IMG/VR virus record: IMGVR_UViG_3300033148_008077
Location: 1-43,552 of that record
From: a virus
DNA: 43,552 bases
Strand: one strand, 5' to 3'
Below the pieces are notes generated by a model that was not told where the DNA came from, did not search any database, and was given only the letters and a program-made list of their open reading frames with translations. The position numbers and the translations under genes were made by a program. Below, in pieces: positions 1 through 43,552 of the stretch; the first letter of the stretch is position 1; each line of letters starts with the position of its first letter.

Positions 1-192
1 ACTGCTCGCAAAAGTTGACTAGTTTTTCTCCTTTTTGGGCACCATTACAATTTGACATTAAATGAAAGAAATCTGAAAATTTTTTCTACAAAAATAATCA
101 TACCTTTAAAAAATGCTCATAAATTTTACAAAACAGTAAATACCTAGGACAATATTGTAATATTTACATTTCAAACTAGTGGGGGCACTAAT
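1..192. other. Left end, putative cos-proximal (cosB-like) region
   Basis: No credible ORF. It lies directly before the terminase small subunit gene, the place where lambda-type phages keep the terminase binding site. In lambda the small subunit gene also begins about 190 bases from the cos end, which fits the start at 193 here. Visible elements are two ACTAGT palindromes (19-24 and 174-179), short repeats of TTTACA, and a CAATATTG palindrome near 150. The role as cosB is inferred from position and terminase family only. Confidence 0.45.
52..80 (+). promoter_or_regulatory. Candidate sigma70-type promoter for the late operon
   Basis: A perfect TTGACA (52-57) is followed after 17 bases by GAAAAT (75-80), a weak -10 with 4 of 6 consensus bases. 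It would start a transcript about 100 bases before the terminase small subunit gene. Only the -35 element is strong, so this is tentative. Confidence 0.35.
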
Positions 193-765
193 TTGGCAAA
201 AGAGAAAATGCTCAGCATGACTGACTATGCCAAGTCAAAAGGAGTCAAGCTTGCTGATATTAAAAAAGCAATCAAAGATGAGATCATCCATGAGTCAGTA
301 TTTCTTGGAGGCAATGATAGAAAGCTTATCAAGGTAAATATTGCCAATCCTCTTTGGGATGAGCATTTTAAAAAAGATGAAGTAAATACCAAATTAGATT
401 TTCCAAAACATGCTCCAGGGAGAGGTCATAGAGAGGGCTCTGAAATGGTCAAAGGAGAGTCATCTCCCCTTTACTCACAGGCAAGAGCGTCAAAAGAGGT
501 CTTTGCTGCTAAGATGGCACAGATTAAATATGAGGAGATGGTTGGATCTTATGTAAAAGTTGAGGATATCAAAGAGGCAGCTCAAGATATTGGTAGAAAT
601 CTTAGAGATGCAATGCTCAATATCCCCAATAAGCTATCTCCTATCCTTGCAGCAGAGAGTGATCTTGATGCAATCAATAAACTTTTAACAGATGAAATTA
701 CCTCAGCTTTAGAAAATCTCTCAAGAGGAGATTATGATTTCTTAAATGACATCATGGAGGACTAG
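193..765 (+). CDS. Terminase small subunit (Nu1/DUF1441-like)
   Basis: Predicted DNA-recognition subunit of the packaging motor, which binds near cos and recruits the large subunit. The 190-residue product starts with a helix-turn-helix-like stretch (MTDYAKSKGVKLADIKKAIK, residues 9-28). It continues with the charged helical segment typical of this family (SPLYSQARASKEVFAAKMAQ, then KYEEMVGSYV), followed by a segment on initiation and processing of the type RNLRDAMLNIPNKL. The start taken is TTG at 193 because GGGGG at 181-185 lies eight bases upstream. ATG at 208 is an alternative that would remove five residues. The GpA-type large subunit two genes downstream supports the call. Confidence 0.8.
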   Translation: MAKEKMLSMTDYAKSKGVKLADIKKAIKDEIIHESVFLGGNDRKLIKVNIANPLWDEHFKKDEVNTKLDFPKHAPGRGHREGSEMVKGESSPLYSQARASKEVFAAKMAQIKYEEMVGSYVKVEDIKEAAQDIGRNLRDAMLNIPNKLSPILAAESDLDAINKLLTDEITSALENLSRGDYDFLNDIMED

Positions 766-1518
766 ATGTGCTTTCCAATTTATTTAGATGAAAATGAAGA
801 TCAACAAATAAAATTAATGCATGGTGACTGCTTAGACTTAATGAGAGAGATCCCTGATAGGTCAATCGATTTTGTTTTGACAGATCCTCCCTATGGTACA
901 ACAGCTTGCTCATGGGATAGCATTATCCCCTTTAGACCAATGTGGCAGCAACTTAAAAGAATAACAAAAGGGAGAGCTGCAATTGCCCTCTTTGGCTCTG
1001 AGCCATTTAGTAGTTATTTGAGACTGAGCAATATCAACAGTTTTAAATATGATTGGATTTGGAATAAGGTAAAACCATCAGGTCATTTAAATGCCAAAAT
1101 AATGCCTATGCAGCAATGTGAAGTGATAAGTATTTTTGGAAAAAACAAAGTTAAATATTACCCTCAAGGATTAGAGATTGGTGAGTTTAATAATAATCGG
1201 CCAAGTAGAGGATTAAAAGAAAATACTTATGGATCTCAAAATATAGATATAGGCATATCAGAGGCAAAAGGATATCCAAGGACATTAATTGAATTTAATA
1301 AGCCAAATGATCAAGAGCGTAAGCATCCAACTCAAAAACCAGTATCTCTTTTAGAATATCTCATCAAAACATATACCCTAGAAAATGAGATAGTCCTTGA
1401 TTTCACTATGGGATCAGGCAGCACAGGAGTTGCTTGTGAAAATCTTAATAGAAAATTCATAGGGATTGAGCAGGATGACAAATACTTTAAAATAGCTCAA
1501 GAAAGAATTGGAGAGTAA
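766..1518 (+). CDS. DNA methyltransferase, beta-class N6-adenine/N4-cytosine type
   Basis: Predicted AdoMet-dependent DNA methylase. The catalytic motif DPPY is at residues 40-43 (in LTDPPYGTTACSWD), and the AdoMet-binding motif lies near the C terminus (FTMGSGSTGVA, then a GIE motif). This order is that of beta-class amino-methyltransferases. HPTQKP before the AdoMet motif is also characteristic. At 250 residues it is full length for a solitary phage methylase. Its ATG abuts the TAG of the terminase small subunit gene, with GGAGG a few bases upstream, so it is translated with the packaging genes. No cognate restriction enzyme is seen. Target sequence and base (N6-A or N4-C) cannot be read from the sequence. 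Confidence 0.9.
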   Translation: MCFPIYLDENEDQQIKLMHGDCLDLMREIPDRSIDFVLTDPPYGTTACSWDSIIPFRPMWQQLKRITKGRAAIALFGSEPFSSYLRLSNINSFKYDWIWNKVKPSGHLNAKIMPMQQCEVISIFGKNKVKYYPQGLEIGEFNNNRPSRGLKENTYGSQNIDIGISEAKGYPRTLIEFNKPNDQERKHPTQKPVSLLEYLIKTYTLENEIVLDFTMGSGSTGVACENLNRKFIGIEQDDKYFKIAQERIGE

Positions 1519-3459
1519 ATGCTCCCCAATGCCAGAAATATCTTTGAAGATCATTTATTAAAAGCTCTTAGGCCAAAAAAAAGATTACTAGTATGGCAAT
1601 GGGCCGACAAATTTAGGATGCTCTCAACAAAAGACTCTGCTGAGCCAGGTCTTTATAAAACATCCAGAACTCCTTACCTGAGAGAAATAATGCAAGAACT
1701 CTCTAGTGAGTCAAGAGCAAGAGTTGTTGTCTTTAAAAAAGGGGCCCAGGTTGGAGCAACAACAATTGGCCTTAATTGGATTGGATATATAATTGACCAT
1801 GATCCTGGGATGACTATGGTTGTCTGGCCATCTCTCTCAGATGCAAAGAAAAACTCAAAGATAAGAATTGATCCATTAATTGAGGCAACTCCTAATCTTA
1901 GAAAGAAAATTTCCTCTGGAAATAATAGAGATGCTCGTAACACTGGAATGTATAAAGATTTTAATGGGGGAGCTGTCATTGTATCAGGTGCCAATAGTGC
2001 ATCCTCATTGAGATCTGTACCTGCAAAAAATTTATTCCTGGATGAGGTTGATGGATATCCTGATGATGTTGATGGAGAGGGAGATCCAATCGCTCTGGTA
2101 ATGGCAAGATCCAGGACCTTTTCAAAAAGAAAAGCTTTTCTAGTCTCTACTCCTACCTATAAAGGCAATTCAAAAATAGATAGTAAATTCAAAACATCTG
2201 ATCAAAGATTTTTTTATGTACCATGCCCTCATTGTGGTGAGCATCAAATATTGGGCCATGAAAATCCTGAAAGACCTTTGGAGGTTTTTGATTATTTGAA
2301 ATATGAGACAGAGCAGACTGATGAGGGAAAGGTTGTCATCTCAGCATCTTTCTTTTGTAAAAAATGTGGTGAGCAAATCCAGGAGCATCATAAGACAAAA
2401 ATGTTTAATCTTGGAAAATGGGTAAAGCATAATCCAAAAAGTGACATACCAGGATTTCATTTATCAGGGACCTACTCCCCTCTTGGTTGGTACTCATGGA
2501 GAGATCTCTGCCAGGATTATGAAGATGCTTTGAGATCTCAAAAGGTTGAGGATATGAAAGTCTTTATCAATACAGGCCTTGGAGAGGTCTATGAGGATAA
2601 AGGAGAGAGACCTGCTGAGGAAATGCTTTTTCAAAGAAGAGAGCAATATGAAATTGGCACTGTGCCAAGGGGCGTTGTTTTCTTGACATGTGCAGTTGAT
2701 ATCCAAGCTGACAGACTTGAGGCAGAGGTCCATGGATGGGGTAGGCAGAGAGAGAGATGGTCAGTTGATAGGTCTTTGATCATTGGAGATCCTGATAAAG
2801 AAGAGGTCTGGGATGACCTTGAGGAGTATATCACTCAGACTTTTCCTCATGTTGATGGATTTGATTTGCCTATTCAAATTACTTTAATTGACTCAGGTTT
2901 TAAGGCCCATAGAGCTTATTCTTTTTGTAGAAAATTTGATCCAAGGAGAGTGATGCCAATAAAAGGGGTGTCTAACTCTGTGCAAATGGTCAATAGACCA
3001 AAGGCAGTTGATATAAAAGAAAATGGAAAAGTTGTAAAAAGAAATGGAATAAAATTATGGACTATAGGTGTCAATCTTATCAAGGCAGAGGTCTATGGAG
3101 ATCTGAAAAAAGAGGCCCCCATGGATATCTTGGAGGGATTTCCTCCTGGCTTTATTCATTTTCCTCAATATGAAAAAGAATATTTCTTGCAGCTCACAGC
3201 AGAGGAGAGGATGGTCTCCAAAGATAAGAAAGGATACACCACAATTGAATGGCATAAAAAAAGAGATCGAAATGAGACCTTAGATTTATATGTTTACAAT
3301 AGAGCAGCAGCGTCAATTTATGGGATAGATAGATTTAAAGATGAAAATTGGAAAAAACTAGAGAAAAATATAATGGTTGTAAAAAAACTAGAAAAGCTTG
3401 AAAATAGAGTTATTGAGAAAAACAAAAAAAAGAAAAGATCTAAATCAGGATACTGGTAA
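1519..3459 (+). CDS. Terminase large subunit (lambda GpA family)
   Basis: Predicted ATPase/nuclease that cuts concatemers at cos and drives DNA into the prohead. The N-terminal ATPase has a deviant Walker A (KKGAQVGATT, residues 73-82) and a Walker B-like acidic segment (NLFLDEVDGYP). A central zinc-ribbon-like insertion has CPHCGEH and CKKCGEQ. The C-terminal nuclease region begins near LTCAVDIQADRLEAEVHGWG and includes LIDSGFKAHRAYSFC. The C terminus is very basic (KNKKKKRSKSG). At 646 residues it matches GpA proteins (lambda gpA is 641). ATG 1519 follows directly on the methylase stop. GpA relatives normally act at cos sites, which supports reading the window ends as cos. Confidence 0.95.
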   Translation: MLPNARNIFEDHLLKALRPKKRLLVWQWADKFRMLSTKDSAEPGLYKTSRTPYLREIMQELSSESRARVVVFKKGAQVGATTIGLNWIGYIIDHDPGMTMVVWPSLSDAKKNSKIRIDPLIEATPNLRKKISSGNNRDARNTGMYKDFNGGAVIVSGANSASSLRSVPAKNLFLDEVDGYPDDVDGEGDPIALVMARSRTFSKRKAFLVSTPTYKGNSKIDSKFKTSDQRFFYVPCPHCGEHQILGHENPERPLEVFDYLKYETEQTDEGKVVISASFFCKKCGEQIQEHHKTKMFNLGKWVKHNPKSDIPGFHLSGTYSPLGWYSWRDLCQDYEDALRSQKVEDMKVFINTGLGEVYEDKGERPAEEMLFQRREQYEIGTVPRGVVFLTCAVDIQADRLEAEVHGWGRQRERWSVDRSLIIGDPDKEEVWDDLEEYITQTFPHVDGFDLPIQITLIDSGFKAHRAYSFCRKFDPRRVMPIKGVSNSVQMVNRPKAVDIKENGKVVKRNGIKLWTIGVNLIKAEVYGDLKKEAPMDILEGFPPGFIHFPQYEKEYFLQLTAEERMVSKDKKGYTTIEWHKKRDRNETLDLYVYNRAAASIYGIDRFKDENWKKLEKNIMVVKKLEKLENRVIEKNKKKKRSKSGYW

Positions 3460-3702
3460 ATGGTAGCAAATTACACAAGCGGTTTTACTATTGAAAGGCT
3501 TGAGGCACTTGAAGAGGCAATTGCAGATGGTGCTCTTAAAGTTAAATACTCGGATAAAGAGGTTGAGTATAGATCCCTCAAAGATATGATGAAGATCAGA
3601 GATACCATGAGAAAAGCACTTGGCATTGACAGTTGCTCTGCAGGTGGTGGTCTTTTTGGTGGTAAGAGACTCAAGATGGAGCACTCCAAGGGGCTTGATT
3701 AA
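3460..3702 (+). CDS. Head-to-tail joining protein gpW
   Basis: Small connector protein that in lambda binds under the portal after packaging and prepares the head for tail joining. The 80-residue sequence has the gpW signature: a helix with ERLEALEEAIADGALKV, a short beta hairpin (YSDKEVEYRSLKDM) and a second helix (MMKIRDTMRKALG). It lies between the large terminase and portal genes, as in lambda. Its stop overlaps the portal ATG by one base (TAATG). Confidence 0.9.
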   Translation: MVANYTSGFTIERLEALEEAIADGALKVKYSDKEVEYRSLKDMMKIRDTMRKALGIDSCSAGGGLFGGKRLKMEHSKGLD

Positions 3703-5132
3703 TGAATTTCTTTTCTAACTTATTCAGAAATAAAAAAACAAAAAAAAGAAAATATGAGGGAGCGTCAAAGAGCAGCAGGACATCGGGATGGACTACAGGC
3801 TCAGGGGATGCAAATGCATCTATCTCAAGTGGTCTCATTACCCTCAGAGAGAGATCTAGGGACCTAAGACGTAATAATCCTCATGCTAAGAAAGCAATTG
3901 AGTTGATTACTAATAACGTGGTTGGTAAAGGTATCATTACTCAATTTGATAATGAGCCAATTGATGACCTCTGGAAAGATTGGGCATCAAGTCAGCATTG
4001 TGATTATGATGGGATGAATAATCTCATGGGACTTCAAAGACTTGCTATGGATGCAGTTGTTGAGTCAGGTGAGGTCCTAATAAGAAAAAGAATTGTAATA
4101 GGACTGACTATCCCTTTACAGTATCAGGTATTAGAGGCAGATTTTCTTGACTCCTCATTACTTAATACTAACTCAAGTCAAAAAAATAATCGAATTGTAC
4201 AGGGAGTTGAATTTGACTCCAATGGTAAAAGAGTGGGTTATCATATCCATGAGACACATCCTGGCAGCATAGACATATCCATTTCTGGACTTCAATCAAA
4301 TTTTGTACCTGCCTCAGAAATAATCCATTTATACCGAATTGATCGGCCAGGTCAAGTAAGAGGTGTACCTTGGTCAGCTCCTGTAATGATGAGATTAAAA
4401 GATCTTGATGATTTTGAAGATGCACAATTAATGAGACAAAAAGTTGCAGCTTGTTTTACAGCTTTTGTACATGACATCTCAGCAGATGTTGAGTGTGATG
4501 ATACCTCAGAGGATCTTGCTGAAAAGATAGAGCCTGCTTTGATTGAGCATTTACCTCCTGGTAAAACAATTACTTTTGCAGATCCTCCATCAGTACAAAA
4601 CTACAAAGAATTTACTTCATCTCAATTAAGAGGGATTGCCTCAGGATATGGCACTACTTATGAGGGACTCACAGGAGATCTCTCTGAGACAAATTTTTCC
4701 TCTGCAAGAATGGGATGGATTGAGTCAGGTAGAAATTATGATGCATGGAGAGAGCATATTATAATAGCAAGGATGCTCAATATTATAGTTAGTGACTTTA
4801 AAGAGGTCCTTTCTATCTCAAGAGGCATAGATGCCTTATCAGTTAAAGCAACTCATATCCCTCCAAGGAGAGAGATGATTGATCCAACTAAAGAGATACC
4901 TGCAATGATTGAGTCAATCAGAGGTGGTCTTGAGTCAAGGTCAAGTGTCATTACTTCAATGGGTAGAGACTCAAATGAAGTTATTGAGAAGATTGCAAAA
5001 GATAATGAGAAAGCAGATGCACTTGGATTATTACTTGATAGTGATCCAAGGTTTTTAACAAAAAATGGAAAACTTCAAGATACATCAAGTGAAAATGGAG
5101 AGGAAAATAATGAAGAAAATCAAGATACCTAA
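3702..5132 (+). CDS. Portal protein (lambda gpB family)
   Basis: Forms the dodecameric ring at one head vertex through which DNA passes. The 476-residue product has a basic N terminus, then family segments such as RERSRDLRRNNPHAKKAIEL, GLQRLAMDAVVESGEVL, DRPGQVRGVPWSAPVMMRLKD and YEGLTGDLSETNFSSARMG. It is translationally coupled to gpW. Its last 23 bases overlap the start of the protease/capsid gene. Confidence 0.94.
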   Translation: MNFFSNLFRNKKTKKRKYEGASKSSRTSGWTTGSGDANASISSGLITLRERSRDLRRNNPHAKKAIELITNNVVGKGIITQFDNEPIDDLWKDWASSQHCDYDGMNNLMGLQRLAMDAVVESGEVLIRKRIVIGLTIPLQYQVLEADFLDSSLLNTNSSQKNNRIVQGVEFDSNGKRVGYHIHETHPGSIDISISGLQSNFVPASEIIHLYRIDRPGQVRGVPWSAPVMMRLKDLDDFEDAQLMRQKVAACFTAFVHDISADVECDDTSEDLAEKIEPALIEHLPPGKTITFADPPSVQNYKEFTSSQLRGIASGYGTTYEGLTGDLSETNFSSARMGWIESGRNYDAWREHIIIARMLNIIVSDFKEVLSISRGIDALSVKATHIPPRREMIDPTKEIPAMIESIRGGLESRSSVITSMGRDSNEVIEKIAKDNEKADALGLLLDSDPRFLTKNGKLQDTSSENGEENNEENQDT

Positions 5133-7122
5133 AGGCCTGGTAAGGGCATCATTTCAGTCTGAGACTTTTAATGAAGAGCAAAGGACAGTTGAGCTTGTAT
5201 GGTCAACAGGTGGTCAAGTTAAAAGATACTCATGGATGAATGGAGAGTATATTGAAGAGCTCTCAATGAAAAAAGCAGATATTAATCTTGATAGATTAAA
5301 TGCAGGTGCTCCTCTGTTAAATAATCATCAAAGATACTCTCTTGAGGACTCAATTGGTGTTGTTGAAAAAGCATGGATCAAAGATAAAAAAGGTCATGCC
5401 CTTGTTAGATTTTCCAGTAGAGAAGAGATCCAGGGGATAGTTAAAGATGTACAAGAAAAAATTATAAGAAATGTATCAGTAGGATATAGAGTCCATAAGT
5501 TTGAGGACGTGACCAAAAAAGGTGATGAGATCCCAACTTATCGGGCAGTTGATTGGGAGCCAATGGAAATATCTTTGGTAAATATTCCTGCAGATGCAGC
5601 ATCTCAAGTAAGATCTGAAAAAGAAGAGGACCATTTTGAAATAGAAATTATAGAAAATAAGGAGCGTGAAATGCCAAAAGCTATTAAAGACATGAAAGAG
5701 AAAAAAGAGTTGATAGACTCGAATGAGCCTACCGATGTTATTAAGACAAAGAGTGATGACTCAAATAATGAGCCGACTCCTGAGCCTGCAGCAGTGGAGC
5801 CAAAAGAAGAGCCAAAGAGATCAGAGCCTGAGAAAAAAACTCCTGAGGTAAATGCTGATGAAGTTAGAGAGCTTGAAAAAACTAGAGGCATTGAGATCCG
5901 AAAAGCTTGTAAAACTGCTAAGCTTGACCCCTCTTTTGCTGAAAGTTTAATTGAAAAAAATGTAAACATTGAAGATGCAAGATCAGCAGTCATTGATGAG
6001 ATGGCAAAACGAGATGCAAAAACAAAAACTAATAACATTATTGTCGGAGGTAATGACGTGGACCAAAGAACACTGAGACTAGAGGCCGCTGCCAACTCGA
6101 TCATGCACAGAGCGACTGGTGGTAAAACTGAATTAATTGAGGGTGCAAAAGAGTATCGTGGAATGAGTCTTTTAAGACTTGCTGAGGAAATCCTTACTGC
6201 AAAAGGTGACAAGGTTAGAGGCCTTACATCAAATGAAATTGCAGAGAGAGCTCTTCATCATACATCAGACTTTATTGAGATCCTTGCAAATGTTGCAGGT
6301 AAATCTCTAAGAGCAGGATATGATGATCAACCACAGTCTTATGGATCTTTTACTAGAGAAGTCACTGTAAATGATTTTAAAGAAATTTCTCGTACACAAT
6401 TAGGAGATGCCCCTGCTCTTGAGAAAGTAAATGAGGATGGAGAATATAAGCATGGATCAATGAGTGAAGCTGCTGAGAAATACAGCATTGCAACTTATGG
6501 TAAGATTGTTGGTATTACAAGACAGACTCTTGTAAATGATGATCTTGATGCTTTCAGTAGATTACCAGAAATGTTTGGCCGTAGGTCTCGAGATCTTGAG
6601 TCAGATCTTATTTATAAAGAGATTACTTCAAATCCAGTAATGGCAGATGGAAAAACTCTTTTCCATGCTGATCATGGCAACTTGGCAGGTGCAGGTGCTG
6701 TGGTTGGCGTGACAACTATTGGTGCAGCTCGATTGGCCATGAGACTTCAAAAAGGTCTTAGTGATCGGCTTATCAAGATTACTCCAAAGAATATTTTAAT
6801 TCCTGTTGCTCTTGAGACAAGTGTTGAACAATTTTTAGGTCAAATAGTACCTAGTGTAAATGGTGAGGTAAATCCATTTACAGGCAAGCTTGGCATGATC
6901 CCTGAGGCATTGCTTGATGCAGACTCTGCAACAGCATGGTACTTGCTTGCAGTTAAAGGACAGATTGACATGATTGAGCTTGCACGTCTTGCAGGTCAAA
7001 GTGGTCCGACTCTTAGCTCTAAAGCAGGATTTGAGGTTGATGGTGTTAAATTTAAGATCTCTTATGATATCGGTGCAAAGGTTATTGATCATAGAGGCTT
7101 TTATAAAAATGTTGGTGCATAG
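5110..7122 (+). CDS. Prohead protease / major capsid protein fusion
   Basis: A single 670-residue polypeptide carrying head maturation protease and shell protein. Residues 1-170 resemble the HK97-type prohead serine protease: LLNNHQR holds a candidate catalytic His (73) and RNVSVGYRV a candidate Ser (123). About 170-310 is a charged, proline- and glutamate-rich, partly helical stretch that could act as scaffold (EPTPEPAAVEPKEEPK, then coiled-coil-like sequence). From about 316 it resembles the Mu gpT-type major head subunit (FTREVTVNDFKEISRTQLGD, GITRQTLVNDDLDAF, LFHADHGNLAG). The start is ATG 5110 because GGAGAGG lies just upstream; an ATG at 5065 lacks this. Autocleavage presumably releases the shell protein. 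Confidence 0.92.
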   Translation: MKKIKIPKGLVRASFQSETFNEEQRTVELVWSTGGQVKRYSWMNGEYIEELSMKKADINLDRLNAGAPLLNNHQRYSLEDSIGVVEKAWIKDKKGHALVRFSSREEIQGIVKDVQEKIIRNVSVGYRVHKFEDVTKKGDEIPTYRAVDWEPMEISLVNIPADAASQVRSEKEEDHFEIEIIENKEREMPKAIKDMKEKKELIDSNEPTDVIKTKSDDSNNEPTPEPAAVEPKEEPKRSEPEKKTPEVNADEVRELEKTRGIEIRKACKTAKLDPSFAESLIEKNVNIEDARSAVIDEMAKRDAKTKTNNIIVGGNDVDQRTLRLEAAANSIMHRATGGKTELIEGAKEYRGMSLLRLAEEILTAKGDKVRGLTSNEIAERALHHTSDFIEILANVAGKSLRAGYDDQPQSYGSFTREVTVNDFKEISRTQLGDAPALEKVNEDGEYKHGSMSEAAEKYSIATYGKIVGITRQTLVNDDLDAFSRLPEMFGRRSRDLESDLIYKEITSNPVMADGKTLFHADHGNLAGAGAVVGVTTIGAARLAMRLQKGLSDRLIKITPKNILIPVALETSVEQFLGQIVPSVNGEVNPFTGKLGMIPEALLDADSATAWYLLAVKGQIDMIELARLAGQSGPTLSSKAGFEVDGVKFKISYDIGAKVIDHRGFYKNVGA

Positions 7123-7156
7123 AGTTAAAGTAATTAATTAATGATAGGAGTATTAG

Positions 7157-7495
7157 ATGAAAAATTTTATTCAGTCAGGTCAGAAAATGACTTTCATTGC
7201 TGCTGCAGACGTTGAGTCAGGTGAGCCAGTAGTAATTGGTGATTTTACAGGTATCTCTAGTGGTAAATATGCCACAGGAGAAGAGGGAGAAATGCAGTTG
7301 ACAGGTGTTTATGAACTTGCAAAAGAGGCAGCTCTTGCAATAGCTCATGGTGATGTTGTCTATTGGGATGGATCAGCAAAAGAAGTTGATAAGACAAATA
7401 CAAATGATGCCCTTGGAGTTGCTTTCAAAGCTGCTGCAGGTGCAGATACAAGCGTAATTGTCTTAATGAAAGGTGGCTCTGCTGCTTTTAATTAG
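7157..7495 (+). CDS. DUF2190 capsid cement/decoration protein
   Basis: Predicted head-stabilising protein that binds the outside of the expanded shell. The 112-residue sequence has the family pattern: MKNFIQSGQKMTFIAAADVE, SGEPVVIGD, GEEGEMQLTGVYELAK, HGDVVYWDGSAKEV and ALGVAFKAAAGADTSVIVLM. It has a good ribosome binding site (taggag, 7146-7151) and is followed by a strong terminator, as expected for a product needed in hundreds of copies. Confidence 0.88.
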   Translation: MKNFIQSGQKMTFIAAADVESGEPVVIGDFTGISSGKYATGEEGEMQLTGVYELAKEAALAIAHGDVVYWDGSAKEVDKTNTNDALGVAFKAAAGADTSVIVLMKGGSAAFN

Positions 7496-7514
7496 TAGAA
7501 AAAATTAAGGCCAT

Positions 7515-7547
7515 TGGAGGGGAGCCTTTAATCCCCTCCATTTTTTT
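7515..7547 (+). terminator. Rho-independent terminator after the cement gene
   Basis: A 9-bp perfect stem (TGGAGGGGA at 7515-7523, TCCCCTCCA at 7532-7540) with an 8-base loop is followed by seven T. It separates the head genes from the connector and tail genes and probably allows partial read-through. Confidence 0.88.
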
Positions 7548-7556
7548 GGAGCTTAT

Positions 7557-7922
7557 GTGCCAATTGATTTTAGAGATAGAGTAAATAGAGTCTTAAATCT
7601 CTCCAAAAAAGAATTTGGTGAGGACTGTACTCTCTATCCTGAGAAAGGTGGTACACATAAGATAAGAGGTATCTTTGACAATGAGTATGAGGCAATTGAT
7701 CCTGATACAGAGCAAGTCATAAGTGCAAATCAACCTGTACTCGGAGTAAATCTTTTTGATTTTTCTTTTGAGATAATGGTTGGTGATAAAATAAAAATAA
7801 GAAATCTCTTGTATAAAATTTACGACAAGAGAGAGGATGGGCAAGGTGGTGCATCCTTAATTTTACACAGATGTGATCATGGACAGAAAGTATTTAAGAA
7901 AAAAGGTGATAGAAGTTCTTAA
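7557..7922 (+). CDS. Head-tail attachment protein (lambda FII-like)
   Basis: Predicted head-completion protein closing the connector and providing the tail docking surface. The 121-residue product has the FII-type beta-barrel pattern (TLYPEKGGTHKIRGIFDNEYEAID, then GVNLFDFSFEIMVGDKIKI and LYKIYDKREDGQGGASLIL). GTG at 7557 is the likely start, with GGAG at 7548-7551. The ATG two bases earlier is in another frame and closes quickly. It overlaps the next gene by 44 bases. Confidence 0.75.
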   Translation: MPIDFRDRVNRVLNLSKKEFGEDCTLYPEKGGTHKIRGIFDNEYEAIDPDTEQVISANQPVLGVNLFDFSFEIMVGDKIKIRNLLYKIYDKREDGQGGASLILHRCDHGQKVFKKKGDRSS

Positions 7923-8403
7923 GGCCAAGAAAATTTCTGGCATTAATCAGGACGTTTATCCAAATAGATCAGTACCAACAGATGTGCATAATCTGCCCAT
8001 TGCATTGGTCTATACCAAAAATTTGACCTCAACTAGATTTGATGAGGCCCCTAAGAGATATTTTAAAGAGCTCCAAGTAATTATTGAAGTGGTGACAGTG
8101 CATGATGATGACTGTCAATTATCAGATGAGCTTGATGACCTTTCCCTTGCTATTGAGGATGCACTTGAGGACTCAGTTGAGCTTGAGGAATGTGTTGAAT
8201 ATATAAATTTGAATAATGTTATTTATGACACTGAGAGTGATGGCCAGAGTCCTGTGGGCTCTGTGAAAATTGGATATTCAATTGGCTTTGTAACAGAGCC
8301 AAGAATAGATAAAATTTATCCAGACTTTAAGCAAATTAATACTACTTGGCAGGCCAATGGAAATACAGATGGTGATGCTCAAGATCAGATAGATATGACA
8401 TAG
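7879..8403 (+). CDS. Tail terminator/completion protein (gpU-like)
   Basis: Likely caps the head-proximal end of the tail tube. The product (174 residues from ATG 7879) begins with a helix (YLRKKVIEVLKAKK) followed by alternating strands: LPIALVYTKNLTSTRFDEAP, LQVIIEVVTVHD, LSLAIEDALE, then a long strand region. This pattern is shared with lambda gpU/HK97 gp10-type terminators. GTG 7873 is an alternative start two codons earlier. The place between FII-like and sheath genes fits. Similarity is by pattern rather than strong motif. Confidence 0.6.
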   Translation: MDRKYLRKKVIEVLKAKKISGINQDVYPNRSVPTDVHNLPIALVYTKNLTSTRFDEAPKRYFKELQVIIEVVTVHDDDCQLSDELDDLSLAIEDALEDSVELEECVEYINLNNVIYDTESDGQSPVGSVKIGYSIGFVTEPRIDKIYPDFKQINTTWQANGNTDGDAQDQIDMT

Positions 8404-8411
8404 GAGATTAT

Positions 8412-8621
8412 ATGCAAAAATTTCTAGTACCAAAGAAAGGAGTTAAAGTCCCTTTCCCTCTGAGCAGAAAATTTCTTAAAGAGTCTGGCCAATTAGTTGA
8501 GATGTCCTCCTATTGGATTAGACGTATTAAAGATGGTGATGTCCTTGAGGGAGAAATTAAAAAAGAAAATCCAGTAATGAAAAAGAAAAAAATATCAAAA
8601 AAAATGGAGGATAAAAAATGA
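8412..8621 (+). CDS. DUF2635 family small tail-operon protein (Mu gp38-like)
   Basis: 69 residues with the family signature VKVPFPLSRKFLKESG and SSYWIRRIKDGDV, ending in a very basic tail (MKKKKISKKMEDKK). In Mu-like phages this gene sits just before the sheath gene, as here; its role is unknown. Its stop overlaps the sheath ATG (ATGA). Confidence 0.82.
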   Translation: MQKFLVPKKGVKVPFPLSRKFLKESGQLVEMSSYWIRRIKDGDVLEGEIKKENPVMKKKKISKKMEDKK

Positions 8622-10090
8622 CAATCTCATTTAATGAAGTGCCTGCAAATATCAGAGTACCTTTTCTGTATGCAGAGTTTGACAACAGTAATGCAGTCCA
8701 GGGACCATCATTACAACCTTACAAGACTCTTATGATGGGGCCTAGGCTTGCAGCAGGTACTAAGGCAGAGGCATCTGTTAGTCTTGTTACAAGTTTTGAG
8801 CAAGCAAAAACATACTTTGGGGCAGGATCTCTCCTCTCTGAGATGTGTAAAAATTATTTATCAGAAAACTCTCTGAATGAGCTTTGGGTTGTACCAATGG
8901 ATGATGCAGGTGCAGGTGTTGCCTCAACTGGATCTATTCTTTTTAGTGGAGCTGTCACAGCAGCAGGTACATTAAGGCTTTATATTGCAGGAAAGAAAGT
9001 TGAGATAGCAGTTGCCAGTGGTGCATCTCTTGCCTCAATTGTATCTGATCTTGTAGATGAAATGGCACTTGATGGTGAGTTTATGGTCACATCAGCAATC
9101 AATGGTGGTGCTCCTGAGCAAATTGATTTTGTTGCAAAAAATGATGGTGAGCCAGGGGATAAGATTGATATCAGATTTAATTATTTTGATGGAGATGAGA
9201 TACCTGCAGGTCTAATTGGGACTCTTACTGCAATGAATGGGGGATCAGGAAATCCTGATGTTGCCACAGTAATTGCTGCTCTTGATGATACTCAGTATCT
9301 TTTATTTGTATCTCCATGGATTGATACTGCCAACGTCTTAGCTATGGAGACAGAGCTTGATGATCGTTTTGGTCCTTTGAGACAAAATGATGGATATTGC
9401 TTTTATGCTGAGAAAGATACTCTTGCAAATCTTGTTACTCTTGGAGATACAAGGAACTCTCAATTCACAATTGTTCACAGAGCATCTGGGCCATCACATC
9501 CTGCAGTACAAGCTGCCTCTAAAGCAGGTGTAGTTGCTGCAAATGCTCAGATAGATCCTGCAAGACCTTTTCAGACTCTTGAAGTTAGATCAATTATGGC
9601 AGAGCAGGACTTTGAAAAATTGACTCTTGCTGAGAGAAATACTCTTTTATTCCATGGGATCGCAACTGATAAAGTTGCTGAGGGTGGTATAGTTATTATT
9701 GAAAGAGTTATTACTACTTACAAGAAAAACTCTGCAGGTGCAGATGACATTAGCTATCTTGATCTTAATACATTATTGACTCTTTCATATTTAAGATATG
9801 ATTTCAGGAATAATTATTTAAGAAAATATCCAAGACATAAACTTGCAAATGATGGCACTCGATTTGGTGCAGGTCAGGCAATCATGACTCCTAAAGTTGG
9901 AAAAGCTGAGGCCGTTGCAAAATTTAGGCAATGGGAGCAACTTGGATTGGTTGAGGATATTGACTCTTTCAAAGAGGGGCTTATTGTAGAAAGGAGTAGT
10001 CAAGATCCTAATAGACTTGATTTCTTACTACCGCCTGATTTGGTTAATCAGTTGAGAGTGACAGGTGTTAAAATTGGTTTTTTACTATAA
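8618..10090 (+). CDS. Contractile tail sheath protein (Mu gpL family)
   Basis: Forms the contractile outer tube of the tail. The 490-residue protein has the conserved N terminus FNEVPANIRVPFLYAEFD and SNAVQGPSLQPYKTLMMG, a central variable domain, and the conserved C-terminal core (LDLNTLLTLSYLRYDFRN, YPRHKLANDGTRFGAGQAIM, then LPPDLVNQLRV). It defines the phage as myovirus-like and is near the length of Mu gpL (495). GGAGG at 8606-8610 precedes the ATG. Confidence 0.94.
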   Translation: MTISFNEVPANIRVPFLYAEFDNSNAVQGPSLQPYKTLMMGPRLAAGTKAEASVSLVTSFEQAKTYFGAGSLLSEMCKNYLSENSLNELWVVPMDDAGAGVASTGSILFSGAVTAAGTLRLYIAGKKVEIAVASGASLASIVSDLVDEMALDGEFMVTSAINGGAPEQIDFVAKNDGEPGDKIDIRFNYFDGDEIPAGLIGTLTAMNGGSGNPDVATVIAALDDTQYLLFVSPWIDTANVLAMETELDDRFGPLRQNDGYCFYAEKDTLANLVTLGDTRNSQFTIVHRASGPSHPAVQAASKAGVVAANAQIDPARPFQTLEVRSIMAEQDFEKLTLAERNTLLFHGIATDKVAEGGIVIIERVITTYKKNSAGADDISYLDLNTLLTLSYLRYDFRNNYLRKYPRHKLANDGTRFGAGQAIMTPKVGKAEAVAKFRQWEQLGLVEDIDSFKEGLIVERSSQDPNRLDFLLPPDLVNQLRVTGVKIGFLL

Positions 10091-10100
10091 GGAGTAAGTC

Positions 10101-10460
10101 ATGAGTAGAGTTGGTGGAATAATTTTTGTAAAGGTTGACGGTGCTCAGTATCGTGCCAAAGGGTCATGGACCTATAATATTGGTCAAGGAAAGAGAGAGG
10201 GGATTGTTGGAGCTGATGGTGTACATGGGTATAAAGAAATGCCACAGATCCCATTTATTGAGGGATCTATTACAGATGATGCTGCAATATCTCTTGAAAA
10301 TTTTCTTAATACCACAGAGGCAACTATTGTCTTAGAGCTTGCCAATGGTAAGATTATTACTCTAAGAGATGCATGGTTTGCAGGTGATGGAAATGTCTCT
10401 ACCGAAGAGGGAGAGCTTGAGGCACGTTTTGAGGGTCTCAGTGGTGAGGAAATTAGATAG
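10101..10460 (+). CDS. Tail tube protein (Mu gpM family)
   Basis: Major subunit of the inner rigid tube under the sheath. The 119-residue product has the family pattern AQYRAKGSWTYNIGQGKREG, VHGYKEMPQIPFIEGSITDD and LRDAWFAGDGNVSTEEGELE. It lies directly after the sheath gene, with ataaggag (10087-10094) as ribosome binding site, and is followed by a strong terminator. Confidence 0.93.
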   Translation: MSRVGGIIFVKVDGAQYRAKGSWTYNIGQGKREGIVGADGVHGYKEMPQIPFIEGSITDDAAISLENFLNTTEATIVLELANGKIITLRDAWFAGDGNVSTEEGELEARFEGLSGEEIR

Positions 10461-10472
10461 TAATTTTAATTT

Positions 10473-10498
10473 GGAGGGAGTTTATCTCCCTCCTTTTT
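10473..10498 (+). terminator. Rho-independent terminator after the tube gene
   Basis: An 8-bp perfect stem (GGAGGGAG at 10473-10480, CTCCCTCC at 10486-10493), a 5-base loop and five T. It probably lowers expression of the chaperone and tape measure genes relative to sheath and tube. Confidence 0.88.
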
Positions 10499-10515
10499 CA
10501 TTTATGGGGGCCTAA

Positions 10516-10788
10516 ATGAAATCAATTTTAGATGAATTAAAAAAAGACAAAGATGGTAAATACATCCTACCTTTATCATCTCCAATAAAATTTGGATCAG
10601 AGACAATCAAAGAGTTTATTATTTCAGAGCCAAAAGCAAGGCACATTAGACATTTACCATCAACTCCAACAACTGATGACATGTTGAAAATATGTGCAGA
10701 GCTTGCTGCTCAACCTGACTCTATTATTGATGAGCTTTCTTTAAAAGATGTGGGTAGGATTACTGAGTTTATTGAAGTTTTCAGTTAA
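10516..10788 (+). CDS. Tail assembly chaperone, short form (gpE/gp41-like)
   Basis: 90-residue protein that in contractile-tailed phages coats the tape measure during tail assembly. It contains YILPLSSPIKFGSETIKEFI followed by a helical C terminus (TDDMLKICAELA, LKDVGRITEFIEVF). The position between tube and tape measure genes is diagnostic. The last codons (GAA GTT TTC AGT TAA) overlap a second frame that opens at 10776 and encodes a GpE'-like domain without its own good start, so a fraction of ribosomes probably shift -1 near the end. Confidence 0.85.
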   Translation: MKSILDELKKDKDGKYILPLSSPIKFGSETIKEFIISEPKARHIRHLPSTPTTDDMLKICAELAAQPDSIIDELSLKDVGRITEFIEVFS

Positions 10789-10925
10789 CCTGGCCATCGG
10801 ATTGGGAGAAGTCACTAGGACTCTTGGCCAGGGTATTTAAATTTCAACCTAGTGAATTATGGGAGATGACTCTAAATGATTTAGAGTTTTGGATGAAAAG
10901 GGCCAAGGAGCAGATAGATGGTTGA
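10776..10925 (+). CDS. Tail assembly chaperone extension (GpE'-like), read by -1 frameshift
   Basis: This frame opens after a stop at 10773-10775 and closes with TGA at 10923-10925. It reads TWPSDWEKSLGLLARVFKFQ, then PSELWEMTLNDLEFWMKRAK and EQIDG. The LARVFKFQPSELWEMTLNDLEFW pattern is that of the GpE family of P2-type phages (split here only to describe it). There is no ATG or GTG with ribosome binding site at the start of the frame, so I infer expression as a fusion. Slipping after TTC at 10780-10782 joins ...IEVF to QLTWPSDW and gives about 136 residues. The tape measure ATG (10918) overlaps its end. Confidence 0.82.
   Translation, partial: SFQLTWPSDWEKSLGLLARVFKFQPSELWEMTLNDLEFWMKRAKEQIDG
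10777..10788 (+). other. Probable -1 frameshift site
   Basis: In the short-form frame the codons are GTT TTC AGT TAA. The run of four T (10778-10781) lets Phe tRNA on TTC re-pair with TTT. The stop directly downstream would leave a shift window of only a few codons. GTTTTC is not a classic X XXY YYZ heptamer, so the exact slip point is inferred from where the two frames can join. Confidence 0.55.
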
Positions 10926-12834
10926 TAAAAACTTACCTGTCAAATGGAAATTTGGAGTTGTTGATAAGCTATCAGGTACAATTGATAAGCTTAAAAGAAA
11001 ATTTCCTGATCTTGCCAGGACAGTAAGAAGATCTAATAATGCTTTTAAAGTCCTTAATAAGAGGACAGAGAGATTTAGTAAGCTATCAACAAAGCTTGGC
11101 AATAAAGCAAAGAGTGCAGGCAAGTCAATGACAGTTGGATTGACTGCACCTATCCTTGCTTTTGGTGCTGCTACCTTAAGGACAGCAGTTAGATTTGAGC
11201 AATCAATGAATAAAGTTGCAGCTCTTACCAAAGCAACAGGAAAACCATTAAATAACATGAGAGAGCTTGCAAAAAAGCTTGGATCTGAGACTCAATTTAG
11301 TGCCTCACAAGCTGCTGATGCCATGTCATTTTTAGGGATGGCAGGATTTAGTACAAATAAAATTCTTGCAGCAACTCCTGGACTATTAGATCTTGCAGCA
11401 GCATCAGGTACAGACTTGGCAAGGACAGCAGATATTGCCTCTAATATAATGGGAGCTTTTGGGATAAAGGCATCTGAGATGAATAGAGTTGCTGATGTCC
11501 TTGCAGCAACAACTGCCTCATCTAATGTCAATATGGAGATGATGGCAGAGACAATGAAAAAAGCAGCTCCAATTGCAAAAAGATATGGTCTATCTCTTGA
11601 GGAGACCTCTGCAGCAATTGGTCTATTAGGAAATGTTGGTATCCAAGGATCTCTTGCAGGTACTACTCTTAATAACATGATGCTTAATCTTGCAGCTCCT
11701 GGGTCAAAAGTTAAAAAGATATTTTCAGAGCTTGGGATAAAGGCCATTGATCCAACAACAGGTAAAATGAGAAAGCTTAATGATATATTAGGTGATCTTG
11801 GTAAAGGCCTGGAGAAGATACCTGAGGCAAAGCAGCTTGCAGTATTAAATGAGGTCTTTGGCAAGAGGGCAGTTGCAGGTGCAGGTGAGCTTTTAACACA
11901 AGCTCTTAAGCTTGGAGATGATGGTAAAAATGCTATATCAAGATTTACTGACTCATTAAATAATTCAGATGGAGCTGCAAAAAGAATGGCAGCAACAATG
12001 AATAAAGGGGCTCCAGGGGCAGTAAAATCATTAATATCTGCTTTTGAGGGACTTCAAATTGCAATAGCTGAGTCAGGTGTATTAGAAATTTTTACTGATA
12101 TTGTGAAAGATTTAACAGGATTTCTTAGGACTATAGCAAAGACAAGTCCTGCTATGATAAAAATGGCAGTAGGTATTGCTCTTGGAGTTGCTGCTTTAGG
12201 TCCTTTATTATTTGGGATAGGCTCATTACTTGTAATGCTCCCATTTGCCTTAAAAGGATTTGTTCTTTTAAGAGTTGGATTGATGTTTTTCAGTAAAGCA
12301 TTACTGCCTCTTATTACAAAGTTTATACCTCTTCTTTTAACAGGATTAAAAGGGATTGCAATATCTCTTTTTGCAGCAGCAAAAGGGGCATTTGCTTTAT
12401 TGATACCATTTGCTCCTCTTATTATAGCAGCAGGACTACTTGCAACAGCAGGTTATTTAATATGGAAAAACTGGCAGCCCTTAAAAGAATTTTTCAGTGA
12501 TTTATTTACAGATCCATTACAGCAAATGAAAGATATGATTGGCTTTGCAAGTGAGCTTGCAAGTAAAGCAGGTGCATTTTTTGGATTTGGTAGTGGTGAG
12601 AGTGAGACAGATAAGAAATTAAAAGCACAAGGCTTTAATATTGATAACGGTAAAGCTCAAGGAAAACCTATTGGAGCTGATACTATTACCAAGAAAACAA
12701 ATGATTTTATGATTAGGCAACAAAAGGCACAGGTAGACGTTAAATTTGCCAACTTGCCCCCTAAGACAATGGTAATGACTGAGGATAAAGACAGCTTGCT
12801 TAATGTCCTCACGGGACCCATAGGAGCTTTTTGA
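10918..12834 (+). CDS. Tail tape measure protein (TP901/Mu gp42 type)
   Basis: Sets tail length and is ejected ahead of DNA. The 638-residue protein has a basic helical N terminus (IDKLKRKFPDLARTVRRS), the conserved core (VRFEQSMNKVAALTKATGKP, LAKKLGSETQFSASQAADAM, GFSTNKILAATPGLLDLAAA, TTASSNVNMEMMAETMKKAA, LLGNVGIQGSLAGTTLNNMM), then several strongly hydrophobic segments (around residues 410-520), expected to cross the host membrane. It implies a rather short tail. ATG 10918 lies inside the end of the chaperone extension, with aaggag upstream. Confidence 0.93.
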   Translation: MVDKNLPVKWKFGVVDKLSGTIDKLKRKFPDLARTVRRSNNAFKVLNKRTERFSKLSTKLGNKAKSAGKSMTVGLTAPILAFGAATLRTAVRFEQSMNKVAALTKATGKPLNNMRELAKKLGSETQFSASQAADAMSFLGMAGFSTNKILAATPGLLDLAAASGTDLARTADIASNIMGAFGIKASEMNRVADVLAATTASSNVNMEMMAETMKKAAPIAKRYGLSLEETSAAIGLLGNVGIQGSLAGTTLNNMMLNLAAPGSKVKKIFSELGIKAIDPTTGKMRKLNDILGDLGKGLEKIPEAKQLAVLNEVFGKRAVAGAGELLTQALKLGDDGKNAISRFTDSLNNSDGAAKRMAATMNKGAPGAVKSLISAFEGLQIAIAESGVLEIFTDIVKDLTGFLRTIAKTSPAMIKMAVGIALGVAALGPLLFGIGSLLVMLPFALKGFVLLRVGLMFFSKALLPLITKFIPLLLTGLKGIAISLFAAAKGAFALLIPFAPLIIAAGLLATAGYLIWKNWQPLKEFFSDLFTDPLQQMKDMIGFASELASKAGAFFGFGSGESETDKKLKAQGFNIDNGKAQGKPIGADTITKKTNDFMIRQQKAQVDVKFANLPPKTMVMTEDKDSLLNVLTGPIGAF

Positions 12835-14027
12835 TGGGATGGAAAGATGAGCTAAGACCTGCCTCTTTCAGAGGCGTTGATTTTTTTATAGATATATCAA
12901 ATTTCTCAACTGGTAGACGTGCAGTACTTCATGAATTTCCAAATAGAGAAGATCCATACACTGAGGATATGGGTAGGATCTCTGAGGGATTTGAGATTGA
13001 GGGCCATATATTAGGTGATGATTATTTTGCAGCAAAAAGATTGCTCCAAGAAGTCTTTACTAGGCAAGGTCCAGGAGAGTTAGTCCATCCATATTATGGG
13101 TCTAAATTTGTACAGGTTGGTGCTGTCAATATCACTGAGTCAAATAGAGAGGGAGCAATTGCAACTTTCTCTGCTAAGTTTTTTGAGGCAGGTGATAATA
13201 GATTTCCAAAAGGTGTCAATGATAAAGGTGCAGTCCTTGATGAGGCAGTTGGTGTTGCTCTTGAAGATGCCAAAGCTGATTTTGATGAAAATTTCTCTAT
13301 AGAGGATCTCCCTGGATTTGCAATTGATAGTGCAAGAGATGCCATTGCCTCAGCACAAGAGACTTTTGATAAAACAACAAAGACCTTTGCAGATGTGAGT
13401 GATGCAGTTGCAGATCTTGCTTTTGCTACCAGGAATTTAGTAGCTGAGACTAACGACTTACTGCAGGCCCCCTCACAGTTGAGTGCTCGGCTACTAGATT
13501 CCTTTGATCTAATGGAGGGTGCTTTTTCTAAGGCAAAAGACAAGACAAATGCTTATGCAACTTTCTTTGCCTTTGGATCAACAGAGCCTGAGATTGTTGG
13601 TACAACTCCAATAAGAGAAAAAGAGAGAAAAAATATAGAGCTCTTTAATAATCTTATGATTATTGCCTCTGTAGTAAAGTCATCCTCTACAGCAATCATT
13701 ACTGAATATGCAAGTTTTGAAGATGCTGAGACCCAAAGAATAAAGATTACAGATGTACTTGAGGAGCAAATTAAACTTGCAGAAAACACTGAGTCATATC
13801 AATCATTGGTAGATATCAAAGCTGCCATTGTTGATGCCCTCCCTGATGTTGACTCTGATCTCCCAAATATAAAAGAGATTACTCTTTATGATGTCACTCC
13901 AAGTCTTGTACTTACTTATGACCTCTTTGAAGATCCAAGAAATGAGCAAGATATTATAGATAGAAATGGGATAAGACATCCTGGATTTATTCCTGCAAAT
14001 GAGACTTTAGAGGTTATTGATGGTTGA
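12834..14027 (+). CDS. Mu gpN-like baseplate/DNA circularisation protein
   Basis: The N terminus (GWKDELRPASFRGVDFFIDI, then GRRAVLHEFPNREDPYTEDM, GRISEGFEIEGHILGDDYF) matches the DNA circularisation protein N-terminal domain of Mu gpN, a tail/baseplate component. The remainder is a long helical region typical of the family. The ATG overlaps the tape measure stop (TGATG), with aggag at 12822-12826. A TTG one codon earlier is less likely as start. Confidence 0.88.
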   Translation: MGWKDELRPASFRGVDFFIDISNFSTGRRAVLHEFPNREDPYTEDMGRISEGFEIEGHILGDDYFAAKRLLQEVFTRQGPGELVHPYYGSKFVQVGAVNITESNREGAIATFSAKFFEAGDNRFPKGVNDKGAVLDEAVGVALEDAKADFDENFSIEDLPGFAIDSARDAIASAQETFDKTTKTFADVSDAVADLAFATRNLVAETNDLLQAPSQLSARLLDSFDLMEGAFSKAKDKTNAYATFFAFGSTEPEIVGTTPIREKERKNIELFNNLMIIASVVKSSSTAIITEYASFEDAETQRIKITDVLEEQIKLAENTESYQSLVDIKAAIVDALPDVDSDLPNIKEITLYDVTPSLVLTYDLFEDPRNEQDIIDRNGIRHPGFIPANETLEVIDG

Positions 14028-15135
14028 TACTCCAAAAGTCAGACATAATCCTACTGTACCATTTGACTATGGTACTCTTTTAAAAGATGCAGCAACTTTC
14101 TATGTAAATAATAAAGTCTATGAGGGCTTTACTAATATTAGTCTTACTAGAAATATGCTCTCTCTTACAGGGACTTTTGATATTACCCTAGTCGATAAAT
14201 GGAGATCTGAGAAAGCTGACTTTGAAATTAAGCCAGGTGACAGGATACATTGCCATCTTGGAAAGCTCCCTCTCTTTGAGGGATGGGTAGACAGATTTTC
14301 TATCAGTCTTTCTACAAGCTCAAGAAATATCTCTTTAAGTGGACGTGATAGGACCTCTGATTTAATTGATTGCTCTATTCAGGGCAACTCTGAATATAAT
14401 GATTTAGATTTTCTTGGCATTGCAACAGAGCTATTAAGGCCATTTAACTTAAAAGCTTTTTCAAATGTAGATGTAGGTAAAGCATTTTCTAAATTTACTA
14501 TTAGGCAAGGTGAGACAATTTTTGAGGCACTGGAAAGAGCTGCAAAAGAGCGTCAATTGCTTTTAATGAGCACTACCCATGGCAATCTATTGATAGACAA
14601 GAAAGGCTCACAGAGAGCAATAGGTGAGTTGATAGAGGGTATAAATGTCCTAAGTGCAAATGCTACCTTTGATAATGCAGAGAGATTTTCTGAATATACA
14701 GTAAAGGGTCAGACTCCTGGAATATTAGGAGGGACCGATGATGCTACAAAGGGCCAAGGGAAATCATTTGATAAAGGGATAAAAAGATTTAGGCCCATAA
14801 TTATTTTGGCAGAAAATGCAGTTGATAAAGATGCAGCACAGAAAAGAGCTGAGTTTGAGTCAAGCTACAGAGCTGCAAATGGGACTAAAGTAAGCGTGAC
14901 AGTCCAGGGATGGAGGCAAAAAGATGGCTCTCTTTGGCAGGCAAATCAAATTATTCATGTAGATATTAGATCAGTAGGTCTTAAGAGTGACATGTTGATA
15001 TCAAGCGTTACATTTACTCAATCTGAAAATGGCAGGACATGTGCTTTTGAATTGATGAGACCTGATGCTTTTGAATTTAAGACAGAGATTAAAGCAGAGG
15101 ATGATCCTCTTTCAAGTATAGGATGGGATGCATGA
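14020..15135 (+). CDS. Baseplate hub protein (Mu gp44/gpP-like)
   Basis: 371 residues with the hub pattern: FTNISLTRNMLSLTGTFDIT, IKPGDRIHCHLGKLPLFEGW, ISLSGRDRTSDLIDCSI, then FTIRQGETIFEALERAAKER and ERFSEYTVKGQTPGILGG. It forms the central hub that holds the spike. The ATG lies inside the end of the preceding gene. Its stop overlaps the spike gene start (ATGA). Confidence 0.9.
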   Translation: MVDTPKVRHNPTVPFDYGTLLKDAATFYVNNKVYEGFTNISLTRNMLSLTGTFDITLVDKWRSEKADFEIKPGDRIHCHLGKLPLFEGWVDRFSISLSTSSRNISLSGRDRTSDLIDCSIQGNSEYNDLDFLGIATELLRPFNLKAFSNVDVGKAFSKFTIRQGETIFEALERAAKERQLLLMSTTHGNLLIDKKGSQRAIGELIEGINVLSANATFDNAERFSEYTVKGQTPGILGGTDDATKGQGKSFDKGIKRFRPIIILAENAVDKDAAQKRAEFESSYRAANGTKVSVTVQGWRQKDGSLWQANQIIHVDIRSVGLKSDMLISSVTFTQSENGRTCAFELMRPDAFEFKTEIKAEDDPLSSIGWDA

Positions 15136-15683
15136 AATTAGAAAATCTTGTTAGATTTTTCAATAAAGCAATATCTCCTTTAAAGAGAAAGGTCCTCCTC
15201 ATGATTGGCAGAGGAGTAATGCTTGCAGTCACAGACTCTGAAAAGATCCAATTAGTACAATTAAGCTTATTAGAGGGAGAGACCAAAGATAAAGTTGAGT
15301 CCTTTGCTCACTTTGGATTTACAAGCAATCCTCCCATAGGATCAGACTGCATCATGCTTTCAGTAGGTGGTAATCGAGAGCATGGGATCATTATTGGCAC
15401 AGAGCATAGAGATTTCAGATTAAAAGATCTCGCATCAGGTGACAGTGCAATATATAATAAGAATAATAAATATATCTGGCTCAAAGGGGATGATATTGAG
15501 ATTGCCCTCTCTAAGCTTAAGATTGAAAATGACTCAAATGAATTGATGGCAGTTTTGTCTGAATGGATGGAGAAAGTCATTAGTGGAAAAGTTGTGACAG
15601 CAATAGGACCTCAACCATGGACTCCTGATACTCTGGCACAATTAGATGCAGTTAAAGTGAAAATGGACTCTTTCAAGGTGTAA
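15132..15683 (+). CDS. Baseplate spike protein (Mu gp45-like)
   Basis: Membrane-piercing tip of the contractile tail. The 183-residue product has the OB-fold family segments VLLMIGRGVMLAVTDSEKIQ, SFAHFGFTSNPPIGSDCIML and SVGGNREHGIIIGTEHRDFR, followed by a C-terminal beta-helix-like stretch. ATG 15132 overlaps the hub stop; an in-frame ATG at 15123 lies inside the hub gene and is less likely. Confidence 0.9.
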   Translation: MKLENLVRFFNKAISPLKRKVLLMIGRGVMLAVTDSEKIQLVQLSLLEGETKDKVESFAHFGFTSNPPIGSDCIMLSVGGNREHGIIIGTEHRDFRLKDLASGDSAIYNKNNKYIWLKGDDIEIALSKLKIENDSNELMAVLSEWMEKVISGKVVTAIGPQPWTPDTLAQLDAVKVKMDSFKV

Positions 15684-15685
15684 AT

Positions 15686-15895
15686 ATGGCAATGGATGCC
15701 TCAGTAATGGCAGGACTAATAGTAGATAATATAATTATCGTAAATCCTGCTGCAGTAAAAGCTGAATTACTCACATATTGGGAGCCGATCTGCCAAGGAT
15801 TTATAGATCATTTAACAGATGATGCTGAGGTCCTCCCTGGTACTCTTAAAGACAGCACAAGTGCAACTATTACAGGTACAGGAGAGCTCTCATGA
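15686..15895 (+). CDS. Small protein between spike and gp46 genes, unknown
   Basis: 69 residues, start ATG 15686 two bases after the spike stop, end overlapping the gp46-like start (ATGA). It is mildly hydrophobic at the N terminus (MAGLIVDNIIIVNPAAVKAE) and then acidic. The C-terminal ATITGTGELS suggests a strand. The tight coupling on both sides makes it a real gene and probably a small baseplate or chaperone protein; I do not recognise a family. Confidence 0.7.
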   Translation: MAMDASVMAGLIVDNIIIVNPAAVKAELLTYWEPICQGFIDHLTDDAEVLPGTLKDSTSATITGTGELS

Positions 15896-16344
15896 GTGAT
15901 ATGGGATTATTTATTATTGATAATTGCTTTGATCTCAAAGTCCTTGATGGAGACCTTGCAAGTGATGATGGTCTTGAGACAGCAGTTGCCATAAGTTTAT
16001 TTACAGATAAAAGAGTGACAGATGAAGAGCTCCCCTTTGGCCATAAGACCAAAAAAGGTTGGTGGGGAGATATGTATCCTGAGATTGATCTTGATAAGAT
16101 TGGCTCCAGGCTATGGACTCTTGATCCTGGAAAAAGGACTAATGATACCTTGAGAAGATCTGAGGACTTTGCAAAAGAGGGTCTTAAATGGATGCTTGAG
16201 GATGGTATTGCCAATACCATTAATGTCAATTCAGAGTATAATGAAAATATGCATCTCATAATTAATATAGAGATTATAAGACCTGATGGGCTTACATCTA
16301 GTTTTGAAGTTTTATGGGATGCTCAAGAGATAAGGAGATCTTAA
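15892..16344 (+). CDS. Baseplate wedge protein (Mu gp46-like)
   Basis: 150 residues with the gp46 pattern: GDLASDDGLETAVAISLFTD, ELPFGHKTKKGWWGDMYPE, LGSRLWTLDP-like (IGSRLWTLDPGKRTNDTLRR) and AKEGLKWMLEDGIA. It is the equivalent of the T4 gp25-type wedge component. It directly abuts the gp47-like gene. Confidence 0.93.
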   Translation: MSDMGLFIIDNCFDLKVLDGDLASDDGLETAVAISLFTDKRVTDEELPFGHKTKKGWWGDMYPEIDLDKIGSRLWTLDPGKRTNDTLRRSEDFAKEGLKWMLEDGIANTINVNSEYNENMHLIINIEIIRPDGLTSSFEVLWDAQEIRRS

Positions 16345-17448
16345 ATGGCATTTACAAGGCCTACACTTGATCAATTGATTGATAGAGTAAAGACCGATAT
16401 TAAAGGCGGTCTTGATCTCACAACTATTCTTAGGAGATCTTTTCTTGGAGTAATTTCAAGAGCTCTTGCAGGACTTTCTCATTTACTTCATGGGTATTTA
16501 GATTGGATATCTTTACAGGTTTTCCCTGATACAGCAGAGAAAGAAAATCTTGATAGATGGGCATCTATTTGGGGAGTGCAAAGAAAAGAGGCAACATTTG
16601 CTGAGCTTGAAATTACTATCACAGGTAATGAGGGTGGTGTTGTACCAATTAATACAATTTATCAAAGAGAGGATGGGGTCCAATATCATTTGGATGCTGA
16701 GGTAATTATCCCTGTAGGATTATCAATCACAGGTAAAGTTATTGCAGAGGATAGCGGCTCAAATAGTAATTTACTTGTAGCTGATGCCATCTCTCTTTTA
16801 TCCCCAATATCAAATATTGATAGTGATGCTGATATCTCAGCAATAGTAATTGAGGCAGATGATACTGAGTCAGATGACTCTCTTAGGGCAAGATTAATTA
16901 CCAGACTTCAATTGCCTCCTCTTGGAGGATCTGTCAATGATTATGAGCAATGGGCACTTGAAGTTACAGGAGTGACAAGGGCATGGGTTTTACCTATTCA
17001 TCTAGGGGCAGGTACAGTTGGTGTCAGTTTTGTTGAGGATGATGAAATCCCTATAATCCCATCAGCTCCAAAGGTCCAGGAGGTTGATGATTATATTGAT
17101 GTAAGGAGACCTGTCACAGCTTTAGTGACTGTCTTTGCACCAACAGCGGCCCCAATGGATCTAAATATTAAAATTAAGCCTAATACAACTGAGGTGCAAG
17201 ATAATATTACTAATGAGCTTGAGGACCTTGTAAAGAGAGATGCTTCTCTTGCAGGTGCTTACAAGTCTCCAAGTGAGACCCATGATGGCTCTATACTTTT
17301 ATCAAAAATAAATCAAGCAATTAGCATTGCAGTAGGAGTTGAGGATCATGAAATTGATACCATCAATGCAGCTCCCCCTGCCAATGTTGTACCATCGAGT
17401 GGTGAGCTTGTTACATTAGGGACGATTACATGGCAAACTCTAGCGTAA
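16345..17448 (+). CDS. Baseplate J-like protein (Mu gp47-like)
   Basis: 367 residues. Conserved pieces are RPTLDQLIDRVKTDIKGGLD, GLSHLLHGYLDWISLQVFPD, ENLDRWASIWGVQRKEATFA and AGTVGVSFVEDDE. It forms the baseplate wedge that transmits the contraction signal. It overlaps the gp48-like gene by 19 bases. Confidence 0.94.
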   Translation: MAFTRPTLDQLIDRVKTDIKGGLDLTTILRRSFLGVISRALAGLSHLLHGYLDWISLQVFPDTAEKENLDRWASIWGVQRKEATFAELEITITGNEGGVVPINTIYQREDGVQYHLDAEVIIPVGLSITGKVIAEDSGSNSNLLVADAISLLSPISNIDSDADISAIVIEADDTESDDSLRARLITRLQLPPLGGSVNDYEQWALEVTGVTRAWVLPIHLGAGTVGVSFVEDDEIPIIPSAPKVQEVDDYIDVRRPVTALVTVFAPTAAPMDLNIKIKPNTTEVQDNITNELEDLVKRDASLAGAYKSPSETHDGSILLSKINQAISIAVGVEDHEIDTINAAPPANVVPSSGELVTLGTITWQTLA

Positions 17449-18050
17449 AAGAGCAGAGATACCAAAAACTTTTAAAAAAGTTATTCCCTCAAGGATGGGC
17501 ATGGCAGAGAAAAAGTGACTCTGATAGTACCATGTCAAAACTATTAGACTCTCTTGCTCTTGAATATTGTAGAGTAGATGATAGAGGTCTTGACCTCATT
17601 AATGAGGTTGATCCAAATACTACCTTTGAGCTCCTTGAAGATTGGGAGAGGCTCCTAGGTCTACCTGATGAATGTACACCAATAGATGAATTTCTCACTC
17701 TCCAAGAGAGGAGACAAAGAGTGCTCCAAGTCCTTACTACAAGAGGCGGTCAAAATGCTGAGTTTTATAAAACTCTTGCCTCAAATTTTGGCTTTGATAT
17801 TGGAGTCCTTGAGGTCAAAGATAATCCTCCATTTAGAGCAGGCATAGGTAGGGCAGGTGATGCTTTGACCAATGGCCTTTGGAGATACGCTTTTATTATT
17901 GAGGCCCCATCTGACTCAATAATAAAATTTAGAGCAGGATTATCCAGGGCAGGTGATCCATTACTCAAAGTCAGCAATGCGACTCTTGAGTGCTTAATAC
18001 AAAAACATAAACCTGCACATACTATAGCAATTTTTACTTTTGGAAATTAG
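17430..18050 (+). CDS. Baseplate protein (Mu gp48 / DUF2313-like)
   Basis: 206 residues with the family pattern LLKKLFPQGWAWQRKSDSDS, FELLEDWERLLGLPDECTP and ERRQRVLQVLTTRGGQNAEF. The C terminus has a duplicated phrase, FRAGIGRAGDAL then FRAGLSRAGDPLL, before the last strands. It probably links the wedge to the fibres. Confidence 0.92.
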   Translation: MANSSVKEQRYQKLLKKLFPQGWAWQRKSDSDSTMSKLLDSLALEYCRVDDRGLDLINEVDPNTTFELLEDWERLLGLPDECTPIDEFLTLQERRQRVLQVLTTRGGQNAEFYKTLASNFGFDIGVLEVKDNPPFRAGIGRAGDALTNGLWRYAFIIEAPSDSIIKFRAGLSRAGDPLLKVSNATLECLIQKHKPAHTIAIFTFGN

Positions 18051-18059
18051 GAGGCAACA

Positions 18060-18626
18060 ATGTTTAGAATAGACTCAGAGGGAGCCACCATTGACAACAA
18101 ATTTACAGAGGGTGATCCTGGATTATCTATACCTGCAACTGTTGTCTCTGATGAATGGCTTAATCATGTACAGGAGGAGATTACACAATTTATAGAGTAC
18201 ACAGGTATTACTCTATCAAAGGCAGATGATAATCAACTCCAAAAATCTTTAGTAGAATTTTTCTTAATGGGAGGGAGTGCATCTCCTGTCTCACAGGCAT
18301 TAAGCAATAATGCAGGTCCTCTTGATGTAGTAGGATTTGATTTTGATAGTGCTGCTATTAAGGGAAAAGTTGCTTTCTATAATATTGAAAGAAAAACAGA
18401 TACTCAAAACGTCCAGGAGACAGGTCTGATTTTTATTACAAGAGATAGTGCTGATAGTCTTTGGAGGATATCAAATATGTCTTTCCATGATGATGCAGGC
18501 GTTGTCTTTAGTGAGACTCTTGATGCAGGATCAGTTAGTAAATTACAATATACTACTGATGATCTGACAGGGACTACTTACTCAGGGCAAATAGATTTAA
18601 CAGCAGTTTTTGAATTTAGAATATAG
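18060..18626 (+). CDS. Tail fibre N-terminal domain-type protein
   Basis: 188 residues. The N terminus (FTEGDPGLSIPATVVSDEWL, then NHVQEEITQFIEYTGITLSK) is the segment found at the start of many fibre proteins encoded after gp48. Here it is followed by a compact beta-rich domain instead of a long fibre, so it is probably an adaptor or short fibre. GGAGG at 18050-18054 serves as ribosome binding site. Confidence 0.75.
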   Translation: MFRIDSEGATIDNKFTEGDPGLSIPATVVSDEWLNHVQEEITQFIEYTGITLSKADDNQLQKSLVEFFLMGGSASPVSQALSNNAGPLDVVGFDFDSAAIKGKVAFYNIERKTDTQNVQETGLIFITRDSADSLWRISNMSFHDDAGVVFSETLDAGSVSKLQYTTDDLTGTTYSGQIDLTAVFEFRI

Positions 18627-18634
18627 GGGGAGCA

Positions 18635-20665
18635 ATGAAGTTATTTAATTTTATTTTTGTATGGCTCCTGATTTTTTCATCTATCACATTTGCAGCAAAG
18701 ATTGGAGATGATGAGTTAAAGATTGGAAAGTCAGGATCAGCAGCAGACAAGATCATTAAGCTTGGAGAAGATAGGCTTATTAGATCAAATGAGAGTACAG
18801 GAAATCTTGAGTTTTCAAATGACACAGGATCTCTTTGGAAAAAGATAGGGTCTGGTACAGGTGCAGGTGGTGCAGGGGGAGTCAATATCCTTTCAAATGC
18901 ATCCTTTGAGGATGGTCTTACCAACTGGACTAATTCAGGTGGTACACTTACTCAGGAGACTTATACTAATGGGCTTGATGGAAATACTAAGTATGCTCGA
19001 TTTGTTGCCACAGGTGCAGGTCAGTATGTTGAGACAGATCTTACTACCTTTCATGATAATTTATCAGGTGGTGGTATGGGAGATTTTAAATATCTCCAAG
19101 GTGATAATGCTTTTGTTTATAAAGTCATCAATGGATCTGCAGGGGTAATTTCATCAGGTGATATTTCTGATCTTACCTCATGGCTTAAAGCTCCTACAAT
19201 AACCTTTGATATCCCATCACAGGCAAAACTTAGAATTGAGTCAACAGGTGCAGGTACAATTGATTTTGATGAGGCTTATCTTGGATCTAATAAGAATATT
19301 TCTCCTGTTGGAAAAGGCTCTTATTTTGTTGGTAGTATTACTTATCCTGCTCAATCTATAGATGCATTAAACTCATCAACTTCATGGACATCATTATCCT
19401 TTGCCTCTTTGCCATTATCAATAACTACAATAGGTGATGTAGCTCTTGTGAACTCAGGTCAGGATGTTGCAATCACTATCCCTAATGCAAAAAAAGGAAC
19501 TTATGTTATTAATCTTCATGGTGAGTTATTCCAGACAAATTCAGGGGATAACGTTGGCTCATGGAGAGTACATGATGGCACAGCATCTTATCAAGAAAGT
19601 ATTGAGGGTGTTATTAATGTTGAGGCTTACACATATTTTGGAGATAAAACCTTTAGTATTCCTGTTACAAGTGATGGGAGTATCACTTTTGCTATCCAAA
19701 ACAAGTCAAATACAGGATCAGTTGGAGCAGTAAGGCTATCCACAGCAGGGGCAAAAATTTCAGTTCAATATTACCCCTCTGGGTCAGAGACAGTTGAGGC
19801 ATTTACTCCTGAGCAAGCTGATTTTTTTATAAGTGGATCTATTGGGGGAGGTAATGCCTCACTGTTAAATAGTGCATCGGAAACACCGATTGAGAGTAGC
19901 TCGTTATCAATGATTTTAAAGGATGGGATTGCAACAATACCTTGCTCTGGTACAAACTTATCAACAGGTCTTACTTGCTCCGTAGGCAATGAGAGCGTTG
20001 GCGTTGTATTTAATGCTCCATTATCGGGAGTTTATGAGATATGTATGAGGGCACTGGCCGATGGTGCGTCCGCCCATGGTGTCAGAATAGTTGAAACAGA
20101 AAATGCAGCACAGACAATTTTGAACACATCTACACAAATGGCGTATTTATCACAAGATCAGTGGTTTAGTATTTGTGCGCCAATGGATGTTAATAGCTCC
20201 GGTAAAAAAACCTTTAGACTTTTTTCAAAAGGATCAACCGCAAGTGTGTTCGTCATGGATAGAGCTGCTGCAGTTTGGGGTCGAGAGCTTGCTTTTACGG
20301 TAAAATTATTAAGTCACAATGTCTCAAGACCAATAATCCAAAACATGGTTGATACTAGTGTTGGGAGTGGGGTTAGGCATGATGGATGCAGGGTAAATGA
20401 GTCGGGAAGCACATACAGTTTTGATCTGGCCAGTGGGATGTGTGATAGTTGGTTTGCAAGTTTATCGAATAATGGATCTGGTGATATTGATTTGGTGTTT
20501 ATAAACAGTGGTGATTATTCTTGCTCAGTATCAGGGGCTAGTCCTACTCGTAGCATAGCAATACAGTATCCAGATAATACAAAAATTAATATTTTGTCAT
20601 CAAGAACTTCAGATCAAGTACCAAGCGATCAAGCATTTAGTGTTTTATGTAGTAAGAAAAGATAA
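18635..20665 (+). CDS. Long fibre-like protein with signal peptide and mosaic C terminus
   Basis: 676 residues. It begins with a clear Sec signal peptide (MKLFNFIFVWLLIFSSITFA, cleavage expected after residue 20 or 21). Next come a short repetitive stretch (KIGDDELKIGKSG, KLGEDRLIRS), a Gly-rich linker, and a carbohydrate-binding-like beta domain (NILSNASFEDGLTNWTNSGG). A C1q/TNF-like sandwich is possible near 230-390. From about residue 408 the C-terminal domain is rich in Cys (CSGTNLSTGLTC, CDSWF, SCSVSG). The last 270 codons are much richer in CpG than the first 400, so the receptor-binding end is likely acquired. A host-exported or displayed protein is an alternative to a virion fibre. 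Confidence 0.6.
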   Translation: MKLFNFIFVWLLIFSSITFAAKIGDDELKIGKSGSAADKIIKLGEDRLIRSNESTGNLEFSNDTGSLWKKIGSGTGAGGAGGVNILSNASFEDGLTNWTNSGGTLTQETYTNGLDGNTKYARFVATGAGQYVETDLTTFHDNLSGGGMGDFKYLQGDNAFVYKVINGSAGVISSGDISDLTSWLKAPTITFDIPSQAKLRIESTGAGTIDFDEAYLGSNKNISPVGKGSYFVGSITYPAQSIDALNSSTSWTSLSFASLPLSITTIGDVALVNSGQDVAITIPNAKKGTYVINLHGELFQTNSGDNVGSWRVHDGTASYQESIEGVINVEAYTYFGDKTFSIPVTSDGSITFAIQNKSNTGSVGAVRLSTAGAKISVQYYPSGSETVEAFTPEQADFFISGSIGGGNASLLNSASETPIESSSLSMILKDGIATIPCSGTNLSTGLTCSVGNESVGVVFNAPLSGVYEICMRALADGASAHGVRIVETENAAQTILNTSTQMAYLSQDQWFSICAPMDVNSSGKKTFRLFSKGSTASVFVMDRAAAVWGRELAFTVKLLSHNVSRPIIQNMVDTSVGSGVRHDGCRVNESGSTYSFDLASGMCDSWFASLSNNGSGDIDLVFINSGDYSCSVSGASPTRSIAIQYPDNTKINILSSRTSDQVPSDQAFSVLCSKKR

Positions 20666-20676
20666 GGAGCTTAATA

Positions 20677-21438
20677 ATGAGATTTATACTTTTATTTTTA
20701 ATTAGTTTTTCAGCATTTGCAAATTATGCTCTCAAGACAGAAATTGAGAGTAAGTCAATCGGTAAGGTCTATTTAAAAAGACCAAAAACAGGTGACTATC
20801 TAAAGCTACCAAAAGGATTTCACTCCAACTATTACAAAATAATTAATGAGATGATCTCTGATATTGATCAACCTATCTATGAGGCAAAGTCAAATATCAT
20901 TTCTTGCTCTGCAATTATTGATGATCCTGCAACAATAGAAATTGATGAGACTAAATCTCAAGAGCAAGACTGTATAGATAAAGCTGCAATACATATCTGT
21001 GATACAGAGACAGGTCATTACATGGTAAGAGCTGAGAATAATTCAGAGGTCTATTGCACTAAATTGCTTGGATATGTCCAGGTCTTATCAGGTAGTAAGG
21101 TTGTGGTAGAGGATGCAGCTTTAAAGAACTCCTATGAGGCAGCAAAGACCTTACAGGAGGTAATGGATAGTGCAGTCAATGCCAAAGTTAAAGATATGGA
21201 TTTTGGCAGAAAGCTTTATGCAATTGTTAAAGTCTCTAGTGATGTAAAAGGTCTTAGTAAGGGGCTAAGAAAGCAGCTTAAGACTGATCTCAAGGAAATC
21301 AAAGAGGATTTACTTGATGGAGATATTTGCATGGCAAAAGATGGAGTCATTGCACTTACAGCAAATGGTACAACTATCCTACAAAGTGACATTGATGATA
21401 TTATTGCCAGGATAGATACTTATAAAAGTTGTATGTGA
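20677..21438 (+). CDS. Secreted protein of unknown function
   Basis: 253 residues with a signal peptide (MRFILLFLISFSAFA). The mature part has several cysteines (CSAIID, DCIDKAAIHICD, YCTK, ICMAKDG, SCM), which fits a disulfide-bonded periplasmic or surface protein, and a C-terminal helical half. It follows the fibre-like gene with aaggag upstream and its stop overlaps the next start (ATGA). No family recognised. Confidence 0.65.
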   Translation: MRFILLFLISFSAFANYALKTEIESKSIGKVYLKRPKTGDYLKLPKGFHSNYYKIINEMISDIDQPIYEAKSNIISCSAIIDDPATIEIDETKSQEQDCIDKAAIHICDTETGHYMVRAENNSEVYCTKLLGYVQVLSGSKVVVEDAALKNSYEAAKTLQEVMDSAVNAKVKDMDFGRKLYAIVKVSSDVKGLSKGLRKQLKTDLKEIKEDLLDGDICMAKDGVIALTANGTTILQSDIDDIIARIDTYKSCM

Positions 21439-21785
21439 TGAGTGCTGCTGCATGGATTTCAATAGGATCTGTTTTATTTTTATCACTAACTGCTGTGGTT
21501 GGATTTTTTTTAAAGCAATTTTTCCTTAGGATTGATAAATTAATTGATGGTCTATCTAAGAAATTAGATAAATCAATCATGACTTTAACAAGTCTTGATA
21601 AATCAGTTGCATTAATCCAAAAAGATTTGGTGTTTTTCAGAAAAGAGCTTGATGAGTTTTCTGATTTTAAAAAATCAACTAGTGGTGAGATCTTTGAAAT
21701 TAGGCAAAAAATCCATCAACATGGAAATGAGATTAATTCAATGAATTTGAAAGTTATTGAGTGCAAAGAGTGTCACTCAGTTTAA
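21438..21785 (+). CDS. Small membrane protein with coiled coil, lysis candidate
   Basis: 115 residues from ATG 21438 (TTG 21429 is less likely). One N-terminal membrane segment (SIGSVLFLSLTAVVGFFL, about residues 7-24) is followed by a long heptad-like region (IDKLIDGLSKKLDKSIMTLT and further). The topology resembles inner-membrane spanins of the Rz type or coiled-coil holin partners. There is no sequence proof of either role. Confidence 0.6.
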   Translation: MSAAAWISIGSVLFLSLTAVVGFFLKQFFLRIDKLIDGLSKKLDKSIMTLTSLDKSVALIQKDLVFFRKELDEFSDFKKSTSGEIFEIRQKIHQHGNEINSMNLKVIECKECHSV

Positions 21786-21809
21786 TCATAATCCAATGAG
21801 GGGGATACA

Positions 21810-22151
21810 ATGAATGATGAAGTAAAAAAGTATGATGTGAAAAATACTCTTGAAGTAATGAAATTAGGTGCATCTATTAGTAAGGCAATTAAAAATGCTC
21901 AGGCAGATGGAAAGGTTGATGCAAATGATATGATCCATCTCATCCCTGTAATGGCAGATGTAGGGCCTGCAATTGAGGGTATCTCGCTTGTATCTAAAGA
22001 GATCATGGACCTTGATATGGAGGAAAGTGAGATGCTTATTACTGAGGCAGGTAAGATGGTTGGTGAGGTTCTTGAAAAAGAGGCCCTAATTAAGAAAATT
22101 AATGCATGGATTAAAGCAGGTCTGGCAATCCTTGAGGCAGTTAATGCTTAG
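21810..22151 (+). CDS. Helical protein of unknown function
   Basis: 113 residues, good ribosome binding site (gaggggg, 21798-21804). It is mostly helical, acidic in the centre, with an amphipathic C terminus (IKKINAWIKAGLAILEAVNA). AQADGKVDANDMIHLIPVM resembles a calcium-loop-like turn, but I would not call it an EF hand. A strong terminator follows, suggesting high expression. Confidence 0.65.
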   Translation: MNDEVKKYDVKNTLEVMKLGASISKAIKNAQADGKVDANDMIHLIPVMADVGPAIEGISLVSKEIMDLDMEESEMLITEAGKMVGEVLEKEALIKKINAWIKAGLAILEAVNA

Positions 22152-22179
22152 GCATTTATAATTGACTCTTAATTGCTCC

Positions 22180-22203
22180 AGGGGCCTATGGCCCCTTTTT
22201 TTT
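22180..22203 (+). terminator. Rho-independent terminator
   Basis: A 7-bp stem (AGGGGCC at 22180-22186, GGCCCCT at 22190-22196) with a 3-base loop runs into a row of T ending at 22203. It closes the unit that ends with the 113-residue protein. Confidence 0.9.
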
Positions 22204-22216
22204 ATAGGAGGATGAT

Positions 22217-22435
22217 GTGGATTATTTTGGTCTTGCATTAAGTTTTGGAGAAAAACTCCTAGGACATCTACCTAATTATGATCAAAAAATATTAAAGAAA
22301 TTTCACAAGCTTAAAAAGCAATATATTATTGAAAAGAAAAAGGCTTATCCTCAAAGAGATGATGACAAGATCCTTTCACTTAAAGATGAGTTGGGTATCT
22401 ATCTTGAGGAAATCAACATGGAGGCAAATAAATGA
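22217..22435 (+). CDS. Small charged protein of unknown function
   Basis: 72 residues, GTG start at 22217 set by AGGAGG at 22206-22211. Lys-rich and helical (ILKKFHKLKKQYIIEKKKAY). It overlaps the lipoprotein-like gene (ATGA), so the two are probably made together. Confidence 0.65.
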   Translation: MDYFGLALSFGEKLLGHLPNYDQKILKKFHKLKKQYIIEKKKAYPQRDDDKILSLKDELGIYLEEINMEANK

Positions 22436-22728
22436 GACAATTAATCTTAATCCTCTTCATGATATTTATAATTGATGCATGTGCAGCATGGGGAGGTAAA
22501 AAACCTCAGTATCCTGAGAGATCTCTTCAAAATAAGATGTACCATCTTTGTCAAGATTTTGAGGTTGAGGACCCGATTGGTAAAGTATGCAATCATTGGT
22601 GTCCTAAGAAGAGATGCACTCAAATAGACCAATTTAAGCTTACTATAAAGGATCTGAGAGATCCTGAGGTCTTTAAATGGTTCAGGGCAGGGGGATTTGT
22701 TCTAATAAAAGAGGATCAATTTCTCTGA
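22432..22728 (+). CDS. Putative small lipoprotein or secreted protein
   Basis: 98 residues. The hydrophobic N terminus LILILFMIFIIDACAAW carries a lipobox-like IDAC, so Cys 17 could be lipidated; Asp at -2 is unusual. The mature part has CxxxxxWCPKKRC-type cysteines. It could be an outer-membrane spanin partner for the coiled-coil membrane protein at 21438, or an exclusion lipoprotein. Confidence 0.6.
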   Translation: MRQLILILFMIFIIDACAAWGGKKPQYPERSLQNKMYHLCQDFEVEDPIGKVCNHWCPKKRCTQIDQFKLTIKDLRDPEVFKWFRAGGFVLIKEDQFL

Positions 22729-22732
22729 TAGA

Positions 22733-22761
22733 TTGATTAAAAAATGGACTTTGGGTAAAAT
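22733..22761 (+). promoter_or_regulatory. Candidate promoter for the tip-protein cluster
   Basis: TTGATT (22733-22738), a 17-base spacer and TAAAAT (22756-22761), with 4 and 5 of 6 consensus bases. It lies in the only sizeable gap here, after the 98-residue gene and about 50 bases before the next start. Confidence 0.5.
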
Positions 22762-22817
22762 ATAGAAAAGGCATATTTTTTCTTAAAGGCCCATAAATCA
22801 AGAGGATTTAATAACTA

Positions 22818-23216
22818 ATGTCAATTTTACTGCCTAGTAATATTTCTGCTGAAAGTGCTGCAAAGCTCAAGATCAAGAAAATTGCATCTGAGGTAATAGC
22901 ATTATTTGAATTGATTAAATTAGACTCAAATACTCATGCATCAAAAGCAGACATTACTTCATATACTAATGCCAAGGTAATAGGGATTGCCATTGAGTCA
23001 GCAATTATAGGCCAAGAATTTGAGATACAATTATTTGGAGTAGTAGAGGACCCTAGTTTTTTATTTACTTTAGGAGAGCCTTTATTTTTACAATCCTTGA
23101 GTGGAATAGGAGAGACAGCTCCATCTGCATCAGGTCAATTTATTACAAATGTAGGTCAATCATTAGGGGCAGGTGGTATCTTCATAGATATCATTGATCC
23201 AGTGGAGATTATATGA
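22818..23216 (+). CDS. Beta-rich virion/tip protein, paralogue 1
   Basis: 132 residues. After a helical N terminus it has the pattern NAKVIGIAIESAIIGQEFEI, then QLFGVVEDPSFLFTLGEPLF and TAPSASGQFITNVGQSLGAG. The same arrangement (novelty-of-value phrase VIGI..., ...LGEPL/YYLSDG..., PPTASGxxxxxLGQ) occurs in the next gene and at the end of the 454-residue protein. I infer a small beta-sandwich of the kind found in phage tail tips. Confidence 0.6.
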   Translation: MSILLPSNISAESAAKLKIKKIASEVIALFELIKLDSNTHASKADITSYTNAKVIGIAIESAIIGQEFEIQLFGVVEDPSFLFTLGEPLFLQSLSGIGETAPSASGQFITNVGQSLGAGGIFIDIIDPVEII

Positions 23217-23644
23217 CCTATAAATTAATTGCAAAACTTGCAGGTAAAGATATTCTAGTTGATCCATTACAAGCAAGTGGAGCAAATATAGTCTTGCCCG
23301 ATGTACCATGTGAGGCAAGTGTCTATGTAAAAGCAGCAGTCATTATGCAGGTCTCAGGGATAGCAAAAAATGCTATTGCAGACTCTCTTTCTAACTCAAA
23401 TGTAATAGGGATAGTTGAGGCAAAAGGAGACCTCAGTCATTGTGATATCAGAGTCCTTGGTATTACTGCAGATATTTTTTCAGGATTAGATGTCACTAAA
23501 GAGTATTATTTAAGTGATGGAGTTGCAGGGGCAATTACAAATATCCCTCCAACTGCAAGTGGTAGTGTTTTATTAAAACTAGGTCAACCATTTAGTGCAG
23601 ATGAATTTCTAGTATCTAAGGGCCAAAGTACAGTGAGGTTGTAA
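23213..23644 (+). CDS. Beta-rich virion/tip protein, paralogue 2
   Basis: 143 residues with SNSNVIGIVEAKGDLSHCDI, LGITADIFSGLDVTKEYYLS and IPPTASGSVLLKLGQPFSAD, a module repeatedly found in phage structural proteins. It overlaps the previous gene by 4 bases and abuts the next. Confidence 0.65.
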   Translation: MTYKLIAKLAGKDILVDPLQASGANIVLPDVPCEASVYVKAAVIMQVSGIAKNAIADSLSNSNVIGIVEAKGDLSHCDIRVLGITADIFSGLDVTKEYYLSDGVAGAITNIPPTASGSVLLKLGQPFSADEFLVSKGQSTVRL

Positions 23645-23953
23645 ATGACAAAGAAAAAGGCAGCAAAGAAAGTTGAAAAAGTTGAGCAAAGAACTCATCT
23701 CACAGATATTGAGATGCTTAGAATTGAAAACAATTCATTAAAAGTTGAATTGTTTAATACTAAAGCAGCATTAATAGACAAGGTTAGTCGGCTTAATGCT
23801 ATCTCAGTGGAAAAGCAGAGCCATGAGGTAATGCTTGAATTAAACAAAGCAAAGAATGAGAGAAAAGATTATAATATAAAAATCAAGGATGAAATGGGGC
23901 TTCAATCCGAAACATGGGGCTATGACCCAATAACAGGAGAGGTTAAATCATGA
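23645..23953 (+). CDS. Coiled-coil small protein
   Basis: 102 residues, starting directly after the preceding stop. Basic N terminus (TKKKAAKKVEKVEQR), a central heptad pattern (IEMLRIENNSLKVELFNTKA) and a conserved-looking end (MGLQSETWGYDPITGEVKS). It overlaps the next gene by 4 bases. Likely a structural linker or chaperone for the tip proteins; no family recognised. Confidence 0.65.
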   Translation: MTKKKAAKKVEKVEQRTHLTDIEMLRIENNSLKVELFNTKAALIDKVSRLNAISVEKQSHEVMLELNKAKNERKDYNIKIKDEMGLQSETWGYDPITGEVKS

Positions 23954-25314
23954 GTGAAAAATTTATTAAAATTGGGCCAAATGGGGAAAACCAGGAGGTC
24001 TTAGGTTATTTAACAAGTGAATTTATTGATGAGTCTGCAGGTGCAGGTGATGCAGGCAAGCCAATTATGCTTGATGCTGCAGGTAAAATTGCTGCATCTA
24101 TGATTGATCCAGGCAATGTTGCCCATGACTCTACCAGTGGAATGGCAGCGTCAATAGGACATACATCTTTCCCTTTGCTTAATGGTACAAGACCATTTAC
24201 AGCAAAAATTGCTTATGTCTCACATCCATCATTTACAATAGATACTGAATTAATTGATAAAAAATATGTTGATGATCTTGCATTGGGATTTGACTGGCTC
24301 CCATCTGTACAGACACGTCTTGCAAATCCTCCAGGAGTTCCTGGTACAGGTGACAGGTATATGATTGTTACACCTGCAACAGGTGCATGGCTTGGTAAAG
24401 AGGATCAGATTGCTCAATGGTCAGGTACTGCATGGGAGTTCACAATACCAAATGCAGGTAATACTGTAATTGTTGAAGATGTACCAGGGTCTCAGTTTAC
24501 TTATGATGGAGTGAATTGGATTGAGCAAAATTTTGAAAGCACTACAGTTGGTGATGGTCTACAGATTTCAGGTAATGAGATTTCTATTGATCCAACTCTT
24601 GCAGGTGATGGGCTTGGATATCTTACAGGTGTAATGAAAGTCAATGTTGATGATGCCTCTCTTGAAATAGATACAGATATCGTTAGAGTAAAAGCACTTG
24701 GTATCACAGATGCTATGCTTGCAGGATCTATCTCTGATGGAAAGCTTGCAGAGGATTATATCAAAACATCTGAGGTTGATGGTGTAACAATTGAATTTGG
24801 CACATCTCTTAATGTAAAAGATGATGGTATCAATGCTCTTAAGATTGATTGGGGTGTTGGAGCAAATCAGGTAAGTGCAACTGATGTACCAATTGCAGAT
24901 GCAGGTGGGCATACAGCAGAGACAGAGGTTGAGGGAGCATTACAAGAGCTCTATGGATTAATTGGAGAGCGTGGTGTTGAGCTTACCTCTGCAGGTGTAT
25001 CCAAGGGAGATCTTCTTTATGTGAGTGCAGCAAACACTCTTGCAAAATATGCAACTATTACTACTTTTCATAAAGCAGTAGGGCTTGCAAATGCAACAGT
25101 AGGTGCAGCATCTCCTGTTAAATCATTAAGCAATGATACTTTACTTGCAGGTGTCCTTTCAGGTGCAACTCCTGGGGATGTTTATTATTGGGATGGCAGT
25201 AACCATGTCAACTCAATACCTGCTACAAGTGGGGCCTATGTTATTCAGACAGGTATTGCAGCAAATTTAAATGATCTTTATGTTGAGGTGCGCCCAATCA
25301 AAAAGAACATTTAG
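23950..25314 (+). CDS. Tail fibre/tip protein with C-terminal tip module, paralogue 3
   Basis: 454 residues. It contains a phage-fibre-type region: PSFTIDTELIDKKYVDDLAL, then a DUF2793-like piece (GTGDRYMIVTPATGAWLGKE, DQIAQWSGTAWEFTIP) and repeated VDD/ITDAMLAGSISDGKLAEDYI stalk-like strands. The C-terminal module (GVSKGDLLYVSAANTLAKYA, GDVYYWDGSNHVNSIPATSG) resembles the two small paralogues upstream. A structural fibre is likely; its place on the virion is unknown. Confidence 0.75.
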   Translation: MSEKFIKIGPNGENQEVLGYLTSEFIDESAGAGDAGKPIMLDAAGKIAASMIDPGNVAHDSTSGMAASIGHTSFPLLNGTRPFTAKIAYVSHPSFTIDTELIDKKYVDDLALGFDWLPSVQTRLANPPGVPGTGDRYMIVTPATGAWLGKEDQIAQWSGTAWEFTIPNAGNTVIVEDVPGSQFTYDGVNWIEQNFESTTVGDGLQISGNEISIDPTLAGDGLGYLTGVMKVNVDDASLEIDTDIVRVKALGITDAMLAGSISDGKLAEDYIKTSEVDGVTIEFGTSLNVKDDGINALKIDWGVGANQVSATDVPIADAGGHTAETEVEGALQELYGLIGERGVELTSAGVSKGDLLYVSAANTLAKYATITTFHKAVGLANATVGAASPVKSLSNDTLLAGVLSGATPGDVYYWDGSNHVNSIPATSGAYVIQTGIAANLNDLYVEVRPIKKNI

Positions 25315-25326
25315 GAGTAATTAAAA

Positions 25327-25614
25327 ATGGCAAGGCATCCTAAGTTTGGAGTTTTAGAGATAGATGGCGAAGAGCTTGGGGGGCCTGTTGAATACGTCCC
25401 AGTAAGCGAGGATGTATACTATGACCCTAGTTACAGCGAGACGGTCAAGACAAGAATTGATCGTTTTGCTGATGGCTATGGTGATTTTTTTAAATGGTCT
25501 TTAGATCAAGATTTAATTATCCCTGGCAACAGAAGTAAAATTGTTGCCAGGAAAATTCAACTTAATAACTTCAAGCTTGAGTTAGAGCTTGGGGCAAAAT
25601 TGGAAATATCATGA
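25327..25614 (+). CDS. Small protein with distinct codon use, unknown
   Basis: 95 residues, RBS taggag at 25312-25317. It is acidic and beta-rich (GVLEIDGEELGGPVEYVPVS, then ARKIQLNNFKLELELGAKLE). The first 150 bases hold more CpG than neighbouring genes. It overlaps the next gene by 4 bases, so belongs to the tip cluster; no family recognised. Confidence 0.6.
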   Translation: MARHPKFGVLEIDGEELGGPVEYVPVSEDVYYDPSYSETVKTRIDRFADGYGDFFKWSLDQDLIIPGNRSKIVARKIQLNNFKLELELGAKLEIS

Positions 25615-26129
25615 GTGAATTAGTTTTTAATAAGCTTGCCTCACCACCATCAACTCCTCCTGTTGGAAAGGTAATTGTTTTTGTAAATGTAGATGGCAAT
25701 GCACAGTTGAAAGATGAGAATGGTGATACGAGAGGATTTGATAAGATCTATGGCAGTAATTATAAGCAAGATTACAATGATCAGACAATTACTAATACAA
25801 GTGCAATACCATTACTATATTCATCAATGACAATGGTTGATGTACCTGCAGGTGCCATGGTTAAAATAGAGGCCTTTGCTGTATGGAATATGTCAGTCAC
25901 TAATAAACTATTTAATTCAATCCTTTATGTAAATGGGGTTGAAATTGGTAGGATGTCAGAGAAAACAAATGATACAGGGAATGATGTGAGAAATCCTAGA
26001 AGTGGGTTTTTCTTTTTTCCAAATCCAGTGACCCAAAACTTATTGGTTGAGCTTAAATTTGCACCTGTATCATCAGGGCCTACTGCTACCATGTACTATG
26101 GAGCAATTGAAGGAAAGAGGGTTGAGTAA
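25611..26129 (+). CDS. Beta-sandwich virion protein, unknown
   Basis: 172 residues. The N terminus LASPPSTPPVGKVIVFVNVD resembles the start of short fibre or tip proteins. The rest reads as a jelly-roll (LYSSMTMVDVPAGAMVKIEA, ILYVNGVEIGRMSEKTND, LLVELKFAPVSSGPTATMYY). Likely a virion surface protein; the fold is inferred by eye. Confidence 0.6.
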   Translation: MSELVFNKLASPPSTPPVGKVIVFVNVDGNAQLKDENGDTRGFDKIYGSNYKQDYNDQTITNTSAIPLLYSSMTMVDVPAGAMVKIEAFAVWNMSVTNKLFNSILYVNGVEIGRMSEKTNDTGNDVRNPRSGFFFFPNPVTQNLLVELKFAPVSSGPTATMYYGAIEGKRVE

Positions 26130-26638
26130 TGGAAAAGTACTACTACACTAAAGAAGTTGTTGGGACGATATTACAAGAAATAATTGATCTCAATAATATC
26201 TTAAGACCATTAATAAAAAATGTATCAGTAACAAATAATGCAGATGGATCAATCCCTGATGACAACATTGAGATCTCAACTGATATTGTACTTGATAGCA
26301 CTCAGCTTGATGAACTTGCATCTATAATTAATGCTTACTCTGCATCTCATGCATTAGTTATTAGATATGGGATTGAGACAAATATAATGACTCCTGCAAT
26401 GATGTATGGATATACTTTTTTATCTAAATTATCGGCCAATAATATTTATCTAGGTAAAACTGCTGAGCAAATTAATGCTCTACTTGCAACTTATCCATCT
26501 TTAATTCATGCTGCACTTACAGGATCTTTAAATTCACTATATGCAATCATATCTGCAATGACTCCTGATGCAAATATCTCTCAGGATGAGATAGATGAAT
26601 TTCAATTAAGATTAGAAATCTACCTAGGATTGGCATAA
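26129..26638 (+). CDS. Unknown protein of the tip cluster
   Basis: 169 residues, start overlapping the previous stop (TAATG). A short coiled N terminus (VVGTILQEIIDLNNILRPLI), a strand region and a helical C terminus (ISQDEIDEFQLRLEIYLGLA). No family recognised. Its stop overlaps the amidase start. Confidence 0.6.
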   Translation: MEKYYYTKEVVGTILQEIIDLNNILRPLIKNVSVTNNADGSIPDDNIEISTDIVLDSTQLDELASIINAYSASHALVIRYGIETNIMTPAMMYGYTFLSKLSANNIYLGKTAEQINALLATYPSLIHAALTGSLNSLYAIISAMTPDANISQDEIDEFQLRLEIYLGLA

Positions 26639-27141
26639 TGTACGTCTATATTTTAAAATGTAAATCAACATCAAGGTTTGCCCCTTTCTCATGGTTGGTA
26701 CAATTTTTCCAAAAGACTAAATGGTCTCATTATGCCCTAGAATATGATTTTGATCATAAGACCAAAGTCACAGATGCCTCAAGAAAAGGGATAAGAAAAA
26801 TGCCTGTATCTAAATGGGCAAAGAAATATAAAGTTTATCATCGAATAAAAATAAAGCTCCCTTGTGATCCCTATGATTTTAATGAATGGATATTATCAAA
26901 GATTGGTATCAAATATGGATACTTTCAATTAATTGGAATAGAGTTCATTACTATGGGCATCATTAAAAGAAATCCTTTTGGTAGAAATATGAAAAATCTA
27001 GTCTGTCATGAATGGGTACTTGTGATCTTAGCAAGATTTCTTAAAATAGATATTGGTGATAGTGATGATTATGATTTTAAGAAAGCTGATAAAATAATAG
27101 ATAGCGTTGATGAATATAGGATAAATTACAATGGCAATTGA
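26638..27141 (+). CDS. Permuted papain-like cysteine amidase/peptidase (YiiX/DUF830-like)
   Basis: 167 residues. The catalytic pair is in permuted order: His 31 in KWSHYALEY near the N terminus, and Cys 123 in NLVCHEWVLV near the C terminus, as in YaeF/YiiX-type circularly permuted NlpC/P60 enzymes. A phage member could cut peptidoglycan or an amide-linked lipid. Being next to fibre and tip genes suggests a virion or lysis enzyme. The motif match is good, the substrate unknown. Confidence 0.65.
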   Translation: MYVYILKCKSTSRFAPFSWLVQFFQKTKWSHYALEYDFDHKTKVTDASRKGIRKMPVSKWAKKYKVYHRIKIKLPCDPYDFNEWILSKIGIKYGYFQLIGIEFITMGIIKRNPFGRNMKNLVCHEWVLVILARFLKIDIGDSDDYDFKKADKIIDSVDEYRINYNGN

Positions 27142-27610
27142 AAAAGCAATAGGAGAGGCCCTAAATCTACAAGCTCAATTATTTGATGTTGATAGATCTA
27201 TGCCATTAAGGATCTTCACTGATCTAATTAGGGCAAATGGCTCTCTTATTGATACCATAGAACTCTCCTATACTTCAAAGGGTGTCTTTGTTAACACATC
27301 TGAGATAATGCCAGGAGAGCAGACTGTGCTCGCTAAGCACTATGTCTTTAATGATGATGGCATTACTCTCAATGATAATTATCAGGTAGGTGAGGACCGA
27401 TATGATATCAAAGTCTCAGTATCTGATATTGCAATTAATAGGGTCTCTGTACTTGAGGCAGAGGTTGAATTATTAAATGAGATTGAGATTGAGATTGCTC
27501 CCTCAGAGGTTATTGCTGATTTTGGAGCGTCAACTGATGTAGAGGCATTTTTCTATAAAGATGAATTGGAATATTTTTTGGATAATAATGAATACATAGG
27601 AGAGTCATAA
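27131..27610 (+). CDS. Beta-rich protein of unknown function
   Basis: 159 residues, overlapping the amidase end by 11 bases. N-terminal strands (SMPLRIFTDLIRANGSLIDT, IELSYTSKGVFVN, MPGEQTVLAKHYVFNDDG) look like an Ig or macroglobulin-type domain, followed by an acidic helix. It is probably structural. Its stop overlaps the next ATG. Confidence 0.6.
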   Translation: MAIEKAIGEALNLQAQLFDVDRSMPLRIFTDLIRANGSLIDTIELSYTSKGVFVNTSEIMPGEQTVLAKHYVFNDDGITLNDNYQVGEDRYDIKVSVSDIAINRVSVLEAEVELLNEIEIEIAPSEVIADFGASTDVEAFFYKDELEYFLDNNEYIGES

Positions 27611-27954
27611 TGACCTGTGAAGTAATGAATGTAATAAAAATAACTCAAGGATCAAAAGAAGATATCCTAATTAGGCTCAAAGATCCAAATACAGGTGAGA
27701 GATTTGATCTAACACAATTTGAGTCAGCTAAGGCAATCTTTAAGACTACTAATGGAGTCACAATTGAAAAGACAATTGCTTGGCCAGTAACAGATCCAAA
27801 ATTAGGTGTAGTGACTTTTTCTCTTGTCTCAGCAGATACCGATCAATTTGATACAGAGATGAGAGATTTTGAGTTGCTCTTTGTTTATACAGGTGCAGCA
27901 AATAATCATATAGTAATCCTTAAGGACTCAATTGAGGTAGAGGCAAGGCTCTAA
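27610..27954 (+). CDS. Small beta protein, BppU-N-terminus-like pattern
   Basis: 114 residues. IKITQGSKEDILIRLKDPNT, GERFDLTQFESAKAIF and LGVVTFSLVSADTDQF follow the pattern of small Ig-like domains common at the start of phage baseplate upper proteins. Start ATG 27610 has ataggag upstream. It is the last clearly coding gene of the late region. Confidence 0.6.
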   Translation: MTCEVMNVIKITQGSKEDILIRLKDPNTGERFDLTQFESAKAIFKTTNGVTIEKTIAWPVTDPKLGVVTFSLVSADTDQFDTEMRDFELLFVYTGAANNHIVILKDSIEVEARL

Positions 27955-28035
27955 ATGATGGGCCTGTACTATTTTTTAATGATGATGCTATTATTTACAG
28001 CAATGGCAATAATAGTCTCTTTTCCTGATGCATAG
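27955..28035 (+). CDS. Possible 26-residue membrane micropeptide
   Basis: ATG directly after the preceding TAA, ending TAG at 28033-28035. The peptide is almost entirely hydrophobic (MMGLYYFLMMMLLFTAMAII, then VSFPDA), one membrane span. Its place as the last late-operon product before a terminator would suit a small lysis or holin-like helper. No strong ribosome binding site, so coding status is uncertain. Confidence 0.4.
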   Translation: MMGLYYFLMMMLLFTAMAIIVSFPDA

Positions 28036-28065
28036 GAGGGATTACTCAATCCCTCTGGCCTTTTT
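28036..28065 (+). terminator. Terminator at the end of the late operon
   Basis: An 8-bp stem (GAGGGATT at 28036-28043, AATCCCTC at 28048-28055), a 4-base loop, then after five bases a run of five T. The stop codon of the leftward gene lies inside the stem, so it stands between convergent transcripts. Confidence 0.6.
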
Positions 28066-28287
28066 AAGAGCTATGAGCTCCTTGGTCTTTTCTACAAGTC
28101 CATAACAACTACTAGTTTGATTGAGAGTGATCTTGATGGACTCAGCAATAATTTCTTGCTCGAGATCCTTAAGAGCATCTTTTTTTGAGACTTTCTCATC
28201 AGGTGTTGTCTCAGGATTTTCATTAGGTAAAAAATCCTGTTGATTATCCATAGTAGAATTTTGAGTCTTATTTGACTTCTTTGACAT
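28042..28287 (-). CDS. Only leftward gene: small charged protein, unknown
   Basis: 81 residues read leftward. The strong ribosome binding site (AAGGGGG just before the ATG on the minus strand) supports a real gene. The first 35 residues are polar and low-complexity (SKKSNKTQNSTMDNQQDFLP), followed by a helical, charged half (KKDALKDLEQEIIAESIKIT, then VEKTKELIALKKARGIE). It sits between the late operon end and the early genes, where regulators are common, but I see no HTH. A small inhibitor or anti-terminator-like role is speculation. Confidence 0.65.
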   Translation of the reverse strand: MSKKSNKTQNSTMDNQQDFLPNENPETTPDEKVSKKDALKDLEQEIIAESIKITLNQTSSCYGLVEKTKELIALKKARGIE

Positions 28288-28317
28288 ATCGCCCCCTTGA
28301 TATATTTGAATAGGTAA

Positions 28318-28345
28318 ATAGTAGGAAAAATATGAGGATTTGCAA
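28318..28345 (-). promoter_or_regulatory. Candidate leftward promoter
   Basis: Read on the minus strand: TTGCAA (28340-28345), a 16-base spacer and TACTAT (28318-28323), each 4 of 6 consensus bases, ending about 30 bases before the leftward ATG. Weak match; the location is the main support. Confidence 0.3.
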
Positions 28346-28403
28346 GTAATTAATTTTTATCTGGACAGATCATGTGAAAATAAACAACGATTTTAATGTG
28401 TAA

Positions 28404-28420
28404 AAAATATAGCATATTTT
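28404..28420. repeat. Inverted repeat in the early-gene control region
   Basis: AAAATAT-AGC-ATATTTT is a perfect 7-bp inverted repeat with 3-base centre, 14 bases before the ATG of the small HTH-like gene. It could be an operator in the gap (28288-28434) between divergent genes. It is AT-rich, so chance is possible. Confidence 0.4.
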
Positions 28421-28434
28421 AATTAGGGGTTGAC

Positions 28435-28620
28435 ATGGAGAAGATAAGGCAGGGCATCAAGCAACTGGCAAAAGACAAGGGATGGATGTACGTTGCCATT
28501 CTTTTTGGAGAGAAATCAACTAGTAATGTGCAGAGATGGGCAAATCCTAAAGGCAAATTTCCAATGTCAAAAAAGGCCCTCATTGAGACTGTCCTCAGGT
28601 CTGAGGGAGTTCTTGAATGA
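28435..28620 (+). CDS. Small putative HTH DNA-binding protein
   Basis: 61 residues, first gene of the rightward early region. MYVAILFGEKSTSNVQRWAN reads like a helix-turn-helix in which STSNVQRW is the recognition helix, after a basic N-terminal helix (RQGIKQLAKDKG). Size and position fit a Cro-type regulator. It overlaps the Sak4-like gene (ATGA). Confidence 0.5.
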   Translation: MEKIRQGIKQLAKDKGWMYVAILFGEKSTSNVQRWANPKGKFPMSKKALIETVLRSEGVLE

Positions 28621-29555
28621 GTTTTTTCCAAAAAATAACAAGAGGCAGGATAAAAAAACCTCTCTTCATGGTGCTCTATTCATCAGGAGGGGTAGGAAAA
28701 ACCCAGGTAGGGCACTCCTTTCCTGATCCTTTCTTTTATGATTTTGAAGAGTCTACCCATAATATTGACGTAAAACGTCACAGACCAACTGACTTTGAGG
28801 AGGTCCTTACAGACCTCCAAGAGGTCTTAGATGAAAAAGAAATTACTGATTTCAAATCTATAATTTTTGATACAGTTGATGAACTTGAGAGATTGATCCA
28901 TAAGCATGTGGCCAAAGATAAAAAGAAAAATTCTATTGAAGATATAGGATGGCAAAAAGGCTATGACATTGCCATTACATATTGGGCAGAGCTCATTTCT
29001 CTTTGTAGGCAAATAAGAGATAAGCATAAAATCCATTTTTGTTTCCTTGCTCACTCCTTTGATAGATCTAGTACCTATATTGAAAATGGGGAGTCATATC
29101 TAAGACACTCCATGGCACTCCATAAGAAAGCAGCAGACTTTCTCTTTGCACAGGTTGAGATGGTCCTTTTTGCCAAAAAGGATATAGCAATCAAGATCAA
29201 AGATGATCGGGCAATCGTTAGAGATCTTGAGACAAGAAAAGTCTATACTAATTTATCAGCTCACTATGATGCCAAAAACAGAGTAGGATTACCTCCTGAG
29301 ATGCCCATGCCATACTTTGATGGGGTAGGTAATAATAGAGGTCTATTCCATGTTGTCTATGATGCCTATAATAAGGCTTTCACAGAGACTCCTGAGGTTG
29401 TTTTAAAGGAGTGCCTTGACCAAATACCTAATGTCCAGGATGAGGCACTTAGAGAGCAAATGAGCAGCTTTGTCGAGTCTAATAAAACAGATCTTTCAGT
29501 CCTAAGAGCAACATTAGTAAAGATTAATTCATACATCAAAGGGAGCACTAAATGA
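28617..29555 (+). CDS. Sak4-like RecA-fold ATPase (AAA_24), single-strand annealing/recombination
   Basis: 312 residues. Walker A is SSGGVGKTQ (residues 22-30), followed by FFYDFEESTHNIDV and a Walker B-like FKSIIFDTVDELERLI. FCFLAHSF resembles the sensor strand of this family. Sak4 proteins are short RecA-like annealing factors of phages that work with an SSB. The next gene, overlapping by 4 bases, encodes an SSB-like protein, which supports the role. Confidence 0.8.
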   Translation: MSFFQKITRGRIKKPLFMVLYSSGGVGKTQVGHSFPDPFFYDFEESTHNIDVKRHRPTDFEEVLTDLQEVLDEKEITDFKSIIFDTVDELERLIHKHVAKDKKKNSIEDIGWQKGYDIAITYWAELISLCRQIRDKHKIHFCFLAHSFDRSSTYIENGESYLRHSMALHKKAADFLFAQVEMVLFAKKDIAIKIKDDRAIVRDLETRKVYTNLSAHYDAKNRVGLPPEMPMPYFDGVGNNRGLFHVVYDAYNKAFTETPEVVLKECLDQIPNVQDEALREQMSSFVESNKTDLSVLRATLVKINSYIKGSTK

Positions 29556-30055
29556 GCCAGGTAGTAAAATTTAAAGTAGGTGATCGAATAATTACAAAAG
29601 TTAGAAATTGGGCAGTAGGTAAGTCAAAAGAAAAGGGTACAAGATTTGTAAGAGTCAATCTTGATAATTATATTACATGGACAGGATGGGTCACTAAAGC
29701 AGCTCTTGAGCATACTTTAAAAGCTCTTGAGACTATGGGATTTAAGGGAGCTGATCTTTCTATGATCCAATATCCCAATGCTCTTAATTGTGAGGTTGAG
29801 GTTGTTGCAGTAATTGAAGAGCTCAGAGAGTACAAGGGCAAGACCTATTATGAGGCAAGCTTTATTAATAAAGTTGATGAGGCAGGTTTTAAGGAAAGCA
29901 AAGAGTCAGATGAGACAATTGAGTTTTTTAAGCAGATAGATACTAGGGCATATATTACAGATGCCAAAGACATTTCAGGGCCTGCTGCAAATGATTTTAA
30001 TCCAGGTAATCAGTCAGCAAGTGAGGACTTTGCAAATCAACAGATACCATTTTGA
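29552..30055 (+). CDS. Single-stranded DNA-binding protein-like
   Basis: 167 residues. After a beta-rich N-terminal half (VVKFKVGDRIITKVRNWAVG, NALNCEVEVVAVIEELREYK, YYEASFINKVDE) comes a flexible polar stretch ending in NQQIPF, resembling the acidic/aromatic tip of SSBs (usually DDIPF) though with Gln instead of Asp. Coupling to the Sak4-like gene supports the call. Confidence 0.7.
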   Translation: MSQVVKFKVGDRIITKVRNWAVGKSKEKGTRFVRVNLDNYITWTGWVTKAALEHTLKALETMGFKGADLSMIQYPNALNCEVEVVAVIEELREYKGKTYYEASFINKVDEAGFKESKESDETIEFFKQIDTRAYITDAKDISGPAANDFNPGNQSASEDFANQQIPF

Positions 30056-30115
30056 TGGTCTCTTGAGACCATAGGGGGCAATAGAGGGAGGAGTGACGAG
30101 TCATCCTCCTCCCTC
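30055..30115 (+). other. Tandem hairpins after the SSB gene
   Basis: First hairpin: perfect palindrome ATGGTCTC-TT-GAGACCAT (30055-30072), touching the stop codon. Second: GAGGGAGGAG (30084-30093) with CTCCTCCCTC (30106-30115), its loop holding a further TGAC/GTCA pair. Only TTCTT follows, so they may terminate, protect the 3' end, or act on the next start. Confidence 0.7.
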
Positions 30116-30135
30116 TTCTTACAAAGGAGAGTAAG

Positions 30136-30453
30136 GTGAAAAATGATCCAAAGACTAGAGACTCAGTTGCAATTTCTGAGACAATAGCTGAGATGATGGA
30201 TTGCAAATGCACAGAGGCATTTTCTATAGACATCCTAACAGATGCAATGACCCGATTACCTTTTAATACAACACTTTGCTTTGATAAAATATATGGCAGA
30301 TGGATTTTCAGTAATCAGGATGAGTCCTTTTGGCCCAATGGATTACCTGATTATCAGTGCTATGGGCCTGACTTTACCTTTGTAGATCATACTCCTGATA
30401 TGGCAATTGCAAGGGGTATTCACTATTACTATCATAAGAAAATTAAGGATTAA
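30136..30453 (+). CDS. Unknown early protein
   Basis: 105 residues, GTG start with aaggaga (30124-30130). Contains aromatic-rich C terminus (GLPDYQCYGPDFTFVDHTPD) and a MMDCKCTEAF segment. No family recognised. Confidence 0.6.
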   Translation: MKNDPKTRDSVAISETIAEMMDCKCTEAFSIDILTDAMTRLPFNTTLCFDKIYGRWIFSNQDESFWPNGLPDYQCYGPDFTFVDHTPDMAIARGIHYYYHKKIKD

Positions 30454-30455
30454 TT

Positions 30456-30614
30456 ATGTCATTCATTATGAATAATATTTTAAGATGGGTTGTTGGATTG
30501 CCATTTGCAATAATCTTTTCTCTATGGAGATTTATGGCTTATTTTATAATGCTTAAAGATATCTCCAACAGTGAACTTGGATGGCCTCATGAGTGGGAAT
30601 GGGGGATTGAGTAA
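30456..30614 (+). CDS. Small membrane protein, 52 residues
   Basis: ATG two bases after the preceding stop, TAA at 30612-30614. One membrane segment (ILRWVVGLPFAIIFSLWRFM, then AYFIML) and an aromatic acidic tail (GWPHEWEWGIE). Too short for ordinary ORF filters but it fills the gap exactly and the next ATG follows two bases after its stop. Confidence 0.6.
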   Translation: MSFIMNNILRWVVGLPFAIIFSLWRFMAYFIMLKDISNSELGWPHEWEWGIE

Positions 30615-30615
30615 T

Positions 30616-30837
30616 ATGGAATATGTATTAGTTGAAAAAGAGTGCTTACCTAAAGAGCTCCAAGAACTTTTCTCCAGTGAAAAAACTTTCTCCTTAGATG
30701 AGCTTTTAAAAATGCACATGAGTTGCCTCATAGAGATAGCAAAAGGAAATACTCATCTCAATGCAAAACTCTACCATGCAACTAGAGATGAGGTAAAACA
30801 TCTAATTAGGATTAAGGAGATGGAGGCAAAGAAATGA
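30616..30837 (+). CDS. Unknown early protein
   Basis: 73 residues from ATG 30616. An in-frame ATG at 30571 lies inside the membrane protein gene and lacks a binding site. Acidic then helical (LKMHMSCLIEIAKGNTHLNA); it overlaps the next gene by 4 bases. No family recognised. Confidence 0.6.
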   Translation: MEYVLVEKECLPKELQELFSSEKTFSLDELLKMHMSCLIEIAKGNTHLNAKLYHATRDEVKHLIRIKEMEAKK

Positions 30838-31067
30838 TTAATATGATTTTCTATGATCCTGAAAAAGAAAAACAATATTATATTAGTGGTGATTTAAAGA
30901 CAGGGGAGTGGTCAGCAAGCTATGAGCCTAATTATTTTGAGGATTATGATGATGAGCAATTACTTTGCTGTACAAGATTAATTGAGTTTGATGACAAGAC
31001 TCCAATGGATTTTTTTAAAGAGCAAATATCTAAATATGGATATTACTTTATGGGATTTGTAGAATGA
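30834..31067 (+). CDS. Unknown acidic early protein
   Basis: 77 residues, coupled at both ends (ATGA overlaps). Rich in Tyr and acidic residues (EPNYFEDYDDEQLLCCTRLI). No family recognised. Confidence 0.6.
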   Translation: MINMIFYDPEKEKQYYISGDLKTGEWSASYEPNYFEDYDDEQLLCCTRLIEFDDKTPMDFFKEQISKYGYYFMGFVE

Positions 31068-31642
31068 AAAAAGTAATAGCAATTGCCTGTGATATTGAGT
31101 GTACCTCCTGGGATATTCATGGGGGAGATCTTATCTCATCAGCAATGGTTGAGATCCTTGAAGATTATGCTCTTGGTAGATCAGAGATATTTTATTCAAG
31201 ACCTAGAGGATCTAAATACTTCACAGATAAAGCAGCAGAGATCCATGGGATATCATATTGGCAAGCTCAGACCTTTCCTGATGCTAAGGACTCATGTCTC
31301 AATATGATGGAATGGCTTTCTCCATTGCTCCCTAAATTTCCTTTAAAGATGATCCAACATGCAGCAGGTAATTTTGATTTTAGATGGATGGAGAGTCACT
31401 TTAAGAAAGAAGATTTCCAGTCCTCATTTTGGAAAGCCTTTAAAAAAGAAGATACTGAGTCAACTCTTTACATGGCAAAGAGACAGCTTGTTCATCTTAA
31501 AGATCATAAGCTCCCTACTATCTGTGAGCACTATAGTATAGAGCTTGATCATCACAATGCTCTTTCAGATGCAAAGGCATGTGCAAAGATATGGTGCAAT
31601 CTTAAACAGGATAAAGATACCTGGACAGGTAAATTATTATGA
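31064..31642 (+). CDS. DnaQ-type 3'-5' exonuclease (DEDDh)
   Basis: 192 residues of the RNase H-like exonuclease fold. Exo I is ACDIECTSWD with Asp 10 and Glu 12. Exo II is HAAGNFDFRWM. Exo III is HHNALSDAKACAKIW with the His and Asp of the DEDDh subclass. Probable role: proofreading or end trimming in replication or recombination. Overlaps by 4 bases with both neighbours, next to the replication genes. Confidence 0.85.
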   Translation: MKKVIAIACDIECTSWDIHGGDLISSAMVEILEDYALGRSEIFYSRPRGSKYFTDKAAEIHGISYWQAQTFPDAKDSCLNMMEWLSPLLPKFPLKMIQHAAGNFDFRWMESHFKKEDFQSSFWKAFKKEDTESTLYMAKRQLVHLKDHKLPTICEHYSIELDHHNALSDAKACAKIWCNLKQDKDTWTGKLL

Positions 31643-32079
31643 AAAAAATTGTAGCTTTTATGATGGGAGATGAGATCCCATCAAATGCCATCTTTGTTCA
31701 CTGTGATCAACTTAGAAACTTTTATTATGAGATACCTATCTCTGATCCTTTGAAAGTCCCAAAGGATGATCATAAGGAGACCATAGAGACAGTTATTGCT
31801 TATCTAAATGCAAAGGTAGGGTCAAAGTACACATCAAAGTCAAAAGCTACCACAAGCTTAATAAGAGCTCGCTTAAATGAGGGCAGGACTCTCCAAGATT
31901 TCAAAGCAGTAATAGATAGAAAGTCAGATGAATGGTTGGGAGATCCTATATGGAGCATGTATCTAAGACCTCAGACTCTTTTTGGCAATAAGTTTGATGG
32001 ATATTTATCAATGAAGTCAGGCAAAGAGATGGATGATGATACATTTAAAGAGCTTGATAATCTAATGGAGGAAAAATGA
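31639..32079 (+). CDS. Replication protein with Phg_2220_C domain
   Basis: 146 residues. From about residue 50 the pattern is that of the conserved phage C-terminal domain: TVIAYLNAKVGSKYTSKSKA, LIRARLNEGRTLQDFKAVID, RKSDEWLGDPIWSMYLRPQT, LFGNKFDGYLSMKSGKE. In larger phage proteins this domain follows a DNA-binding N terminus; here the N terminus is only about 50 residues. Likely part of the replication initiation complex together with the ATPase at 32582. Confidence 0.8.
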   Translation: MKKIVAFMMGDEIPSNAIFVHCDQLRNFYYEIPISDPLKVPKDDHKETIETVIAYLNAKVGSKYTSKSKATTSLIRARLNEGRTLQDFKAVIDRKSDEWLGDPIWSMYLRPQTLFGNKFDGYLSMKSGKEMDDDTFKELDNLMEEK

Positions 32080-32345
32080 ATCGTCCTAGTTTTGATGAGT
32101 GGTATTCAAAGATTTTACTTGAGAGTGATTATATTAAAAGAAAAAATATAAAGAGTGCCTATAAACTTGCATGGGATTATCAACAAAGAATAATTAATGA
32201 AACTGATATTTTATTATGGTCACTCAAAAAATGGCATACCTGCTCTTATGAGCATAAAAAAACATTAAATTTCTCTGGTACTTGTAATAAATGTGGATGG
32301 ATTGAGCATAATCAAAAACTAAGAGGTGATAAAGATGAAGTATAA
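32076..32345 (+). CDS. Unknown protein with possible zinc site
   Basis: 89 residues. Helical N terminus (FDEWYSKILLESDYIKRKNI) and a C-terminal half with HTCSYEH followed by GTCNKCGW, which could bind one zinc. Coupled to the replication gene upstream. No family recognised. Confidence 0.6.
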   Translation: MNRPSFDEWYSKILLESDYIKRKNIKSAYKLAWDYQQRIINETDILLWSLKKWHTCSYEHKKTLNFSGTCNKCGWIEHNQKLRGDKDEV

Positions 32346-32595
32346 ACTTTTTATTCTTAAACTTATTGAAAGAGATGGTCCTGGTAAAACTGCAGATATC
32401 CTCTCAGATATCATGATCCAAAGTGATCAACTCTATAAGATGCAAAATGAATTTACCTCCAAGCTGAAAAACCTAGGGACCTTTAGTGAGTCAGATGCAG
32501 ATTACATTAAAGAGCATCTTACAGATATAGGAAAGAAATCCAGTGAAATAATGCAAGCAATGATCAATGCATCCATAGGAGATGAAAGTGCTTAA
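32335..32595 (+). CDS. Unknown helical protein
   Basis: 86 residues from ATG 32335 (gaggtg at 32323-32328); GTG 32326 is an alternative. Helical throughout (DILSDIMIQSDQLYKMQNEF). Ends inside the start of the ATPase gene. Confidence 0.6.
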   Translation: MKYKLFILKLIERDGPGKTADILSDIMIQSDQLYKMQNEFTSKLKNLGTFSESDADYIKEHLTDIGKKSSEIMQAMINASIGDESA

Positions 32596-33412
32596 AAGGC
32601 CTGCATCTGACTTTGAGATCCAAATGCATAGAGAGCTCAAGGATAGGGTGCTGATAGACTCTAGGTATGAGTTTTTGAGATCTCATAATGGTATTAGACC
32701 TAATTGCCTCCATGGTCTCATGGGCAGCACAGGAGTTGGCAAAACATCTCTCTTTAAATGTATAATCACTGAGACAGCTCAGCAGGCAAAAGTCCTTGTA
32801 TGGATTTCAGAGGAAAACATTGTTGAATACCAGGAGCTGATAAGCACTATTGATAAATCATGTTTAAGAAATATTGTTTTTGTTGAGGAAAAGGAAATCC
32901 CTGAGGAGTACAAAAAAGATCAAAAAGATTTCTTTGAGTATTTTGAGCAACAGGTTGATGAGTCAGGAGCTGAATATGTATTTATTGATAATGTGACCTC
33001 ATCAGCTTTCTACAATCAAAGATATGGTTTTATAGGTCAAAATAATACTGCTGAATTTCTAATAGGATTTGTTAAAAGAAAGTGCTCTGTTTTTTATGTA
33101 ATTCATACAGGTAGTAAGGTCTCTGATAATCATAGCAAGGTCATTGCTCCTGAGGATAATAGAGGGTCAACAGAGCTACCTCTTGTAACAGAGTATTTTT
33201 ATATTATTCAAAAATTTACGACTAATGATAAGCAATTTAATCTCCTAAGAAATGCCAAATTTAGGCATCATGAAAATGCAGCAGGTTGGTATGCTCTTAA
33301 ATATGAGAAAAGCTCTTATGTAGGGGATAGCAAGGTCCCTTTTACTCTTGTAAATAAGATCTTTATGACTAGAGATTATCTAGGGAGAAGAGATCCAAAG
33401 GCAAAGAAATGA
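32582..33412 (+). CDS. RecA/DnaB-like replication ATPase
   Basis: 276 residues. Walker A GSTGVGKTS (residues 48-56), VLVWISEEN as in DnaB/RepA-type cores, Walker B YVFIDNVTSS, then an H-bearing strand (VFYVIHTGSK). The fold is that of short RepA/AAA_25 hexameric helicases or helicase loaders. Neighbouring Phg_2220_C and exonuclease genes indicate DNA replication. I cannot tell helicase from loader. Confidence 0.75.
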   Translation: MKVLKRPASDFEIQMHRELKDRVLIDSRYEFLRSHNGIRPNCLHGLMGSTGVGKTSLFKCIITETAQQAKVLVWISEENIVEYQELISTIDKSCLRNIVFVEEKEIPEEYKKDQKDFFEYFEQQVDESGAEYVFIDNVTSSAFYNQRYGFIGQNNTAEFLIGFVKRKCSVFYVIHTGSKVSDNHSKVIAPEDNRGSTELPLVTEYFYIIQKFTTNDKQFNLLRNAKFRHHENAAGWYALKYEKSSYVGDSKVPFTLVNKIFMTRDYLGRRDPKAKK

Positions 33413-33792
33413 GTACAGTCATTATCAATAGAGTCAAAGTTGAGTTTATTGATATATTAGATCTTATTATAAGTGAGATGGCAGTACTTATGAAATCAAA
33501 GCCAAAATATTGGGAGATAGCAGATAATGATAGCAAGGATGACCTGACTAGATATGTAGTCAAGAGCACAGTCAGAAATAAAGAAGACTTTACCAGGATT
33601 AAATTTGAGCTGATTAAATGGATAAAAAAGATGCCATTGCCATGTGATCGAATAATGCCCTATGAGTATCATGACCATGATACCCAATTGATTGACTTCG
33701 ATCAAAAGGATAGACTTATTGAGTCCAGGAAAACTAGAAAAGAAAAAGATGAAGATATGAAGATAAAAGAACTACTACAAAGGAGAGCATAA
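33409..33792 (+). CDS. Unknown charged protein
   Basis: 127 residues, coupled to the ATPase gene (ATGA). N-terminal helix, central KIKFELIKWIKK-like amphipathic segment, and a highly charged C terminus (RKTRKEKDEDMKIKELLQRR). Could partner the ATPase; no family recognised. Confidence 0.6.
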   Translation: MSTVIINRVKVEFIDILDLIISEMAVLMKSKPKYWEIADNDSKDDLTRYVVKSTVRNKEDFTRIKFELIKWIKKMPLPCDRIMPYEYHDHDTQLIDFDQKDRLIESRKTRKEKDEDMKIKELLQRRA

Positions 33793-34400
33793 TGTGGAAA
33801 TGTAAATGGCTTTATAAAGCAGGCAAAAAAACTTTTGGAGGTAATCTAGGACATAGACTTTATGGAGATACAATGCCCCCTGAAAACTCAATCTATTCAT
33901 TACAGCAAGGAGTAAGCTCTCAAGGCATGAAAGGCTTTTCATATTGGGAGTTAGACATAGTACAAAGCTCAGATGGTGTACCCTTTATTTTTCATGATGC
34001 TACCAAGAGAAAAACTATCGAAAGGATGTGTCCTGAGGCTCCTGATCATCTAATCGACAAGAGCATCTATCAAATAGATTTTGCTTGGATTAGGACCTTA
34101 AGACTTCTAGATACAAATTATAGTATACCTACTCTCATAGAGATAATTGAAGAGTTCAAAAGACAACCCATTATCAAGCCAATTAAATTTGAACTTAAAA
34201 GCCATCTTTCAATGGGAGTTGTAAAGATTGCTCTTAATCAGATAGGTGAGCTTAAGAAATACTACATTGAGAAAGGTGGTCCTGATGTGAGTATTATGAT
34301 GTTTAAGAGTAAATATAAAAAAGTGTTTAATACTAAAGAGAAAAAACAAGAATTTGCAAGGATACTTGCTTACCATCAACTTGAATTTAAATATATATAG
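33792..34400 (+). CDS. Glycerophosphodiester phosphodiesterase-like (GDPD)
   Basis: 202 residues with the GDPD active-site pattern: GHR (20-22), PPENS (29-33), ELD (53-55), FHD (67-69), and EL-K (FELKSHL). These residues bind the metal and the phosphodiester in the family TIM barrel. The protein is shorter than most GDPDs (usually about 240-300), so the last strands may be minimal. No signal peptide is seen, so it would act in the cytoplasm. Role in a phage is unclear: membrane lipid turnover or counter-defence. Confidence 0.75.
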   Translation: MWKCKWLYKAGKKTFGGNLGHRLYGDTMPPENSIYSLQQGVSSQGMKGFSYWELDIVQSSDGVPFIFHDATKRKTIERMCPEAPDHLIDKSIYQIDFAWIRTLRLLDTNYSIPTLIEIIEEFKRQPIIKPIKFELKSHLSMGVVKIALNQIGELKKYYIEKGGPDVSIMMFKSKYKKVFNTKEKKQEFARILAYHQLEFKYI

Positions 34401-34408
34401 GGATTGTA

Positions 34409-35017
34409 ATGATTGCTGCTTTATTTGTTGAGAGCAATGGAGTTTATTTTGATCTACCAGGGATTGACTCATGGGATCTTGATAGAAATGCACTTCTCTA
34501 TAAAGGTCCTCATAAAGTCATTGCTCATCCTCCATGTAAAAGATGGGGTAGATATTGGGGAGGAGGTCCATCTGTAAAAGTAAAAAGGCTCATGGGGAAT
34601 GATGATAATTGCTTTGCTCACTCTCTTTGGTCAGTAAGGACCTTTGGAGGCATTATTGAGCATCCTGAGGCAAGCCATGCCTATAAATGGTTTGGTCTTA
34701 AGAGGCCAAGCATGAAAGGAGGATGGACTATTGCAGATGATTACGGTGGTCTTACCTGCTGTGTTGAGCAAGGTCACTACGGGCATAAGGCAAGGAAAGC
34801 AACATGGCTTTATATTAATAAGATAAAACCAGTTGAATTGAAGTGGGGATATTCAGGGCCAAAGGATAAAATTGAAGAAAGTTTTAAGACTAAGGAGATA
34901 AGAGATGCAGCAATGCAAGCTGATGGATATACTCCTGCAAAGCGGCTCTCATCTCAAGAAAGATTAGATACACCAATAGAATTTAGAAATTTACTTATAG
35001 GAATGATAAATAATTAG
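34409..35017 (+). CDS. Phage protein with HPPCxRWG motif, unknown (methyltransferase-like)
   Basis: 202 residues. MIAALFVESNGVYFDLPGID, then KVIAHPPCKRWGRYWGGGPS and GGIIEHPEASHAYKWFGL match a protein common in phages and prophages. The PPC motif resembles the catalytic loop of cytosine methylases, but no AdoMet motif is visible, so methylase activity is uncertain. It precedes the ParB-like gene. Confidence 0.7.
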   Translation: MIAALFVESNGVYFDLPGIDSWDLDRNALLYKGPHKVIAHPPCKRWGRYWGGGPSVKVKRLMGNDDNCFAHSLWSVRTFGGIIEHPEASHAYKWFGLKRPSMKGGWTIADDYGGLTCCVEQGHYGHKARKATWLYINKIKPVELKWGYSGPKDKIEESFKTKEIRDAAMQADGYTPAKRLSSQERLDTPIEFRNLLIGMINN

Positions 35018-35026
35018 GAGAGTCAA

Positions 35027-35710
35027 ATGTTATTGAATAAAATAAAAGAAATCAAAGTTGAATATGTCCATCCTCATAAACTTGTACCATGGGAGAGAAA
35101 CCCAAGGAATAATAAAGCTGCAATTGAAGAGGTAGCAAAGTCTATTGAGGGAGGTAATTTTGATCAACCTATCCTGGTAGATCAAAACATGAGGATCTGT
35201 AAAGGTCATACAAGATTTGAGGCATCAAAGCTCCTAGGTCTCTCCTATGTACCCATTATAAAAGAGGACATGAATGAGAAAGAATTTATAGAAAGAGCTC
35301 TCTCAGATAATAAGACTGCAGAGCTTGCCAAATGGGATAAGAAATTACTCAATGAGGCAATGACTATCCTTGAAAACATAGGACCCATTGAGGTCCCTGG
35401 CTTTGATGATAAAGACATTGATGATATCTTTGGCCATAAGCATATTGAGACCCATGTATCAGGAGATGCAGATTTTGGAGATGATGGAAAGATTAAGATA
35501 GAAAATGAGACAGAGGGATCTGCCAGGATTAAGCGTATTGTCTTTATGCTCTCCCCTAAGCAGCATGAGATGGTCTCTAGTAAGCTCCAAGCAATTAAGA
35601 AAGAGCATGGGTTGGATGATCAAGTTGAGGCACTTATAGAGGCACTGAGACCTTACAAGGGGCTCCCTAAAGTAATTAAAAGGTCAAGCAAGGTAAAGGA
35701 TATTGCATAA
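35027..35710 (+). CDS. ParB/Srx-like nuclease-domain protein
   Basis: 227 residues. KLVPWERNPRNNKAAIEEVA, SIEGGNFDQPILVDQNMRI and CKGHTRFEASKLLGLSYVPI form the ParB N-terminal domain with GHTR at residues 60-63. In many phages this domain is fused to a methylase; here the C-terminal 100 residues are different and the methylase-like protein lies upstream. ggaga precedes the ATG. Confidence 0.82.
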   Translation: MLLNKIKEIKVEYVHPHKLVPWERNPRNNKAAIEEVAKSIEGGNFDQPILVDQNMRICKGHTRFEASKLLGLSYVPIIKEDMNEKEFIERALSDNKTAELAKWDKKLLNEAMTILENIGPIEVPGFDDKDIDDIFGHKHIETHVSGDADFGDDGKIKIENETEGSARIKRIVFMLSPKQHEMVSSKLQAIKKEHGLDDQVEALIEALRPYKGLPKVIKRSSKVKDIA

Positions 35711-35868
35711 TGAAAAATGATGATGTAGCAACTGTTTTACTTGCAATGGTTTTCCTGACTTTAATTAATGTCCTCTTTGTAAATATGAGGATAGGAGAGC
35801 TTGAAAAAGCTCTAATTAGTAAAGAGGAGATTTGTAATGAAGATAAAAGATCTGTATCCATCCCATAG
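35710..35868 (+). CDS. Small membrane protein, 52 residues
   Basis: ATG overlaps the ParB-like stop (TAATG); TAG at 35866-35868. One membrane segment (VATVLLAMVFLTLINVLFVN) and a short charged tail (MRIGELEKALISKEEICNED). It overlaps the next gene by 32 bases in another frame. The topology recalls small phage spanin-like proteins, but no function is claimed. Confidence 0.55.
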   Translation: MKNDDVATVLLAMVFLTLINVLFVNMRIGELEKALISKEEICNEDKRSVSIP

Positions 35869-36124
35869 TGTCTGCTGTCCAGTATGTAGCTATGATGGAT
35901 TGTGGACTAGAGAAAAAGAGATAGAATTTAACAAGATGTGCATGGGTCTTAAGCATGATGATAATGAAGATAATAGGTATCATGATGGCTTTCTTGATGG
36001 AATGACCAAAGTTAGAGGAGAGCTTGGACTTGAGATTGATAAGCTTGAGAGTAAGCTAAGAATTGCTATTGATGTCTTAGAGATCTCAAATCATGCTTTA
36101 AATAAACTCAAGAAAGGAGGATGA
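35837..36124 (+). CDS. Unknown protein with CPVC motif
   Basis: 95 residues, good aggag upstream. HSVCCPVCSYDGLW may be half of a zinc site; then a helical C terminus (LGLEIDKLESKLRIAIDVLE). No family recognised. Confidence 0.6.
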   Translation: MKIKDLYPSHSVCCPVCSYDGLWTREKEIEFNKMCMGLKHDDNEDNRYHDGFLDGMTKVRGELGLEIDKLESKLRIAIDVLEISNHALNKLKKGG

Positions 36125-36125
36125 A

Positions 36126-36536
36126 ATGGTACTAGGACTTGCAATGTATGGAATGAGTTTTCTAGGTACTCCATATTCATGGGGAGGCAATGATATCTCA
36201 ATTGCAGTTGACTGTAGTGGTTTTGTAAATGAGATAATTAGATCCTTTGGTTATATAGGCAAAGAAGATTATACCTCAGAAGATCTCTACTCAGAGCTTT
36301 TAACAAGTGGTTTTAACTCTCCCAATGATATCCAGGAGGATGATATCCTTTTCTTTGGTACAGGTAGGATTACTCATGTAGGCATTGCAATCAACTCCTG
36401 GCAATTAATTGAGAGTGCAGGTGAGGGGAGAGTTGAGACAGACAAAGGGGCAGTAAGGATAAGACCAATTGGTCATAGATCTGATCTAATTGGAGTAATT
36501 AGATTATCTGATCACAAGGATAATATTAATGAGTAA
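36126..36536 (+). CDS. NlpC/P60-type peptidoglycan hydrolase
   Basis: 136 residues. GTPYSWGGNDISIAVDCSGF carries the catalytic Cys 30, and GRITHVGIAI holds His 84. It is the catalytic domain alone, without a cell-wall binding part or signal peptide, with a very good ribosome binding site (aaaggagg). A free-standing lysin would act after holin action. It is placed among early/middle genes rather than with lysis-type genes. Confidence 0.85.
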   Translation: MVLGLAMYGMSFLGTPYSWGGNDISIAVDCSGFVNEIIRSFGYIGKEDYTSEDLYSELLTSGFNSPNDIQEDDILFFGTGRITHVGIAINSWQLIESAGEGRVETDKGAVRIRPIGHRSDLIGVIRLSDHKDNINE

Positions 36537-37092
36537 AAAAGTATGTGGCATTGATATTGGTATGGAGGGGGGCATTGTCATCCTCAACGATGATCGAATA
36601 TGGAAAGCAATCAAGATGCCTATCTTTGAAATTGAAAAAGGCACAGGAAAGAAAAAGAAGATGCAAAAACAGATTGATTTTCAGGAGATCTTTAATTTTC
36701 TCTATCCGATAGTAAATGAAAACAAAGATATTGAGATCTATGTTGAGGAGGTGACTCATCTTTTTGGATTGCCATCATCATCAAACTTTAGACTTGGGTA
36801 TGCCTCAGGGGTGGTCCATGGAGTGCTCCAGGCTCTTGGAGAGTTTTATCTAATAAAACCTAGTCAATGGCAAAAAGTATGGCAGGTATGGGATAAGAAA
36901 TTTCAAAGAAATAAAGATGGGAGTCTTAAATTAACACCATCAGGAAAAGAGAAGTTAAATACTAAAGCAACGTCTTTAAGTGCAGCAAAAAGGATCTTTC
37001 CTCATGATGATTTTACTATACCAGGAGGCAAGGTGCCCCATAGTGGAATAGTTGATGCAGCTTTAATTGCATATCAAGGGAGTAGGATGTGA
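36529..37092 (+). CDS. RuvC-like Holliday junction resolvase
   Basis: 187 residues of RNase H-like fold: GIDIGMEGGIVIL (Asp 9), IEIYVEEVTHL (Glu 73/74), SGVVHGVLQALG, and the last acidic site in HSGIVDAALIAYQG. RuvC-type resolvases of phages clear branched DNA before packaging. It overlaps neighbours on both sides. Confidence 0.85.
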   Translation: MSKKVCGIDIGMEGGIVILNDDRIWKAIKMPIFEIEKGTGKKKKMQKQIDFQEIFNFLYPIVNENKDIEIYVEEVTHLFGLPSSSNFRLGYASGVVHGVLQALGEFYLIKPSQWQKVWQVWDKKFQRNKDGSLKLTPSGKEKLNTKATSLSAAKRIFPHDDFTIPGGKVPHSGIVDAALIAYQGSRM

Positions 37093-37370
37093 TTGATAGA
37101 AAAGAAGTCTATAGAAAGGCATTAGTCAGATGGGGCAAAGAGGGGCAGATGATAGCAGCAATAGAGGAGTTTTCTGAGCTTACAACTATCCTCTCAAAGA
37201 TGCTGATAGGTAAGATGCCTCTTCAAAGTAATCAATTCTTAGTTGATGAGATTGCTGATATTATTATTATGACAGAGCAATTAATAACCATGTTTGATTG
37301 CTCTAGTGAGGTAAATAAAAGGATTAATTTTAAAATTAAAAGACTACAGGAGAGATTAGATCATGAGTAA
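37089..37370 (+). CDS. MazG-like nucleotide pyrophosphohydrolase
   Basis: 93 residues. VRWGKEGQMIAAIEEFSELT, then LVDEIADIIIMTEQLITMFD hold the EExxE and ExxD acidic residues of all-alpha NTP pyrophosphatases. Likely controls nucleotide or alarmone pools during infection. GTG start overlaps the resolvase stop (GTGA). Confidence 0.75.
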   Translation: MIDRKEVYRKALVRWGKEGQMIAAIEEFSELTTILSKMLIGKMPLQSNQFLVDEIADIIIMTEQLITMFDCSSEVNKRINFKIKRLQERLDHE

Positions 37371-37551
37371 TGACAAGATAGAAAAACTTGAGGCAGAGAT
37401 TGAGCAACTTAAGATTTCTCTCCATAGAGCGCATGATGCTCTTAAACAACTTAGATACAATGATGACTGGAAAGATGTAGATCATGTAAATGATTTTCTT
37501 AATCAAATAATAGATAGACTCGATACCTATGATTATGGATTGGAGAACTAA
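37363..37551 (+). CDS. Small coiled-coil protein
   Basis: 62 residues, helix with heptads (DKIEKLEAEIEQLKISLHRA). Coupled to the MazG-like gene and abutting the next one. No family recognised. Confidence 0.6.
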   Translation: MSNDKIEKLEAEIEQLKISLHRAHDALKQLRYNDDWKDVDHVNDFLNQIIDRLDTYDYGLEN

Positions 37552-37758
37552 ATGAGAAGAGGAAATAAGATTACAGTAAATGGCATTACCTATCAATCTG
37601 TATGTGCTGCTGCCTATGATCTAGGTTTTGCCCCTAATACTCTCAAGAAAAAGCGTGATGAGCTCCTTAAAAGCTCTAGGAGAGAGATTGAATGTACTAT
37701 ATCAGTAAGAAAAGAATTTATAATAAGCATACCTAGGGAGAGCAATGAAAACGAATAA
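37552..37758 (+). CDS. Small DNA-binding protein, NUMOD1-like
   Basis: 68 residues. ITVNGITYQSVCAAAYDLGF, then APNTLKKKRDELLK follow the NUMOD1 pattern (a strand, then AA..LG...TL.K) found in homing endonucleases as a DNA-binding helix-turn-helix unit. Here it stands alone without a nuclease. Confidence 0.55.
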   Translation: MRRGNKITVNGITYQSVCAAAYDLGFAPNTLKKKRDELLKSSRREIECTISVRKEFIISIPRESNENE

Positions 37759-37963
37759 ATTTATAGAGAGTATTCTTAAAAGACTTCATGACAGATATAG
37801 GAATATTTTTTTCAATCCTAGGACAAGAGAGATTGTACTTGCTACCAATATTGAACAATGGATAGATGAGGGGGATGTCCTCATGATAAATGTACTGCAC
37901 TCAGAAAAACCAAGACGATGGGATAACTTTGATACTACCCATGAATACATAGGAGAGCTGTAA
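37745..37963 (+). CDS. Unknown small protein
   Basis: 72 residues, basic N terminus (FIESILKRLHDRYRNIFFNP) and an acidic end. Overlaps both neighbours. No family recognised. Confidence 0.55.
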   Translation: MKTNKFIESILKRLHDRYRNIFFNPRTREIVLATNIEQWIDEGDVLMINVLHSEKPRRWDNFDTTHEYIGEL

Positions 37964-38256
37964 TGAATGTATTTACAAGGACAGAGGATAGATTTAGTTT
38001 AGAGCCGCCTGAGATGACTCGGATAATAAAAGAGTTAAAGAATAGTAAAGCACTTGATAAACAGATTGGGGGAGATTGGTACAAAAATATGGCAATTCAA
38101 CCTTTAGAATTTACCCATAAGAATAATCTTAATTTCTGCCAAGGTAATATTATTAAATATGCTTGTAGATATAAAAAAAAGAATGGCATTGAGGATCTTA
38201 AAAAAGTAATTCATTATGCTGAGCTCTTAATCCAAATGGAGTATGGTGATGAATAA
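37963..38256 (+). CDS. DUF3310 family protein (T7 gp1.7-like domain)
   Basis: 97 residues. QIGGDWYKNMAIQPLEFTHK, NNLNFCQGNIIKYACRYKKK and NGIEDLKKVIHYAELLIQ match DUF3310, related to the T7 gp1.7 nucleotide kinase region. Role likely in nucleotide metabolism. Confidence 0.82.
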   Translation: MNVFTRTEDRFSLEPPEMTRIIKELKNSKALDKQIGGDWYKNMAIQPLEFTHKNNLNFCQGNIIKYACRYKKKNGIEDLKKVIHYAELLIQMEYGDE

Positions 38257-38602
38257 AATAGATAATGACTTTGAGAAGTATTGGGAGAGCATTAATTTTA
38301 AAAGCAACTCCCCATCAATCTCTGAGATGTCAAAGGATCTAGTTAGAAATGCTTTTATGCATCAGCAAAACATTATTGATATCCTAGAGGACCCATCAAG
38401 AGTATTTATTTCAGATAGGACCGTAATACCCTTTATCAATATCATGGCAGTTGATAGCAATTATAGAGAAAATGGCTCTCCTATCAATATCCTCCTCCAA
38501 GACACAGATCCTGATGCATCAATTGTACTTATTGATGGTGAGGCAGATAGATTTCTAGTAGAATATAAAAACTACATTAAAAGTCTTATCGGGAGAAGAT
38601 AA
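38249..38602 (+). CDS. Unknown protein
   Basis: 117 residues from ATG 38249 (GGAG at 38238-38241 gives the better spacing; ATG 38243 is too close). Helical N terminus, then strands (VFISDRTVIPFINIMAVDSN). The start resembles the 32076 product (FEKYWESI.. versus FDEWYSKI..). No family recognised. Confidence 0.55.
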   Translation: MNKIDNDFEKYWESINFKSNSPSISEMSKDLVRNAFMHQQNIIDILEDPSRVFISDRTVIPFINIMAVDSNYRENGSPINILLQDTDPDASIVLIDGEADRFLVEYKNYIKSLIGRR

Positions 38603-38817
38603 TGAAAAGGAAATTTACTAAAGAGGGTCTTGAAATAATAGCTAAGCTTATTCTTGTCAAGCAAGTAACAAATGAGGGTATCACTGTAGAGCAGATCAAT
38701 AATGATTATATGCTGATCTCTATGTCAATGGGGCATAATGATGGCTTTTTCTCTGCAAAGATTACTATACAAGAATATCAGGCTCTCAAGAGAGATTACA
38801 CAATTAATCCTAAATGA
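38602..38817 (+). CDS. Unknown small protein
   Basis: 71 residues, TAATG coupling upstream, ATGA downstream. Basic N terminus (MKRKFTKEGLEIIAKLILVK) followed by strands. No family recognised. Confidence 0.55.
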   Translation: MKRKFTKEGLEIIAKLILVKQVTNEGITVEQINNDYMLISMSMGHNDGFFSAKITIQEYQALKRDYTINPK

Positions 38818-39065
38818 TATTAGAATTTCCAACTAAATTTAAGCAGACAGACCAAATGCTCCTTGCTCTTAAGGCAACTCAACAAAACTTTAGAGTCATA
38901 AGAGCAACTGTCATTAGTGAAATGATGGTAAAACTACAAAATATGAATGGGGCAGCAAGTATTAATTTTGCAAGACAGATTGCCATAAGAGATCTTGCTC
39001 ATCAATTCAATAGATCCTTAAAATTAATCAATGGAGAGTTAAATGAAAATACCAAAGAAAACTGA
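38814..39065 (+). CDS. Unknown small helical protein
   Basis: 83 residues, mostly helix (LLALKATQQNFRVIRATVIS). It overlaps the SEC-C gene by 23 bases. No family recognised. Confidence 0.55.
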   Translation: MILEFPTKFKQTDQMLLALKATQQNFRVIRATVISEMMVKLQNMNGAASINFARQIAIRDLAHQFNRSLKLINGELNENTKEN

Positions 39066-39303
39066 TAAGATCCCTCAGGATAATAAAAGATATATAAATC
39101 CTCTTGCACAAGGTACACTTAGAAATAAGCCATGTATCTGTGGGTCAGGTAAAAAGATCAAGAGATGCCATGGTCAAGATATGGCAGTAAGCGTCCATAA
39201 ACTCAATCAAATTACCAGGATGCTCCAAGCTGCAAATAAGGCAAATGGAGTTGCCCATGCACATCAAGACAAAGATCAACGTCAACCTGAGTCATCTATT
39301 TAG
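39043..39303 (+). CDS. SEC-C motif zinc-binding protein
   Basis: 86 residues. NKPCICGSGKKIKRCHG is a textbook SEC-C motif (CxCxSGxKxKxCHG), the zinc-binding tail of SecA and of various small proteins. The rest is basic and helical (HKLNQITRMLQAANKANG). SEC-C alone suggests a protein- or nucleic-acid-binding adaptor. ggagag upstream. Confidence 0.75.
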   Translation: MKIPKKTDKIPQDNKRYINPLAQGTLRNKPCICGSGKKIKRCHGQDMAVSVHKLNQITRMLQAANKANGVAHAHQDKDQRQPESSI

Positions 39304-39547
39304 TCCATCCATTCCTGGCAATGACCGTCTTGCACTATATCAAAGCGAGTACCTCAAGATAGGCATCCTCCTAAATGGAGGAGACCGTCAAAGAATTGCT
39401 GCTTTCCTTGGAATAACTACCAGGACACTTAGAAATTGGCTCAACTGTAATCCTGAATTAAAAGAGTTGCTCATCTCCCCTAAAGATCCATTGAGACAGA
39501 TCAAGGCAAGGAGACTCAGGTATATGTTGAGTGAGTATGATTATTGA
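39257..39547 (+). CDS. Helix-turn-helix protein
   Basis: 96 residues from ATG 39257 (GGAG at 39247-39250); ATG 39245 is an alternative. DRQRIAAFLGITTRTLRNWL is a clear HTH, and the C terminus is basic (RQIKARRLRYMLSEY). Last gene of the early run, directly before the structured non-coding region, so a middle/late regulator is possible. Confidence 0.65.
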   Translation: MHIKTKINVNLSHLFSPSIPGNDRLALYQSEYLKIGILLNGGDRQRIAAFLGITTRTLRNWLNCNPELKELLISPKDPLRQIKARRLRYMLSEYDY

Positions 39548-39614
39548 CTATTTTACTCTCCAAAATAAGCTCCTAGAGAAAAAGCCATACTTAGGTATAG
39601 GCAATAGGTCCCAA

Positions 39615-39700
39615 GGGCATTTGCCGCCCCTCCCTGCAGTCCACGATGGGCAAAGAGGGGCGGTAGCATCGGTCTAAATAGACCGCTGCCATGTTTTGTT
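39615..39700 (+). ncRNA. Candidate structured RNA in the gap after the early genes
   Basis: Two adjacent hairpins, richer in G+C than the surroundings. First: CCGCCCCTC (39624-39632) with GAGGGGCGG (39655-39663); its loop contains GGGCAAA, complementary to TTTGCC just 5', so a pseudoknot is possible. Second: GGTAGC and GGTCT (39662-39675) with AGACC and GCTGCC (39680-39690) around an AAAT loop, followed by TTTTGTT. It may be a small RNA with its own terminator, or a leader. No known RNA family recognised. Confidence 0.5.
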
Positions 39701-39712
39701 AGAGTGCATTAA

Positions 39713-39740
39713 TTGATCCTAATCAGAAGTGTAGTAAAAT
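39713..39740 (+). promoter_or_regulatory. Candidate promoter for the gpZ-like gene
   Basis: TTGATC (39713-39718), 16-base spacer, TAAAAT (39735-39740). The resulting leader of about 100 bases contains the hairpin at 39802-39821. Confidence 0.5.
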
Positions 39741-39801
39741 AGATATATGCCAAGGACGGCCATAAATAATTCCTTTGTTTATACTTCATTTAGCTCCTGA
39801 T

Positions 39802-39821
39802 AGATCTCATGGATGAGATCT
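39802..39821 (+). other. Leader hairpin upstream of the gpZ-like gene
   Basis: AGATCTCAT-GG-ATGAGATCT is a perfect 9-bp inverted repeat, flanked by two copies of CTGATAG (39797-39803 and 39829-39835). There is no T-run and the following gene has a poor ribosome binding site, so the hairpin may control its translation. Confidence 0.55.
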
Positions 39822-39844
39822 CTATTATCTGATAGAATAGTCCT

Positions 39845-40459
39845 ATGAGCTTAGAAATAAATATTTTAAATAATCTTCATGCAATGGATGATTTCTTAAG
39901 TGACTTCAAGGTAAAGGTAGCTGTCCAGGCAACTAGATCTGCTATTAACAGGACCCTAGTCTCTACCAGGAAAGAGGCAGTCAAGACTTTAAGGACTAGG
40001 CTCAACATCAAATCAACTACTCTCAAAAGAAAGCACATATCTCTCTCAAAGGTAAGAGGCGGCTCACTCTCCTCAATGACAGGCTCAATCAATTTTAATG
40101 ATAATCCTATGCCCCTCCTAGATTTTGTAAAGGGCCATAAGAATATTATTAAGCAAAAGGGCATTAAGGTAAAAAAGAGGAGAAAGCTCAAGGTAGAGGT
40201 AGTCAAAGGCAAGAAGATTACTCTCAAGACAGCTTTTATCCAAAAGGTAAACTCTAAGCAAGTCTTTAAGCGTGGCAGCTCAGGATTTAAGCGTCAAGCT
40301 GTCTCAAGCATAGGTACATGGGTATCCAGGAGAGCTTTTAAAAAGCCTATCATGAGAGAGGCCAGGGCAAGATTTAATATTGAGTTTGATAGGCAATACA
40401 GCTTTAGGATGGATAGAGCTCTAGGCAAGGTCAAGTCCTCCAAGGTAAGAAAGAGATAG
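39845..40459 (+). CDS. Minor tail protein Z-like (tail completion)
   Basis: 204 residues, strongly basic. AVQATRSAINRTLVSTRKEA and VKTLRTRLNIKSTTLKRKHI, then TLKTAFIQKVNSKQVFKRGS, match the lambda gpZ-type tail protein family, which joins the tail terminator end to the head. It is placed about 31 kb from the other connector genes and has its own promoter-like sequence, unlike the standard order (FII, Z, U). Confidence 0.7.
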   Translation: MSLEINILNNLHAMDDFLSDFKVKVAVQATRSAINRTLVSTRKEAVKTLRTRLNIKSTTLKRKHISLSKVRGGSLSSMTGSINFNDNPMPLLDFVKGHKNIIKQKGIKVKKRRKLKVEVVKGKKITLKTAFIQKVNSKQVFKRGSSGFKRQAVSSIGTWVSRRAFKKPIMREARARFNIEFDRQYSFRMDRALGKVKSSKVRKR

Positions 40460-40467
40460 CTCAATAA

Positions 40468-40504
40468 ATGGGCACTTATCCTATGCCCATCAATTACAAT
40501 TTTT
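40468..40504 (+). terminator. Possible terminator after the gpZ-like gene
   Basis: ATGGGCA (40468-40474) pairs with TGCCCAT (40484-40490); five T follow nine bases after the stem. The gap between stem and T-run makes it weak. Confidence 0.45.
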
Positions 40505-40566
40505 GCCATCATAATTTGTAGGAATATTTAAAACATATAAGAAATTGAGTCATAGCAGTCACTTAC

Positions 40567-40607
40567 AGCTACAAAGAATATTGTAGCTATGAAAAAAATT
40601 CATAGCT
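40567..40607. repeat. Overlapping inverted repeats upstream of the 136-residue gene
   Basis: AGCTACAA (40567-40574) pairs with TTGTAGCT (40581-40588). AGCTATGAA (40585-40593) pairs with TTCATAGCT (40599-40607). The two repeats share AGCT at 40585-40588, so as RNA they exclude each other, and as DNA they form four spaced half-sites. A TATATT (-10-like) lies at 40630-40635. Confidence 0.6.
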
Positions 40608-40669
40608 CTGGAATAAGACATCTCCATGGTATATTGAGTCAACAACTTAATAAACAAAGGACCCTATAA

Positions 40670-41080
40670 GTGAAAGGATTAATTGTGACTATAATGCTCT
40701 CAGCAAATGTACATGCAGGATGTCTTGATCATGCAAATATATTTATTGAAAATACCAAAAGGACAATGCAGAAAATCAGCACTCAAGATATGGAGCATAT
40801 CATCCAGGATTGGATGGATAGTCAAAATAAAGAGCAAGGATATCTTAAAGGTCTAACTCCTGAGTGGAATATAACAAATGTACATGATCTGAGAGCAGAC
40901 CTGTCAAATAATCTTAATAGAAAATATCAAAATATTATAGGCAATCTAGATCATGAGAGGCACGTTATTGAATTGCAGGAAATGGGTATAAATATGGATG
41001 ATGAGGCAGTAGCCATCTTTCTTGAAGATATTCAAATAATGTTGGTCCTCAAAGAATGGAGAAAAAGACTCAGTGAGTAA
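40670..41080 (+). CDS. Small secreted protein, unknown
   Basis: 136 residues, GTG start. Short signal peptide (KGLIVTIMLSANVHA, cleavage before GCLDH), then a helical acidic mature part (WRKRLSE end). It could act in the periplasm. It is the first gene of a short run of coupled small genes ending at 42198. Confidence 0.55.
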   Translation: MKGLIVTIMLSANVHAGCLDHANIFIENTKRTMQKISTQDMEHIIQDWMDSQNKEQGYLKGLTPEWNITNVHDLRADLSNNLNRKYQNIIGNLDHERHVIELQEMGINMDDEAVAIFLEDIQIMLVLKEWRKRLSE

Positions 41081-41309
41081 GCAATATCCAAAACCATGCA
41101 CAATGCCAAAACTAAATAGTGGAGATGAGATTTCTCATAATTATGATTATTGTGAATGTGATATAGAGGCAATGAGAGTAAATATAGAAATGCTTAGACT
41201 TGAAAACAATAGGCTTACAAATGCAGTCATTAAGCTTGCTGAGTCAACCAAAGACGCTGTATACAAAGCATTACATCAACCATGGAAAGAGAGTGATCTT
41301 CATGAATAA
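41073..41309 (+). CDS. Unknown small protein with Cys and coiled coil
   Basis: 78 residues, GTG start overlapping the previous stop. DYCECDIEAMRVNIEMLRLE reads as a coiled coil. No family recognised; GGAG upstream is rather distant. Confidence 0.5.
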   Translation: MSKQYPKPCTMPKLNSGDEISHNYDYCECDIEAMRVNIEMLRLENNRLTNAVIKLAESTKDAVYKALHQPWKESDLHE

Positions 41310-41424
41310 TGGTGATTTCATAATGGAAAATATTGGAGCAATTGTATTTGGTCTTGGATATACAGCAATTGTGATAATGCTCTTTTTTTGGTCTGTTATT
41401 AATTTATGGAGTTTAAGAAAATGA
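41302..41424 (+). CDS. Small membrane protein, 40 residues
   Basis: ATG 41302 overlaps the previous stop. One membrane segment (GAIVFGLGYTAIVIMLFFWS). Followed at once by the next gene (ATGA). No family recognised. Confidence 0.5.
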   Translation: MNNGDFIMENIGAIVFGLGYTAIVIMLFFWSVINLWSLRK

Positions 41425-41597
41425 GTAAAACTATTAATTCAGAGCTCGGAAAAGGAAAGCCTAATATCTGTGATTACTGCAAAGGGAAAATGGAGCCACA
41501 TGAGTTAAATTATGAGGCAAAAATCCATCATGGAGCAATTGACTTAAGGTGTATCAATAGAAAGTCATGTGAAAAAAGAAAAAAGAGGAGTAAGTGA
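41421..41597 (+). CDS. Small zinc-site-like protein
   Basis: 58 residues from ATG 41421 (GGAG at 41408-41411); ATG 41406 is an alternative. CDYCKGKM and CINRKSC suggest a zinc ribbon. Basic C terminus (EKRKKRSK). Confidence 0.5.
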   Translation: MSKTINSELGKGKPNICDYCKGKMEPHELNYEAKIHHGAIDLRCINRKSCEKRKKRSK

Positions 41598-41932
41598 ATT
41601 TTACTTATGATTTACCAAATAAAGACTATGGAGTAAAAATGAGTTTATCAAAAGAGGACATAGATAGATTGAATAAGAAAATAATTGAAGATGAGGGGGT
41701 CAAGAGGCCATTACCAAATTGTGGTAGCAGCGTGATGCCTCCTGGTAGCATTAATCCAATTAATATATCAAAAATTGATATATCCTCTGAGTTAGGAGAG
41801 GAGCTTGAGAGGATGCATGACATCATCAATAAGAATGGAGGCTCTGCCAATAAAGAGATGAGGCAATGGGCAATGGATAAGATTGAGATTATTTATAATG
41901 CGCTATTTACAGCGAGATGGGTGGCAAAATGA
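41594..41932 (+). CDS. Unknown protein
   Basis: 112 residues, GTG start set by AGAGGAG (41584-41590). Helical, with a Pro/Gly loop (PNCGSSVMPPGSINPINISK). No family recognised. Confidence 0.5.
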   Translation: MNFTYDLPNKDYGVKMSLSKEDIDRLNKKIIEDEGVKRPLPNCGSSVMPPGSINPINISKIDISSELGEELERMHDIINKNGGSANKEMRQWAMDKIEIIYNALFTARWVAK

Positions 41933-42198
41933 CATATAAAGCAATAATCATTGACAGTGTTGGTAATTTTAAATCAATTGGGGAGCTCACAATAGACATG
42001 AAAATAATTGTGACAGAGCGTAGAAATCCTTTGTTAATTGATGAGACAAACGGTCTTCTTGTTGAGTGCCTTGATTATACACTTGGTCATGACATGATGA
42101 TTGAGTCTACACAGATGCTATCCTGGAAAGAAAGACCACCATCACTAATTGAGGTAAAAGTAAAAGACCTGATAAATAAAAATAATAGAAAAGCTTAA
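41929..42198 (+). CDS. Unknown protein
   Basis: 89 residues from ATG 41929 (ATGA with previous stop). Mixed alpha/beta (MTYKAIIIDSVGNFKSIGEL). Last gene before the long gene-free stretch. No family recognised. Confidence 0.5.
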   Translation: MTYKAIIIDSVGNFKSIGELTIDMKIIVTERRNPLLIDETNGLLVECLDYTLGHDMMIESTQMLSWKERPPSLIEVKVKDLINKNNRKA

Positions 42199-42265
42199 AA
42201 TAGACACTCTGCTCAAAAAAAAACTCTGGACATGTGATGAATATTTCTGAAAACTCTTAGGACAG

Positions 42266-42308
42266 GAAAAAAAAAGAGGTAATGCCTATCAAAACAATTA
42301 CCTCTTTT
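42266..42308 (-). terminator. Strong leftward (bidirectional) terminator
   Basis: A 12-bp perfect stem (42272-42283 with 42297-42308) and 13-base loop. On the minus strand it runs into about nine T (42267-42275 is all A on the + strand), so it best serves leftward transcripts. On the + strand only four T follow, but it may also end the small-gene operon. Confidence 0.75.
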
Positions 42309-42973
42309 AAGAACAAAACATGGATCTATTGTTACATAAAAAAACTTTTCAATACAACAATAAAAATAAAATAAGTAATATTTTCATATCGGGCAAAGTG
42401 AGGTCAGTAGATACCTCCATGGGGATGCAATGTGTCCACGCTATCCCATGCAAGTCTACTCGGGCAAAAAACGGAAGAGGGCCTATGCTTTTATAGGATA
42501 CTGATTTGATGCCACTCCTGATCAACATACTAGTGATCTGTTTTGGAGTTTTTAACCATCTTTGAAGTGGTTTACCGCCACGAGCTACCAAGCGTTGAGA
42601 TGCTTTACAGTCTCTTGGAAAGGACTAATCTTTAAGCTTTATTTAAAGTTTAAAAAAGACCTCTTATAAAGAAGTCTTAAGATCGAACTATGTCAAAAAA
42701 AGGCCTATTACTCAGACTTGAGTAGACAATATATTAAGTCTCTTCTTAAGATTAAGAGCTTATTTAAACTCTTAATTTTAACATTCAAGACTCTTATATA
42801 AACAAATAGTTTTAGTCTAGTTTAGTGCTTAGTAAGCCTTTTAATTATAGTAATTAAATAATTGACCAGTGGTCAGTATTACTTCTTTTAGGATAGATAA
42901 ATTAGAAGTTTTGTTTTATTTCACATTTGCCAAGGGCAAATGATCTCAGTAGTTAACCAGTGAGGTGGTATTT
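42309..42973. other. Large gene-free stretch
   Basis: About 660 bases without a convincing gene. The left third (42372-42600) is richer in G+C. The right part is very A+T-rich with many short repeats: CTTAAGAT twice (42675 and 42745 areas), an 8-bp hairpin 42751-42776, five TAGT words at 42807-42833, TTAATTA-TAG-TAATTAA (42841-42857), TGACC-AGT-GGTCA (42863-42875) and ATTTGCC-AAG-GGCAAAT near 42925-42941. This could be a replication origin or control region. Confidence 0.45.
42390..42468. other. Nested inverted repeat bracketed by CGGGCAAA direct repeats
   Basis: Direct repeats CGGGCAAA at 42390-42397 and 42461-42468 enclose nested inverted arms: AGTAGA (42406-42411) with TCTACT (42455-42460), and CATGGGGAT (42418-42426) with ATCCCATG (42443-42450). 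The stretch has more G+C and CpG than its surroundings. It may be part of a leftward RNA ending at 42266, or a small inserted element. Confidence 0.5.
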
Positions 42974-43402
42974 ATGGGCAACATATGGAGTTATATGAAA
43001 GATAATTCTAAGTATGATCTTAGTAGAAAGAAGAAGAAAAAAAAGAAAAAGAAAATTAGTAAGAAGAGATTAGATCCTCTTAAAGATCGTAAGTCAGGGA
43101 TACTTTGGTTTAAGAGGATGTGGCACTCATCCAATATGTACATAGGAGATGAGGAGAGGAAAGACTTATTCAATGAGATGATAGGGGCATATGAGGTCAC
43201 TTGTGTAAATCAATATTACAGGTATGCATTAGTGGTTAGGTCATGGAGAAATGATGCATATTACTCTAGTGGTAATGCCAATTCATTCTTTAAATCAAAA
43301 GATATTCAATTGATTTTCATGAGACCTGGGCATATGTATGATCTTGAGAATACTATTGCTATAGTTAAATCTATTAGAGCAAAGATTGATAAGGTAGATT
43401 GA
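42974..43402 (+). CDS. Polylysine-bearing protein, unknown
   Basis: 142 residues from ATG 42974 (gaggtg at 42962-42967). After residue 18 there is a run of nine lysines within a very basic stretch that could bind nucleic acid, followed by a folded part (SGILWFKRMWHSSNMYIGDE, YRYALVVRSWRNDAYYSSGN). Codon use matches the phage. Rightmost gene, expressed apart from the others. No family recognised. Confidence 0.6.
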   Translation: MGNIWSYMKDNSKYDLSRKKKKKKKKKISKKRLDPLKDRKSGILWFKRMWHSSNMYIGDEERKDLFNEMIGAYEVTCVNQYYRYALVVRSWRNDAYYSSGNANSFFKSKDIQLIFMRPGHMYDLENTIAIVKSIRAKIDKVD

Positions 43403-43552
43403 TTGATCAAAGTTTATCCAGTGAGATGTACAGAGATAAATTTTTTTATTGAGTGTACAAAGATTAGACAGGGATGCGCAGTATATTATAGTAGGTAAGT
43501 ATATAAAATCATGGGTCCCTCTTGAGCTTTTGACACAGCGGGCAGCACTGCT
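43403..43552. other. Right end, putative cosQ/cosN side
   Basis: No ORF. Two imperfect direct repeats around TGTACA (43421-43436, 43452-43464). The last bases, GCGGGCAGCACTGCT (43538-43552), join with the first bases of the window into an almost symmetric site (see findings). Read as the right cos end. Confidence 0.45.

Follow-up and report, generated by a model that had tools for sequence, protein, structure and literature searches.

What does this phage keep in the largest gene-free gap of its genome, and what would a leftward terminator end there, where no leftward gene is apparent? The window analyzed is the whole IMG/VR record IMGVR_UViG_3300033148_008077 (43,552 bases), which belongs to an uncultured tailed phage, the closest named phages being the Wolbachia phages WO (~45% identity in the large terminase). 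It contains a terminase pair of lambda type (193-765 and 1519-3459) with a methyltransferase gene in between, structural genes for portal, head protease/capsid protein, tail sheath and tape measure protein, and a rightward replication module encoding Sak4-like annealing, exonuclease subunit, replication initiator/helicase loader, ParB-like and RuvC-like proteins; no tRNA genes were found in the window. All clear genes run rightward, with the exception of an 81-aa gene on the minus strand (28042-28287). This leftward ORF, situated in the 27955-28434 gap of the early control region, displays gene-like codon use and has a syntenic relative in the related record G007 (E 6e-8), its sequence indicating that it is probably the sole true leftward gene of the window.

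The gap under study covers 42199-42973 (775 bases), between the plus-strand genes 41917-42198 and 42974-43402. The initial annotation had correctly regarded 42266-42973 as free of genes, but the true extent of the gap begins further left, at 42199. The gene that adjoins it on the right encodes a 142-aa lysine-rich orphan protein for which no family or relative was found, and starts with an ATG at 42974 preceded by GAGGTGG at 42962-42968. For comparison, 46 loci with a related terminase were gathered, one of which (L022) belongs to G007, a record of 41.9 kb in which the terminase gene runs across the record ends and TerL is 71% identical to that of the window over the first 367 residues. The hexamer ACTGCT occurs at both the start and the end of the window record (43552/1), and the joined ends resemble the L022 sequence upstream of terS, a likeness equalled by 2 of 300 shuffles. 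The break point of the record is thus, by its sequence, probably the cos site, which would place the gap ~0.6-1.3 kb to the left of cos.

No coding signal was detected in this gap. All six frames of its G+C-richer island give negative coding scores, and a tblastn comparison with 4576 ORFs of relatives produced no match to the gap, the genes at 40-43 kb being likewise without matches. The sole minus-strand ORF of the stretch, already singled out for its TTG start and odd composition, was located at 42349-42591 (80 aa) and is indeed anomalous: its codon score (-0.196 bits/codon) is below those of all 71 genes (lowest gene, -0.10), for which reason it is judged not to be a gene, and its GC content at codon positions 1/2/3 is flat (0.40/0.40/0.41 vs 0.46/0.33/0.29 in genes). 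It shows neither a ribosome-binding site nor a family or tblastn match, and a search of viral contigs for relatives of this ORF and of its left-hand and right-hand neighbours retrieved none. Codon periodicity, ribosome-binding site and homologue tests all speak against a gene, and a decayed or unrecognised minus-strand gene, at these positions or longer, appears most improbable despite a frame that stays open for 91 codons and a G+C content above that of its surroundings. The GC skew of the gap (0.03 vs a mean of 0.17 in the genome, ~4th percentile) lacks the usual excess of G over C, as expected of sequence that does not code rightward. Gene-free and devoid of coding signal, 42199-42973 has in this respect the properties of a locus for a phage-encoded long non-coding RNA.

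The skew also bears on a replication origin within the gap, a reading put forward in the initial annotation and one to which the A+T-rich stretch with inverted repeats might lend itself. DnaA boxes are nevertheless absent from the region, as are iterons and tandem repeats; the cumulative skew curve does not turn at the gap but only flattens, with no inversion; and the initiator/helicase-loader gene (31639-32079) is 10 kb away, all of which leaves an origin at this site scarcely credible.

Two intrinsic terminators, both facing left, are contained in the gap. The first, T1 (42272-42308, minus strand), corresponds to the previously noticed 12-bp stem with nine T, and consists of a perfect stem (42272-42283/42297-42308) enclosing a 13-nt loop, with four of the nine T pairing within the stem. 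It was not reported by a terminator scan limited to loops of up to 8 nt, since its loop exceeds that size. When stems of at least 8 bp followed by T were scanned over the window, T1 was the only stem of at least 11 bp with a T-tract, none being found in 10 shuffles, and it is among the two most stable minus-strand hairpin-plus-T sites of the window, the other being inside a plus-strand gene. The second, T2 (42656-42678, minus strand), had escaped earlier notice; it has a 10-bp stem including one G-U pair, a 3-nt loop and six T, and lies 350 bp to the right of T1, so that both fall within 410 bp. In a stricter scan, T1 and T2 were the only minus-strand sites with a stem of at least 10 bp. Together they provide the termination signals expected of a minus-strand RNA in this gap.

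Folding was then considered for the sequence to the right of T2, where an A+T-rich leftward structured stretch, element A (42657-42948, minus strand), was delimited from fold energy relative to shuffles and from pairing probabilities. Its minus strand reaches -72.5 kcal/mol (z -5.6), none of 200 shuffles being equally stable, so the A+T-rich palindromes pointed out at the outset are present and stronger than had been stated. Among 146 sampled 300-nt windows only one or two are as extreme, comparable folding being seen at 30001 (minus, z -6.1) and 25201 (plus, z -5.0). The predicted fold is closed by the stem 42948-42942/42684-42678 and comprises three hairpins (42942-42924, 42909-42881 and 42875-42863) and a long rod of nested helices (42851-42687), with the T2 hairpin immediately adjoining, the closing helix ending at the start of the T2 stem; main helices have pairing probabilities of 0.7-0.98, and the predicted helices of A include 42746-42758/42769-42781 and 42736-42742/42787-42793. 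A discrete RNA would be expected to look like this, a closed fold directly followed by a terminator that faces the same way. The plus strand of element A also folds (z -3.6), since the folding DNA is largely palindromic. Its minus-versus-plus difference in stability is within the lowest 7% of length-matched windows, in a record where the minus strand usually gives the less stable fold, presumably owing to the G-rich coding strand.

That either strand of element A can fold is in line with a different reading, in which its A+T-rich palindromes act at the DNA level on the cos-proximal/terminase operon, serving as operators, as a late promoter or as a site prone to cruciform formation. Two of them lie just upstream of gene 42974, namely TGACCAGTGGTCA (42863-42875), which might be either a hairpin of element A or an operator-like site, and CATTTGCC-AAG-GGCAAATG (42924-42942), directly upstream of the ribosome-binding site of that gene. 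Each of them, however, occurs as a single copy in the window (an exact one for the former), the gap scores poorly for promoters on the plus strand, and neither the terminators nor the strand asymmetry would be explained, so that DNA-level control of this kind is regarded as unlikely.

Between both terminators lies the G+C-richer element B (42392-42640, minus strand), in which three hairpins are predicted side by side (42549-42514, 42513-42463 and 42460-42406). Emphasis had been given in the initial annotation to nested stems at 42372-42600 flanked by repeats. The repeats are there, CGGGCAAA being found on the plus strand at 42390-42397 and 42461-42468 only and reading UUUGCCCG in a leftward RNA. 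On the contrary, the stems do not go beyond chance (z -1.1 to -1.3): 42372-42600 exceeds the neighboring sequence in G+C content, but its folding is on a par with that of shuffles, and element B alone has a non-significant z of -1.3. When element B is taken together with T1, the minus strand is favored over the plus by -12.7 kcal/mol, a difference in the bottom 1% of 210 windows of matched length, and element B may represent a second RNA or a read-through part. GGGCAAA, pointed out at the outset as recurring, is an ordinary motif, with 13 copies on both strands against ~6.5 expected. When the gap was compared with the remainder of the phage, in direct and in antisense orientation, the matches were no better than those of shuffles.

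Relatives were inspected for a similar arrangement. Large gene-free gaps just ahead of the terminase genes are conspicuous in two of the 46 loci, L022 and L004, as they are in the window. The best leftward terminator of G007 has a 12-bp stem as well, and is found in a gene-free cos-proximal gap, directly after a plus-strand gene and 1.8 kb before terS. The 250 bases beside it reach -72.4 kcal/mol leftward vs -52.9 rightward (z -2.5), a strand asymmetry below the 1st percentile, and terminator and leftward-folding stretch together (L022 2346-2590, minus strand) were delimited by terminator scan and folding as a positional analogue of the window locus. A cos-proximal leftward terminator accompanied by a leftward-folding stretch is therefore present in both phages; since no common sequence or structure is detectable, the likeness is one of position rather than demonstrated homology. 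The window gap, aligned locally with those of L022 and L004, scores no higher than shuffles do, and the L004 gap has no such leftward terminator; L004 does carry, close to this region, a leftward endolysin-like gene (6779-7585, minus strand; phrog_435, E 1e-14) just before its neck gene. One might imagine from these models that phage RNAs of this type, leftward, structured and cos-proximal, form a rapidly evolving class conserved in position, terminator and fold rather than in sequence, with the window elements A/B and L022 2346-2590 as members and a role late in infection, e.g., in packaging or in the timing of the terminase operon; the proposal is speculative, and we regard it as improbable on present grounds.

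A further gene-free gap precedes cos in G007 (L022 3205-3761), containing a G+C-rich island of 50-58%. Its GC profile is similar to that of the window gap, and it shows repeated CCGAYTG-like motifs and no family match. A long-range 5'/3' helix on its minus strand was discounted because of a whole-gap z of 0.2, and its plus strand folds slightly better. This last feature, together with the fact that cos and the terminase genes lie downstream of the window gap, would suit a rightward structured leader RNA of the late operon, such as an antitermination element. In the window, however, it is the minus strand that folds better and T1 and T2 both face left, which makes a rightward leader very doubtful.

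Homologues of the proposed RNA were sought by several routes. No Rfam family matched the window at gathering scores, and below them only chance-level matches appeared in 39550-43000, none of them to GOLLD or ROOL; a blastn search with the region in phage and plasmid sequences returned only short A+T-rich chance matches. The covariance search suggested for the 42372-42600 element brought no relatives to light: single-sequence covariance models built from the A rod and from part of B, run over 36 sources, and one of B, run in six genomes, matched only the window itself, and no sequence or structure homologue of element A or B was found in the relatives searched. Regarding promoters, no strong one was seen on the minus strand of the gap when sigma-70-like sites were scored; the best sites are mediocre, ranking 30th and 59th genome-wide. 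A phage-specific promoter for a leftward RNA might still be present.

These results must be weighed for another possibility, that T1 and T2 merely halt stray or antisense leftward transcription before the rightward operon, with no RNA function in the sequence between them. Terminators facing the end of an operon are commonplace, and the lack of homologues and of a strong promoter, as well as the shuffle-like stability of element B, would be in agreement with it. It leaves unexplained, on the contrary, the strong minus-strand fold of element A and its junction with T2, as well as the presence of 775 bp of such sequence in a compact genome, and insulation alone is considered a real, although distinctly less probable, explanation.

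Considering that (i) the gap is non-coding, (ii) T1 and T2 both face left, (iii) the fold is strand-biased, and (iv) G007 holds a positional analogue, a leftward non-coding RNA is the best remaining reading, and the models tip the balance slightly in favor of the gap encoding one or two orphan RNAs of ~300 and 690 nt. The leftward RNA of the initial annotation is thereby retained while its focus on 42372-42600 is abandoned, and the A+T-rich part would probably be the RNA itself rather than merely its promoter. From the computed lack of coding signal, both terminators and the strand-biased fold of A, we infer a transcript, its start and its promoter, the promoter being the weakest link of the mechanism. 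With its start near 42950, where gene 42974 has its left edge, transcription would proceed leftward, the transcript folding into the closed multi-branched element A and a first RNA of ~300 nt ending at T2 (~42652). Element B would be added either by transcription running past T2, giving an RNA of ~690 nt, or by a second start near 42640; in both cases the end would be at T1 (~42267), which might also shield the upstream, oppositely oriented operon from leftward transcription. Other long phage non-coding RNAs are thought to act as RNA during infection; to our knowledge, they are hardly catalogued beyond a few named families. As a guess, the leftward RNA would most likely act as RNA too, in a regulatory or scaffold role during infection, control of the neighboring gene 42974 being the first candidate effect.

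Several known phage RNAs offer points of comparison. The Vibrio phage ICP1 produces a ~800-nt non-coding transcript of unknown function from a ~1-kb ORF-less gap, detected by RNA-seq as its most abundant transcript (PMC7567579); both loci are long gene-free phage gaps with no tRNA genes nearby, whereas the window RNA is predicted from sequence alone. GOLLD and ROOL are large, ornate structured phage RNAs, likewise of unknown function (PMC12286853), which the window candidate resembles in being phage-encoded, large and, by prediction, structured. Unlike it, they have many conserved covarying members, often (not obligatorily) near tRNA genes, while the window has no Rfam match and no tRNA genes. 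STnc6030 of the Salmonella prophage BTP1 (786 nt) is transcribed against the late-gene direction and has a tested exclusion function (PMC7067206); the candidate would likewise be long and read in that direction, but STnc6030 is antisense to genes, whereas the strand opposite the candidate is free of them. The lambda OOP RNA, a regulator of cII, whose 3' end it overlaps (PMC7067206), is similarly non-coding and directed against the neighboring phage genes, although the window candidate overlaps no gene and lies near cos.

With 775 bp free of genes in a compact phage, two counter-facing terminators and a strongly folding strand, the locus represents a concrete, testable non-coding RNA candidate, and the similar arrangement in G007 suggests where to look among these phages. 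Should no transcript arise from it, the locus would instead illustrate the extent to which terminator and folding signals can deceive when taken by themselves.

Other structured sites were observed in the window. Two adjacent, very stable hairpins (39622-39685) lie between operons, upstream of the neck gene, the 39601-39700 fold having z values of -4.2 (minus) and -3.2 (plus), and by this folding they might serve as a terminator in both directions or as a processing site. Hairpins of 15 and 11 bp at 25434-25551 (z about -6) are inside the coding sequence 25327-25614, which is unusual for a gene. Finally, a strong intergenic hairpin is located at 30083-30116, between 29552-30055 and 30136-30453, in a 300-nt window with a z of -6.1 on the minus strand.
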